Positions 1-64,000 of a DNA stretch of 64,000 nucleotides are shown piece after piece. Origin of the DNA: Candidatus Methylopumilus sp. (GTDB lineage Bacteria; Pseudomonadota; Gammaproteobacteria; Burkholderiales; Methylophilaceae); contig JAHEEA010000003.1 of NCBI GenBank assembly GCA_024640945.1, forward strand, positions 1 to 64,000. Direction: 5' to 3'. The notes under the pieces were generated by a model. The model made no database searches and was not told the DNA's origin. It was given only the letters and a program-made list of their open reading frames with translations. Both the position numbers and the translations under genes were made by a program. Position 1 is the stretch's first letter. Every line of letters begins with the position of its first letter.

Positions 1-1
1 T

Positions 2-77
2 TGGTGGGCTGTGCGGGGATCGAACCCACGACAAACGGATTAAAAGTCCGCTGCTCTACCAGCTGAGCTAACAGCCC
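2..77 (-). tRNA. tRNA-Lys (anticodon UUU)
   Basis: Reverse complement GGGCTGTTAGCTCAGCTGGTAGAGCAGCGGACTTTTAATCCGTTTGTCGTGGGTTCGATCCCCGCACAGCCCACCA folds as a cloverleaf with 7-bp acceptor stem, anticodon loop CTTTTAA, TTCGATC T-loop and encoded CCA. Confidence 0.95.
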
Positions 78-155
78 TAAATCAGTTCACTTATAAAGCG
101 TTCTAATTCGAAGGCCGCAATTATGCTTAAATAAAACGACCAAGTCAATCAAAGT

Positions 156-1511
156 CTAGCGTAAACCTGGAAATTTTCCTTGCATGGCACGCATCATTTT
201 ACCCATGCCTCCTTTTGAGAACATTTTCATCATCTTTTGAGTCTCTTCGAACTGGTTCAAAAGTCTATTAACATCCTGCACTTGCACGCCAGAACCCGCT
301 GCAATACGGCGTTTTCTTGTGGCTTTGATGATTTCAGGCTTGCGACGCTCCAACGCTGTCATTGAATTGATAATACCTTCAATGCGGCGCATAGCTTTGT
401 CGCCATCTTCGTTATTCATTTTACCGGCCATGCCTGATGACATTTGCGCAGGGAGTTTATCCATAAGGGCGCCAACGCCCCCCATCTTACGCATTTGCAC
501 CATTTGCGCTTTAAAGTCTTCTAGGTCAAAGTTTTTACCTGACTTTACTTTGTCTGCTAATTTTTTAGCTTCTTCTAGATCAACACTTTTTTGCGCTTGC
601 TCAATAAGTGAAAGCACATCGCCCATGCCAAGCACGCGTGATGCCATACGCTCTGGATGGAAAGGCTCTAAACCATCAACTTTTTCACTGACACCAATAA
701 ATTTAATAGGTTTTCCTGTGACATGACGGACTGATAAAGCAGCACCGCCACGTGAATCACCATCTAATTTAGTCAGGACAATACCCGTAAGTGGCAATGT
801 TTCGCCAAAAGCACGTGCGGTATTAATCGCATCTTGACCTTGCATGGCATCGACCACGAATAAGGTTTCAATTGGGTTGAGCTGTTGATGTAGGGCTTTG
901 ATTTCGGCCATCATGGCTTCATCAATGCCTAAACGACCTGCGGTATCGAAAATTAACACGTCATAGAAGAAACGCTTGGCATAGACTAATACATCACGCG
1001 CGATGTCTTCTGGTTTTTGTGTATTACTTGAATCGAAGAAATCGATTTCTAAACTATTCGCCAGCGTTTTAAGCTGTTCAATTGCGGCAGGGCGATAAAT
1101 ATCAGCGCTCACCAGCAATACTTTTTTCTTTTGCTCTTTTAAAAGCTTGGCGAGTTTTGCAGATGTGGTCGTTTTACCAGAACCTTGCAAACCGGCCATT
1201 AAAATCACGGCTGGCGGCACAGCAGCCAGATTTAAGCCTACATTCTCAGCCCCCATAAGCTTGGTCAGCTCTTGATGAACCACTTCAATCACCGCTTGGC
1301 CTGGCGTTAAGCTTGCAAGCACTTCCTTGCCTTGGGCACGCTCTTTTACTTGAGCAATAAAGTCTTTAACCACTGGCAATGCAACGTCTGCCTCTAGCAA
1401 GGCCATGCGCACTTCACGCATTGCGTCTGCAATATTGTCTTCCGTTAGGCGGGCTTGGCCGCGCAGGGTTTTAATAACCCCTTGTAAACGACCACTTAAA
1501 TTTTCTAACAT
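156..1511 (-). CDS. ffh: Signal recognition particle protein Ffh (SRP54)
   Basis: GLQGSGKTTTSAKLAKLL P-loop, DTAGRLGIDEAMM and the Met-rich M-domain C-terminus. Confidence 0.97.
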   Translation of the reverse strand: MLENLSGRLQGVIKTLRGQARLTEDNIADAMREVRMALLEADVALPVVKDFIAQVKERAQGKEVLASLTPGQAVIEVVHQELTKLMGAENVGLNLAAVPPAVILMAGLQGSGKTTTSAKLAKLLKEQKKKVLLVSADIYRPAAIEQLKTLANSLEIDFFDSSNTQKPEDIARDVLVYAKRFFYDVLIFDTAGRLGIDEAMMAEIKALHQQLNPIETLFVVDAMQGQDAINTARAFGETLPLTGIVLTKLDGDSRGGAALSVRHVTGKPIKFIGVSEKVDGLEPFHPERMASRVLGMGDVLSLIEQAQKSVDLEEAKKLADKVKSGKNFDLEDFKAQMVQMRKMGGVGALMDKLPAQMSSGMAGKMNNEDGDKAMRRIEGIINSMTALERRKPEIIKATRKRRIAAGSGVQVQDVNRLLNQFEETQKMMKMFSKGGMGKMMRAMQGKFPGLR

Positions 1512-1635
1512 GCTTTTAATTTCCTAATTGAAATAAGCGAATTTGATTTTCAATCGCACAGACGAGACCCTAAATTAAGCTCATGCTATAGTGTGATTTG
1601 TTAATAACTAACGTGATTTTAACTCATAACCCAAA

Positions 1636-2457
1636 ATGCAAGCATCTACCTATCTACCTTATTTAGCTGTTGTTCTAAATTACGCATTAGTTGCGACAGA
1701 TTTTTGGCGAGCCGCAAATAAAACAAGCGCATCATCAAAAAGTCTGAGCTTACGTTGGCATTCAGGTTTAATTGCATTGGGTTTATTAATTCACGGCGGC
1801 CTGCTTTACCAAGATATCTTCATTGGTGATTTAAATCTCAATATTGCGAATACTGTATCGGCGGTTCTTTGGTTAACCGTTTTAATTTATTGGATTGCAA
1901 ATTTCAAACACCAATTAAACAGCCTACAAGCTTTTGTATTGCCACCTGCCGCTCTAGCTGTTGCTGCGCAAGCTTATTCACACAACACCCACATTAACGC
2001 ATACGCAAGTGAGCCTTTATTTGTAGCGCACATCATCATTGCGATGGTGGCCTATAGCTTATTTACCTTTGCCGCTTTACACGCATTACTCATGGCGATG
2101 GCTGAACGCAGTCTGCATCAAAAAAATAATCTCATTAAGTTGCCTAGCTTTCCACCGATTATGATGATGGAGACTTTGTTATTCAGAATTATTGGCTTGG
2201 GGTTTGTATTACTGACATTCACACTCATCAGCGGAATGTTGTTTTCTGAGCAAATTTTTCATCAAGCTTTAAAAATGAATCACAAAAATATTTTTGCGAT
2301 TATTTCATGGCTGATTTACGGTGGCTTGCTCTTCGGTAGATTGCAATACGGCTGGCGTGGCCGCACTGCAATTCGTTGGACGCTTTCTGGCTTTGTGATT
2401 TTATTGCTGGCTTATGTCGGCACTAAATTTGTACTAGAAGTACTGCTAGGCCGCTAA
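1636..2457 (+). CDS. Cytochrome c assembly/CcsA-like inner membrane protein (YpjD family)
   Basis: Multi-TM protein of CcsA/YpjD type, divergent from ffh as commonly seen in proteobacteria. Confidence 0.8.
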   Translation: MQASTYLPYLAVVLNYALVATDFWRAANKTSASSKSLSLRWHSGLIALGLLIHGGLLYQDIFIGDLNLNIANTVSAVLWLTVLIYWIANFKHQLNSLQAFVLPPAALAVAAQAYSHNTHINAYASEPLFVAHIIIAMVAYSLFTFAALHALLMAMAERSLHQKNNLIKLPSFPPIMMMETLLFRIIGLGFVLLTFTLISGMLFSEQIFHQALKMNHKNIFAIISWLIYGGLLFGRLQYGWRGRTAIRWTLSGFVILLLAYVGTKFVLEVLLGR

Positions 2458-2459
2458 GA

Positions 2460-3122
2460 TTATCTTAGGCTGATAATCGGCCAGTTTTTGTCTTTTGCGT
2501 ATTGCTCTAAAACCGGATCAGGATTCACTGCAACTGGCGCATCAACCAGCTTCATCAACGGTAAATCATTGTGTGAATCGCTATAAAACCAAGTCTTATT
2601 AAAATCCTTCAGCGATTCACCACGCGCTGCTAGCCATTCATTCAAACGTGTGATTTTGCCTTCTTGAAAACTTGGCGTACCAACAACCTTGCCAGTAAAT
2701 TCACCTTTCACTTCTTCAGGCATTGTTCCGATTAAATGTTCAATACCAAATGCCTTGGCAATTGGCCCTGTCACAAAGCTATTTGTAGCAGTAATAATCA
2801 ACATCAAATCGCCATTGGCGCGATGCTTTTCAACTAGCGCACGTGATTTTTCAGTCATCATAGGTGCAATTTTTGTTTGCATAAATTGCTGATGCCAAGC
2901 ATCTAACTGAGCACGTGGATGTTGACTCAGCGGCTTTAGTTGGAATGCTAAGAATTTATAAATATCTAATTGGCCAGCTTTGTAATCAGCGTAAAACTGA
3001 TCATTAATCGCTGCATGTTCTGCGCGATTTAATACGTCAATTTCAATTAAAAACTCACCCCATTGGTAATCACTATCACCAGCGAGCAAAGTGTTATCCA
3101 AATCAAAAATCGCTAAATCCAA
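2460..3122 (-). CDS. HAD-IB family phosphatase (SerB-like)
   Basis: AIFDLDNTLLAGDSD motif I; SDSHNDLPLMKLV motif IV. Confidence 0.85.
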   Translation of the reverse strand: MDLAIFDLDNTLLAGDSDYQWGEFLIEIDVLNRAEHAAINDQFYADYKAGQLDIYKFLAFQLKPLSQHPRAQLDAWHQQFMQTKIAPMMTEKSRALVEKHRANGDLMLIITATNSFVTGPIAKAFGIEHLIGTMPEEVKGEFTGKVVGTPSFQEGKITRLNEWLAARGESLKDFNKTWFYSDSHNDLPLMKLVDAPVAVNPDPVLEQYAKDKNWPIISLR

Positions 3123-3145
3123 CAGATACTCCTCAACAAATAAAT

Positions 3146-3167
3146 ACAGGCGACATGAGCCGCCTGT
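3146..3167 (-). terminator. Possible weak terminator downstream of leuA
   Basis: ACAGGCG/CGCCTGT 7-bp inverted repeat just past leuA; no strong U-run. Confidence 0.4.
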
Positions 3168-3191
3168 AAAAACAATCCATGTTACAAAAAA

Positions 3192-4733
3192 CTAAACTTG
3201 CGGATGCGCACGTTCAGATTTAGCTTGGATTTTATTCAAACCATTTAAATACGCTTTAGCTGACGCAATCACGATATCAGTATCAGCGCCTTGACCATTC
3301 ACAATACGACCACCTTTAGATAAACGTACTGTCACTTCACCTTGAGCGTCTGTTCCACTCGTGATGTTGTTCACTGAATATAAAAGTAATTCAGCGCCAC
3401 TATTCACGATTTTTTCAATCGCTTTAAATGCAGCATCTACTGGACCGCCGCCATCTGCCTCAGCACGTTTTTCTGCGCCATTATCAAGCACAGCAACCAC
3501 TGCGTGTGGCGTTTCACCTGTTTGTGAACATACTTGCAAATAAGCCAATTTAAAATACTCAGTGTCATCGCTCACGAATTCATCGCTTACCAATGCTTGA
3601 ATATCTTCATCAAAAATTTCAGATTTTTTATCAGCCAAGGTTTTAAAGCGCGCAAAAGCTGCGTTTAACGCTTCTTCACCATCTAAGGTAATGCCTAATT
3701 CTTCCAAACGTGATCTGAAAGCATTACGGCCAGACAATTTACCTAAAGTTAATTTGTTGGCGTTCCAACCCACATCTTCGGCACGCATAATTTCGTAAGT
3801 TTCACGGAATTTCAATACGCCGTCTTGGTGAATACCACTTTCATGTGCGAAAGCATTTGCACCAACCACTGCTTTGTTAGGCTGAACTGGATAGCCAGTA
3901 ATGGTTGAAACCAATTTTGAAGTCGGCACGATTTGAGTCGTGTCGATAGAAGTGCTTAAGTTAAATACATCTTTACGTGTACGCACTGCCATGACGATTT
4001 CTTCCAAGCTGGCATTACCTGCACGCTCACCCAAGCCATTAATCGTACATTCAACTTGGCGTGCACCGCCCATCACAGCTGCTAATGAGTTAGCTACCGC
4101 CATGCCTAAGTCGTTATGGCAATGTGTTGACCAAACCACTTTGTCTGAATTCTTAACACGCGCAATTAATTGCTGCATACGCTCACCCCAAAGTGCAGGG
4201 ATTGAGTAACCAACAGTATCTGGCACGTTAATAGTTTTAGCGCCCGCTTCAATCACGGCGTCAAACACTTTTACCAAGAAATCCATATCAGAACGCACTG
4301 CATCTTCTGCAGAGAACTCTACGTCATCGGTATATTCCAACGCCCACTTCACGGCCTGAACTGCACGCGCCAACACCTGGTCTGGCGTCATGCGTAATTT
4401 ATTTTCCATGTGTATAGGTGAGGTCGCGATAAAGGTATGAATACGGCCTTTTTTCGCAGGTTTAATCGCTTCACCAGCACGGCGGATATCATTTTCATTA
4501 GCACGCGCTAATGAACAAACCGTTGAATCTTTAATGGCTTCAGCAACCGCGTAAATCGCATCAAAGTCGCCAGGGCTCGCTGCTGCAAAACCAGCTTCAA
4601 TGACGTTCACGCCCAATTTTTCAAGTTGACGTGCGATACGAATTTTTTCTTCTTTAGTCATCGCAGCGCCTGGGCTTTGTTCGCCATCGCGCAATGTTGT
4701 ATCAAATATGATTAATTGATTATTTTGAGTCAT
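3192..4733 (-). CDS. leuA: 2-isopropylmalate synthase
   Basis: [20 protein letters not shown]-terminus, [17 protein letters not shown]-terminal allosteric LeuA domain. Confidence 0.97.
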
Positions 4734-4759
4734 TTTATTTTTCCATCTTAATTTTTATA

Positions 4760-4882
4760 GCAGTACCCGTTACGCATTCGTCATAACGGCATGGGCAAAT
4801 CTGTATTGTGGTGTTTGGTATGTGTACTGCCTAAGGCAGTAGTTTTGCTAGGCGTAACAAAGCACCAGCCAAGAGATGGCTG
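4760..4882 (-). promoter_or_regulatory. Structured leuA leader with competing stems
   Basis: Hairpins CAGCCA-TCTCT-TGGCTG (4866-4882), TACTGCC-TTA-GGCAGTA (4825-4841) and CCGTTA..TAACGG (4767-4789); GCAGTAC (4824-4830) can alternatively pair with GTACTGC (4760-4766). Confidence 0.5.
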
Positions 4883-4920
4883 GAATTTGAATGTGCAGAT
4901 GTGTAACTGTTTAATAACAT
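4831..4920 (-). CDS. Candidate leucine-rich leader peptide (MLLNSYTSAHSNSSHLLAGALLRLAKLLP*)
   Basis: 29-codon ORF with 9 Leu codons upstream of leuA on the same strand; an extended -10 (TGA-TATTAT) lies exactly 6 nt upstream of its ATG. Confidence 0.5.
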   Translation of the reverse strand: MLLNSYTSAHSNSSHLLAGALLRLAKLLP

Positions 4921-4926
4921 AACGAA

Positions 4927-4935
4927 ATAATATCA
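4927..4935 (-). promoter_or_regulatory. Candidate extended -10 element (TGATATTAT) of the leuA leader
   Basis: TGn plus a 5/6 match to TATAAT; predicted +1 falls on the A of the Leu-rich ORF ATG; no well-spaced -35 (TTGACT lies 21 bp away). Confidence 0.45.
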
Positions 4936-4965
4936 TGCTTTTTATTAAAGAATAGTCAATTAAAC

Positions 4966-5793
4966 TTATGACTCTGATAAGTTTTGCTTTGATTCTTTTT
5001 GGCCAACTCTCTGCAATATCCACAACACATAGCCTGACAAGGCATAAACAAAAGACACAAAGAATAAGACTTCTGGTGGACTGTAAGACACCAAGACGAT
5101 CGCCAATACAACAAACAAGATAACGATGAATGGCACACTACTTCTTAAGTTAATGTCTTTACCGCTATAAAAACGTAAATCACTGACCATTGATAAACCA
5201 GCGCCAACCGTTAAAGTCCAAGCAATCCATTTCATTTTTAACCAAGGATAAAAGTCTAAATCGCCTGGCAAATCATTATCAAAACAAACCCAAACCAAAC
5301 CAGCTAACAATGCAGCGGCGGCAGGACTAGGCAAGCCTTGGAAATAGCGTTTATCAGCATTACCTGAATTCGTATTAAAACGTGCCAAACGTAAGGCAGC
5401 ACAAGCGCAATAAATAAAGGCAGCAATCCACCCTAATTTACCCATAGGCTTAAGTGCCCAAACATAAAGCACTAAAGATGGCGCAACTCCGAAAGAAACC
5501 ATGTCTGAAAGACTATCAAATTCAGCACCAAATGCACTTTGCGTGTTGGTCATACGGGCAACACGGCCATCCAACCCATCAAGCACCATGGCAATAAAAA
5601 TGGCGACAGCAGCATGTTCATATTTGCCATTCATCGCTTGAACAATGGCATAAAACCCAGCAAACAAAGCTGCTGTGGTAAATAAATTAGGAAGTAAATA
5701 AATCCCACGCTCACGCAAACTAGCTTGTGCAAGAGTGCTTTTACGACGGGTACGAGGTGTAGCTTCAGCCATATTTTCTGCATTTCCAATCAT
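4966..5793 (-). CDS. pssA: CDP-diacylglycerol--serine O-phosphatidyltransferase
   Basis: DGLDGRVARMTNTQSAFGAEFDSLSDMVSFG CDP-alcohol phosphatidyltransferase motif; located upstream of leuA. Confidence 0.95.
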   Translation of the reverse strand: MIGNAENMAEATPRTRRKSTLAQASLRERGIYLLPNLFTTAALFAGFYAIVQAMNGKYEHAAVAIFIAMVLDGLDGRVARMTNTQSAFGAEFDSLSDMVSFGVAPSLVLYVWALKPMGKLGWIAAFIYCACAALRLARFNTNSGNADKRYFQGLPSPAAAALLAGLVWVCFDNDLPGDLDFYPWLKMKWIAWTLTVGAGLSMVSDLRFYSGKDINLRSSVPFIVILFVVLAIVLVSYSPPEVLFFVSFVYALSGYVLWILQRVGQKESKQNLSES

Positions 5794-5862
5794 TAATCTT
5801 TGGCTAGTATATCAAAGGCTAGCTAATTGCCTATGCCTGACTATGATAGTATCGCGTTTTGA

Positions 5863-7011
<1,149 letters not shown>

Positions 7012-7074
7012 GACTCTATGTTAATATTTCGCACTTATTGAATACACTAAGCTAGTAAAGAAAGGCTCTACCTC

Positions 7075-7392
7075 ATGTTAATTAGTACCGCTTACGCTGC
7101 ATCATCTGCTCCAGCACAAGACTGGACAAGTTTTTTACCAATGGTTGTTATTTTTGTTCTGTTTTATTTCATGTTGATTCGTCCACAAATGAAACAAGCA
7201 AAAGCCCAACGTGAGATGATTGCTGCCTTGCAAAAAGGTGATGAAGTTGCAACAAGCAGCGGCATTATCGGCAAAATCACTAAAGTAGGTGACGATATCA
7301 TTAGCCTTGAAATTGCTGCGGGCGTTGTGATTAACGTTCAAAAACCTGCTATTCAAGCAAAATTAGAAAAAGGCACGATCAAAGCGCTTTAA
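7075..7392 (+). CDS. yajC: Preprotein translocase subunit YajC
   Basis: FYFMLIRPQMKQAKAQREMIAAL signature; precedes secD. Confidence 0.95.
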   Translation: MLISTAYAASSAPAQDWTSFLPMVVIFVLFYFMLIRPQMKQAKAQREMIAALQKGDEVATSSGIIGKITKVGDDIISLEIAAGVVINVQKPAIQAKLEKGTIKAL

Positions 7393-7468
7393 TCTTAAGT
7401 TATTTATCAATATGGCCTAGCAACGCTAGGTCATTTAACCATCAACAGTTATTAATGCGAGTCACATC

Positions 7469-9286
7469 ATGAATCGTTACCCATTGTGGAAGTACCTTTT
7501 AGTTTTATTTGTTTTAGCGATAGGCTTGGTTTATTCCATGCCTAATATGTTTGGCGAATCGCCTGCTGTACAAATTACAACTGCAAAAAATTCCGCAAAA
7601 TTGGATCCTGCCACACTTAAAAAAGTGGAAGATGCGCTTAAACAAGAAAACATCACTTTTGATGCAATCTTTATGGATCCTACTGGCGTCAAGGTTCGGT
7701 TTGCTGACACCGATACTCAAATTAAAGCAAAAGATGCGCTTAAAAATAATTTAGGCAAAGATTATGTGGTTGCTTTAAATCTAATCTCACGTTCACCAGC
7801 ATGGCTTACTAACATCGCTGCTCGCCCAATGTATTTGGGTTTGGACTTGCGTGGTGGGGTTCACTTCTTATTACAGGTTGATATGAAGTCAGCGCTTGAC
7901 CAAGCAGCTGATCGTTATGTAAGCGACATTCGCTCTGCCCTTCGTAAAGACCGCATTTCTTATTCTGGCGTTGCACGTGAAGGCCAAACTGTACAAGTTA
8001 AATTTAGTGATGCTGACCAATTAGCAAAAGCTGAAAAAATTCTTAACAAAGAATTCCCTGATTTAACCTTCAAAACGACAAATGAAACCGTGACAGCCAG
8101 CTTGAGCTTAGCGGCACAAACTCGTATTCAAGATTTTGCGCTTAAGCAAAATATCCAAACACTACACAACCGTATTAATGAATTGGGTGTAGCTGAGCCA
8201 GTGATTCAACAACAAGGTTTAGATCGCGTGGTTGTTCAACTTCCAGGCGTTCAAGACACAGCAAAAGCAAAAGAAATTTTAGGTCGTACTGCGACGCTAG
8301 AAATTCGCTTAGTAGATGAAGAAAAAAGTGATCCAGCAACATTAGATCAAGCAAGCAAAGGGCAATTGCCTTTTGGCGATGAATTCTTTGTTGGTCGTAA
8401 TGGTCAGCCAGTATTAGTTAAAAAGAAAGTTGAACTGACTGGTGACTATATTACTGATGCGGGTCCAGGCTTGGATCAACAAAGTGGTCGCTCCGTAGTT
8501 CACGTAACTTTAGATGCTCGCGGTGCACGTATTTTTAGACAAGTGACTAAAGATAACGTTGGTAAACGTATGGCCATTTTACTGATTGAAAAAGGTCAGG
8601 CAGAAGTGATTACTGCACCAGTGATTAACGAAGAAATTGGTGGCGGTCGTGTGCAAATCTCTGGCATGGACAATGTTCAAGAAGCCACTGACATTTCATT
8701 ACTACTTCGTGCTGGCGCGCTTGCCGCACCGATGGAAATCATTGAAGAACGTACTGTTGGCCCAAGCATGGGTGAAGAGAATATCAAACGTGGTATGCAC
8801 TCAACACTATGGGGCTTTGCTGCTATCGCCGTATTCATGTTGATTTACTACGTATTGTTTGGCGGTATTTCAGTGGTTGCACTAGGCATTAACTTGTTGC
8901 TTTTACTTGCCATACTTTCAATGTTGCAAGCAACACTCACCCTGCCAGGTTTAGCCGCGATTGCGTTGACACTGGGGATGGCGATTGATGCAAACGTATT
9001 GATTAATGAACGTATTCGTGAAGAGTTACGCAGCGGTAATTCTCCACAAGCTTCTATCCATGCTGGTTACGACCGAGCATTCGATACGATTTTGGACTCT
9101 AACGTGACAACCATGATTGCCGGTTTGGCCTTGTTCATGTTTGGTTCAGGTCCAGTCAAGGGCTTTGCTGTGGTTCACGTGCTAGGCATTTTGACTTCAA
9201 TGTTTAGTGCTGTTGTTGTATCACGTGCGATTGTGAATTTGGTTTACGGCTATCGTCGCAAAATCGACAAATTAGCGATTGGTTAA
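7469..9286 (+). CDS. secD: Protein translocase subunit SecD
   Basis: YLGLDLRGGVHFLLQVDM; TLGMAIDANVLINERIREE. Confidence 0.97.
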   Translation: MNRYPLWKYLLVLFVLAIGLVYSMPNMFGESPAVQITTAKNSAKLDPATLKKVEDALKQENITFDAIFMDPTGVKVRFADTDTQIKAKDALKNNLGKDYVVALNLISRSPAWLTNIAARPMYLGLDLRGGVHFLLQVDMKSALDQAADRYVSDIRSALRKDRISYSGVAREGQTVQVKFSDADQLAKAEKILNKEFPDLTFKTTNETVTASLSLAAQTRIQDFALKQNIQTLHNRINELGVAEPVIQQQGLDRVVVQLPGVQDTAKAKEILGRTATLEIRLVDEEKSDPATLDQASKGQLPFGDEFFVGRNGQPVLVKKKVELTGDYITDAGPGLDQQSGRSVVHVTLDARGARIFRQVTKDNVGKRMAILLIEKGQAEVITAPVINEEIGGGRVQISGMDNVQEATDISLLLRAGALAAPMEIIEERTVGPSMGEENIKRGMHSTLWGFAAIAVFMLIYYVLFGGISVVALGINLLLLLAILSMLQATLTLPGLAAIALTLGMAIDANVLINERIREELRSGNSPQASIHAGYDRAFDTILDSNVTTMIAGLALFMFGSGPVKGFAVVHVLGILTSMFSAVVVSRAIVNLVYGYRRKIDKLAIG

Positions 9287-9334
9287 TTGCTCGTTTCACT
9301 CATTTAAAGAACGCTTAATTTAAGAGTAAAGATT

Positions 9335-10270
9335 ATGGAAATTTTTAAAATCAAGAATGACATTCCGTTTATGAGCTATGGCCGTTTAACTACGGCAATT
9401 TCTCTGATTACGTTTATCTTTGCGGTATTTTTTCTTGCTCAAAAAGGTTTGAACCTAGGGGTCGACTTTACTGGCGGCACTGTGATCGAAGTCAGCTACC
9501 CTCAAGCGGCTGATTTAACAAAGATTCGTCATGCTGTAGATAGCGTTGGCTTAAATGAAGCGACTGTTCAAAACTTTGGCTCAAGCCATGACGTGATGAT
9601 TCGCTTACCGCTTAAAAAAGGCGTTACTTCAGCTCAACTATCTGAAGAAGTATTAAGTGCTCTGCATAAAGAAGATGACCAAGTTGAAATGCGCCGTGTT
9701 GAAACTGTTGGCGCACAAGTTGGCCAAGAGCTTTATGACAATGGCGCACTCGCTCTACTACTAGTTTCTATTGGTATAATGGCTTACTTAGCGATGCGAT
9801 TCGAATGGCGCTTTGCGGTTGCTGCAATTGTTGCGAACATGCATGACGTTGTGATTATTTTGGGCTTCTTTGCTTTCTTCCAATGGGAATTCAACTTAAC
9901 TGTTTTAGCTGCGGTATTGGCTGTTCTAGGCTACTCAGTAAATGAGTCTGTAGTGGTATTTGACCGAGTGCGTGAAAACTTCAAGAAAATGCGTAAAGCT
10001 GCGGTGACGACAGTAATTGATAATGCGATTACTCGCACAATGTCACGTACCGTCATTACCCACTTCTGTACACAGTTAATGGTGTTATCAATGCTGTTAT
10101 TCGGTGGCGAAACCTTACATAACTTCTCGCTTGCGCTGACAATTGGTATTTTATTTGGTATCTATTCTTCAGTATTGGTTGCTTGCCCGATTGCACTTTA
10201 CTTGGGTGTATCACGTGAGAACTTAATTACTGGCGCAGAAAAGAAACAAAACGAAGAGACCATGCCTTGA
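9335..10270 (+). CDS. secF: Protein translocase subunit SecF
   Basis: GLNLGVDFTGGTVIEV; GYSVNESVVVFDRVREN. Confidence 0.97.
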   Translation: MEIFKIKNDIPFMSYGRLTTAISLITFIFAVFFLAQKGLNLGVDFTGGTVIEVSYPQAADLTKIRHAVDSVGLNEATVQNFGSSHDVMIRLPLKKGVTSAQLSEEVLSALHKEDDQVEMRRVETVGAQVGQELYDNGALALLLVSIGIMAYLAMRFEWRFAVAAIVANMHDVVIILGFFAFFQWEFNLTVLAAVLAVLGYSVNESVVVFDRVRENFKKMRKAAVTTVIDNAITRTMSRTVITHFCTQLMVLSMLLFGGETLHNFSLALTIGILFGIYSSVLVACPIALYLGVSRENLITGAEKKQNEETMP

Positions 10271-10324
10271 CAAGTAAAGCCTAAAGCGTGGAAACTTAAG
10301 TATTCCATTCAATAGCGATTCCAC

Positions 10325-11608
10325 TTGGACATACCCATACATCTGCAATTCCTTGTACTAGGATTGCTACTTGCGTTATCAGCGTTTTTTTCAAGCGCTG
10401 AAACTAGCCTCATGACCCTTAATCGTTACCGCCTGCGCCATCTCGCAAATGATGGCCACCACGGTGCACGATTAGCTCAGGCTCTACTTAAAAAAACTGA
10501 CCATCTTCTAGGCGCGATTTTACTTGGCAATACTTTTGCTGCGGTTGCGATTGCAACTATCAGTGATGACATTAGCCTTCAGCTTTTAGGTGAAGGAAAT
10601 ACCGGATTAATCATCGGCACAATCACTGTCACTTTTGTGATTCTGATTTTTGGTGAAATCACGCCTAAAGTGGTGGCCGCCGCTCATGCTGAAAAATTAG
10701 CCTTTGCATACAGCTACGTGCTATATCCCCTCACAAAAATACTCTACCCAGCAATCTGGTTTACCAATTTATTTGTGATGGGATTGCTTAAGTTATTTCG
10801 CATCAAAGTTAACTTCTCAGAAGTAACACAAGCTATATCAACTGAAGAATTGCGAAGTATCGTAACGGAATCTGGCCATTACATCCCGAAAAAGAATCGG
10901 GCCATTTTGCTTAATTTATTCGATTTGGAAAATGCGATTGTGGATGATGTGATGACTGCTCACACGCACATTGAAGATGTCGATTTAGACACGCCATTTG
11001 AAGAGCTTACACTTCAAATCTCATCTAGCAATCATACCCGCCTCTTGGTTAAACAAGGAGCAAATGAAGAAATTGTCGGAGTGATACACATTCGAAAAGT
11101 CATCAATTTACTTCGGAATGGTGAACTGACGATTGAGGGCCTTAAAGAAATTATTGATGATCCTTATTTCATTCCATCGGGCACGCCTTTATATACTCAA
11201 ATTCAACAATTCCAAGAGAAACATGAACGTTTAGCTTTAGTGGTTGACGAATATGGTGAACTGAAAGGCTTAGTAACACTCGAAGATATATTAGAAGAGA
11301 TTATCGGCGATTTCACTACACAATCACCTTTACGTGCTAACACTTACCATCAAGAAGAAGACGGTAGTTGGCTGGTTGATGGCAGTAGTAACTTGCGCGA
11401 CTTAAATAAAAAATTAAATCTTGAATTTCCACTCGATGGACCAAGAACATTAAACGGATTAATTCTTGAACATTTCGAGGATATTCCTGAAGCGGGTACA
11501 AGCATCAAGATTGCCAATTGCGCTTTAGAGATTGTACAAACACAAGACAAGATTGTTAAAAGCGTTAGATTGTTGCTGCTAAACAGCAACAGTGATCAAG
11601 ATGAATAG
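10325..11608 (+). CDS. CNNM/CorC-HlyC family transporter (DUF21 + CBS + CorC_HlyC), TTG start
   Basis: DUF21-type membrane domain, CBS pair (GELKGLVTLEDILEEIIGD), C-terminal transporter-associated domain. Confidence 0.85.
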   Translation: MDIPIHLQFLVLGLLLALSAFFSSAETSLMTLNRYRLRHLANDGHHGARLAQALLKKTDHLLGAILLGNTFAAVAIATISDDISLQLLGEGNTGLIIGTITVTFVILIFGEITPKVVAAAHAEKLAFAYSYVLYPLTKILYPAIWFTNLFVMGLLKLFRIKVNFSEVTQAISTEELRSIVTESGHYIPKKNRAILLNLFDLENAIVDDVMTAHTHIEDVDLDTPFEELTLQISSSNHTRLLVKQGANEEIVGVIHIRKVINLLRNGELTIEGLKEIIDDPYFIPSGTPLYTQIQQFQEKHERLALVVDEYGELKGLVTLEDILEEIIGDFTTQSPLRANTYHQEEDGSWLVDGSSNLRDLNKKLNLEFPLDGPRTLNGLILEHFEDIPEAGTSIKIANCALEIVQTQDKIVKSVRLLLLNSNSDQDE

Positions 11609-11685
11609 CTGAAGTCATTAAAGCCTCATAACCATTTTCATTTCAGGCTTGAATTATTTCGAATTAGGCTCAAAATAGGATACGC

Positions 11686-11997
11686 ATGGCTAGCATTAAG
11701 CATCAAGAAAATACCATTGAAGCCACTAAAACGGCAAAACCAAAACCACCTTCTATGTATCGGGTCGTTTTACTCAATGATGATTTCACCCCTATGGAGT
11801 TTGTTGTAGATGTACTTGAACGTTTTTTTAATAAAAACCGTGAACAAGCAACGCAAATCATGCTCCAAGTACATACCGAAGGCTCGGGCGTGTGCGGAAT
11901 TTATCCACATGGAATTGCAGAAACAAAAGTAAGCCAAGTATTAGCTTACGCAAATGAACACCAACATCCATTGCAATGTGCAATGCAGGAAGTATAA
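11686..11997 (+). CDS. clpS: ATP-dependent Clp protease adaptor ClpS
   Basis: [24 protein letters not shown]; adjacent to clpA. Confidence 0.97.
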
Positions 11998-12019
11998 AAG
12001 TCGTCAAAAGGTCTTAATA

Positions 12020-14317
12020 ATGATTGCTCAAGAATTAGAAGTTTCACTCCACATGGCCTTTATGGATGCTCGCCAAAAAAGGCACGAGCTGATTACGGTC
12101 GAACATTTGCTAGTAGCGATGATAGACAATCCAACCGCTGCAGAAGTGTTACGTGCCTGCGGAGCTAATCTAGAAACTCTACGTTCCGAGCTTAACCACT
12201 ACATTGAAGAACACACGCCGACGGTGGATGGCTCGGAAGAAGTCGACACACAACCAACCTTGGGCTTTCAGCGTGTGATTCAACGCGCCATTTTGCATGT
12301 GCAATCATCTGGCAAAAAAGAGGTAACCGGCGCTAATGTACTAGTAGCAATTTATGGTGAGAAAGATTCACATGCTGTGTTCTTCTTGCACCAACAAAAT
12401 ATCACCCGTTTAGATGTTGTGAACTATATCGCGCATGGTGTTGCAAAAGCTGAGGAAGCTAGCGCAAGAGGCGCCGAAGCAAATCCAGAAGCTGGAACAG
12501 AAGCCCCTCCAGCAAGTGCTTTGGATAGTTATACTCTCAATCTAAACCAACAAGTATTAGCTGGCAAAATTGATCCTGTAATCGGTCGTGATAAAGAACT
12601 AGAACGTGTTATTCAAACGCTATGCCGTCGTCGCAAAAATAACCCATTATTGGTTGGTGAAGCAGGTGTTGGTAAAACTGCAATCGCTGAAGGTTTGGCA
12701 CGTCGTATCGTTGAAAAAAGCGTGCCAGAAGTATTGGCCAATGCTGTCATCTACTCACTCGATATGGGCGCACTATTAGCAGGTACAAAATACCGTGGCG
12801 ATTTTGAGCAGCGTCTAAAAGCAGTGATGCAAAAACTTGCTGAACAAGAAGATGCGGTGTTGTTTATTGATGAGATTCACACACTGATCGGTGCGGGCGC
12901 TGCAAGTGGCGGCACCATGGATGCTTCTAATTTACTCAAGCCAGCCCTGTCCAATGGATCACTAAAATGTATAGGTGCAACCACCTATCAAGAATACCGT
13001 GGCATTTTTGAAAAAGACCACGCTTTATCACGTCGCTTCCAAAAAGTGGACGTTGAAGAACCGAGTGTTGCTGAAACAGTTGAGATTCTCAAAGGCCTTA
13101 AATCTCGGTTTGAAAAACACCATAGCGTTAAATACAGTGCTGCTGCGCTCAACACTGCAGCTGAATTATCAGCGAAATATATCAATGACAGACACTTACC
13201 GGATAAAGCGATTGATGTGATTGATGAAGCCGGCGCGGCACAACGTATATTGCCTAAATCAAAACAGAAAAAAGTGATTGGCGATAAAGAAATTGAAGAC
13301 ATTATCGCTAAGATTGCACGTATTCCACCTAAGAACATTTCAACAGATGATAGAAATGCTTTAAAAACTTTAGATCGTGATTTAAAAGCTGTCGTGTTTG
13401 GTCAAGATCAAGCGATTGAGTCACTTGCCTCAGCCATTAAAATGGCACGCAGTGGCTTAGGCAACGCTAACAAACCAATTGGCTCATTCTTATTCTCTGG
13501 CCCAACAGGTGTAGGTAAAACTGAAGTCGCTAAACAACTAGCCTATACCTTAGGGATTGAGTTGGTACGCTTTGATATGTCTGAATACATGGAGCGTCAT
13601 GCAGTTTCGCGTCTAATCGGTGCGCCTCCTGGTTATGTAGGTTTCGAACAAGGCGGCCTATTAACCGAGGCAATCACTAAGCATCCATATTGTGTCTTAC
13701 TGTTAGATGAGATTGAAAAAGCACATCCTGATATTTATAACATCCTGTTGCAAGTGATGGATCATGGTACGTTGACCGACAACAACGGTCGCAAAGCTGA
13801 CTTCCGAAATGTCACTATCATCATGACCACTAATGCGGGTGCGGAGTCACTTTCTAAAACCAGCATGGGCTTTACACAAGGCAAGCAAGCGGGCGATGAA
13901 ATGGCTGAAATCAAACGTTTATTCAGCCCAGAATTCCGCAACCGTTTAGATGCAACTGTTTCGTTTGCACCGCTTTCTGAAGATGTGATTATGCGTGTCG
14001 TTGATAAATTCTTAATGCAATTAGAAGATCAATTACATGAGAAAAAAGTTGAGGCTAACTTTAGCGACAAACTTAAAGCTTATCTTGCTAAAAAAGGCTT
14101 CGACCCACTCATGGGTGCACGACCAATGTCTCGCTTAATTCAGGATACTATTCGTCGTGGTTTAGCTGACGAATTGCTATTTGGCAAACTAGCCAATGGC
14201 GGTCATGTGAATGTCGATATTAATGAAAAAGATGAAATCATCTTAGATTTTGATGATATTGCAAGCCCTAAGTCTACAGGCACCTCTGATCAATTAGCGG
14301 CTGACACAGTCGAATAA
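12020..14317 (+). CDS. clpA: ATP-dependent Clp protease ATP-binding subunit ClpA
   Basis: [14 protein letters not shown] start (ORF 11954 is over-extended), two AAA+ modules [15 protein letters not shown] and [15 protein letters not shown]. Confidence 0.96.
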
Positions 14318-14331
14318 AACGAGCTTTACTT

Positions 14332-14367
14332 CATCCAGTTAGGCGTCCTGCCAAACTGGATGTTTTT
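14332..14367 (+). terminator. Intrinsic terminator of clpA overlapping the 3' end of the convergent GST gene
   Basis: CATCCAGTT..AACTGGATG followed by TTTTT. Confidence 0.7.
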
Positions 14368-14977
14368 GCATTATGTCGTTAAATAACTGACTATCCTTTA
14401 AGTTAGATAACCAGACTTTAAGTTTTGAATAGTGAGTCGCATCAAACCAATCTTCGTCCACCATTCTAAATTGACGAACAAAAGGAAAAATAGCGATATC
14501 TACTTGAGCAAACTGATCTCTCAACAAGTAATGATGTCGTGACAGTAACTTTTCCAAGCGTTTTAAAAATAACTCTCCCTGTGCACGATAATGTTCCATC
14601 GGAAACTCAGGATATCTGTCAGCATACTTATATCGATCTAAAGCTTGCTTAAAAGCACCATCATTTTCTGCAATTAGAGCAGCTGTATGCGACTTTAATT
14701 CAGAAGATGAGCTGAGCATCCAATCATCAACATCATGCTGATTTAGAGCCCACTCCATGATTTCCAAGCTTTGCTCAATCACTTGACCATTTGGCTGAAT
14801 TAAAACTGGCACCGTTCCTTTGGGAGATGCCAAAAGCATAGACTGTGGTTTTTCACGCAAAGAAATTTCACGAATTTCGACATCAACGCCAGCATATCGA
14901 AGTGCCATTCTTGCGCGCATCGCATAAGGGCAACGACGATAAGAATATAAGATGGTCTGAGACAAACTATTCGCCAA
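14339..14977 (-). CDS. Glutathione S-transferase family protein
   Basis: YSYRRCPYAMRARMALRYAGVDVEIREISL thioredoxin-fold N-terminus and GST C-terminal domain. Confidence 0.85.
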   Translation of the reverse strand: MANSLSQTILYSYRRCPYAMRARMALRYAGVDVEIREISLREKPQSMLLASPKGTVPVLIQPNGQVIEQSLEIMEWALNQHDVDDWMLSSSSELKSHTAALIAENDGAFKQALDRYKYADRYPEFPMEHYRAQGELFLKRLEKLLSRHHYLLRDQFAQVDIAIFPFVRQFRMVDEDWFDATHYSKLKVWLSNLKDSQLFNDIMQKHPVWQDA

Positions 14978-15401
14978 TGAGGTGCAACAGAACCTGACGC
15001 GTATGAGAAGCGAGCCTATGCTCGTAAAGGAAAATACCCTGCCAGGTGCCTAGTGCTAATTTTCCATTAAGCAATGGAATAGAAATAGATGTTTGCGTAA
15101 GTGCGCTTCTGACATGTGCCGGCATATCATCTACGCCTTCAGCTGTGTGAATAAACAAAGGATCGCCATCAGGCACTAGTCGTGCAAAAAAACTTTCCAT
15201 ATCCACGAGTACATCAGGATCATAATTTTCATTAATCAAAATACTCGCAGAGGTATGTTGAATATAAAGGTTTAGCATCCCAGTTTGCATGCCACTATTT
15301 GCCGCCCACTGCATAATCTGTGGCGTAATATCGTACAAACGACGACCGTTCGTTTTAACACTGATTTTATGATTAATTTGATGCATATCTAACATTACCA
15401 A
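14967..15401 (-). CDS. YjbQ family protein (secondary thiamine-phosphate synthase-like)
   Basis: IQHTSASILINENYDPDVLVDME; LGTWQGIFLYEHR. Confidence 0.9.
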   Translation of the reverse strand: MVMLDMHQINHKISVKTNGRRLYDITPQIMQWAANSGMQTGMLNLYIQHTSASILINENYDPDVLVDMESFFARLVPDGDPLFIHTAEGVDDMPAHVRSALTQTSISIPLLNGKLALGTWQGIFLYEHRLASHTRQVLLHLIGE

Positions 15402-15931
15402 CCAAAACGATAGAACATATTAGGCCCGTAAAAAGGCGGTCTGTAACGTCCATAAGGATAAGGGCCATAACCCCAGAAAGGATCATAGAATTGTTGCCTT
15501 AACTGGTATTCACGCTTGAGCTTTTCTTGCTCTTTCAGTTTAGCTTTCTCACGCTTGTTAATCTCTTCAGCAAAGCCATCACGAATCGCTTGCTCATGGG
15601 CTTGATGAATAAAATCCAGAACCTTTGCATCAACACCTTTTCTACTTAAATCTAGTAACTGAGTAGGCGACAAATCATATTGTGACTGGCTGTCTTTTAT
15701 TTTCTGAATAATTTGCTCAGCGGGCACTTTAGTTTGAGAAAGCTGAACAATCTCATCCAAACTTAAATTTGGCACTTGCTTGGGCATAATACGCTCAAGC
15801 TCTTCAGGTGAAATACGCTGTATCAAAGGTTCTTGATTAGGCGCACTGGCACAGCCAGTGACTAAAATAACCGCCACTAACCATGCCGTGTTTTTACTTA
15901 AAAATTGATTCAAACTTTTAAAAAGATTCAT
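15395..15931 (-). CDS. Predicted lipoprotein with aromatic/Pro/Gly-rich C-terminus
   Basis: Lipobox VTGC after a hydrophobic segment; C-terminus FWGYGPYPYGRYRPPFYGPNMFYRFGW. Confidence 0.65.
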   Translation of the reverse strand: MNLFKSLNQFLSKNTAWLVAVILVTGCASAPNQEPLIQRISPEELERIMPKQVPNLSLDEIVQLSQTKVPAEQIIQKIKDSQSQYDLSPTQLLDLSRKGVDAKVLDFIHQAHEQAIRDGFAEEINKREKAKLKEQEKLKREYQLRQQFYDPFWGYGPYPYGRYRPPFYGPNMFYRFGW

Positions 15932-15940
15932 GACACCACT

Positions 15941-18523
15941 TTATTTAGTGAACAACATTTTTCCACCTTTGAAGTCTACCTTAATCGTTTCTTTTGGCGC
16001 AAAATTACCTGCCAAAATTTCACGCGAAAGCGGATTCTCAAGCTCACTTTGAATTGCACGCTTCAATGGTCTTGCACCATAAACTGGATCAAAACCGGCA
16101 TTAGAGATTTCAGATAAAGCAGCTTCACTCACCTCTAATTTCATATCCATCGCAGCCAAACGTTTAGCCAAGTATTGCAATTGAATGCCCGCAATTGCCT
16201 TAATATTACTCTCGCCAAGTGAATGGAATACCACTACTTCATCAATACGATTGATGAACTCTGGACGGAAGTGTGTTTTCACCTCTCCCATCACTGCCAA
16301 TTTAACCACTTGGTAATCATCACCCTGCATCCCTTGTATCATCTGACTGCCCAAGTTAGATGTCATGATAATGACGGTATTTTTAAAGTCCACCGTACGG
16401 CCTTGACCATCAGTCAAACGGCCATCATCCAACACTTGCAGTAAGACGTTAAACACATCAGGATGCGCCTTCTCAACTTCATCGAGCAAAATCACTGAGT
16501 AAGGTTTACGACGCACCGCCTCAGTCAAAGTTCCACCTTCTTCGTAACCAACATAACCCGGAGGCGCGCCAATTAAACGTGAGACAGAATGCTTCTCCAT
16601 AAACTCGCTCATATCGATACGAATTAAATGGTCTTCCGAATCAAATAAGAAGCCAGCCAATGCTTTACATAGCTCAGTTTTACCAACGCCAGTGGGTCCT
16701 AAGAACAAGAACGAACCATAAGGTCTATTAGGATCACTCAAGCCAGAGCGTGAACGACGAATCGCATCAGAAACCAATCGCACTGCCTCATCTTGACCTA
16801 CTACACGCTCATGCAATTTCGTTTCCATCGTTAATAATTTTGCACGTTCACCCGTCATCATTTTAGATACAGGAATGCCGGTTGCACGACTCACGACTTC
16901 AGCAATCTCTTCAGCACCTACTTGTGTACGCAGTAGTTTGTTGAGCTTCACTTCACCCTTGTCTTCTTCAGCTGCAGCATTTTTCAACTGCGCTTCCAAA
17001 GTTGGTAATTTACCGTATTGCAACTCAGAAACTTTCTGCCACTCACCTTTACGAGTCGCTTCTTCCATGTGTTGCTTAATCTTTTCAATCTCTTCTTTGA
17101 TATGCGCAGAGCCTTGAACTTGCGCTTTTTCAGCTTTCCAAATATCTTCCAAGTCAGCGGATTCTTTTTCCAATCTCGCAATCTCTTCTTCAATCAAAGC
17201 AAATCGCTTTTTAGAACCTTCGTCTTTTTCTTTACGCACCGCTTCACGTTCGATTTTCAATTGAATCAAACGACGATCCAACTTATCCAAAGCTTCCGGC
17301 TTACTGTCAATTTCCATCTTAATCTTTGCTGCTGCTTCATCAATCAAATCAATCGCCTTATCAGGCAAGAAACGATCAGTAATGTAGCGATGGCTTAGTT
17401 CTGCCGCAGCAACAATTGCAGGGTCGGTAATTTCTACCCCGTGATGCAATTCGTACTTTTCTTGTAAGCCACGCAAAATCGCAATCGTTGCTTCAACTGA
17501 TGGCTCATCTACCAATACCTTTTGAAAACGACGTTCTAAAGCTGCGTCTTTTTCAATATATTTACGATATTCATCGAGTGTGGTTGCACCAACACAATGT
17601 AACTCACCACGTGCTAAAGCTGGCTTAAGCATATTGCCGGCATCCATTGCACCCTCAGCCTTGCCCGCTCCGACCATCGTGTGAAGCTCATCAATAAATA
17701 CAATTGTTTGACCTTCATCTTGGGCCAACTCTTTCAGCACCGATTTCAAGCGCTCCTCGAATTCACCGCGATATTTAGCACCCGCGAGTAAAGCAGCCAT
17801 ATCAAGCGACAGCACCTTCTTACCTTTAAGAGACTCAGGTACTTCACCATTTACAATACGTTGTGCCAGGCCTTCAACAATGGCAGTTTTACCAACACCA
17901 GGCTCACCAATTAAAACTGGATTATTTTTAGTGCGTCGTTGTAAAACTTGAATCGCACGACGAATCTCATCATCACGACCGATGACAGGATCAAGTTTGC
18001 CCATACGTGCACGCTCAGTTAAATCTAGTGTGTATTTTTTCAATGCCTCACGCTGACCTTCCGCCTCTTGATTATCAACAGAGTCGCCACCACGTACTGC
18101 TTTAATCGCAGCTTCAAGCGCAGCTTTATTTAAGCCAACTTGTTTAAGTAATTTTGCGGTATCGCCCTTATCTTCAGCCAAGGCAAGCAAGAACATTTCA
18201 CTGGCGATATAAGCATCACCACGTTTCTGCGCGTGTTTGTCAGTTAGATTTAATAGATTATTTAAATCACGAGAAATCGTTACCTCGCCAGAACTTTCAG
18301 CGACTTTAGGCAACTGGTTGATTGCTACTTGAAGGCCAGCTTTAAGCGGTTCCAAATTAACGCCAGCACGTGCGAGCAATGATGATGTTCCACCATCATC
18401 TTGGTTCAATAAAGCTGAAAGCAAATGTGCAGCCTCAATACTGGCATGGTCATGACCGACCGCCAAGCTTTGCGCATCATTTAATGCTTGTTGGAATTTA
18501 GTTGTAAGTTTATCGACTCTCAT
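15941..18523 (-). CDS. clpB: ATP-dependent chaperone ClpB
   Basis: [18 protein letters not shown], coiled-coil M-domain, [15 protein letters not shown]. Confidence 0.97.
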
Positions 18524-18557
18524 TACTCACTCCACTTAAGTTTCTAATATCACTTAA

Positions 18558-18582
18558 ATGGGGGAGTATTTTGAATTTTCAA
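18558..18582 (-). promoter_or_regulatory. Candidate sigma-32 (heat-shock) promoter of clpB
   Basis: Minus strand TTGAAA-N13-CCCCAT(TT), close to the RpoH consensus CTTGAAA/CCCCATNT, about 35 bp upstream of the clpB ATG. Confidence 0.7.
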
Positions 18583-18613
18583 TGGGAACAACAGATATTT
18601 AAAGAAATGAGAT

Positions 18614-19153
18614 TTACTTCTGATCAGAGACTATAAAATTACGGCCCTCATCATCTGAAATAAGAACCTGTAACTTAGATTGGTTTAACAACTGATAACT
18701 CAAAATCAACTGACCTGATTTCTCAGACAACAAAACTTGCTCAGCTAATTGAGGCGTTATTTTTTTAGGCAATGAAGATACCCAAGCATCTCCATCAACA
18801 CGGACAAAATAAACAGCTTGCTTAGCAGTAGAAACCCATGCCACATGCCAACCCCAATCGCCGCCTTTTAAAACTGAAACCTCAGAGAAGTGACACTTAG
18901 CCTCTTTGCTGCCGGCGAAACTTAATCGAACAACTGGCGGAGATCCATCATTGATAACAGGCGCCATAACTAAATCAAAAACGCCATCTTCAAACTGCTG
19001 TTGCCAGACTTTAACCATAACCTGTTTAGACTGAAACTCTTTTACCGGACAAAGAGAACTTGCTGATAAGTCTTGAGCAATAACGCTTAAAGGCATCCAA
19101 CTCAGCAAACCAATTAAAAAAGCGTTACAGAACTGTTTATTTAAACAAACCAT
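18614..19153 (-). CDS. Secreted protein with a single Asp-box-like motif (copper-module associated, function unknown)
   Basis: Signal peptide MVCLNKQFCNAFLIGLLSWMPLSVIAQ; VLISDDEGRNFIVS resembles an S-x-D-x-G-x-x-F Asp box; ORF 18614..19183 probably over-extended. Confidence 0.5.
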   Translation of the reverse strand: MVCLNKQFCNAFLIGLLSWMPLSVIAQDLSASSLCPVKEFQSKQVMVKVWQQQFEDGVFDLVMAPVINDGSPPVVRLSFAGSKEAKCHFSEVSVLKGGDWGWHVAWVSTAKQAVYFVRVDGDAWVSSLPKKITPQLAEQVLLSEKSGQLILSYQLLNQSKLQVLISDDEGRNFIVSDQK

Positions 19154-19221
19154 CTCAACACACTCTCTATTCCTTAATAACAAAAGGGATTATAATTCGC
19201 AAAACTTTATTTTATTAACGC

Positions 19222-19596
19222 ATGCTAAAAACACATACAAAAAGAATCGTCAGTTGGGTCGCAATGTTTGCCATCCTGATGACTTCTTTTGCGCCTATGG
19301 TTTCTCATGCACTTAATTTAAGCAATACTAGTTTTGTAGAAGTTTGTACTTCTCAAGGCGTTAAGCTTATTCAAACAAATGATTCAAACTCTCAAGATCA
19401 AAAATCTAGCATCGATCTTAATCACTGTTCATATTGCACATTAGCGACTGATAAAGCTTATATCCCTTCCGGTGATATACAATTAGGTTCAACCCTAATT
19501 TCTTCAAGCTCAAAATTCTTTATTGAATACGAATCTCCAGTTTTACAAGCGCACTTCCAATCTTCACATCCTCCGCAAGCTCCTCCAGCAGTTTAA
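19222..19596 (+). CDS. DUF2946-like small exported protein with Cys/His cluster
   Basis: N-terminal TM plus DLNHCSYCTLA; similar to DUF2946 proteins found beside TonB/copper genes. Confidence 0.65.
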   Translation: MLKTHTKRIVSWVAMFAILMTSFAPMVSHALNLSNTSFVEVCTSQGVKLIQTNDSNSQDQKSSIDLNHCSYCTLATDKAYIPSGDIQLGSTLISSSSKFFIEYESPVLQAHFQSSHPPQAPPAV

Positions 19597-19636
19597 AAAA
19601 AACAGAAGTTTTATATAGCCAGCTAGCTGGTTATTT

Positions 19637-19667
19637 GCCTATGCGCTAAGCGCGTGGCTGTTTTTTT
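19637..19667 (+). terminator. Intrinsic terminator between the DUF2946 gene and the XRE regulator
   Basis: GCC(T)ATGCGC-TAA-GCGCGTGGC stem with one bulge, then TG-TTTTTTT. Confidence 0.7.
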
Positions 19668-19680
19668 AACTGGAGGGATC

Positions 19681-19944
19681 ATGATCCAACTACAAATCAA
19701 GAAACTGATTACGACGAGAAGTCTGAAATGGGGTAGAGATATCACCATGTCAGAAGTTGCAAAAGCAAGCGGCATGAGCCGCACGACTTTGTACCGTGCC
19801 ATTAATAACGAACATAACGTTTCTATTAACGCACTAGATCGCCTATGTAATTTTTTTGAATGTGACATTCAAGATCTTGTGAGACATACCCCAAATACAA
19901 CAAAGAAATGTCATCAAGATAGCTTATTAACGCTCGCAGCTTAA
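19681..19944 (+). CDS. Small helix-turn-helix (XRE/Cro-CI) transcriptional regulator
   Basis: MSEVAKASGMSRTTLYRAINNEHNVSINALDRLCNFFECDIQDLV; SD GGAGGG upstream of ATG 19681. Confidence 0.88.
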   Translation: MIQLQIKKLITTRSLKWGRDITMSEVAKASGMSRTTLYRAINNEHNVSINALDRLCNFFECDIQDLVRHTPNTTKKCHQDSLLTLAA

Positions 19945-19973
19945 TATTCTATTGAAAGACTTAAGGAGATTTT

Positions 19974-20426
19974 ATGTTTTATAAAATGATTAACTTAAAA
20001 AGGTTATTAATGGCTATCTTCGCTATTACTACCTGTTCAATTTCGATTGCGGCTTCTACTGATCAAATTGAAATCATCAATACTATTTCACGTATTTATG
20101 ACAAACCAAATCTTAAAGTTACAACCAACCCTATTTCTATTAATGAAAACTTTGCTATTGCAGATTGGACTCAAGGCGATAGAGGCGGGCGAGCTTTATT
20201 AAAAAAAGATAATGGGCACTGGGCGATCATAACTTGCGGCGCTGACGAGATTAAAGATCTAAAAAATCTAAAAGATGCTGGAATCTCTACGAATGTTGCA
20301 AAAGCACTTATTGAACAACTCAATCAGCTAGAGAAATCAATAGATCCCCATCAAATTCATTTATTCAGCCTCTTTGGCACCAAAAATGATCCGAAACATG
20401 CGGAACATCATGATCACAAACATTAG
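19974..20426 (+). CDS. Copper uptake system-associated periplasmic protein
   Basis: Signal peptide; FAIADWTQGDRGGRALLKKDNGHWAIITCGADEIK resembles the copper-uptake-system-associated family; His-rich tail HAEHHDHKH. Confidence 0.7.
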   Translation: MFYKMINLKRLLMAIFAITTCSISIAASTDQIEIINTISRIYDKPNLKVTTNPISINENFAIADWTQGDRGGRALLKKDNGHWAIITCGADEIKDLKNLKDAGISTNVAKALIEQLNQLEKSIDPHQIHLFSLFGTKNDPKHAEHHDHKH

Positions 20427-20435
20427 GAATGAAAA

Positions 20436-22358
20436 ATGAAAATCAATAAAATAAAAGCAGCTATTCTATTTTCTTTATCGAGTGTTGCGCACGCAGAAGT
20501 TAATGTTTTAGCGCCAAACGTGTCCGTTCTCTCAAAACCAATTATTGAAGATATAGCAATCGATGAGTACTCAAGCACATCTGCTGTAATTACTGATGAA
20601 CAATTGCGGGATCAAAATGCTGTAGATCTTGGATCAGCATTAAGAAGAACACCGGGGGTTGAAATTTCACGTTACAACCCAGTTGGAGCATTTGGTGGTG
20701 ACCAGGGTGGCGCCGTTTTTATTCGTGGGATAGGGGTGAGTCGCCCAGGCAGTGAAATTAAAACCTACATTGATGGTATCCCTTTTTATATGGGTACATG
20801 GGGCCATCCATTATTGGATTTATTGCCAATTAACGGAATGCGTTCAATTACTGTTTATAAAAGCCCTCAGCCACAAATGAATGGTAATAATTTTGCATCT
20901 ATTAATTTAGAAACAAAAAATGCAAGCGAAAATGGAATGCATGGTGACACAAGAATGTCGGCTGGGTCATTTGGTACTTTTATTGAGCAAACCAATATAG
21001 CCGGAAAACAAGATGCATTAGATTTTGTATTTGCTCAAGGCTATGCAAAATCAAACGGTCATCGTAAAAATGCTGATGGCGAATTAAACAATGCTCTTGG
21101 ACGAATTGGCTACCAACTCAATGAAAATTGGAAAGCCAACCTCGGATTTGTATATGTCAACAACAGTGTAAGCGATCCAGGTGACTCAAGAATTGCTAGG
21201 CCTGCTGTAACCCCGAAATACAAGACGGAAGCGACCATGCTCACAGCAAACTTGGAACATGAGTTTGAGAACTTAAAGGGTGATATTAAGATTTATCAAA
21301 ATAGCGGCAAAGGCTATCTATATGACCCATCAAACTCAAATGGCTGGGGGACTTTTACATCTAACTTTGAGATGACAGGTTTCAGATGGAAGGAGGCGTT
21401 ATCTCCCTGGAAAGGTGGGAAGTTTACTGCAGGTCTTGATATAGATAACTCGTCAGGGGATGTAAACGGTGATCATACTGGTGGCTCTATGGGCGTCGGT
21501 GGGAAAAACCACCTTCCTAATTTTACTGTCACATCACCATTTATTGGCTACAGCCATTTAATTCCCGTTAACTCAGAGTGGTCAGTTTTACCATCTGCTG
21601 GCATTCGTTATTACGATAGCAATAAATTTGGTAGTGAAACTGCACCTCATGCTGGAATATCTTTAATCTCTGAAAAGGTTACTTTATTCGCAAATGTTTC
21701 AAGGGGTATCAATTTTCCAGGTACTGAAACAGCTGGCATTCAAGCAGCACTTCCCTTTCTTTTTGCATCGACTGCAACAGCAAAGAATTTATCAGCCGAA
21801 AAAATGGATCACAAGGAAATTGGGGTGAAATGGACACCTAATAACTCAACCCAAATCAATGCAAGTTTATTTAGTGATCACATCAAAAATAGATATCTAT
21901 GGGATTTAGGATTTGGCTCAGGTTCATTCATTAATATGAGTGGATACCATAACAATGGAGCTGAATTATCAGTTAAACAAAAAATTACTGATAATTGGGA
22001 AGCTTTCGGTGGACTGACATTACTCAATCCAAGCATAAAAAATCTTCCATACAATCCTCACTCGGCTCTCACTGCAGGATTAAATGGCAATATCGGTTTA
22101 GTTAGATTAGCTCTTGATGCTCAGTACCAATCAGAAGTTTATGCTTTAAATCGCAACAGAAATCAGGCTTCCAACACAGAGAAAGTGGACTCATATACTG
22201 TAGTTAACTTGAGAGCTTCTTATCCTATTCAATCTTTAGGTAAAAAAGGTGAAGTATTCCTCGCAGTTGAAAATTTGTTTGATCAGAATTATGAATATAG
22301 GCCTGGTTATCAAATGCCTGGTATCTCTGGCCAAGTCGGATTCTCGGCGAGCTTTTAG
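20436..22358 (+). CDS. TonB-dependent outer membrane receptor (likely metal/siderophore)
   Basis: Plug domain (LGSALRRTPGVEISRYNP..) and C-terminal barrel ending GQVGFSASF. Confidence 0.9.
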   Translation: MKINKIKAAILFSLSSVAHAEVNVLAPNVSVLSKPIIEDIAIDEYSSTSAVITDEQLRDQNAVDLGSALRRTPGVEISRYNPVGAFGGDQGGAVFIRGIGVSRPGSEIKTYIDGIPFYMGTWGHPLLDLLPINGMRSITVYKSPQPQMNGNNFASINLETKNASENGMHGDTRMSAGSFGTFIEQTNIAGKQDALDFVFAQGYAKSNGHRKNADGELNNALGRIGYQLNENWKANLGFVYVNNSVSDPGDSRIARPAVTPKYKTEATMLTANLEHEFENLKGDIKIYQNSGKGYLYDPSNSNGWGTFTSNFEMTGFRWKEALSPWKGGKFTAGLDIDNSSGDVNGDHTGGSMGVGGKNHLPNFTVTSPFIGYSHLIPVNSEWSVLPSAGIRYYDSNKFGSETAPHAGISLISEKVTLFANVSRGINFPGTETAGIQAALPFLFASTATAKNLSAEKMDHKEIGVKWTPNNSTQINASLFSDHIKNRYLWDLGFGSGSFINMSGYHNNGAELSVKQKITDNWEAFGGLTLLNPSIKNLPYNPHSALTAGLNGNIGLVRLALDAQYQSEVYALNRNRNQASNTEKVDSYTVVNLRASYPIQSLGKKGEVFLAVENLFDQNYEYRPGYQMPGISGQVGFSASF

Positions 22359-22400
22359 AACAAACACCTAAAAAATATCAATAAAATTAGTGAGATTCAA

Positions 22401-24659
22401 ATGAAAAAAGAAACAAACAAAATAGCAATAAAAACGATTCCTCTATGTATCGCTTTAGCTTTCACACAACAAAGCTTTGCACACGACGCAATGCACGAAA
22501 TGATAACGCCAGAAGTGACCGTTAAAGAAGACAAAATCAATCCACTTCCTGCTGCAACGACATCCGAAGTGAATGAGAAAAAGTTAATCCAATTACGCAC
22601 ACATACCAACGACACTGCTAAGTTATTAGATGGCGAACCAGGTGTTAGCTTATACCAAGCTGGAGGTGTATCTAGCATGCCTGTTATTCGTGGTTTTGCA
22701 GATGATCGTATTCGCATCAAAGTAGATGGTATGGATCTTATTTCAGCCTGTGCTAACCATATGAACACACCGCTTTCTTATATAGACCCAGCTAATGTCG
22801 GCAGTATTAAAGTCTATGCTGGCGTCACGCCAGTGAGCATTGGTGGAGATAGTATCGGCGGCACAATTAAAGTTGAATCTGCCGCACCAAAATTCGCCAA
22901 AGCAGGTGAGGGTCTTTTACACGAAGGTCAAGTTGGTACTTTTTATCGTAGTAATAATGATGCACGTGGCGCCAATTTCTCAGCGACGATTGCAAACGAG
23001 AATTTTTCAGCACGCTACACAGGCTCAACTGTTGAAGCTAATAATTATAAGGCTGGTGGAAACTTCAAACCTGCTGGCCAAGCGGCTTGGGGACGCGGTT
23101 CACTTTCAGCAGATGAAGTAGGTTCTACGGCATACAAATCTGAAAATCACGCGATGGCATTTGCACTAAAAAACGATAACCATTTATTTGAGTTTAAAGT
23201 GGGTGTGCAAAATATTCCTTACCAAGGTTTCGCAAATCAACGTATGGACATGACGGACAATAACAGTCAGCAATACAACCTTAAATACACTGGGCAATAC
23301 GACTGGGGTAATTTACAAGCGAATGTCTATCATGAACGTACGCGCCACAGCATGGATTTTGGTAAAGATAAACAATATTGGTACAACTCAGCAATGATGG
23401 GACCCGCTAACTACAACGTTGCAGGCATGCCAATGGATACACAAGGAAGAAATACCGGCGCTTCATTAAAAGCCGATATTATTTTAAATGAGAGAGATAG
23501 TCTAAAAGTAGGTACGGAAATTCAAAAGTATCGTTTAGATGACTGGTGGGACCCAGTTGCAAACTCTAGCATGATGGCAGGGCCTAATGCTTTTCAAAAC
23601 ATTAACAATGGCCAACGCGACCGTTATGATGTATTCACAGAATGGGACGCAAAATGGAGTAAGGAATGGATGAGTCAACTCGGCTTGCGACATAGTACTG
23701 TCAAAATGGATGCCGACGATGTTCATGGCTACAGCACGACCATGATGAGTAACTATAGTACAGCAGCAAATTTGTTCAACAACAAAAGTCATACTAAAAC
23801 TGATCATAATTTAGATATGACTGCGCTAGCCAGATTTACGCCTGATGAAACCAAGATTTTTGAAGCTGGTTACTCGATTAAAAACCGCTCACCTAACTTA
23901 TACGAGCGCTATACATGGTCAAATACCAACAGCATGGTGATGAACATGAACAACTGGGTGGGCGATGGTAATGGTTATGTTGGCAATCTCGACTTAAAAC
24001 CAGAAACTGCACACACGCTTAGCTTAAGTGGTGAATGGCATGATGCTCAACATGAAAAATGGAATCTTCGAGTTTCGCCTTATTACTCTTACGTCGATAA
24101 CTATATTGATGCGGTTGCTTTTGGCCCAACAAATAGAGCTGATGGTTTTACAAACCTAAGCCTAGAGAACCAAACCGCACGCTTATATGGTGCAGACATT
24201 TCCAGCAATATCGTACTAGGCAGCCTATCTAATCTTGGTAACTTCCGTGCGATGGGTGTCGTTAATTATGTCCGTGGTAAAAATAAAGACACCGGTGATG
24301 ATCTTTATAACATCATGCCGCTTAATGCCAAGTTTGCTTTGGAGCAACGCTTGGGTGGTTGGACCAATGTCGCAGAACTCAAAATGGTCAGTGCTAAAGA
24401 TGATATTCAAGCCGTTCGTAAAGAGTTGGAAACCTCAGGTTATAGCATCGTTAACTTATATAGCAGTTATGACTGGACTAAAGTACGTTTTGACTTTGGT
24501 ATTGAAAACGTCTTTGATAAGCACTACTACCATCCACTTGGTGGCGCTTATTTAGGCCAAGGAGCGACGATGATGTCATCAGCAATGGCTCCACTACATG
24601 GAACACTCGTTCCAGCAATGGGACGTTCTGTAAACGTAGGATTAACTTTTAAATTCTAA
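22401..24659 (+). CDS. TonB-dependent copper receptor-like protein (OprC/NosA type)
   Basis: Plug SMPVIRGFADDRIRIKVDGMDLISACANHMNTPLSYIDPANVGSIKVYAGVTPVSIGGDSIGGTI; Met-rich loops. Confidence 0.85.
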   Translation: MKKETNKIAIKTIPLCIALAFTQQSFAHDAMHEMITPEVTVKEDKINPLPAATTSEVNEKKLIQLRTHTNDTAKLLDGEPGVSLYQAGGVSSMPVIRGFADDRIRIKVDGMDLISACANHMNTPLSYIDPANVGSIKVYAGVTPVSIGGDSIGGTIKVESAAPKFAKAGEGLLHEGQVGTFYRSNNDARGANFSATIANENFSARYTGSTVEANNYKAGGNFKPAGQAAWGRGSLSADEVGSTAYKSENHAMAFALKNDNHLFEFKVGVQNIPYQGFANQRMDMTDNNSQQYNLKYTGQYDWGNLQANVYHERTRHSMDFGKDKQYWYNSAMMGPANYNVAGMPMDTQGRNTGASLKADIILNERDSLKVGTEIQKYRLDDWWDPVANSSMMAGPNAFQNINNGQRDRYDVFTEWDAKWSKEWMSQLGLRHSTVKMDADDVHGYSTTMMSNYSTAANLFNNKSHTKTDHNLDMTALARFTPDETKIFEAGYSIKNRSPNLYERYTWSNTNSMVMNMNNWVGDGNGYVGNLDLKPETAHTLSLSGEWHDAQHEKWNLRVSPYYSYVDNYIDAVAFGPTNRADGFTNLSLENQTARLYGADISSNIVLGSLSNLGNFRAMGVVNYVRGKNKDTGDDLYNIMPLNAKFALEQRLGGWTNVAELKMVSAKDDIQAVRKELETSGYSIVNLYSSYDWTKVRFDFGIENVFDKHYYHPLGGAYLGQGATMMSSAMAPLHGTLVPAMGRSVNVGLTFKF

Positions 24660-24680
24660 TTCTAAGTATCGCTAATCATT

Positions 24681-24709
24681 AAAAAAGCCGCCTATTGGCG
24701 GCTTTTTTA
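24681..24709 (+). terminator. Intrinsic terminator after the TonB receptor pair
   Basis: AAAAAAGCCGCC-TATT-GGCGGCTTTTTT. Confidence 0.9.
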
Positions 24710-24750
24710 CTAAACCCAAAAGATACTCATATGAATAAAATTACCAGCAC

Positions 24751-25245
24751 TCATTTTGGCTTTTTAAAGCCGTCCAATAACAATAAAGCAACACCGCCTG
24801 TAATCGCAGAATCCGCCAAATTAAATGCTGGCCAATAATACTGACCAATATGGAAAAACAAGAAATCAACGACATAACCTAATGTGAGTCTGTCGTACAA
24901 ATTACCTAAGGCCCCACCTAAGACTAAAGCTAAGGCCAAACAAAACAACTTCTGTTCTGAATTTTTTCTTAACAAATAAATCATCACAACTGAAGCAATT
25001 AAAGCAATTGCACTAAAAAATAAGCGTTGCCAACCACCCTCCGTCGCTAGAAAACTAAATGCAGCACCTTCATTGTGATAACGCACTAAATCAAAAAAAC
25101 TACTGATTTGCAGATGCTCACCATATTGAAACGCTTGTTGAATAAGATGCTTGGTATAAACATCCAACACCAAGACAGTAGCGCTTATTAATAACCATCT
25201 GCTCCAAGCGTTTTTAAGCATATTTGCGACTCTCGCCAGCACCAA
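24751..25245 (-). CDS. lspA: Lipoprotein signal peptidase
   Basis: [22 protein letters not shown] and [12 protein letters not shown] catalytic motifs; overlaps ileS. Confidence 0.97.
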
Positions 25246-28024
25246 ATAAGTTGCTCACACAACGACCACAAATCGTTGGATGCTCAGCAGTCGCGCCTAC
25301 ATCGTCACGGTAATGCCAACAACGGTCACATTTAGTGTGTTGACTTGCTACCACATTAAACTTCAAACCTGAGCCAGATTGTTTTTCAACTTTTGCTTGA
25401 GAAGTGATAAATACAAAACGAAGCGCATCTTCCATGCGAGCTAATGAGTCATAAGTATCACCATCAACAGCAATACTGATTTCAGCCTGCAATGAAGAAC
25501 CTACTTCACCAGCACCACGTTTTTCTTCAATCGCTTTATTGGCTAAGGCACGGACTTCGATAATATTTTTCCAGTCTTGGATTTGCGTATCGCTCAAGCC
25601 ATGTGCTGGCAAGTCATACCAAAGCTCTTCAAAAACCGTTGCCTCTTTATCCAAGCCTAATGTTTGCCAAACTTCATTCGCAGTAAAGCTCAAAATAGGT
25701 GCCATCAAACGCATCATAGTGTGCGTAATATGATGCAATGCACTTTGTGCTGCACGTCGTGCATGCGAGTTTTCACCCGTGGTGTAGAGGCGGTCTTTAA
25801 GAATATCTAAATAGAAACTGCCTAAGTCTTCGGAGCAGAAACCAACGAATTTCTGAATCGCCAGATGGAACTCATAACGATCAAAATCAGCCAAAATTTC
25901 CGCTTGCAACTTCTCTGTCAGCACTAGCGCATAGCGGTCGATTTCCAACCACTGATCAACTGGCAATAAATCTTTGCTCGCGTCAAAGTCAGCCAAATTT
26001 GCCAACAAGAAACGTAAGGTATTACGAATACGGCGATAGCTTTCGGCCACACGTTTTAAAATTTCATCTGAAATTGTCAGCTCGCCTGAGTAGTCAGTTG
26101 ATGCCACCCACAAACGTAAAATATCAGCGCCATAAGTATCCATGACTTTCTGCGGCGCAACTACGTTGCCTTTAGATTTACTCATTTTGTGGCCAGCGCC
26201 ATCCACCACAAAACCATGCGTGAGCAAAGCTTCATAAGGGGCTCTGCCATCAATCGCACAACCGGTTAATAACGAACTTTGGAACCAACCGCGATGCTGG
26301 TCTGAACCTTCCAAATACAAGTCTGCAGGGTGTTGTAATTCAGGACGACGCTTAAGAACCGCCGCATGGGTAGAACCTGAATCAAACCAAACATCTAATG
26401 TGTCTGTCACTTTTTTGTATTGGTCTGCGTTTTCTGGTGCATGTTTCGCTAAGAAAGCGGCACCATCTAAACTGAACCAAGCTTCAACACCTGTTTGCTC
26501 TGTCAGCAAAGCAGCTTGCTCTAATAACTCAGCTGTTTTTGGATGTGGCTCACCTGTTTCTTTATGCACGAATAGTGGCATCGGCACACCCCAATTACGT
26601 TGACGTGATACGCACCAATCAGGACGGTTTTTAATCATTGCTTCTAAACGCGCACGACCCCAGCTAGGGAAGAATTCAGTTTCATCGACGGCTTTATTTG
26701 CATACTCACGTAGGCTCTTACCTGATGCATCAGTTTCGTTCATCCCAATAAACCATTGGTGCGTCGCTAGTTGCATCAATGGAGTTTTATGACGCCAGCA
26801 ATGTGGAAAACTATGATTCAAACGTGCACTAGCAATTAAAGCGCCACTTTCTTGCATTAAGCCCAAGATGACTTTGTTTGCATCTTGGCGACTTAAACCT
26901 CGGATTGCTTCAAGCTCAACCAGATTGCTACTAAAGAATTTACCGTCCGCACCAATTAAGACGCGTGGTTTTTCCTGCGGAAAGTTAGCACGCATCACCA
27001 ACCAGTCATCATTACCGTGAGCTGCAGCGGTATGCACCAAGCCCGTACCAGCATCAGTTGTCACGTGTTCACCGCAGATGACAGGCACTTGGCGATTATC
27101 AAACGGATGTTGTAGCGGAATGCCATTTAAAGCAGCACCTTTACATGAAGCCAGTGTTTTAGCACCTTCTTCAGCGTAACGAACTAAGGTCGCTTGCGCT
27201 AAATCATGTCCAAGGATTAGTAAACCTTTGCTGGTTTGAATGAGGTCGTAATCCAATTCAGGATGCACACTTACCGCTTGGTTAGCTGGTAAGGTCCAAG
27301 GCGTAGTTGTCCAGATCACCGCAAATACATCGCCTGAAATATCAGCACCAAACGCTTTAGCTAATGCAGCCTTATCCGCCACTTTAAAACCAACATCAAT
27401 GGCTGGGGAATTCACATCTTCATATTCAACTTCCGCTTCCGCCAATGCAGAACCGCAATCAACGCACCAATGCACAGGCTTGCTACCTTGATACAAATAC
27501 CCATTCTTATAAATATCACCCAAAGCACGCATGATGTCGGCTTCGGTTTTAAAATCCATGGTCAGATATGGCTGATTCCAATCTGCTTGTACGCCCAAAC
27601 GCACAAAGTCTTTCTTTTGACGCTCTACTTGTTCTTTTGCATATTCACGGCAAAGCTCACGGAACTTGGCTGGCGCAATATCTTTGCCATGACTCTTCTC
27701 GACCACCAATTCAATTGGCAAACCGTGACAATCCCAACCTGGCACATAAGGCGCATCAAAGCCGCTCATGGTTTTAGATTTAACGATGATATCTTTTAAA
27801 ATTTTATTAACTGCGTGACCAATATGAATATCGCCATTTGCATAAGGAGGGCCATCATGCAAAATGAATTTTTTAGCGCCTTGACGGGCTTTACGGATAC
27901 GTTGATATAATTTTTTATCTTGCCACTCTTTAAGCCAAGCAGGTTCGCGCTTCGCCAAATCGCCACGCATGGGAAAGTTGGTTTCCGGCAGATTTAATTT
28001 ATATTTTGAGTCTTCAGTCATCAC
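25214..28024 (-). CDS. ileS: Isoleucyl-tRNA synthetase
   Basis: [32 protein letters not shown]-terminal Zn finger [14 protein letters not shown]. Confidence 0.98.
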
Positions 28025-28040
28025 AAACTTTCAATCTTGA

Positions 28041-28949
28041 TTAATGCTTTTCAAAAAAATCTCGTGCTACTTGTGCATCTTTTGCAATCTGAGCGCTTAA
28101 GGCTTCTAAGCCATTAAATTTCATTTCATCTCGAATCTTGTGAAAGAACTCAACATGTACATGTTGATCATATAAATCACCATCGAAATCAAACAAATGG
28201 ACTTCCAGCAATAATTTAGGCACACCGGCTACCGTTGGTCTTACACCTAAATTTGCAACTCCCTTAACACCCTCTAATTTTACTGCATACACGCCTTTTA
28301 AGGCAGGGCGCTCATGGCGCATATGAACATTAGCTGTTGGGAAACCTAATTTCCTGCCCAACTGCGCACCATGAATGACTTTTCCGCTAATGCTATATGG
28401 TCGACCCAGTAAACGCTCTGCAAGATTAAGATCACCAATAGCTAAGGCATTTCTAACGCCTGTGCTAGAAACTCTTATTGTCTGAACTTTGTCATCAAAA
28501 TTAACTTGCGGCAAACTCATCAAATCTAAACCGGCTTCAGCAATATCAGCAATACTGCCACGACGACCAGCACCAAATCTAAAATCTTCGCCAACTAACA
28601 CTGTTTGAGCATTTAGGGATGAACGCAAAATCTGATTGATAAAGTCGTCACTACTTAAACTGGCAAAAGCTTTGTTAAAGCGGCACAAATAAACTTTATC
28701 GATTCCAATTTTCACAAACCATTCCAACTTCTCTCTTAAAGAAGCAAGTCTTGCTGGTGCTTGATGAGGAGTAAAAAACTCGCGCGGATGCGGCTCAAAA
28801 GTCATGACTGCTGATTCTAATTGCCTAGATTTAGCAACCGTTGTTAGTTGCTCAAGCAAAGCCTGGTGTCCTAAATGTACACCATCAAAATTGCCTATTG
28901 CCAAAGCACAAGGCGCACTACCTTCAGGAAAATGTCTAAAAACCTGCAT
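28041..28949 (-). CDS. ribF: Bifunctional riboflavin kinase/FAD synthetase
   Basis: MQVFRHFPEG.. start; ALAIGNFDGVHLGHQALL; GRPYSISGKVIHGAQLGRKLGFPTANV. Confidence 0.96.
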   Translation of the reverse strand: MQVFRHFPEGSAPCALAIGNFDGVHLGHQALLEQLTTVAKSRQLESAVMTFEPHPREFFTPHQAPARLASLREKLEWFVKIGIDKVYLCRFNKAFASLSSDDFINQILRSSLNAQTVLVGEDFRFGAGRRGSIADIAEAGLDLMSLPQVNFDDKVQTIRVSSTGVRNALAIGDLNLAERLLGRPYSISGKVIHGAQLGRKLGFPTANVHMRHERPALKGVYAVKLEGVKGVANLGVRPTVAGVPKLLLEVHLFDFDGDLYDQHVHVEFFHKIRDEMKFNGLEALSAQIAKDAQVARDFFEKH

Positions 28950-28950
28950 A

Positions 28951-30507
28951 TTAAAGATTAGTTCGCTGAATAAAGTCTTTAACGCGAATACCCAACACCC
29001 AAAGCACAGCAAAGTAAGTGATCACGCCAATCACTAGTAACACTGCCAAATGGATCAATTTAGGGATTAAGTGATATGCCATCCACATGGCATCACTGCC
29101 TGCCGCCAGATGTAACACAAAAGCCATCGCACCCACTGCAATTGCAAGCTTAGTCATAAATGAGGGCCAGCCAGGCTGCGGCTTATAAACATTTGCTTTA
29201 CGTAAATAATAATAAAGCAATCCAGCATTCATACACGCTCCCAAACCAATCGCTAGCGCCAAACCTGCATGCTTAAATGGCCCTATGAATAATAAGTTCA
29301 TTAACTGCGTTGATGCCAAAGTAAATAAGGCAATTTTGACTGGCGTTTTAATGTTTTGACGCGAATAAAAAGCTGGCGCTAACACTTTCACCATAATCAA
29401 ACCCAGCAAACCTAAGCTATACGCCATCAGCGCCTGTCTTGTCATCTCAACATCTAGCGCACTAAATGCACCGTAGTGAAATAAGCCCGTGACAAGCGGA
29501 ACAGAAAGCACAGCTAAGGCAACTGCAGCCGGCAAAGCTAAAATAAAAGTCAGACGCAATCCCCAATCTAGTAGCTGAGAATATTCACCATCTGCTTTGT
29601 CTGCATAACTTTTGGCCAAGCTTGGTAACAAAATAGTGCCTAAGGCCACGCCCAAGACTCCCGTTGGGAATTCCATCAGGCGATCTGCGTAGTACAACCA
29701 TGAAACACTACCCGTCACTAAAAACGAAGCAAAAATCGTATTAATGAGTAATGAAATTTGAGCAATTGAAACACCAAAAATAGCGGGACCCATTAACTTC
29801 ACAATGCGCCACACACCTTCATCTTGCAGATTTAGCTCATAGCGAGGCAACAAGCCTAGTTTCCGCAAATACGGCCATTGATAAGCCAGTTGTAACAAAC
29901 CACCAACAAAGACTGCCCAAGCGAGCACCTTGATTGAATTATCAAAATAAGGGGCAACAAATAGAACTGCAACAATAAAAGAAATATTAAGCCAAACCGG
30001 CGTAAGTGCTGGCACACTAAAATTGCTATAAGTATTGAGCACGCCACCAGCGAGCGAAACCAATGAAATAAAGAAAATATAAGGGAAGGTAATGCGAAGC
30101 AAATCAACGGTAAGATCAAACTTTGCTTTATCAGCAATAAAGCCGGGTGCGCTCACTTGAACGACCCAAGGGGCAGCAAGCATCCCCACAATCGTAATCA
30201 ATACTAAAAATAGCCCTAGTAATGTTGCAACGTGATTGATGAGTGCTTTAGTTTCATCAAAGCTACGCTGTTTTTTATACTCGGCCAATATCGGCACAAA
30301 AGCTTGAGAAAAGGCACCTTCTGCAGAAATTCGACGTAATAGATTAGGGATTTTAAAAGCGACAAAAAACGCATCGGTCACAACTCCTGCGCCAAAAACA
30401 CGCGCAATCAGGGTGTCGCGCACGAACCCCAATATTCTAGAAATAAATGTCATGCTACCAACGGTAGCGAGTGCTTTTAGCAAATTCATTGCGTGGGCAT
30501 TTGTCAT
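28951..30507 (-). CDS. murJ: Lipid II flippase MurJ
   Basis: [28 protein letters not shown]-like multi-TM. Confidence 0.96.
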
Positions 30508-30730
30508 GTAAAATTTAAAAAGTAATGCACTTATTTAAAAGTGCATTTATGTGTCATGATTTTAGCATGAGCGCTTAGCAAACCCATTGATTAAAGCGTG
30601 CTTTTAACATTAGGTTTGGTTTATCAGCACAAAGGTAAGCGTTATAAGATTAAACACGCACAAATTCTTGCAAAACTAGAAATAAAACGATATGATGCTC
30701 GGCTTCGTATTTTGTTAATTAGGAAAATTC

Positions 30731-30994
30731 ATGGCTAATACCGCGCAGGCAAGAAAACGTGCTCGTCAGGCAGTTAAGCAACGCGCCCATAACGCCAGCT
30801 TGCGTTCTACTTTGCGCACCGCGATCAAAAAGATCATCAAAGCGGTAGAGGCTGGTGACAAAGCTGCAGCACAATCAGCATACTCAGAAAACGTAAGCGT
30901 GATTGATCGCATTGCTGATAAAAATATCATTCATAAAAACAAAGCAGCTCGTCATAAGAGCCGTTTGAATGCATCTATCAAGGCAATGGCTTAA
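30731..30994 (+). CDS. rpsT: 30S ribosomal protein S20
   Basis: [26 protein letters not shown]..; [12 protein letters not shown]. Confidence 0.98.
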
Positions 30995-31020
30995 TTAAGT
31001 CTTTGCTTTAAAGCACAAAT

Positions 31021-31050
31021 AAAAAAGCCGAACTGATGTTCGGCTTTTTT
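31021..31050 (+). terminator. Intrinsic terminator of rpsT (bidirectional)
   Basis: AAAAAAGCCGAAC..GTTCGGCTTTTTT. Confidence 0.9.
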
Positions 31051-31076
31051 ATTATCTATATCTTATAAAACTTTTA

Positions 31077-32231
31077 TCAGCCGATACCTAATTCAGCTCT
31101 CGCTTTAACGGCACCAACAATCACCGTTTCTTGCTCAGCGCCAATCACCGTAAAGTGGCCCATTTTACGACCTGGACGAGGCTCATGCTTGCCATACAAA
31201 TGTAATTTCAGTTCAGGATGCGCAAAAACTTTGGCCCAATCAGGCTCACTAAAGGAACCATTGCTAGCAAATTTCCAAACGTCACCCAAAATATTCACCA
31301 TTACTGCTTGGCTATGAAGACGTGCATCACCTAAAGGCAAACCAGTTAATGCACGCAATTGCTGCTCGAATTGATTCGTGACACACGCATCAATCGTATA
31401 ATGCCCAGAATTGTGGGGCCTAGGGGCCATTTCATTGGCAAGCAACTGACCTTCACTCACAAAAAACTCAACAGCCATCACACCGATGTATTCTAATTTT
31501 TCAGCAATTTTAATCGCCAATTCGCGGGCTTGCTTTTGAATAGATTGAGGCGCACGGGCAGGTACGATACTCACATCCAAAATACCGTTTAAATGACTAT
31601 TTTCAGCCGTAGGATAAACAGCAACGGATCCGTTCGCTTCCCTTGCCAGCACTATTGAAACCTCATAATCCAAGCTCAACATCTTCTCTAAAACACATTG
31701 TTCACCTTTGAAGGTTTCGAATGCTGCTAGCGCTTGTGATTGATTAGCAACGCGAGCTTGGCCTTTACCATCGTAACCAAAACGGGCAACTTTCAGAATG
31801 GCAGGATAAATATCAGCGCCATCTGTAGGCAAATCAGAGGCAACATTCACAACGACGAATGGCGCAACAGGAATGCCAGCATCACGAATAAACTGTTTTT
31901 CCAATACACGATGCTGAGCAATAGAAACTGCGTGGGCTGAAGGCCGCACAATGCGACTTTGAGCTAATGTATCCAGAGTGCTTGCAGGAACATTCTCAAA
32001 CTCAGTCGTGATTGCTTCACAAGTTTTGGCCATCACCTTCAATGCCGCTGAATCGTCATATGCAGCACACAAATGCACATCAGCAATCTTACCAGCGGGG
32101 CTATTTTTATCAGGATCCAACACTGTCACGCGATAACCCATTTCATGAGCTGCGATGACAAAGAAACGGCCAAGCTGACCGCCACCCAACATCCCCAGCA
32201 TTGCTGGAGGAAGAATCACAGGAAAACTCAA
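31077..32231 (-). CDS. purK: 5-(carboxyamino)imidazole ribonucleotide synthase
   Basis: [25 protein letters not shown]-grasp; [18 protein letters not shown]. Confidence 0.97.
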
Positions 32232-32728
32232 GGCTGCTCCGTTAATGTCATATTAAATACTTTAGCGGTTTGAGCCGCACGAAAATCTTTTAATTTTTTA
32301 GCGAGCACTTCATCCGAAGTGGCTAATATAGAAACTGCAAACAAGCCTGCATTCGCAGCACCAGCCTCACCAATTGCAAATGTCGCAACAGGCACCCCTT
32401 TAGGCATCTGTACAATCGACAACAATGAGTCCTGCCCTTGCAAATGCTTAGAAGCAACAGGCACACCAAGCACTGGTAGTGTTGTCTTAGCCGCAACCAT
32501 CCCTGGCAAATGCGCCGCGCCGCCAGCACCCGCAATAATTACTTTAAAGCCTTTTGATGATGCTGTTTCAGCAAATTCAAACATTAAATCTGGAGTGCGG
32601 TGCGCTGAAACGACTTTTGCTTCATAAGCAACGCCAAAATCTGCAAGGGCTTGGGCTGCCAATTTCATTGTCGGCCAATCGCTATCCGATCCCATAATAA
32701 TGGCTACTTTTGGTAATGTATTCGTCAT
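32228..32728 (-). CDS. purE: N5-carboxyaminoimidazole ribonucleotide mutase
   Basis: [35 protein letters not shown]. Confidence 0.97.
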
Positions 32729-32742
32729 CGTGACTCCAGCTT

Positions 32743-33885
32743 TTACAAAAGAATAAGATTATCGCGATGAATCAATTCAGCTTCATCCACATAACCCAAA
32801 ATAGAAGCAATTTCGCTACTAGGCTGACGCAGAATCCTGGCGGTTTCTGCCGAGGAATAATTCACTAAACCACGCGCAATGGTCTGTCCTTGAGGATCTA
32901 AACATGCAACAACATCGCCACGCTCAAAACTACCTTCCACACCAATCACACCAACAGGCAATAAACTTTTGCCATCGGTACGCAATACTTTAACCGCACC
33001 AGCGTCTAAATGTAACTCGCCACTCACTCTAAGATGATCAGCCATCCATTGTTTTTTAGCGAGCATCTTGGCCTGTTCCGTACGCAAATGCGTGCCAACT
33101 GCCTCACCAGAGGCAAGCCTCACCAGCACGTTAGCCTCACGTCCCGAAGCAATCACCGTGTGGGCGCCACTTCTGGCTGCACGCTTAGCTGCCAGAATCT
33201 TGGTTAACATGCCGCCAGTACCTACATTACTGCCAGCTCCACCTGCCATTTGTTCTAGCGCTTCATCACCTGCGATAGCATGTTGGATAAATTGCGCATC
33301 AGGATTTTTACGTGGGTCTGCTGAATAAAGGCCTGATTGATCAGTCAAAATCACTAAAGCATCAGCCTCAATTAAATTGGCAACCAAAGAAGCCAAAGTG
33401 TCGTTATCACCAAAACGAATCTCATCTGTCACGACAGTATCATTTTCATTGATGATAGGAATCACACCCATCGCAAGCAAAGTTCTCAAAGTGCTACGCG
33501 CATTCAAATAACGCTTACGATCAGCCAAATCATCATGTGTGAGTAAAACTTGAGCAGTATGCAAACCGTGCTGACTAAAGCAACTCTCGTACATTTGTAC
33601 CAAGCCCATTTGCCCAACAGCTGCTGCCGCTTGCAACTCATTGACCGCGGTTGGGCGTTTTTTCCAACCTAAGCGCTGCATCCCCTCAGCTACGGCACCA
33701 CTAGAAACCAAGACTACCTGCCTGGCCTCCATGCCACCTCCTGGACGAACCAATTGCGCAATCTGGCCAGCCCAAGCAGCAATCGCAGCTTGATCTAAGC
33801 CTTCGCCATTATTAGTTACTAAGCTAGAACCTACCTTAATTACTAAACATTTAGCATCGGTCAATAATGAGGACTGATTAGTCAA
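32743..33885 (-). CDS. proB: Glutamate 5-kinase (with PUA domain)
   Basis: [38 protein letters not shown]-terminal PUA. Confidence 0.97.
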
Positions 33886-33894
33886 TTTAACCCT

Positions 33895-35037
<1,143 letters not shown>

Positions 35038-35142
35038 TTACCACACACATTCATATTAACCGTCTCGACCAAGCGCAATATCGATAAAAAATCTTAGTAT
35101 GATTCCAGTACGATAATACAGCTAGTTAGCCCGTTATAAAAC

Positions 35143-35172
35143 AAAAAAGCCCTACCAACAGATAGGGCTTTT
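35143..35172 (-). terminator. Intrinsic terminator of the rplU-rpmA operon
   Basis: Minus: AAAAGCCCTATC-TGTT-GGTAGGGCTTTTTT. Confidence 0.85.
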
Positions 35173-35189
35173 GGAATACCGAATCCAAA

Positions 35190-35447
35190 TTAAACTGGAA
35201 CGATATTAACCATTTTGCGGCGCAAAGCACCTTTTACTGCAAATGTTACTTTGCCATCAACTTTAGCGAATAAAGTATGGTCTTTACCCATGCCTACGTT
35301 CTCACCAGCATGCATACGTGTACCACGTTGACGAACAATAATACTGCCAGCTGAAACCACTTGCTCACCAAAGGCTTTTACGCCTAATCGTTGGGCTTGT
35401 GAGTCGCGACCGTTACGGGAACTCCCGCCTGCTTTCTTATGTGCCAT
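35190..35447 (-). CDS. rpmA: 50S ribosomal protein L27
   Basis: [24 protein letters not shown]. Confidence 0.98.
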
Positions 35448-35457
35448 TTTTTACTCC

Positions 35458-35820
35458 TTATTCAGCTGCTTTAGCTTTAGTAGCTTTAGCTTTTGCTGGT
35501 TTTGTTGAAGCGCTACCGAAATCACCAATTTGGATTTCTGTATAGCTTTGACGATGACCTTGTGTCTTACGGTAGTGCTTACGACGACGGAATTTGAAAA
35601 TCATTACCTTGTCGCCACGGCCGTGTGATAACACTTTAGCTGTCACGCTTGCGCCAGCGATTAAAGGTGCACCAATAGTGACATTCTCACCGTCAGCCAT
35701 CACTAACACTTGATCGATAGTAACGTCGCTACCGACATCACCAACTAATTTTTCCACCTTAAGCCTTAAGCCAGGGGTTACGCGGTACTGTTTACCGCCA
35801 GTCTTGATGACTGCATACAT
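35458..35820 (-). CDS. rplU: 50S ribosomal protein L21
   Basis: [14 protein letters not shown] start; [16 protein letters not shown]; the ORF to 35925 runs through a promoter. Confidence 0.97.
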
Positions 35821-35859
35821 GATTGAGCCTCGTTTGCTACGCATTAAAATCAATCGCGC

Positions 35860-35887
35860 ATTATACGTAAAATTCGGACTTAAGCAA
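35860..35887 (-). promoter_or_regulatory. Candidate sigma-70 promoter of rplU-rpmA
   Basis: Minus: TTGCTT-N16-TATAAT about 40 bp upstream of the rplU ATG. Confidence 0.65.
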
Positions 35888-36013
35888 ACACAATCTCCAA
35901 TTGAAATCAAAAAACTTACATCCAAAAACGTAGGGGTGGCTTTAATGGACGTAATTTAAAACACTGCGGGACTCTATGATAAAATTGCATCAAAATTTAT
36001 CTGGTCTATTTCC

Positions 36014-36982
36014 GTGTCATTAGCACTTATACAATCTAGCATTACTGAAGACATGCGCGCTGTTGACGCGGTTATTCGAAAATCATTGCACTCAGAGGTT
36101 GTACTCATCAACCAAGTCGCAGACTACATTATCAACAGTGGGGGCAAGCGCTTACGACCAGCTCTTGTTTTACTGTCTGCCGGCGTATTTGGGAAAATCG
36201 AAACGCGCCATCACAAATTAGCAGCTGTCGTTGAGTTCATCCACACCGCCACTTTACTACATGACGACGTCGTAGATGAGTCCGCATTACGTCGAGGTCG
36301 CGCAACTGCGAATACATTATTTGGCAATGCTGCCAGCGTCCTCGTAGGAGATTTCGTATATTCACGGGCCTTTCAAATGATGGTCGGTGTTCAGAATATG
36401 CGTGTCATGGATATTTTGGCAGAAGCCACCAACATTATCGCCGAGGGCGAAGTCCTGCAGCTCCTCAACATTAATGACGCGGATATTAGTGATGATGACT
36501 ATCTCCGTGTTATTCACTACAAAACGGCTAAATTATTTGAAGCTGCTACGCGTTTAGGCGCCGTTATTTGCCAAGCCTCTACCGAGGATGAAAACGCAAT
36601 GGCAGAATACGGCATGCGCTTAGGCACGGCATTTCAACTCATCGACGATGTGTTGGACTTGAGTGGTAATAGCGAAGATATTGGAAAAAGCCTGGGTGAT
36701 GACATTGCAGAAGGTAAACCAACACTACCTTTACTGTACGCAATGCGTCATGGCGATGCAAAGCAAAGCCAATTAATTCGGAATGCTATTGAACAAGGTG
36801 GCCTAGAAGATTTCTCAGCCATCATACAAGCTGTGGAACAAACCGGGGCTTTAGACTACGTTAGAAATATTGCCAAACAAGAGGCCGAACTAGCATGTAA
36901 GGCGATTCAACACTTACCTTCCACTCCTCAACTCCAAGCACTTATTCAACTTGCAGAGTTTTCGGTAAGCCGTACTTTTTAA
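36014..36982 (+). CDS. ispB: Octaprenyl/polyprenyl diphosphate synthase
   Basis: GGKRLRPALVLLSA; LLHDDVVDESALRRGRAT; FQLIDDVLDL. Confidence 0.95.
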   Translation: MSLALIQSSITEDMRAVDAVIRKSLHSEVVLINQVADYIINSGGKRLRPALVLLSAGVFGKIETRHHKLAAVVEFIHTATLLHDDVVDESALRRGRATANTLFGNAASVLVGDFVYSRAFQMMVGVQNMRVMDILAEATNIIAEGEVLQLLNINDADISDDDYLRVIHYKTAKLFEAATRLGAVICQASTEDENAMAEYGMRLGTAFQLIDDVLDLSGNSEDIGKSLGDDIAEGKPTLPLLYAMRHGDAKQSQLIRNAIEQGGLEDFSAIIQAVEQTGALDYVRNIAKQEAELACKAIQHLPSTPQLQALIQLAEFSVSRTF

Positions 36983-37329
36983 TTGAATGTAATTGGTTCG
37001 CCGTCTTCAGCGTTAAAGTAACTAAGCTGCGCCCAATCGTTCTTACCATTGGTGAGCGTACCATCAAATAGTGCCTGACCATCCACATCAACCACCGCGT
37101 AGCCACTGTGATAAAGCGTCACTTCTGCTTGCTTACGACCTAAACGCATTGCGTAAGTGAGGTAGTGCTCATTCTCCTCTTCATCGAGAAGCTCCCAGTC
37201 ATCATGACCTGTAAGCTGAGCCAGCCAGCCATTCAGATCTACTTCAACACGGCACACAATAGGCTTAGACCAAGCATTCAGCTGCTCATCTTCTAACAAG
37301 CTAGACTCAATTGAAGCTTCTGCGCTCAT
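36979..37329 (-). CDS. Conserved hypothetical protein
   Basis: 116-aa ORF, convergent with ispB, acidic, no recognised motif. Confidence 0.6.
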   Translation of the reverse strand: MSAEASIESSLLEDEQLNAWSKPIVCRVEVDLNGWLAQLTGHDDWELLDEEENEHYLTYAMRLGRKQAEVTLYHSGYAVVDVDGQALFDGTLTNGKNDWAQLSYFNAEDGEPITFN

Positions 37330-37567
37330 ATGTGAGACCTTTCAAAACGATTTATTCTTATTATATATTGGTGACTACTTTTTACATTTCAATAGAGCAA
37401 CATTTTTATCTTCTTGCTCACCCCTTCTTTCAGTGAGAATATGCTAAAACTTAACATCATGAATCAATAGAAATAAGATTATGTTCAAAATAAGCTCTGC
37501 GATTACTCACGCAATCCAAGTCAACATTAGCATATTGATCGAATTAGCAAGATTAGGATAACCAAGA

Positions 37568-38185
37568 TTGCTTGTTATTGGCTTAACTGGAGGAATAGGT
37601 AGCGGAAAAAGTGAAGTATCACGCTTATTTTCTGAGCTTGGCGTTCCCATCGTCGACGTAGATGTAATTAGTCACCAACTCACAGCCAAAGGTCAAAGTA
37701 CATTACAAGCAATTGCAAATCAATTCGGCACCATCGTTTTGAATAAAGATGGCAGTTTAAATCGGGAGCGTTTAAGAGAAATCGTATTTAACAACACTGA
37801 GGCACGATATGCACTAGAGGCTATTATGCATCCGGCCATTTATGAAGAGGCGATGATAGAACTCAACAGAAATAAAGCCATTCCCTATCAGATCTTAGTA
37901 GTTCCTTTGCTATTTGAAAGCACTCGTTATCAAAAATTGATTAATCATTCGCTAGTGATTGATTGTGATAGTGCTACTCAAATTGATCGCGCAAGTAAAA
38001 GAGATGGTTCAAGTAAATCTCAAATTGAGAAAATCATTGCAGCACAAATTCCTAGAGAAACTCGCAATCAACTTGCTGACGATATTATTCCTAACAATGG
38101 GTCGCTGGATGATCTTAAAGAAAAAGTAATCCAACTGAATGATAAATATAGAAATACTTGCGCTGTTACCCAATCGACCTCATAA
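37568..38185 (+). CDS. coaE: Dephospho-CoA kinase (TTG start)
   Basis: VIGLTGGIGSGKSEVSRLFSELGVPIVDVDVISHQL. Confidence 0.96.
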   Translation: MLVIGLTGGIGSGKSEVSRLFSELGVPIVDVDVISHQLTAKGQSTLQAIANQFGTIVLNKDGSLNRERLREIVFNNTEARYALEAIMHPAIYEEAMIELNRNKAIPYQILVVPLLFESTRYQKLINHSLVIDCDSATQIDRASKRDGSSKSQIEKIIAAQIPRETRNQLADDIIPNNGSLDDLKEKVIQLNDKYRNTCAVTQSTS

Positions 38186-38235
38186 TCCATTTCAATCATA
38201 AGGTTTAATGAAAAAAGACTTAAAGAAATAAGACG

Positions 38236-38994
38236 GTGCCAACTTACGAGTTTCCCTTTAACGAACGCATTCGGACGCTTCTGCGCCTAGAGGATCTATT
38301 TTCTAAAGTTCTGTTGAATATTGAATCGAAACAGGCAGCTAATCACCACAATGCCATCATTTCTTTCTTTCAAATTCTTGATTTAATTGACCGTTCAGAC
38401 CTTAAGTCAGACCTAGTACAAGAGCTAGATCGCCAGAAGGCAATCCTCACCCACCTATCAGACAATCCAAACATTGATTTATCAGTCTTGGAGCCGATTC
38501 TAGACAATATCAATGCGGTCAGCACCGAACTTAAAAATGCTCCCAACAAACCGGGCCAACGATTACGTGAAAACGAATGGCTAATGACCATTAAGCAACG
38601 CGCAGTAATTCCCGGTGGCTTATGTGAATTTGATTTACCTTCGTATCATTACTGGCTAGAACAATCAGCAGAACAACGCCAACACGACCTTAAAGCTTGG
38701 ATGGCGAATATTATTCCTATATACGATGCTTTAAAAATCATTCTTAACATTATTCGAGGTAGCGGTAAAAAAACTCAGATCACTGCCAATAGAGGCGCTT
38801 ATCAGCAAATGCTGGGTGGTGCTAAAACAGCACAAATGCTCAGCATACAAGTGGATGATACTCTCACTTGCTACCCTGAAATAAGTGCAAATAAATATGC
38901 GATCAACATTAGATTTATTTCAATGAGCCAATCAAAGAAACCGCAACCCTCAGAAATTGATGTTCCATTTAATTTAACTCTCGGCAACTTATAA
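38236..38994 (+). CDS. zapD: Cell division protein ZapD (GTG start)
   Basis: [38 protein letters not shown]. Confidence 0.95.
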
Positions 38995-38999
38995 GCATC

Positions 39000-39203
39000 A
39001 TGCAGTCATCGAGCCCCAAAAAGCGTATTGTCACCTGCCCGCAATGCGGCGGTGAATCCGAATTTAGCCCTGACAACAAATACAGACCGTTTTGTTCAGA
39101 GCGTTGCAAACTAATTGACTTGGGCGCTTGGGCCAATGAAGGTTATCGCATTCCAACCCCGATCACGCCTGAAGATTTAGAAAACGAAGAGTTTAATCAT
39201 TAA
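39000..39203 (+). CDS. yacG: DNA gyrase inhibitor YacG (Zn-binding)
   Basis: [34 protein letters not shown]. Confidence 0.95.
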
Positions 39204-39210
39204 GCTAAGA

Positions 39211-39678
39211 ATGAAAACGACGTCCCTACTTAAGAAAATTGGTTTGCCTTTACTAAGCGCTATGTTCATAGCATCCATCCTAATCTCGGCTTGTAGCAAG
39301 CAAGATTCTATCGAAATCAAAAATCAATGGGTTCGAGCAAGCAATGATGGGCAGGATGTAAGCGCAGCTTATATGACGATTGTAAGCAACGAAGATACTA
39401 ACTTAATTGCGATTGATAGCGATGTTGCAGATGTAATCGAAATACACAGCATGAGCATGGAAAACGGTGTGATGAAAATGCGTATGCTTGATACGCTTGA
39501 TTTGATAGCAGGCAAACCCACCGAACTCAGCCCTGGTGGATTTCATCTAATGCTTTTTGATTTAAAGAAACCTCTAAACGCAGGTAATGAGGCGCATTTC
39601 ACATTGCACTTCAGAAACAAAGCTGGACAAGAAAAAACAATCTCTGTCACTAGCGCAATTAAAGCTGAAGCTCCTTAA
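39211..39678 (+). CDS. PCu(A)C-type periplasmic copper chaperone
   Basis: NQWVRASNDGQDVSAAYMTI; VIEIHSMSMENGVMKMRMLD; PGGFHLMLFDLKKPL (H-x10-M-type Cu site). Confidence 0.9.
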   Translation: MKTTSLLKKIGLPLLSAMFIASILISACSKQDSIEIKNQWVRASNDGQDVSAAYMTIVSNEDTNLIAIDSDVADVIEIHSMSMENGVMKMRMLDTLDLIAGKPTELSPGGFHLMLFDLKKPLNAGNEAHFTLHFRNKAGQEKTISVTSAIKAEAP

Positions 39679-40100
39679 TTCTTAGCGTCAACTTTAAACG
39701 GAATTTGGTAACGCATCGTTTCTAGTTGGGTTTTTATTTCAAGCTCTACCACCCAATCACTTCGACCTTGCACACATACGGGCAAAGTTACTTCAGCAAA
39801 CCACAAATCTGAATCAGCTTGCTTAAGCAAATGATAACGATTAAGCCCCATTTCCATTCTTTCCATTGCAAAACTAACATAGACTTGCCTGGCATTTACT
39901 GTTTCCAACTGCAATCTAATCGGTTTCATTACCTGTGGTGAGTTAAGAAACTTTAGCTTAAATAAGTCATTACCACATCCACTCACAATATCGGTACAAA
40001 CCAACTTTTGCGCCACAGATTCAGTTCGCTTAACCCATATAACAATACTAGCTAGCGTAAAAATACACACAACCGAAATGATTTTGTAATAACGACTCAT
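39675..40100 (-). CDS. Hypothetical membrane-anchored protein with Cys pair and Met-rich segment
   Basis: N-terminal TM; CTDIVSGCG; MERMEMGLNRY; convergent 4-bp overlap with the PCuAC gene. Confidence 0.6.
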   Translation of the reverse strand: MSRYYKIISVVCIFTLASIVIWVKRTESVAQKLVCTDIVSGCGNDLFKLKFLNSPQVMKPIRLQLETVNARQVYVSFAMERMEMGLNRYHLLKQADSDLWFAEVTLPVCVQGRSDWVVELEIKTQLETMRYQIPFKVDAKN

Positions 40101-40103
40101 TCA

Positions 40104-41039
40104 TTAATTCCAAATTTCTCTAAGCATTGCAACACCATGAGCCCCTGCACGCCAGGCTTGATTTAAATGGGAAGGCTTCATACCGCCCAGCGCATAAACT
40201 GGCAAAGGGTAATCCTCGATCAATGTACTAAAAGCTTCCCAACCCATCGCTGAGTCTTGCGGATGACTTTTAGTTGGCAAGACTGGTGAAAGCACAACAA
40301 AATCTAAACCCAGTTTTGCCGCATGTCTCAATTCAGACACTTGATGGCAAGACGCACTAACCAGAAGATTAGGCGGTTTTTGATCTAAAGCCATCAATCT
40401 ATCACTCGATAAATGAATTCCATCAACGCCCATAGACTGAACTTGATCCAATGGGGCATTCACCAGAACTTTGGCTTGATAAGGAACCGTTAATGCAAGA
40501 ACGCGTTGCGTGAAACCAGCCAATTCAACTTCATTCAGATCCTTCTCCCTGATCTGAATGAGACGCAAACCAGCCTTAAGTCGCTCATGCAATCTCGCAA
40601 AAAACACTTCCTCACCTAATTCATGTTGATTAGTAATCGCGTAAACATCAGGCAATTTAAGCGCATCTAAAATAGGAGTATTTGCAGGTAAGGTTGGTGA
40701 AACCGTCACCGCATGTGGATTCTGCCAACTCAGGACCTGTCCTTCTTTACCTTCAGGACTACCTTGCCATCGCCTTACAATAAAAAAATGTAGTTTGACT
40801 GTTTTTTCTGGGTAATCAAATGTACGCGTAAGCCAAGGATAAGCTTCTAAAACTTGAACACCTAGCTCCTCATCTATTTCACGCACCAATGCTTGAAAGG
40901 AAGTTTCACCATCTTCAATTTTGCCCCCTGGAAACTCCCACCAGCCTGCCCAACCTTTGCCTTCTGGGCGACTTGCTAACAAAACCATGCCATCTTCTCT
41001 GAGCAATACTGCTGCAGCAACATTCACGACTTTTGGCAT
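40104..41039 (-). CDS. Nudix hydrolase / thiamine-phosphate-synthase-like fusion protein
   Basis: Nudix box GWWEFPGGKIEDGETSFQALVREIDEELG followed by a ThiE-like TIM barrel; known MutT-ThiE-type architecture. Confidence 0.88.
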   Translation of the reverse strand: MPKVVNVAAAVLLREDGMVLLASRPEGKGWAGWWEFPGGKIEDGETSFQALVREIDEELGVQVLEAYPWLTRTFDYPEKTVKLHFFIVRRWQGSPEGKEGQVLSWQNPHAVTVSPTLPANTPILDALKLPDVYAITNQHELGEEVFFARLHERLKAGLRLIQIREKDLNEVELAGFTQRVLALTVPYQAKVLVNAPLDQVQSMGVDGIHLSSDRLMALDQKPPNLLVSASCHQVSELRHAAKLGLDFVVLSPVLPTKSHPQDSAMGWEAFSTLIEDYPLPVYALGGMKPSHLNQAWRAGAHGVAMLREIWN

Positions 41040-41911
41040 TATTTTGAAGCGTCTTTTAAAGCAGAACGGCCAACATAGTCACGTGCAAACTGATAAGCGA
41101 CACGACCACTTCTAGCACCTCGAGTAAGTGAGAATAGTAATGCAGCCTGCTTAATCTCCGCAGTCATCTCAGAAATTCCAAAATGCATCAGCCAATATTG
41201 TGCCACTTTCAAATATTCGTCTTGATCAAATGCATAAAAAGAAAGCCAAAGTCCAAATCGCTCAGACAACGAAACTTTCTCTTCCGTAGTATCTCCTGGA
41301 CGAATTTCCTCACCAACATATTGAGTTTGCAAATTTTCAGCCATAAATTCAGGCATTAAATGACGTCGATTAGAAGTTGCATAAACCACGACATTATCTG
41401 AGGTCGATGAAATTGAACCATCAAGCACCACTTTAAGTGACTTATATCCAGGTTCAGTAGCCTCAAAAGACAAGTCATCGCAGAATACAATAAAGCATTC
41501 AGGTCGATTTCTCAGTATTTCAACAATTTCCGGCAAGTCGACCAAGTCTTCTTTTTCGACTTCAACCAAACGTAAACCATCTTTTGAAAACTCGCTCAAT
41601 AGCGCTTTCACTAAAGTTGATTTTCCTGTGCCACGAGCACCGGTCAGCAAAACATTATTCGCTGGGAAGCCATTTACAAACTGTGCTGTATTGCGAACAA
41701 TTTCGCTTTTTTGTTCATCAACATTACAAATCACATCCAATACGATGTGATGGGGATGGTCGACCGCTCTCAAATAACCACGGCCTTGTTTAACTTGCCA
41801 GCGCCAAGCTAAAGCATTCCAGTCAATGTCGGTGGCTACGGGGGGAAGAACCGCCTCCAGTCTTGCAATCAGCGACTCTGCTTTTTGAATGAGCGATTCA
41901 AAATCAGCCAT
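41039..41911 (-). CDS. DUF815 family ATP-binding protein
   Basis: LLTGARGTGKSTLVKALLSEF Walker A, FIVFCDDLSFE Walker B, typical yacG-argJ neighbourhood. Confidence 0.92.
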   Translation of the reverse strand: MADFESLIQKAESLIARLEAVLPPVATDIDWNALAWRWQVKQGRGYLRAVDHPHHIVLDVICNVDEQKSEIVRNTAQFVNGFPANNVLLTGARGTGKSTLVKALLSEFSKDGLRLVEVEKEDLVDLPEIVEILRNRPECFIVFCDDLSFEATEPGYKSLKVVLDGSISSTSDNVVVYATSNRRHLMPEFMAENLQTQYVGEEIRPGDTTEEKVSLSERFGLWLSFYAFDQDEYLKVAQYWLMHFGISEMTAEIKQAALLFSLTRGARSGRVAYQFARDYVGRSALKDASK

Positions 41912-41913
41912 GA

Positions 41914-43152
41914 CTAAGAACGATAATCCGCATTAATTTTGACATAATCATAAGAAAAGTCACACGTCCAAACCATAGCATTAGCCAGGCCACGATTTAA
42001 AACGACACGCACCAAAATCTCAGGCTCAGCCATCACAGCAGCACCCTGGGCTTCTTCATAAGCCTGCGCGCGACCACCATGCTCAGCTACTAAAACATCG
42101 CCCAAATACAACTGCATATTGTTTACATCCAATCGATCCAGCCCTGCATACCCAATCGCTGCAAGAATTCGCCCTAAATTAGGATCTGATGCAAAAAACG
42201 CTGTTTTAATTAGTGGGGAATGTGCAATGGCATAGGCCACTTGACGGCATTCTTCAACATCACGACCGGCCTCAACTTTAATCGTCATAAATTTAGTTGC
42301 GCCTTCGCCATCACGAACAATCGCTTGAGCCAATAGCGTTGCAACTTCTGTCATCGCATCGCGCAAACTCTCATATGCTGCTGTATCAGCCTGAATCTCA
42401 GAAATACCAGACTGCCCTGTTGCCATGAGAATTAAAGAGTCATTAGTTGAAGTATCACCATCAACGGTAATGCAATTGAAGGAGCGATTAACCGCATAAT
42501 CAATCAACTTTTCAAGTGCAGCTTGGCTAATTGCTGCATCTGTGGCGACATAACCCAACATGGTTGCCATGTTAGGATGAATCATCCCTGAGCCTTTAGA
42601 AATGCCAGTGATTGTGACCGTTTTACCATCTATGACAATCTGCTTAGAATATCCTTTGGATACAATATCAGTGGTCATAATCGCTTCGGCGGCGTTCAAC
42701 CAATTATCGGATTTAAGATTGCTAAGGCAATCAGGTAAACCAGCAACAACACGATCAACTGGCAAAGGCTCCAAAATCACACCTGTTGAAAACGGCAAAA
42801 TTTGATTAGCTTTGACCTCAACACCTTGACTCAACAACTGAGCTAAAGCTTGGCATGTCTTTTCAGCATCAAGCATCCCCTGCTCACCTGTACCAGCGTT
42901 TGCATTACCTGTGTTAACAACTAAAGCACGGATTTCAGCGCCTGCTGCCAAATGCTTTTTACATAAAGTTACAGGGGCTGCACAAAATTGGTTTTTGGTA
43001 AAAACACCAGCGACCCGAGTTCCTTCACTCAACTTAATCACCAACACATCTTTACGATTTGGCTTACGAATATTGGCTTCTGCAAAACCTAATTCAACTC
43101 CTTTAACAGGCAATAAAGTATGCGCTTGCGGGGCAGAAAGATTAACTGGCAT
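41914..43152 (-). CDS. argJ: Glutamate N-acetyltransferase / amino-acid acetyltransferase ArgJ
   Basis: [17 protein letters not shown] autocleavage region; [11 protein letters not shown]. Confidence 0.97.
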
Positions 43153-43233
43153 AAGAATTTCTCAGGGGGTTATATCAATAGTTTAATTTTAACTGATAGC
43201 GCTGACTTGTATAAGACGAGAAGGAATATTGAG

Positions 43234-43264
43234 GCAAAAAAAAGCGGCATATTCTGCCGCTTCT
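43234..43264 (-). terminator. Intrinsic terminator of secA-DUF1289
   Basis: Minus: GAAGCGGCA-GAATA-TGCCGCTTTTTTT. Confidence 0.85.
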
Positions 43265-43265
43265 A

Positions 43266-43460
43266 CTAGAACTGAGTGTGATCAGCCATACGTTGATCTA
43301 AAGCAGAGGAAACTTGATCTCGCTCCGCATCGCTCATATTCCACCACTCTCGGATTTCATCAATCGTGCGGTAACAACCTTGACATAAGCCAGACGTGTC
43401 GCTGATTGTACAAACCCCAATACAAGGTGAAGAAATATTTTCAATACTTGTTTCTGACAT
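43266..43460 (-). CDS. DUF1289 family protein
   Basis: SPCIGVCTISDTSGLCQGCYRTIDEIREWWNMSDAER; start at MSETS downstream of the secA stop. Confidence 0.9.
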   Translation of the reverse strand: MSETSIENISSPCIGVCTISDTSGLCQGCYRTIDEIREWWNMSDAERDQVSSALDQRMADHTQF

Positions 43461-43470
43461 ATCAAACCTC

Positions 43471-46176
43471 TTAAGAAAGTTTACCGTGGCATTGCTTGTA
43501 TTTTTGTCCAGATCCACATGGGCATGGATCATTGCGACCAACTTTCACACCCTCACGCTCAAAAGGCGCAACGTCTTGATCTTGATTTGCTAAAGCTTCA
43601 TCGTAATCAGTATGCTGATACTTAACGTTTTCAAGCTCCGTTGGTTTTTCAACCGCCTCAACATCAGCCTCATTCTTGACTTGAATTTGCATAGTTACTT
43701 GCGTTACTTCACGCTTAATCGTATCTAACAAACCAGCAAACAATTCAAACGCTTCACGCTTGTACTCTTGCTTAGGATTTTTTTGTGCATAAGAACGCAA
43801 ATGAATTCCTTGGCGCAAATGATCTAAGGCCGCCAAATGCTCACGCCAATGATTATCTAGACTTTGCAACATGACTGCACGCTCGAACTGACGCATGACA
43901 TCAGCTGTTGCCAATTGCTCTTTAGCTAAATAAGCTTCGTTAGCCGCAGCGTGAATACGATCACTTAGACTTTCTTCATGCAAGTCTGGATTTTCTTCAA
44001 GCATTTTTTGCAAAGGTAGATGTAAATTTATTTCGCCTTGCAAAGCCTTCTCAAGAGAAGCAACTTCCCACTGCTCTTCTACACTTCCAGGTGGAATAAA
44101 TGTTGCGATCGTGTCATCAATCACATCACGACGCATTGCGGCAATTGTTTCACCAACATCGGTCGCTTCTAACAGCTCATTACGTTGCTCATAAATCACT
44201 TTACGCTGATCATTAGCAACATCGTCGTACTCAAGTAATTGCTTACGAATATCGAAGTTACGACCTTCCACTTTGCGTTGAGCATTTTCAATTGCACGGG
44301 TCACCCATGGATGTTCAATCGCCTCACCTTCAGGCATTTTTAAACGTTCCATAATGGCTGAAACACGATCTGATGCGAAAATGCGTAATAACTGATCTTC
44401 AAGTGACAAGTAAAAACGACTAGAACCTTTATCACCCTGACGGCCAGAACGACCGCGCAATTGATTGTCTACACGACGTGATTCATGGCGCTCAGTTCCA
44501 ATAATATGTAAACCACCGGCTTCCAATACCGCATCATGACGTTGTTGCCACTCCGCTTTAATTGCCGAAATTTTGGCTTCTTTCTGGGCTTCGCTTAATT
44601 TTTCGTCCGCATGCACTAAAGCGATCTCAGGTTCAGGATTACCCCCTAGTACGATATCAGTACCACGACCAGCCATATTAGTTGCGATTGTAATGACGCC
44701 AGGACGACCAGCTTGAACAATAATTTGTGCTTCACGTTCGTGCTGCTTTGCGTTCAATACTTGATGAGGCAACTTTGCTTTAGTGAGTAACTCTGCGATT
44801 AATTCAGAATTTTCAATAGAAGTTGTACCAACAAGCACAGGCTGACCGCGTCCTTGGCACTCTTTAATATCATCAATGACCGCGTTATATTTTTCTTTGG
44901 CTGTACGATAAACCTTATCCATTTGGTCTATACGTTGCATATGACGGTGTGGAGGAACAACAACTGTTTCCAAACCATAAATCTGATTAAACTCGTAAGC
45001 CTCAGTGTCTGCAGTCCCTGTCATACCTGAAAGTTTTCCGTACATACGGAAATAATTTTGGAAGGTAATCGCAGCAAGCGTTTGGTTTTCTTTTTGAATC
45101 GCAACGCCTTCTTTGGCTTCAACTGCCTGATGCAAGCCATCTGACCAGCGACGACCGCTCATCATACGACCTGTAAACTCATCGACAATCACAATATCAC
45201 CATCACGCACTACATAATGTTGATCCTTGTGGAATAAAGATTGCGCACGCAAGGTTGCATACAAGTGGTGAACAAGGCTAATGCTAGCCGCATCATATAA
45301 ACTCACGCCTTGAGCTAACAAACCTGATTTCTCAAGCAACTCCTCAGCATGCTCATGACCTTGCTCAGACATAATGACTTGCTGTGTCTTTTCATCAACC
45401 CAGTAATCACCTTCACCTTCTTCTTCAGTTTGGCGAATCAATTGAGCAGCAATACCATTCATTTGAGTATACAAATCAATACTGTCGTCAGCCTGACCTG
45501 AAATAATCAAAGGTGTACGCGCTTCATCAATCAGGATGGAGTCAACCTCATCAATTAAAGCGTAGCTTAGTGCACGTTGAACACGCTCTTCAGCGGTATA
45601 AACCATATTGTCGCGCAAATAATCGAAACCAAATTCATTGTTGGTACCGTAAGTAATGTCAGCGGCATAAGCTTTTTGCTTCTCATCGTGAGGCATTTGA
45701 GAAAGATTGATGCCTACAGTTAAACCTAAAAAGTTATATAAACGAGACATCCATTCCGCATCTCGCTTAGCTAAATAATCGTTCACTGTCACAACATGAA
45801 CGCCATTGCCAGTTAACGCATTCAAATACGCTGGCAGTGTTGCAACCAAAGTTTTACCTTCTCCAGTCCGCATCTCAGCAATTTTGCCTGCATTAAGCAC
45901 CATGCCGCCAATCAATTGCACGTCGAAATGACGCATTTGTAAGACACGGCAACTGCCTTCACGCACGACTGCAAAAGCTTCTGGCAACAAATCTTCTAGC
46001 GCTTCCCCAGCTTGGTAACGACGCTTAAATTCATCGGTCTTAGCTTTTAATTGCTCATCAGTTAAAGCTTGAACAGATGGCTCAAGCGCATTGATTTTCA
46101 CAACTTGCTGGGCGTATTGCTTAATCAGCCTGTCATTACGACTACCGAATATTTTTCTAAACAGCTTGGATACCAT
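43471..46176 (-). CDS. secA: Preprotein translocase ATPase SecA
   Basis: [21 protein letters not shown]-terminal Zn motif [17 protein letters not shown]. Confidence 0.98.
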
Positions 46177-46366
46177 GAAGTAACACCAACTTTCCGATTA
46201 ACGGAAACCTCTAAAAATTAACTTAAAAAATAATATCTAAAAACTAAACCACTAATTAATAATTGCCACAATTTTACCATAACCATGAGCTCAAACAGCA
46301 GAGCTATTGAATGCATCCTATTTTCTACCTATAGCCTATATAATTAAACAAAATATAACTTAAGGA

Positions 46367-46795
46367 ATGGACTTGCAATTAATTAACGCCATTTTTAAAG
46401 GCAATACCGAATTAAAAGCACTAAGCCAGCAAGTTTCTGAATTAACAGCCGTTCAGAAGCTATGGCAAGAAATCGTCCCCGCAGCCTTAAAAAACCAAAC
46501 TCAAGCAGGTGCGATTGAACATAAACGCCTGACTATTTATGCCCTCAATGGTGCCGTAGCAGCAAAAATAAAATTATTATTGCCTAGCTTACTTACAAAA
46601 TTACAAAAAGAAGGTGTGGCTATCAGCTCTATAAGGGTTAGTGTCCAAGTGCAATCTCACACACCTAAAGCCGACAAACCTTTGCGCAATTTAAGTTCGG
46701 AGGCAGCTGAGAACATTCATTCTCTTGCTCAAAAACTTCAAGGAAGTGCCTTGGGTGATGTTTTAGAAAGACTTGCACAACGCGCCAAAAAATAA
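46367..46795 (+). CDS. DUF721/DciA-like protein
   Basis: DUF721-like fold pattern (LQKLWQEIVPAALKNQTQ..), divergent from secA. Confidence 0.7.
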   Translation: MDLQLINAIFKGNTELKALSQQVSELTAVQKLWQEIVPAALKNQTQAGAIEHKRLTIYALNGAVAAKIKLLLPSLLTKLQKEGVAISSIRVSVQVQSHTPKADKPLRNLSSEAAENIHSLAQKLQGSALGDVLERLAQRAKK

Positions 46796-46822
46796 AGGCC
46801 ATTTCGCAATGAAATGGCCTTT
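46795..46822. terminator. Bidirectional terminator between DciA-like gene and ppa
   Basis: AAAGGCCATTTC-GCAAT-GAAATGGCCTTTT. Confidence 0.85.
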
Positions 46823-46839
46823 TAATAAGCGATCGCTAG

Positions 46840-47379
46840 TTACTTAGTACGAGCAACGCTAGCTACAATCTCAGCTTTTGCTGCATCAATACCCTGCCAT
46901 TGACCAACTTTAACCCACTTACCCTTTTCCAAATCTTTGTAATGCTCAAAGAAGTGTGCAATTGGTGCTAATTGGAACTCAGGAATGTCTTCAAAACTTT
47001 GAATGTTTTTATACTGTGGACAAATTTTATCTACAGGTACTGCCAATACTTTGGCATCCATGCCTGACTCATCCTCCATCATCAAAACGCCAATTGCACG
47101 GCATCGAATTACCACACCAGGCTGCAATGGGATTGGTGTAATTACCAATACATCTGTTGGGTCACCATCTTCTGATAATGTCTGTGGAATATATCCGTAA
47201 TTACATGGGTAATGCATTGATGTGCCCATGAAGCGATCCACGAAAATTGCGCCTGACTCTTTATCAACCTCAAATTTAATTGGCTCTCCACGCATTGGAA
47301 TTTCAATGATGACATTAAAATCATTAGGTACATCTTTACCTGCTGGCACATTACTCAAAGACATTACTTTCCCCTTCAA
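46840..47379 (-). CDS. ppa: Inorganic pyrophosphatase
   Basis: [53 protein letters not shown]. Confidence 0.97.
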
Positions 47380-47395
47380 TCGTTTTAATAATTAA

Positions 47396-48295
47396 TTAAA
47401 CCACTAAATCTAAACCAGTTAATTTTGTATAAGCCTCACGGTACTTCTCGCCCGTTTTAATCGCAACATCCTGAGGCAACTCAGGTGCTGGTGGCGACTT
47501 ATCCCAACCCGAAGCCTCCAGCCAATCCCGAACAAATTGCTTATCGAAACTTGGTGGGTTCTTCCCAACAACATATTGATCGGCTGGCCAAAAACGTGAT
47601 GAATCTGGCGTTAAAACCTCATCAATAAGATACAGCTCACCCGCAGCGTCCAAACCAAACTCGAACTTAGTATCCGCAATAATAATTCCGCGAGTAAGTG
47701 CGTACTCAGCAGCTTCTTTATACAGGCGCAAACTCACTTCTGCGACTTTAGCTGCCAAGTCTCTACCTAACAGTTGCGCGCACTTTTCCAAACTAATATT
47801 TTCATCATGATCACCTACATCTGCTTTGCTCGATGGGGTGAAAATTGGCTCAGGTAACTTTGATGCTTCTTGTAAACCAGTAGGCAAAGCTATGCCACAA
47901 ACCGTACCACTTACTTTATATTCTTTCCAACCACTACCCACCAAATAACCTCTAACAATTGCTTCAATAGGCAATGGTTTTAATTTCTTGACCACTAAAG
48001 CACGCTTACCTAATTGTACTTTTTCTGCAGGATCCGAAACCACCGATTTTGGATCTATCCCTGTTAAGTGGTTAGGTACGACATGACCAAGTTTTTTAAA
48101 CCAAAAATTAGCAATCTCGGTCAAAATCGCACCCTTATCTTGAATGGGCGTTGGCAAAATAACATCAAATGCAGAAAGTCTATCCGTGGCAATCAATAAC
48201 ATTGTATTTGCATCAATATCGTAGATATCACGAACTTTACCTTGATGAAGAAGCGGCAAGCTTTTAATGCTTGATTGAGTCAGTGTGTTTGACAA
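47396..48295 (-). CDS. purC: Phosphoribosylaminoimidazole-succinocarboxamide synthase
   Basis: [35 protein letters not shown]. Confidence 0.97.
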
Positions 48296-48399
48296 TTCAA
48301 TATCCCAAATAAAATTTAGCGGAAATGACCTGTATTGCCTCGCAATTATACATTAACTAAGCATCGCCCTAAAAACCCGGCTGGATTTAAGCCACCCAT

Positions 48400-48429
48400 A
48401 AAAAAGGGCTCAGATGAGCCCTTTTTTAT
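48400..48429 (-). terminator. Intrinsic terminator downstream of pgk (bidirectional)
   Basis: AAAAAAGGGCTCA-GA-TGAGCCCTTTTTT. Confidence 0.9.
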
Positions 48430-48438
48430 TAAATACAA

Positions 48439-49620
48439 TTAAGCAATAGAACGCTGCTCTAGAATTTCAACGGCTGGCAACTTCTTACCTTCCAAGAATT
48501 CCAAAAAGGCACCACCCGCAGTAGAAATATATGAAACTTGATCATAAATATCATATTTCTGAATCGCAGCAATTGTGTCGCCACCACCAGCTAAAGTAAA
48601 GGCTTTGGTCTTGGCAATCGCCATTGCAATGGCTTTAGTGCCCTCACCAAATTGATCAAACTCAAACACGCCAACTGGTCCATTCCAAACAACCGTACCC
48701 GCATTCATGATGATATTTGCCAACTCTTTAGCAGATTCCGGTCCAATATCAAAAATCATGTCATCCATTTCAATCGCATCTGCGCTTTTAATCACCGCTG
48801 GCTCATTAGCATCAAAATGTTTGCCAGTTACCAGATCAACCGCAATCGGAACTGCTGCACCACGCGCTGACATTTTTTCCATTAAAGCACGCGCCGTTGG
48901 CAACAAATCATCCTCACATAATGAATGTCCAATTTCCAAGCCTGTTGCTTTTAAGAAAGTGTTAGCGATTCCTCCACCGACCACTAACTGATCAACTTTA
49001 TCAGATAGACTTTCTAGCACTGTTAACTTTGTTGATACTTTAGAGCCCCCAACAATTGCCACCATCGGACGCGCTGGACTTAACAAAGCTTTCGTTAACG
49101 CCTCAAGCTCTTGAACCAACAAAATACCGGCTGCAGCCATAGGTGCGAATTTTGCAACGCCATGTGTAGATGCTTCTGCACGATGTGCTGTACCAAAAGC
49201 GTCCATCACAAATACATCACAGAGGCTTGCATAACTCTGCGCAGTAGCATCCAGATTCTTTTTCTCACCAGAATTAAAACGACAGTTTTCTAATAAGACT
49301 AATTCGCCATTTGCCACATCAAAACCACCAGCTACCCAATCTTTAATTAAGCGAACTGGTTTTCCGAGCTTAGATGAAATAATATCGGCAACAGGCTTAA
49401 GTGAGTTCTCTTCTGAATAAACACCCTCTTCAGGACGACCAAGATGAGATGTAACCATTACCTTTGCACCAGCTTTTAGTGCAAACTCAATCGTTGCCAT
49501 TGATGCCGTAATACGAGCATCAGAGGTCACCTTACCGTCTTTAACTGGCACATTTAAATCTGAGCGTATCAATACTCGCTTGCCAGCCAAATCAAGATCC
49601 GTCATTTTAATTACCGACAT
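48439..49620 (-). CDS. pgk: Phosphoglycerate kinase
   Basis: [42 protein letters not shown]. Confidence 0.98.
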
Positions 49621-49629
49621 GATTTCTCC

Positions 49630-50643
<1,014 letters not shown>

Positions 50644-50652
50644 TTAGCAAAC

Positions 50653-50682
50653 AAAAAGGGAGCCGAAAAATACTGGCTCCCT
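50653..50682 (-). terminator. Intrinsic terminator between tkt and gapA
   Basis: Minus: AAGGGAGCC-AGTATTTTTC-GGCTCCCTTTTT. Confidence 0.85.
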
Positions 50683-50703
50683 TGGTCTAACCTACTTCAA
50701 TAA

Positions 50704-52689
50704 TTACAGTACTGACTTAACAGTTTTCACTACGTTTTCCACAGTGAAACCGAAGTGCTTCATCAATACGCCACCAGGTGCAGATTCACCGAATGTGTCG
50801 ATACCAACAACAGCACCTTCTAAACCAACATATTTGCGCCAGAAGTCTGGGTGAGCAGCTTCAACAGCCACGCGTTTAACACCTGGAGTTAAAACACTGT
50901 CACGATATGATTTGTCTTGACGGTCAAATACGTTTGTTGATGGCATTGAAACTACGCGCACTTTCGTACCAGCAGCATTCAATTCAGTAGCAGCCTTAAT
51001 TGCTAAATCAAGTTCAGAACCGTTAGCAATAATAATTACGTCAGCTTTACCAGCAGCATCAGAGAACACATAACCACCCTTACGGATAAGGTCGAAGTGC
51101 GCTGTGTCATGCTTGATACCCGGCACGTTTTGACGGCTTAATACCAAGCTTGATGGACCATTATGACGTTCAGCAGCAGCAACCCAAGCCACAGCAGTTT
51201 CTGTTGAGTCAGCTGGACGCCATACATCCATATTAGGAATGTAACGTAGGCCAGATGTATTTTCTACTGGTTGGTGAGTTGGACCATCTTCACCTTGACC
51301 GATAGAGTCATGCGTCAATACTGCAACAGTACGTTGCTTCATCAATGCAGCCATACGTAATGCGCTCTTAGCGTAGTCTGAGAACATGTGAAATGTGCCG
51401 CCGAATGGTAAGAAGCCACCGTGCAATGCCATACCGTTCATGATTGCGAACATACCAAACTCACGGACACCGTAAGAGATGTAGTTACCTGGTTTTTTAC
51501 CATCAACGTGTGTGAAGCTACCGCATGATGTTAAGTTAGAGCCAGTCAAGTCAGCTGAACCGCCCAAGAACTCAGGCAATGTTGGTGCTAGAGCAGCGAT
51601 AACATTTTGTGAAGCTTTACGCGTTGCAATAGTTTCTGCTTTTTCGTTTGTTGATGCAATCAATGCATCAGCAGCTTGTTTCCAGTTAGCTGGTAAATCA
51701 CCTGCCATACGACGTTTAAATTCAGCAGCTTCAGCTGGGAAAGCTTTTGCATAAGCATCAAACTTAGCATTCCAGTCAGCTTCTAATTTAGCGCCTTTAG
51801 CTTTTTGATCCCAACCAGCATAAACGTCTGCAGGGATTTCAAATGGAGGGTAATTCCAACCAATGTTTGCACGTGTCGCTGCAACTTCTTCTTCACCTAG
51901 TGCAGAACCGTGGCAATCATGGCTACCAGATTTATTTGGTGAACCCATACCAATGACTGTTTTACAGCAAATTAATGATGGTTTATCTGTCACTGCTTTA
52001 GCTTTTTGAATTGCTGCATTAATTGCATCAGAGTCGTGACCGTCTACTGATTGAACATGCCAGCCATAAGATTCAAAGCGTTTAGCTGTGTCATCCGTAT
52101 ACCAACCTTCGATGTGACCATCGATAGAGATGCCGTTGTCATCCCAGAATGCAACCAATTTACCTAGACCCCATGTACCAGCCAAAGCACAAGCTTCATG
52201 TGATACACCTTCCATCATACAGCCGTCACCTAAGAAGCAGTATGTATAGTGATCAACGATGTCGTGACCTGGCTTGTTGAATTGATTAGCCATCAATTTT
52301 TCAGCCATCGCGAAACCAACTGCGTTAGTGATACCTTGACCTAATGGACCAGTTGTTGTTTCGATACCTGGTGCGTAGCTATATTCTGGGTGACCAGCAC
52401 ATTTAGAATGCAATTGACGGAACGTCTTAATTTCATCCATAGGCAAATCGTAGCCAGTTAGATGCAACAATGAATAAATCAACATCGAGCCATGGCCATT
52501 AGACAATACGAAACGATCGCGATCAGCCCAATTTGGATTTGTTGGGTTATGACGCAAATTATGGTTCCATAGTACTTCAGCGATTTCAGCCATGCCCATA
52601 GGTGCGCCTGGGTGGCCAGAGTTAGCTTTCTGCACCGCATCCATAGACAAAGCACGGATAGCGTTTGCTAAATCTTTACGAGTTGCCAT
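50704..52689 (-). CDS. tkt: Transketolase
   Basis: [47 protein letters not shown]. Confidence 0.97.
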
Positions 52690-52968
52690 TTCTTTCTCCC
52701 TATCATCAAATCTATAAACGTAAAAAGCGCCAGCTTGTTTATTGGATCTAGATAGATTCAACGCATAAGCATGGCACTAGAAATTCTTTGGATACTCCCA
52801 AACGCATGAATATCAAGGCTGCAAGGCTTTCCATACAGCGAAATATTTAATTATTAATTTTACGGGAGCTTAATGCTGAATTATTGCTTAAATGGGCATT
52901 TTGAGCAATACCATCAGACCCGAAATGGTTACGATTTACAGATATTTAGCCCGAGCAGATCAAAAGCA

Positions 52969-53535
52969 CTAATCTTTCCACTTAATTGAACAACCAATAC
53001 TGGAAATTTGCTGACTTGGACCATGTCCTGTTTTTGCAACTATTGTCATCGCTTCCAATAAATCTTTTGTAGCGTTTGGCTTAGGCGTTAAATCACGACC
53101 TTGATCATCAAAACGCCCTCGGTACTGAAGCTCAAGCCTGGCATTAAATCCAAAAAAGTCTGGCGTACACACAGCGCCATAAGCTTTTGCAACAGATTGA
53201 GACTCATCATAAACATAAGGAAAATCAAAATTAAACGTTTCCGCAATTTGCTTCATCTGCTCAAATGAGTCCTGCGGATAGCTAATAACGTCATTTGAAG
53301 AAATTGCGATCGCATTGACTCCCAAAGTCTTTAAAACAGCGATATCTTCAACCAAGCGCTGACGAATTGATTGAACATAAGGGCAATGATTGCAAATAAA
53401 CATTACCAATAAGCCATGTTCGCCCTTAACATCATCAAGCGTCCAATCACGCCCACCAACCCCAGGCAATTTAAAATGAGGCGCCTGCCATCCGAAATCA
53501 CAGACTGGCGGATTCAAACTTGCCATTTTTTTCAT
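52969..53535 (-). CDS. Thioredoxin-family (AhpC/TSA redoxin) protein
   Basis: FKLPGVGGRDWTLDDVKGEHGLLVMFICNHCPYVQSI. Confidence 0.88.
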   Translation of the reverse strand: MKKMASLNPPVCDFGWQAPHFKLPGVGGRDWTLDDVKGEHGLLVMFICNHCPYVQSIRQRLVEDIAVLKTLGVNAIAISSNDVISYPQDSFEQMKQIAETFNFDFPYVYDESQSVAKAYGAVCTPDFFGFNARLELQYRGRFDDQGRDLTPKPNATKDLLEAMTIVAKTGHGPSQQISSIGCSIKWKD

Positions 53536-53585
53536 TCCTTCCTTTAAAATACATCGACCGATTCCATCATTTTGGCTTAAATTGA

Positions 53586-54335
53586 ATGTCTACACCACGT
53601 TTTTACTGTGATCCAGCAATTTCTAATTCACTGTCAATCGGCAGTGAAATTAAATTGTCTGAAAGTGCGGCGACCCATGCGACAAGAGCCCTACGTCTTA
53701 ACGTAGGCGATGATGTGGTTCTCTTCAATGGAGATGGGAATGATTATCCAGCCCAACTCACGATGGTTAAAAAAAATGAGGTCATCGCAAAAATAAGTGA
53801 GCAAACTCGCGTCAATAACGAAGCCCCCATCTCCATACATCTAGCACAAGCCATATCAAGCGGCGATCGCATGGACTTTACCATTCAAAAAGCAGTCGAA
53901 ATGGGAGTAACGTCCATTCAACCAATCGCGAGTCAACGTAGTGTTGTTAAATTATCTGGTGAGCGCGCTGAAAAACGAATTACGCATTGGCAAAATGTAG
54001 TGATATCGGCATGCGAACAATGTGGTCGCGCAACCGTTCCAATTGTAAAAGCACCTTTATCCCTACCACAATGGCTGGCCTCAATTAAGCCAACAGACCT
54101 AATGATTACCTTAGCACCAAACGCGGCGTGTTCCCTCAAAGATCTACCGCAACCAAAAACTGACATTCATTTACTTGTTGGCGCAGAGGGCGGTCTTACA
54201 AATGATGAAATAAAGCTAAGCACCCAACAAGGATTTACAGCTGTTCGACTTGGGAAACGCATACTAAGAACCGAAACCGCCCCGCTTGCAGCAATCGCCG
54301 CCATGCAGACACTTTGGGGCGACTTTTGCGAATAA
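53586..54335 (+). CDS. rsmE: 16S rRNA m3U1498 methyltransferase
   Basis: RFYCDPAIS N-terminus; LLVGAEGGLTNDEIKLS; LGKRILRTETAPLAAIAAMQ. Confidence 0.96.
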   Translation: MSTPRFYCDPAISNSLSIGSEIKLSESAATHATRALRLNVGDDVVLFNGDGNDYPAQLTMVKKNEVIAKISEQTRVNNEAPISIHLAQAISSGDRMDFTIQKAVEMGVTSIQPIASQRSVVKLSGERAEKRITHWQNVVISACEQCGRATVPIVKAPLSLPQWLASIKPTDLMITLAPNAACSLKDLPQPKTDIHLLVGAEGGLTNDEIKLSTQQGFTAVRLGKRILRTETAPLAAIAAMQTLWGDFCE

Positions 54336-54401
54336 CGCAATTTAAATACTTTTAATTTTGCATTAAACGCATTTTTATATTAAAATAATGCATAAAACGC
54401 A
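54327..54401 (+). repeat. Three phased TGCR-N5-CGCA sites upstream of the HTH-argA fusion
   Basis: TGCGAATAACGCA (54327-54339), TGCATTAAACGCA (54359-54371), TGCATAAAACGCA (54389-54401); start-to-start spacing 32 and 30 bp. Confidence 0.75.
54358..54386 (+). promoter_or_regulatory. Candidate sigma-70 promoter of argA
   Basis: TTGCAT-N17-TAAAAT; -35 overlaps site 2, site 3 lies just 3' of the -10. Confidence 0.5.
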
Positions 54402-54419
54402 AAATAATAATGAGGCGCT

Positions 54420-56033
54420 ATGTCACTAGGTCAAGCCATCAGGCAACAAAGAAAGCTTTTTAAACACACTCTTCAATCTCTTGCCAATCAAATTGGCACG
54501 GATGCAGGAAATCTCTCTCGCATCGAAAGGGGCGCGCAAGGCCTTAGTGAACAAATGCTATTGAAGCTGTGCAAAGCGCTTAATTGCACCCCGGCGTTTC
54601 TTTATGAACAAAGCGATCAATCCAAAATACTTAACGGCACTGAAAATATTGCGAATTACGCAAATTTAACCAAGTCTGCAATACAGAACATTCAAAACTT
54701 AAGTAAGCCTCAAGAATTTGTCAGCTGGTTTCGCTCAGTCGCCCCATACATTCACGCCTTTGGTGGCCGCACTTTTGTTATCGCCTTTGGCGGCGAAGTT
54801 GTCGATGATGGGCAGTTTGTAGCGCTATCTCACGACTTGAACTTACTTGCTAGTCTAGAAGTTAGATTGGTTTTAGTTCATGGATCACGGCCACAAATTG
54901 AATCACGCCTAAGAAAATCCAAGATTGAGACAAAAATGGCCGACGGTCTTCGCGTTACCGACGATGTGGCGATGGAAGCAGTAAAAGAAGCGAACGGTGC
55001 CATTCGGGTAGAAATTGAAGCTTTACTTTCAATGGGACTGATTAACTCACCAATGGCCGGCTCAGATATTCGAGTTGCAAGTGGTAACTTCGTGACAGCA
55101 AAGCCACTTGGCGTTAGAAATGGTGTAGACCTACAACACACTGGTGAAGTTAGAAAAGTAGATGCTGTCGGCATTCAGAAACGTTTAGATGATGGCGAGA
55201 TGGTATTGCTATCACCACTAGGTTACTCACCAACTGGTGAAGCGTTCAATTTATCTTTAGAAGATGTCGCCGTGAGCACCGCGATTGCTTTAGATGCAGA
55301 CAAACTTATTTTCTTAATGGATGCGTCTGGTGTCCATAACGCACGTGGTGAACTATTACGTGAAATGACTGCACAAAAAGCAGAAAACTTACTCAAACAC
55401 GTCAAAAATAATCATCAAGGCAACAGCAACATTACAGAAGATGAAGCTTACTTCTTACCCGCCGCAATTAAAGCTTGTGAGCACGGGGTAGCAAGAACGC
55501 ATTTAATTTGTCGTCATACTGACGGCGCAATTCTTCAAGAGCTATTCACACATGATGGCATAGGCACCATGGTCACAGAAATGCCTTTAGAATCCATGCG
55601 ACAGGCAGAAATTAGCGATGTAGGTGCACTATTACAACTAATTGAACCATTAGAAAATGAAGGTGTTCTAGTCAGACGCGGTCGTGAACGCTTGGAAATG
55701 GAAATCGACCAATTTTATATTATGGAACACGATGGCCGCGTCATAGGTTGCGCTGCTTTATATCCTTTCATAAGTGAAAAAATGGCAGAATTTGCTTGCC
55801 TTGCCATTCATCCGGCCTACCGTGGTGGTGGTCGTGGTGACAGGCTCTTCCACTACTGCGAAGATCAGGCACGAGAGCAAAGAATTACAACATTATTTTG
55901 TTTAACCACAAGAACTGAACATTGGTTTTTAGAGCGTGGATTTAAAGAAAAAAGTGTTGAGGACTTGCCTGAAGAAAAACAAAAAATCTACAACCTACAG
56001 AGACGTTCTAAGGTGTTCGTTAAGACACTGTAA
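54420..56033 (+). CDS. argA: N-acetylglutamate synthase with N-terminal XRE helix-turn-helix domain (HTH-AAK-GNAT)
   Basis: Residues 1-65 XRE HTH (GQAIRQQRKLFKHTLQSLANQIGTDAGNLSRIERGAQGLSEQMLLKLCKALNCTPAFLYE); from residue ~98 alignable by eye with E. coli ArgA (FRSVAPYIHAFGGRTFVIAFGGE..GACAALYPF-type GNAT..HWFLERGF..YNLQRRSKV). Confidence 0.93.
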   Translation: MSLGQAIRQQRKLFKHTLQSLANQIGTDAGNLSRIERGAQGLSEQMLLKLCKALNCTPAFLYEQSDQSKILNGTENIANYANLTKSAIQNIQNLSKPQEFVSWFRSVAPYIHAFGGRTFVIAFGGEVVDDGQFVALSHDLNLLASLEVRLVLVHGSRPQIESRLRKSKIETKMADGLRVTDDVAMEAVKEANGAIRVEIEALLSMGLINSPMAGSDIRVASGNFVTAKPLGVRNGVDLQHTGEVRKVDAVGIQKRLDDGEMVLLSPLGYSPTGEAFNLSLEDVAVSTAIALDADKLIFLMDASGVHNARGELLREMTAQKAENLLKHVKNNHQGNSNITEDEAYFLPAAIKACEHGVARTHLICRHTDGAILQELFTHDGIGTMVTEMPLESMRQAEISDVGALLQLIEPLENEGVLVRRGRERLEMEIDQFYIMEHDGRVIGCAALYPFISEKMAEFACLAIHPAYRGGGRGDRLFHYCEDQAREQRITTLFCLTTRTEHWFLERGFKEKSVEDLPEEKQKIYNLQRRSKVFVKTL

Positions 56034-56079
56034 GTTTTAATGATATTTCAATGTAAAATATCAAAAAAGTTAATCATAA

Positions 56080-56972
<893 letters not shown>

Positions 56973-56973
<1 letters not shown>

Positions 56974-57611
56974 TGCAAAATAGCCAACGTGTTTGGGTGT
57001 TTGACCTAGACGACACCCTACACGATGCTTCATCACATATCTTTCCTGTGATGAATAAAGCCATGACGCAATACATCATGGACACTTTAAATATTGATGA
57101 ACACCATGCCTTTAAATTGCGCCAACATTACTGGCGCATCTACGGGGCAACCCTAAAGGGCCTCATGAGACATCATGGGGTAGACCCTTATCATTTCTTA
57201 TGCGAAACACATGACAACATTGATTTGGAAAACATGGTGTCGGAAACCAAAAAATTACGGCATTGCATTAATCGTTTAAAAGGTCGTAAAGTGATCTTCA
57301 CTAATGCGCCAATGAATTATGCAATTCGAGTATTAAATGTATTAGGAATCGCTGATTTATTTACTGTGGTTTTTAGTGTGGAGTCCACAAACTTTCATCC
57401 CAAACCTTCGGTACGTGGATTTCGACAACTGCTTCATGTGATTAAAGCTAAAGCGAGTGACTGCGTCATGATGGAAGATAACTTACCAGCGCTAATGACC
57501 GCTAAACGCATGGGGATGAAAACTGTGTGGATTTCAAAATCATTACAAAAACCAAGTTTTGTCGATTTACGTATCAATAACGTGTTAGCACTTACTCATT
57601 CTAGAATATAA
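56973..57611 (+). CDS. Pyrimidine 5'-nucleotidase-like HAD hydrolase
   Basis: WVFDLDDTLHDASSHIFP; VMMEDNLPALMTAK; start overlaps the argB stop. Confidence 0.88.
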
Positions 57612-57661
57612 TAACAGCAACAAATAAACTTCAACTCTACCGCGACTAATGGAGATTAAAG

Positions 57662-58240
57662 ATGGCATCAAAACCTGGTGAACGTAAACAACAGATTCTA
57701 GAGACACTAGCCAATATGCTAGAAAAGCCAACGCGTGAAAAAATCACTACAGCGTCACTTGCAGCAAAATTAGACGTGAGTGAAGCAGCGCTTTACAGGC
57801 ATTTTGCAAGTAAAGCGCAAATGTTCGAAGGCTTAATCGAATTTATCGAACAAAGCTTATTTGGATTAATTAATAAAATTGGGGCGGAAGAAACAAATGG
57901 CATTAGCCAAGTCCGTCGGATCATTACTGTCATGCTATTGTTCGCAGAAAAAAATCCAGGCATGACACGCGTACTCATCGGTGATGCTTTGGTGAACGAA
58001 GATGATCGCTTACAACTGCGTATCAATCAATTATTTGATCGGGTTGAATCAACGCTAAAACAATCATTACGTATCTCTGAAGCACAAACTGGACGTAAAG
58101 TAGACGCCGAGTCTCAAGCTAATTTAATGTTGTGTTTTGTGATTGGCAGATGGCATCAATTTGCTAAGAGTGGATTTAAACGCTTGCCTATGGAATATGT
58201 TCAAGAACAACTCACTTGCTTGAATGGCGCGGAGGAATAA
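57662..58240 (+). CDS. slmA: Nucleoid occlusion factor SlmA (TetR family)
   Basis: RKQQILETLANMLEKP..ITTASLAAKLDVSEAALYRHFASKAQMFEGLIEFIE. Confidence 0.92.
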   Translation: MASKPGERKQQILETLANMLEKPTREKITTASLAAKLDVSEAALYRHFASKAQMFEGLIEFIEQSLFGLINKIGAEETNGISQVRRIITVMLLFAEKNPGMTRVLIGDALVNEDDRLQLRINQLFDRVESTLKQSLRISEAQTGRKVDAESQANLMLCFVIGRWHQFAKSGFKRLPMEYVQEQLTCLNGAEE

Positions 58241-59455
58241 TTAAGAATTCAATGCCTGCTCTAGGGCATTGAGTCTTGCTTCATACACTGCCTGTTTAAT
58301 CTTATCTGGCGTATCTTGCAGTTTTGCAACGGCGCCTGCATCAACTTCAGAAGCAGCTTTCAATAAACTCAAGAGCAAGTCTGCTTTTTCAAATACTTGG
58401 GTTTCATAACCTGTTCTGCCCCGAATATCACATTCACAAGCGAGTAAGAAGTCACCAAATCTTTCAGGCTGGCGAATTGCATCGGTCTCAACTAAAAACT
58501 TAAGCAAGGTCTCCGGACACATTTTCTCCACTTGATGAACTTTGCCATGGAATTTAGCAACGATATGCGCAAGTTCTTTGCAATCGTTAGGCACACGTAA
58601 ACGCTTACAAAGCACTTGCAATAAATCAACACTACGCTGCTCATGATCTATATGACGAGGCAATAGATCTTTAGGTGTCGTACCCTTACCTAAATCATGC
58701 ATCAAAGCTGCGAAGCGAACTGGTAATTGATATTGCTTAGATGCGGCATAATCGATCACCATCATGACATGTACCCCAGTATCAATTTCAGGATGATGAT
58801 TTGCTGGTTGCGGCACACCCCAAAGTGCATCTAACTCAGGCAAGAGTTTTTTAAGCGCTCCACAGGCTCTTAAAACTTCAAACATACGACTTGGCTTTTC
58901 TTCCATTAAGCCCTTAGATATTTCCTGCCAAACTCGTTCAGGCACCAAAGCATCCACTTCACCTTTTTCTACCATTTCACGCATCAGATTCATGGTGGCT
59001 GGCGCAACATCAAAATCAATGAATCTTGCAGCAAAGCGAGCAGCTCTTAATATACGAACTGGGTCTTCAGAAAATGCTGGGCTCACATGCCTCAACACCT
59101 TATCTTTTAAATCTTGAATCCCTGAATAAGGGTCGATTAGATGGCCAGACTCATCTTTAGCAATCGCATTAATCGTTAAGTCACGGCGAGCAAGATCTTG
59201 CTCTAAAGTAACGTCCGGATCAGCATGTACTTGGAAGCCCTTATATCCTTTAGCAGTTTTACGCTCAGTTCTGGCGAGCGCATATTCATCACGCGTATTA
59301 GGATGTAAAAAAACTGGAAAGTCTTTACCTACAGGCTTATAACCTGCCGATTCCATTTCTGTTGGCGTGCTTCCAACCACAACAAAGTCTCTATCCTGGA
59401 CACCTAATCCAAGTAATTCATCTCGAACCGCTCCGCCAACACAATACACTTGCAT
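58241..59455 (-). CDS. cca: Multifunctional CCA tRNA nucleotidyltransferase with HD domain
   Basis: MQVYCVGGAVRDELLGLGVQDRDFVVVG; RRDLTINAIA; ALMHDLGKGTTP. Confidence 0.97.
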   Translation of the reverse strand: MQVYCVGGAVRDELLGLGVQDRDFVVVGSTPTEMESAGYKPVGKDFPVFLHPNTRDEYALARTERKTAKGYKGFQVHADPDVTLEQDLARRDLTINAIAKDESGHLIDPYSGIQDLKDKVLRHVSPAFSEDPVRILRAARFAARFIDFDVAPATMNLMREMVEKGEVDALVPERVWQEISKGLMEEKPSRMFEVLRACGALKKLLPELDALWGVPQPANHHPEIDTGVHVMMVIDYAASKQYQLPVRFAALMHDLGKGTTPKDLLPRHIDHEQRSVDLLQVLCKRLRVPNDCKELAHIVAKFHGKVHQVEKMCPETLLKFLVETDAIRQPERFGDFLLACECDIRGRTGYETQVFEKADLLLSLLKAASEVDAGAVAKLQDTPDKIKQAVYEARLNALEQALNS

Positions 59456-59458
59456 TAA

Positions 59459-60400
59459 TTATCTACCTGCGTAAGAACGATAATGGTTGTATGCATTGCG
59501 TGGGTTTTCATTTAACAAATATTCGGGAACAATGGACTCCATCGCTACCGGCGTAAAATTTAAATAATCAGGGAAAGGGTGCTCACAAGTGCTATCAACT
59601 TCCATAGATCGAACATTGTCCCGTGTCATCAATTTAATCGGCAGCAATTCCATGGCAAAAGCCTGCATATAAGAAAAAAGATTATTTAAACCAATCACTA
59701 TGCGTTTTTTATTGAGTGTCGTTGACACAAATTTAATAATTTCGGCCAAAGTATAAACTTTAGGCCCACCTAGGTCATAAGACTTACCATAGGTCTGAGA
59801 ATTCTCTATACAAGCAACGAAAGCAGCCGCAACATCTTCAACAAAAATAGGCTGAAATTTAGCTTTGGGTTTCGCAAGTAAAATGACCGGTAGAAGCTTA
59901 ATTAAATGCGCAAACAAATTAATAAAACCATCGCCACGACCAAAAATAATCGAAGGCTTGAAAACTGTAACATGTAACTTCTTACTTTGTGAGAGCACGT
60001 AGTTCTCACCTTCAGCTTTTGATCGCAAATAGTGACTTGGTGCTTTCAAATCAGCTCTTAAAGCACTCATATGAATGAAGCGCCCCATACCCAATTTCAA
60101 GCAAATCTTTGTTACACGTTTTGGCAATTCCGCATGCATTTTTTCAAAACTCATTTTTTTAGTGGAATGCAAAATACCAATTAGATTGATGACTACATCA
60201 CAACCTTTTAGAGCCACACTTAGGGCAGCATCATTCATTACATCACATTCAACCACTGTGACATTAGGCAACAAGATAAGGTGCTTACTCCCCTCACGCC
60301 TTCGGGTAAGCAGCTTTACTGAATATCCAGCAACACTAAGTTGTTGCGCTAAAGCGCTACCAACGAACCCTGTACCACCCAACAAACATATTTGCTTCAT
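59459..60400 (-). CDS. Complex I NDUFA9-like NAD(P)-binding protein
   Basis: ICLLGGTGFVGSALAQQLS; atypical SDR; typical beta-proteobacterial cca neighbourhood. Confidence 0.88.
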   Translation of the reverse strand: MKQICLLGGTGFVGSALAQQLSVAGYSVKLLTRRREGSKHLILLPNVTVVECDVMNDAALSVALKGCDVVINLIGILHSTKKMSFEKMHAELPKRVTKICLKLGMGRFIHMSALRADLKAPSHYLRSKAEGENYVLSQSKKLHVTVFKPSIIFGRGDGFINLFAHLIKLLPVILLAKPKAKFQPIFVEDVAAAFVACIENSQTYGKSYDLGGPKVYTLAEIIKFVSTTLNKKRIVIGLNNLFSYMQAFAMELLPIKLMTRDNVRSMEVDSTCEHPFPDYLNFTPVAMESIVPEYLLNENPRNAYNHYRSYAGR

Positions 60401-60429
60401 GCTTTAACCTTATTAAATCCAAAATGCTT

Positions 60430-62355
60430 TTATTCTGCCGCGATTGCGGAATTAGTCTTAGTAATAACACCCAATCGCTGTTTTAAGCTTTGTGTTTTAG
60501 TACCTAAACGATAGGCATAAAAGTATGTATTAGCCATCACTTTTTGTACATAAGCACGTGTTTCTAGAATCGGAATATTTTCAATATAAATCGCACCTTC
60601 AATCGGCTGATCCGACATCCAATTTTTAACGCGTCCAGGGCCGGCGTTGTAGGCGGCCGTCGCGAGGGGTGTTTGCCCATTCATCATATCTAATGTGTAC
60701 CTCAAATAATAAGTCCCCAATTGAACATTGGTATCCAACTGATGAATCTTATCTTGTCGATAACCGCCTAAATTCATACGCTTGGCAATCCAAGCCGCGG
60801 TTTCAGGCATTACTTGCATAACACCGGCAGCGCCTACACCTGATTTTGCACTTGGATTAAAACGACTTTCTTGTCGTGTTAGACCATAAACCCAAGCCTC
60901 ATCCACGCCATAGTCTTTTGAAAAATTCGTCACTGTTTCTCGATAAGGCGTAGGGAAACGCAGAGTATAATTATGTACGGATTTAGTCCTCTCCGCCGTG
61001 TTAATAGCTACATCATACCAGCCCTGTCGAACCGCCAACTCAGCAGCAGCCAATAACTGTTTGTCATCGTAATCGCGAGTCGCCCAAGACCATTCGGCTC
61101 GTGACTCCCACTTCAGACCAATTCGCTGCAACTCTAGTACACGTTGCATTGCTGGCTGATTTTGAATTTGCTGTACTTCGACCTCAGTTGGCACATAATT
61201 AATTGGCGTGGCCGTTAACATATCACCCAACTCATCTTCCGCAAGCAAACCGTAATAATTGCGTTCGTGTGTCAAAGCAAGTAACAACTGATTGGCCTTT
61301 GGAATATCATTCTGCGCTTTATATGCACGTGCTTTCCAATATCTCCAAACAGGCTCTTCTTGCTGTTCAATCGACATATCAGCAATCGTATTTTTTACCA
61401 AACTCCAATCTTTACCCCACAAAGCGACCCTAACTTTCCAAGCAAAAGCCTCTTTATCCATATATTGAGTCTTCACTCGTGCATACATGCCAAGTGCATT
61501 ACTATCATGATGTCGCGCAGCATAAATTGCAAAACGCTTCCACATCTGCGCAGACTCTTCTTCTGAAAACTGACTCGCTAATTTTTCCCAGCGCTGCTTT
61601 GCTGAATCAATCTGTATACGCATAAGACGATCTAAAGCATATAGATGAAGTTCACGGCCCGATCGCGTGTGTAGTGAAATTGGATTTTTAGCATCAAGAA
61701 ATTGCTGTGGATTTTGGAAAGCAGTATCTAAAGATTTAACAGAAGCAGAAAGATTCAATCGCTGCAATAATGACTTAGCCAAGGGCAACTGACCTTCTTG
61801 CAACGCCAATCTGAAGCGCATCCAAATGTCGTTTTCTGTGAGCACATTCGATTTTTGCATGAGATCAAACAGCCCCTCACAATTGAGTGGCTGATCAGTC
61901 GTCACCATCCAATAGACTTTACCTTCAGTAAGCGCAATTACATCACCTTTTTTAGCTCTACCTTCTAGGGAATAACAAGCAATTGCGATATCTTCACGTT
62001 TATATTGAGGCAACTCTTCAAAGAATGTTGTCCAGTCTTGGCGTTTAGCGAGAGTCTTTAACCATTCTGCTCTTATTCGTTCCGAAAAAGAGGTGTCATT
62101 GTATTCAGCAAGGTAGTTTTGGATTTGAGTTTTATCTGCGTTACTTAGCTTCAACAACATTACCCAATAATCAACATATGGAAGCAATACATAGTTCTGC
62201 GAATGCAATATTTTTGATGATTGTTCCAGGCCAATTAAATCTCTAGCCTGATAGGATTGCTGAGCTTTTAAGAAAACCTTATCGGCACTTTGCTCTGTAG
62301 CAAAAGCGACACTGATAAAAAATAATTGAATCAATAAAATGAGGAAACGCATCAA
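60430..62355 (-). CDS. Soluble lytic murein transglycosylase
   Basis: Superhelical N-domain; ESRFNPSAKSGVGAAGVMQVMPETAAWIAKR SLT motif. Confidence 0.95.
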   Translation of the reverse strand: MMRFLILLIQLFFISVAFATEQSADKVFLKAQQSYQARDLIGLEQSSKILHSQNYVLLPYVDYWVMLLKLSNADKTQIQNYLAEYNDTSFSERIRAEWLKTLAKRQDWTTFFEELPQYKREDIAIACYSLEGRAKKGDVIALTEGKVYWMVTTDQPLNCEGLFDLMQKSNVLTENDIWMRFRLALQEGQLPLAKSLLQRLNLSASVKSLDTAFQNPQQFLDAKNPISLHTRSGRELHLYALDRLMRIQIDSAKQRWEKLASQFSEEESAQMWKRFAIYAARHHDSNALGMYARVKTQYMDKEAFAWKVRVALWGKDWSLVKNTIADMSIEQQEEPVWRYWKARAYKAQNDIPKANQLLLALTHERNYYGLLAEDELGDMLTATPINYVPTEVEVQQIQNQPAMQRVLELQRIGLKWESRAEWSWATRDYDDKQLLAAAELAVRQGWYDVAINTAERTKSVHNYTLRFPTPYRETVTNFSKDYGVDEAWVYGLTRQESRFNPSAKSGVGAAGVMQVMPETAAWIAKRMNLGGYRQDKIHQLDTNVQLGTYYLRYTLDMMNGQTPLATAAYNAGPGRVKNWMSDQPIEGAIYIENIPILETRAYVQKVMANTYFYAYRLGTKTQSLKQRLGVITKTNSAIAAE

Positions 62356-62424
62356 GTCCTGCTTTCAAAAAGCGTAGTGGCTGATGACCGCTGTAAGATT
62401 AAGCACGTCACTATTACGTGCCTG

Positions 62425-62607
62425 CTAAAAAAGAATAATTCTACTAATCGAATATATAAGTGCAACAAGTACTAACAATACAAATAAAAACTTACTCACT
62501 TGCCATGCGAAGCGCAGATAGCGCTTATCTTGACTTAATAAATATACGCCTAAGCAAACAAGTATCGTAATAAGAATAAAAGCAAAAAGTAGACGGAGAA
62601 CAATCAT
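62425..62607 (-). CDS. Small membrane protein of unknown function
   Basis: 60-aa ORF with two predicted TM segments, co-directional with flanking genes. Confidence 0.5.
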   Translation of the reverse strand: MIVLRLLFAFILITILVCLGVYLLSQDKRYLRFAWQVSKFLFVLLVLVALIYSISRIILF

Positions 62608-62619
62608 AAAACAATGAAA

Positions 62620-63552
62620 TTACACATACTGTAAAGAAGGACTTGAATCGAGCAAAGTTTGGAATCCATTAGGCGCTTCCTCGGCACGATCAAAGGTTGC
62701 GTATTCCCAAGCATCAACATCATCTAATAAATTACGAAGTAGTTGATTATTGAGCGCATGACCTGATTTATAAGCTGTAAAAGCGCACAATAAAGGATGG
62801 CCTAAAACATATAAGTCGCCTATAGCATCTAAGGTTTTATGCTTAACAAACTCATCTTCGTAGCGTAAACCATCACTATTTAGAATTCGGTATTCATCTA
62901 AAACAATCGCATTATCTAGACTACCGCCACGCGCCAACCCCATAGAGCGAAGCGCTTCCACTTCGTGCATAAAACCGAAGGTACGAGCACGACTAACATC
63001 TTTAATATATGAATTATCAGCGAAATCTATTTTGACATTTTTACCTGTATGCTCAAAAACCGGATGAGCAAAATCAATAGTGAAATCGATTTTAAAGCCA
63101 AAGTAAGGATCGAAGCGAACCCATTTATCGCCGTCATGAACTTCGACTGTTTTTTTGATGCGAATGAATTTTTTCGCTGCGGCTTGCTCAACAATTCCTG
63201 CTTGCTGCAGCAGAAAGACAAACGGCCCTGAACTCCCATCCATAATAGGAACTTCAGCAGCCGTTAAATCCACATAAATATTATCTATACCAAGCCCAGC
63301 AAGCGCTGACATTAAATGCTCAACGGTGGCGATGCGAACCCCTTCATGTTCCAAGGCTGAACACATACGAGTATCACATACATATTGAGGCTGCACTTTG
63401 ATTTCCGCAGAGCCGGGCAGATCGGATCGACGAAAAACAATACCGGTGTCAGGCATAGCAGGACTCAAGGTCATCGTGACCTTTTCACCCGAATGCAAGC
63501 CAACACCAGTGGCACTGATGGCTTTTTTAAGCGTACGTTGTTTCAGCATCAT
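62620..63552 (-). CDS. lpxC: UDP-3-O-acyl-N-acetylglucosamine deacetylase
   Basis: [53 protein letters not shown]. Confidence 0.98.
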
Positions 63553-63695
63553 CCAGCTAAAAGTTTTCCTAAAAAAATCATACTCACAAGCGTTTTATAT
63601 CAAACGCTTTACTCAATATTTACACCGTATTTATCCTTAAAGGATAGCATAAGTGCCGCACCTACTGCTAATACTAGCGCTTCATACACAACTAC

Positions 63696-64000
63696 TTAGT
63701 CAGCTTGCTTGCGAAGAAAAGCAGGAATATCGTACTCTTCAATTCCATCTTTTTTCATCGCATCAACCTGTGCACGGCGACCATTTGGGCTAAATACTGC
63801 TGGCTCTTCATCTTCAGCGTAACCAATTTCTTGACCCATATACACAGGTTGGTTAGTAGTACCGTTAAGAATTACCGGCGCATTCACTACTAAGGTTGGT
63901 TTCTTTTGAACACTGCTGATACCATTCAATCCTGTAGCAACCATTGTTACACGCAATGCGTCACCCATAGTTTCATCAAATACATTACCAACAATCACTG
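63696..64000 (-). CDS. ftsZ: Cell division protein FtsZ (C-terminal part; continues beyond window)
   Basis: IVGNVFDETMGDALRVTMVATGL; C-terminal peptide EEYDIPAFLRKQAD; upstream of lpxC on the same strand. Confidence 0.95.
   Translation of the reverse strand, partial: VIVGNVFDETMGDALRVTMVATGLNGISSVQKKPTLVVNAPVILNGTTNQPVYMGQEIGYAEDEEPAVFSPNGRRAQVDAMKKDGIEEYDIPAFLRKQAD

Follow-up and report, generated by a model that had tools for sequence, protein, structure and literature searches.

The window, the whole 64,000-nt stretch of DNA analysed here, belongs to a Candidatus Methylopumilus sp. genome of 1.55 Mb. On its minus strand, a short leader ORF is flanked by pssA on the 5' side and by leuA, encoding 2-isopropylmalate synthase, on the 3' side, all three in the same orientation. 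The names of both genes come from sequence recognition, and leuA, which starts 97 nt after the end of the ORF, is the presumed controlled gene. The features of the locus, from 5' to 3', are as follows:

4966..5793, minus strand: pssA
4927..4959, minus strand: predicted promoter of the leader transcript, with a -35 element TTGACT at 4959..4954
4937..4932, minus strand: -10 candidate CATGAT, 16-nt spacer from the -35 element
4932..4927, minus strand: alternative extended -10 candidate TGATATTAT, TATTAT, ending 6 nt before the ATG
4831..4920, minus strand: leader ORF MLLNSYTSAHSNSSHLLAGALLRLAKLLP and stop, 29 codons, ATG at 4920..4918 and TAG at 4833..4831
4865..4883, minus strand: hairpin SL1, CCAGCCA-TCTCT-TGGCTGG, within the ORF
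4825..4841, minus strand: hairpin SL2, TACTGCC-TTA-GGCAGTA, with the stop codon of the ORF in and beside its loop
4797..4824, minus strand: C/A-rich, G-poor sequence following the stop codon, a candidate for the 3' portion of a Rho loading region
4767..4789, minus strand: hairpin SL3, CCGTTATG-ACGAATG-CGTAACGG
4760..4766, minus strand: GTACTGC, which can pair with GCAGTAC (4830..4824) in a 7-bp helix that competes with SL2
3192..4733, minus strand: leuA, start codon at 4733..4731

The original prediction had described this ORF as a leucine-rich candidate attenuator peptide, and a re-reading of 4831..4920 on the minus strand reproduced its sequence, coordinates and leucine counts exactly. Leucine accounts for 9 of the 29 residues (positions 2, 3, 16, 17, 21, 22, 24, 27 and 28), 7 of them within the final 14, and the peptide ends in LLRLAKLLP. 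The leader peptide had no match in Pfam or NCBIfam, and no Rfam family, including Leu_leader (RF00512) and the T-box, matched the window or 32 loci; with no leu-leader match in the three databases, the peptide is indeed unlike E. coli LeuL, as had been proposed. A search for a Leu leader at ilvB or leuC in the window's genome found none.

Conservation within the genus was analyzed in nine genomes, that of the window and eight more. The start, frame and stop of the ORF are at the same place in all nine. The leader is 28 codons long in each of the other eight genomes, and the one additional in-frame codon of the window is the sole indel within the ORF; after the stop, the length is 95, 96, 97 or 110 nt, with shifts of 1, 2 and ∼14 nt. 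Variable columns number 9, 8 and 16 at the successive codon positions, and leucine is retained through differing codons: TTG, TTA, CTA or CTG at codon 21, TTA or CTT at codon 22, and likewise at position 17, with F or S at these positions in single genomes. Loss of the frame or of the Leu codons in close relatives had been named as a check on the prediction; across the genus, the frame and most Leu codons are kept.

For the wider comparison, the regions upstream of leuA were collected from ∼110 genomes belonging to the family and from another 85 within the order. A strict rule, requiring an ORF of 18-62 codons, a -10 box 5-11 nt upstream and LLR, LLP or LxLR near the C terminus, was satisfied by 97 of 194 leuA upstream regions, compared with 1 of 194 reverse strands and 8 of 970 shuffles. 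Together with the frame kept across the genus, this result against the nulls indicates that the leucine-rich ORF upstream of leuA is more than a chance occurrence. Under the strict rule, a leader is present in 26 of the 44 sampled families of the order, and none is detectable in the other 18 or in several genera, a gap that weighs against the explanation favoured below. The rule is conservative, since it rejects most of genus g7, where leaders end in FLR or NLR. Typical leaders across the order end in (A/G)LLLRx(A)R. Related leaders, found in most genera of the family and in many other families, include MFFNRYITLSLPHYGLLLAGLLLRVAR, MHFSRQISLLHSTFSLLAALLLRGAR and MSSICSISLVSRLAGILLAGLLLRLAR, each running to its stop codon, and further endings are LLRASAH and LLR. 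In the aligned order-wide leaders, leucine makes up 37% of the final 14 residues versus 15% elsewhere, and the arginine of the motif L-L-L-R-x-A-R is found in 121 aligned leaders. Leaders L020, L064 and L061 (genera g3 and g22) are extended by LR/LLR repeats, for instance ending in LVRSAQLRSFLLRSALLR, as though a Leu-Arg coding unit had been duplicated.

A scan with the signature CTGCTGCTGCGCNNNGCGCGCTRA, run on one genome per species and blind to leuA, provides further evidence. It returned at least 80 matches, and among the matches listed, 77 of 80 lie no more than 152 nt upstream of a leuA motif. Those listed are mostly labelled as betaproteobacteria, such as Gallionella, Nitrotoga, Nitrosomonas, Ferrovum and Sulfurimicrobium, and the records labelled Methylophilaceae among them are L217, L244 and L247. 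Two of the 80 listed (L216 and L222) lie away from leuA and have no -10 box, and are therefore regarded as chance matches; a third match without a leuA motif (L248) sits near the end of its stored stretch. None of 370 genomes drawn from across the class, almost all belonging to other orders, contained the exact pattern.

Substitution patterns over codons 2-13 point in the same direction in part of the order. The pN/pS ratio is 0.24 in 31 Gallionellaceae-type leaders, versus 1.4 and 1.8 in the other frames, and reaches 0.30 in MFFN-type leaders, 0.14 in one g7 group and 0.78 in g22. The values of 0.24 to 0.30 in two large groups, set against 1.2 to 1.8 in other frames, indicate that the ORF is under coding selection, strong in some lineages. 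The window's own genus, at 0.62, displays no clear coding constraint, which counts against the explanation favoured below. Because selection on the N-terminal peptide is clear in some groups and absent in the window's genus, it is not used as general evidence; C-terminal pN/pS values of loci fetched by pattern were disregarded, since the search pattern fixes those codons.

Both leader and promoter have been lost in L094, L091, L107 and L109 (genera g14 and g16 of the same family, with genomes of 1.0-1.4 Mb). There, pssA stops 25 nt short of the start of leuA, exactly at it, or within a few nt of that point, and as the two genes nearly or actually abut, leuA is probably co-transcribed with pssA. 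Three members of genus g20 without the leader ORF (L082, L087 and L110) have a common GACAAGCG(A/G)GTAAAATT block before leuA, perhaps a different control element.

Analysis of the promoter region adds a feature absent from the original prediction. Among 125 representatives of the order, the spacing from the -35 (TTGC...) to the -10 (TATATT or TATAGT) is exactly 17 nt in 110, the end of the -10 lies 5-11 nt from the ATG (6-7 nt in 81), and the start codon is ATG in 123. The mean anti-Shine-Dalgarno duplex energy is -0.16 kcal/mol before the ORF versus -5.04 kcal/mol at leuA; the Shine-Dalgarno of E. coli leuL reaches -5.6 kcal/mol. The combination of the -10/ATG spacing and the missing Shine-Dalgarno leads to the prediction, with a transcription start that is itself predicted, that the leader ORF is leaderless or nearly so. 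All nine genomes of the genus preserve the -10 box and its distance to the ATG, and with either -10 candidate the predicted 5' UTR in the window is no more than a few nt long. In the window's genus, the -35 and -10 are less cleanly spaced than elsewhere in the order, which also counts against the favoured explanation. A leaderless trpL is described in Sinorhizobium meliloti, where the ORF begins at the first base of the transcript and precedes an amino-acid biosynthesis gene (PMC7298713). That system, from Alphaproteobacteria, is a Trp leader that has a transcription attenuator, and it differs in amino acid, peptide and gene.

The predicted leader RNA contains several conserved elements within and after the ORF. 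SL1 has 98.4% of its cells paired in the genus, with three pairs varying through G-U, and its arms fit each other order-wide (t -2.9). SL2 is invariant in the genus, and other genera place CTGCGC-TAG-GCGCAG at its position. SL3, a covarying hairpin with 98.6% of cells paired in the genus, has arms that match each other far better than cross-species combinations do (t -7.6, order-wide), and SL3 sequences, which start at a median of 30 nt, are unrelated between families. Between SL2 and SL3 lies the C/A-rich stretch, most of it unpaired; for C minus G, the 40 nt after the stop rank within the highest 2.6% of the window. Over 179 leaders of the order, the first 10 nt from the stop have a C fraction of 0.46 and a G fraction of 0.06, the next 10 nt have 0.34 and 0.09, and afterwards G returns to 0.22. 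In 88% of 65 loci, the leader, taken as the ORF plus 30 nt, contains a 78-nt C>G bubble that ranks among the top 5% of that locus; the best such leader windows at the window locus are only in the top 4-6%, weaker than the order. A loose motif resembling AATTCgaG(T/C)AGTACC occurs just 3' of the C-rich stretch in many families (L027, L012, L013, L020 and others).

As judged from sequence, the locus has the general features of an amino-acid leader peptide: a short ORF, rich in codons for the pathway product, conserved in frame and directly upstream of a biosynthetic gene. Amino-acid leader peptides are textbook regulation in enterobacteria, and, going by what is established for leu operons and similar ones, a conserved leader ORF that ends in a Leu run ahead of leuA is a leucine sensor. 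The conserved leader peptide very probably controls leuA, and leucine is, with good confidence, the signal. On balance, we favour a model in which a conserved, translated and predicted-leaderless leader peptide brings about Rho-dependent attenuation of leuA according to leucine supply; the identification of Rho as the terminator is a tentative step, for which we would claim slightly less than an even chance.

The promoter ends just before the ATG, so that in this model translation would begin right at the 5' end of the nascent RNA or a few nt from it. With ample charged Leu-tRNA, the ribosome would complete the leader and depart, the C-rich RNA of the ORF and spacer would be left bare, and Rho could load and halt transcription before or early in leuA. 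When charged Leu-tRNA is scarce, the ribosome would stall at the Leu run and cover much of the Rho-loading region, Rho would be kept off, and RNA polymerase would reach leuA. Since neither a terminator nor an order-wide structural switch was found, as detailed below, the stalled ribosome itself is likely to be the effector; the C-rich, G-poor RNA, the missing terminator and the presence of a rho gene together make Rho-dependent attenuation the most likely route. Three observations count against Rho: the G-poor stretch alone, with its ∼20-28 nt, would make a short Rho site, the 78-nt C>G signal of the window reaches only the top 4-6%, and stalling on the Leu run would leave part of the stretch uncovered by the ribosome.

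A precedent for such an arrangement is tnaC of E. coli, where attenuation is Rho-dependent, the leader ORF is followed directly by the Rho-loading region with no intrinsic terminator at that step, and a stalled ribosome blocks Rho, the arrest at the stop codon responding to free tryptophan. The leaders described here resemble it in their C-rich, G-poor region at and after the ORF and in lacking a detectable intrinsic terminator, with a putative role for Rho. Unlike tnaC, they carry a run of codons that specify the pathway's own end product, which suggests the sensing of starvation. A bolder version, which we consider rather doubtful, holds that an ancient order-wide leaderless leader acts through Rho without an RNA switch, that the nascent (A/G)LLLRxAR helps to arrest the ribosome, with peptide sequence and Leu codon number setting the response, and that a short transcript ending near SL3 may also act in trans as a small leaderless mRNA.

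Stalling might also act without Rho, if the ribosome, perhaps arrested by the nascent LLLR, shielded the transcript from RNase or held the coupling to RNA polymerase. The failure to find either a terminator or a switch would suit such protection, as would the amino-acid-level selection on the peptide N terminus in some groups. However, it would leave unexplained why the C-rich, G-poor stretch starts exactly at the stop, and the window's genus shows no selection on the peptide; we regard such protection as unlikely.

A classical attenuator of the E. coli leuL type, in which the position of the ribosome chooses between an antiterminator and an intrinsic terminator, is also improbable. The layout would permit it: E. 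coli K-12 leuL (b0075; Rfam RF00512) is likewise a leader ORF of 28-29 codons with a Leu run upstream of leuA, and the conserved SL3 hairpin lies between ORF and gene. In the window's genus, the GCAGTAC/GTACTGC helix offers one candidate competing structure, maintained in 96.8% of cells; being nearly invariant, it is weak evidence, and no order-wide counterpart was seen. The terminator scan, which detected the E. coli leuL terminator as a positive control, nevertheless found intrinsic terminator-like sites after the stop in only 14 of 179 leaders (7.4 expected) and none in the window, and with a stricter T-run requirement 1 of 179 (1.1 expected). In a cross-species test with 125 representatives, the ORF had no excess complementarity to the SL3 region, while the E. 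coli control for antiterminator pairing gave z -1.1 to -1.6 in the expected place; antiterminator pairing was accordingly rejected as an order-wide feature. E. coli leuL has a Shine-Dalgarno and an intrinsic terminator before leuA, whereas a leaderless start is predicted for the betaproteobacterial leader, where no intrinsic terminator was found. Since that terminator was tested for and is absent, the leader falls outside the enterobacterial Leu_leader family, even though it appears to work like amino-acid leader-peptide attenuation. The candidate attenuator peptide of the original prediction thus stands as a conserved leader peptide; with no intrinsic terminator and no order-wide competing structure, the term "attenuator" cannot mean the enterobacterial mechanism.

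Translational control, in which a stalled ribosome would refold the RNA and so expose or hide the leuA ribosome-binding site, has a similarly small chance of being correct. It has a precedent in the LEU element of Actinobacteria, in a comparable place, where Leu codons pair with the leuA Shine-Dalgarno in a pseudoknot or hairpin (PMC1262725). That element shares with the present leaders a Leu-run ORF upstream of leuA and no obvious terminator, but its Leu codon/Shine-Dalgarno pairing was tested for in the betaproteobacterial leaders and is absent. Order-wide, the ORF has no excess complementarity to the leuA ribosome site in the cross-species test (t -0.9 and +1.0), nor has the stretch after the stop. 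Similarly, masking a stalled ribosome on the Leu run changed the accessibility of the ribosome site by a mean of 0.000 (sd 0.056), in equilibrium folding that is a weak test of kinetic switches. With no excess pairing and unchanged accessibility, sequestration of the ribosome-binding site was rejected as an order-wide feature. That the region is untranslated, a conserved palindrome acting only as operator or hairpin with the Leu codons as a by-product, is very hard to credit, for although the palindrome TACTGCCTTAGGCAGTA is invariant in the genus, the frame, the stop and the Leu codons persist and indels span whole codons, homologues across the order place other palindrome sequences there, and several groups carry a strong coding signature.

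Rho-dependent attenuation driven by leucine supply thus remains the explanation we favour. A similar layout is described for LeuL of Campylobacter jejuni and other Epsilonproteobacteria, a 28-aa leader upstream of leuABCD with C-terminal Leu codons, whose short RNAs end soon after the stop codon (PMC3847290). The likeness is one of arrangement, C-terminal Leu codons with a leu gene downstream; that LeuL was reported (PMC3847290) as found by a ribosome-binding site, which the betaproteobacterial ORF lacks. The open literature searched contains leu leaders of other groups and no description of a betaproteobacterial leuA leader peptide, although a prior mention is possible in the main proteobacterial attenuator survey (Vitreschak 2004, cited in PMC1262725). 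The arrangement is unannotated and recurs across many betaproteobacterial families.

Betaproteobacteria are a large group that includes nitrifiers, methylotrophs and iron oxidisers. If the model is correct, a single short motif would flag a leucine-responsive switch in many of their species, and leaderless translation would extend to a widely conserved regulatory ORF. The leaders would also form a natural series for testing how stalled ribosomes can govern Rho when no alternative RNA structures take part. The case further illustrates that a leader ORF may be ancient even if it falls under gene-calling cutoffs; the sampled g14 and g16 members, streamlined Methylophilaceae, have lost theirs.
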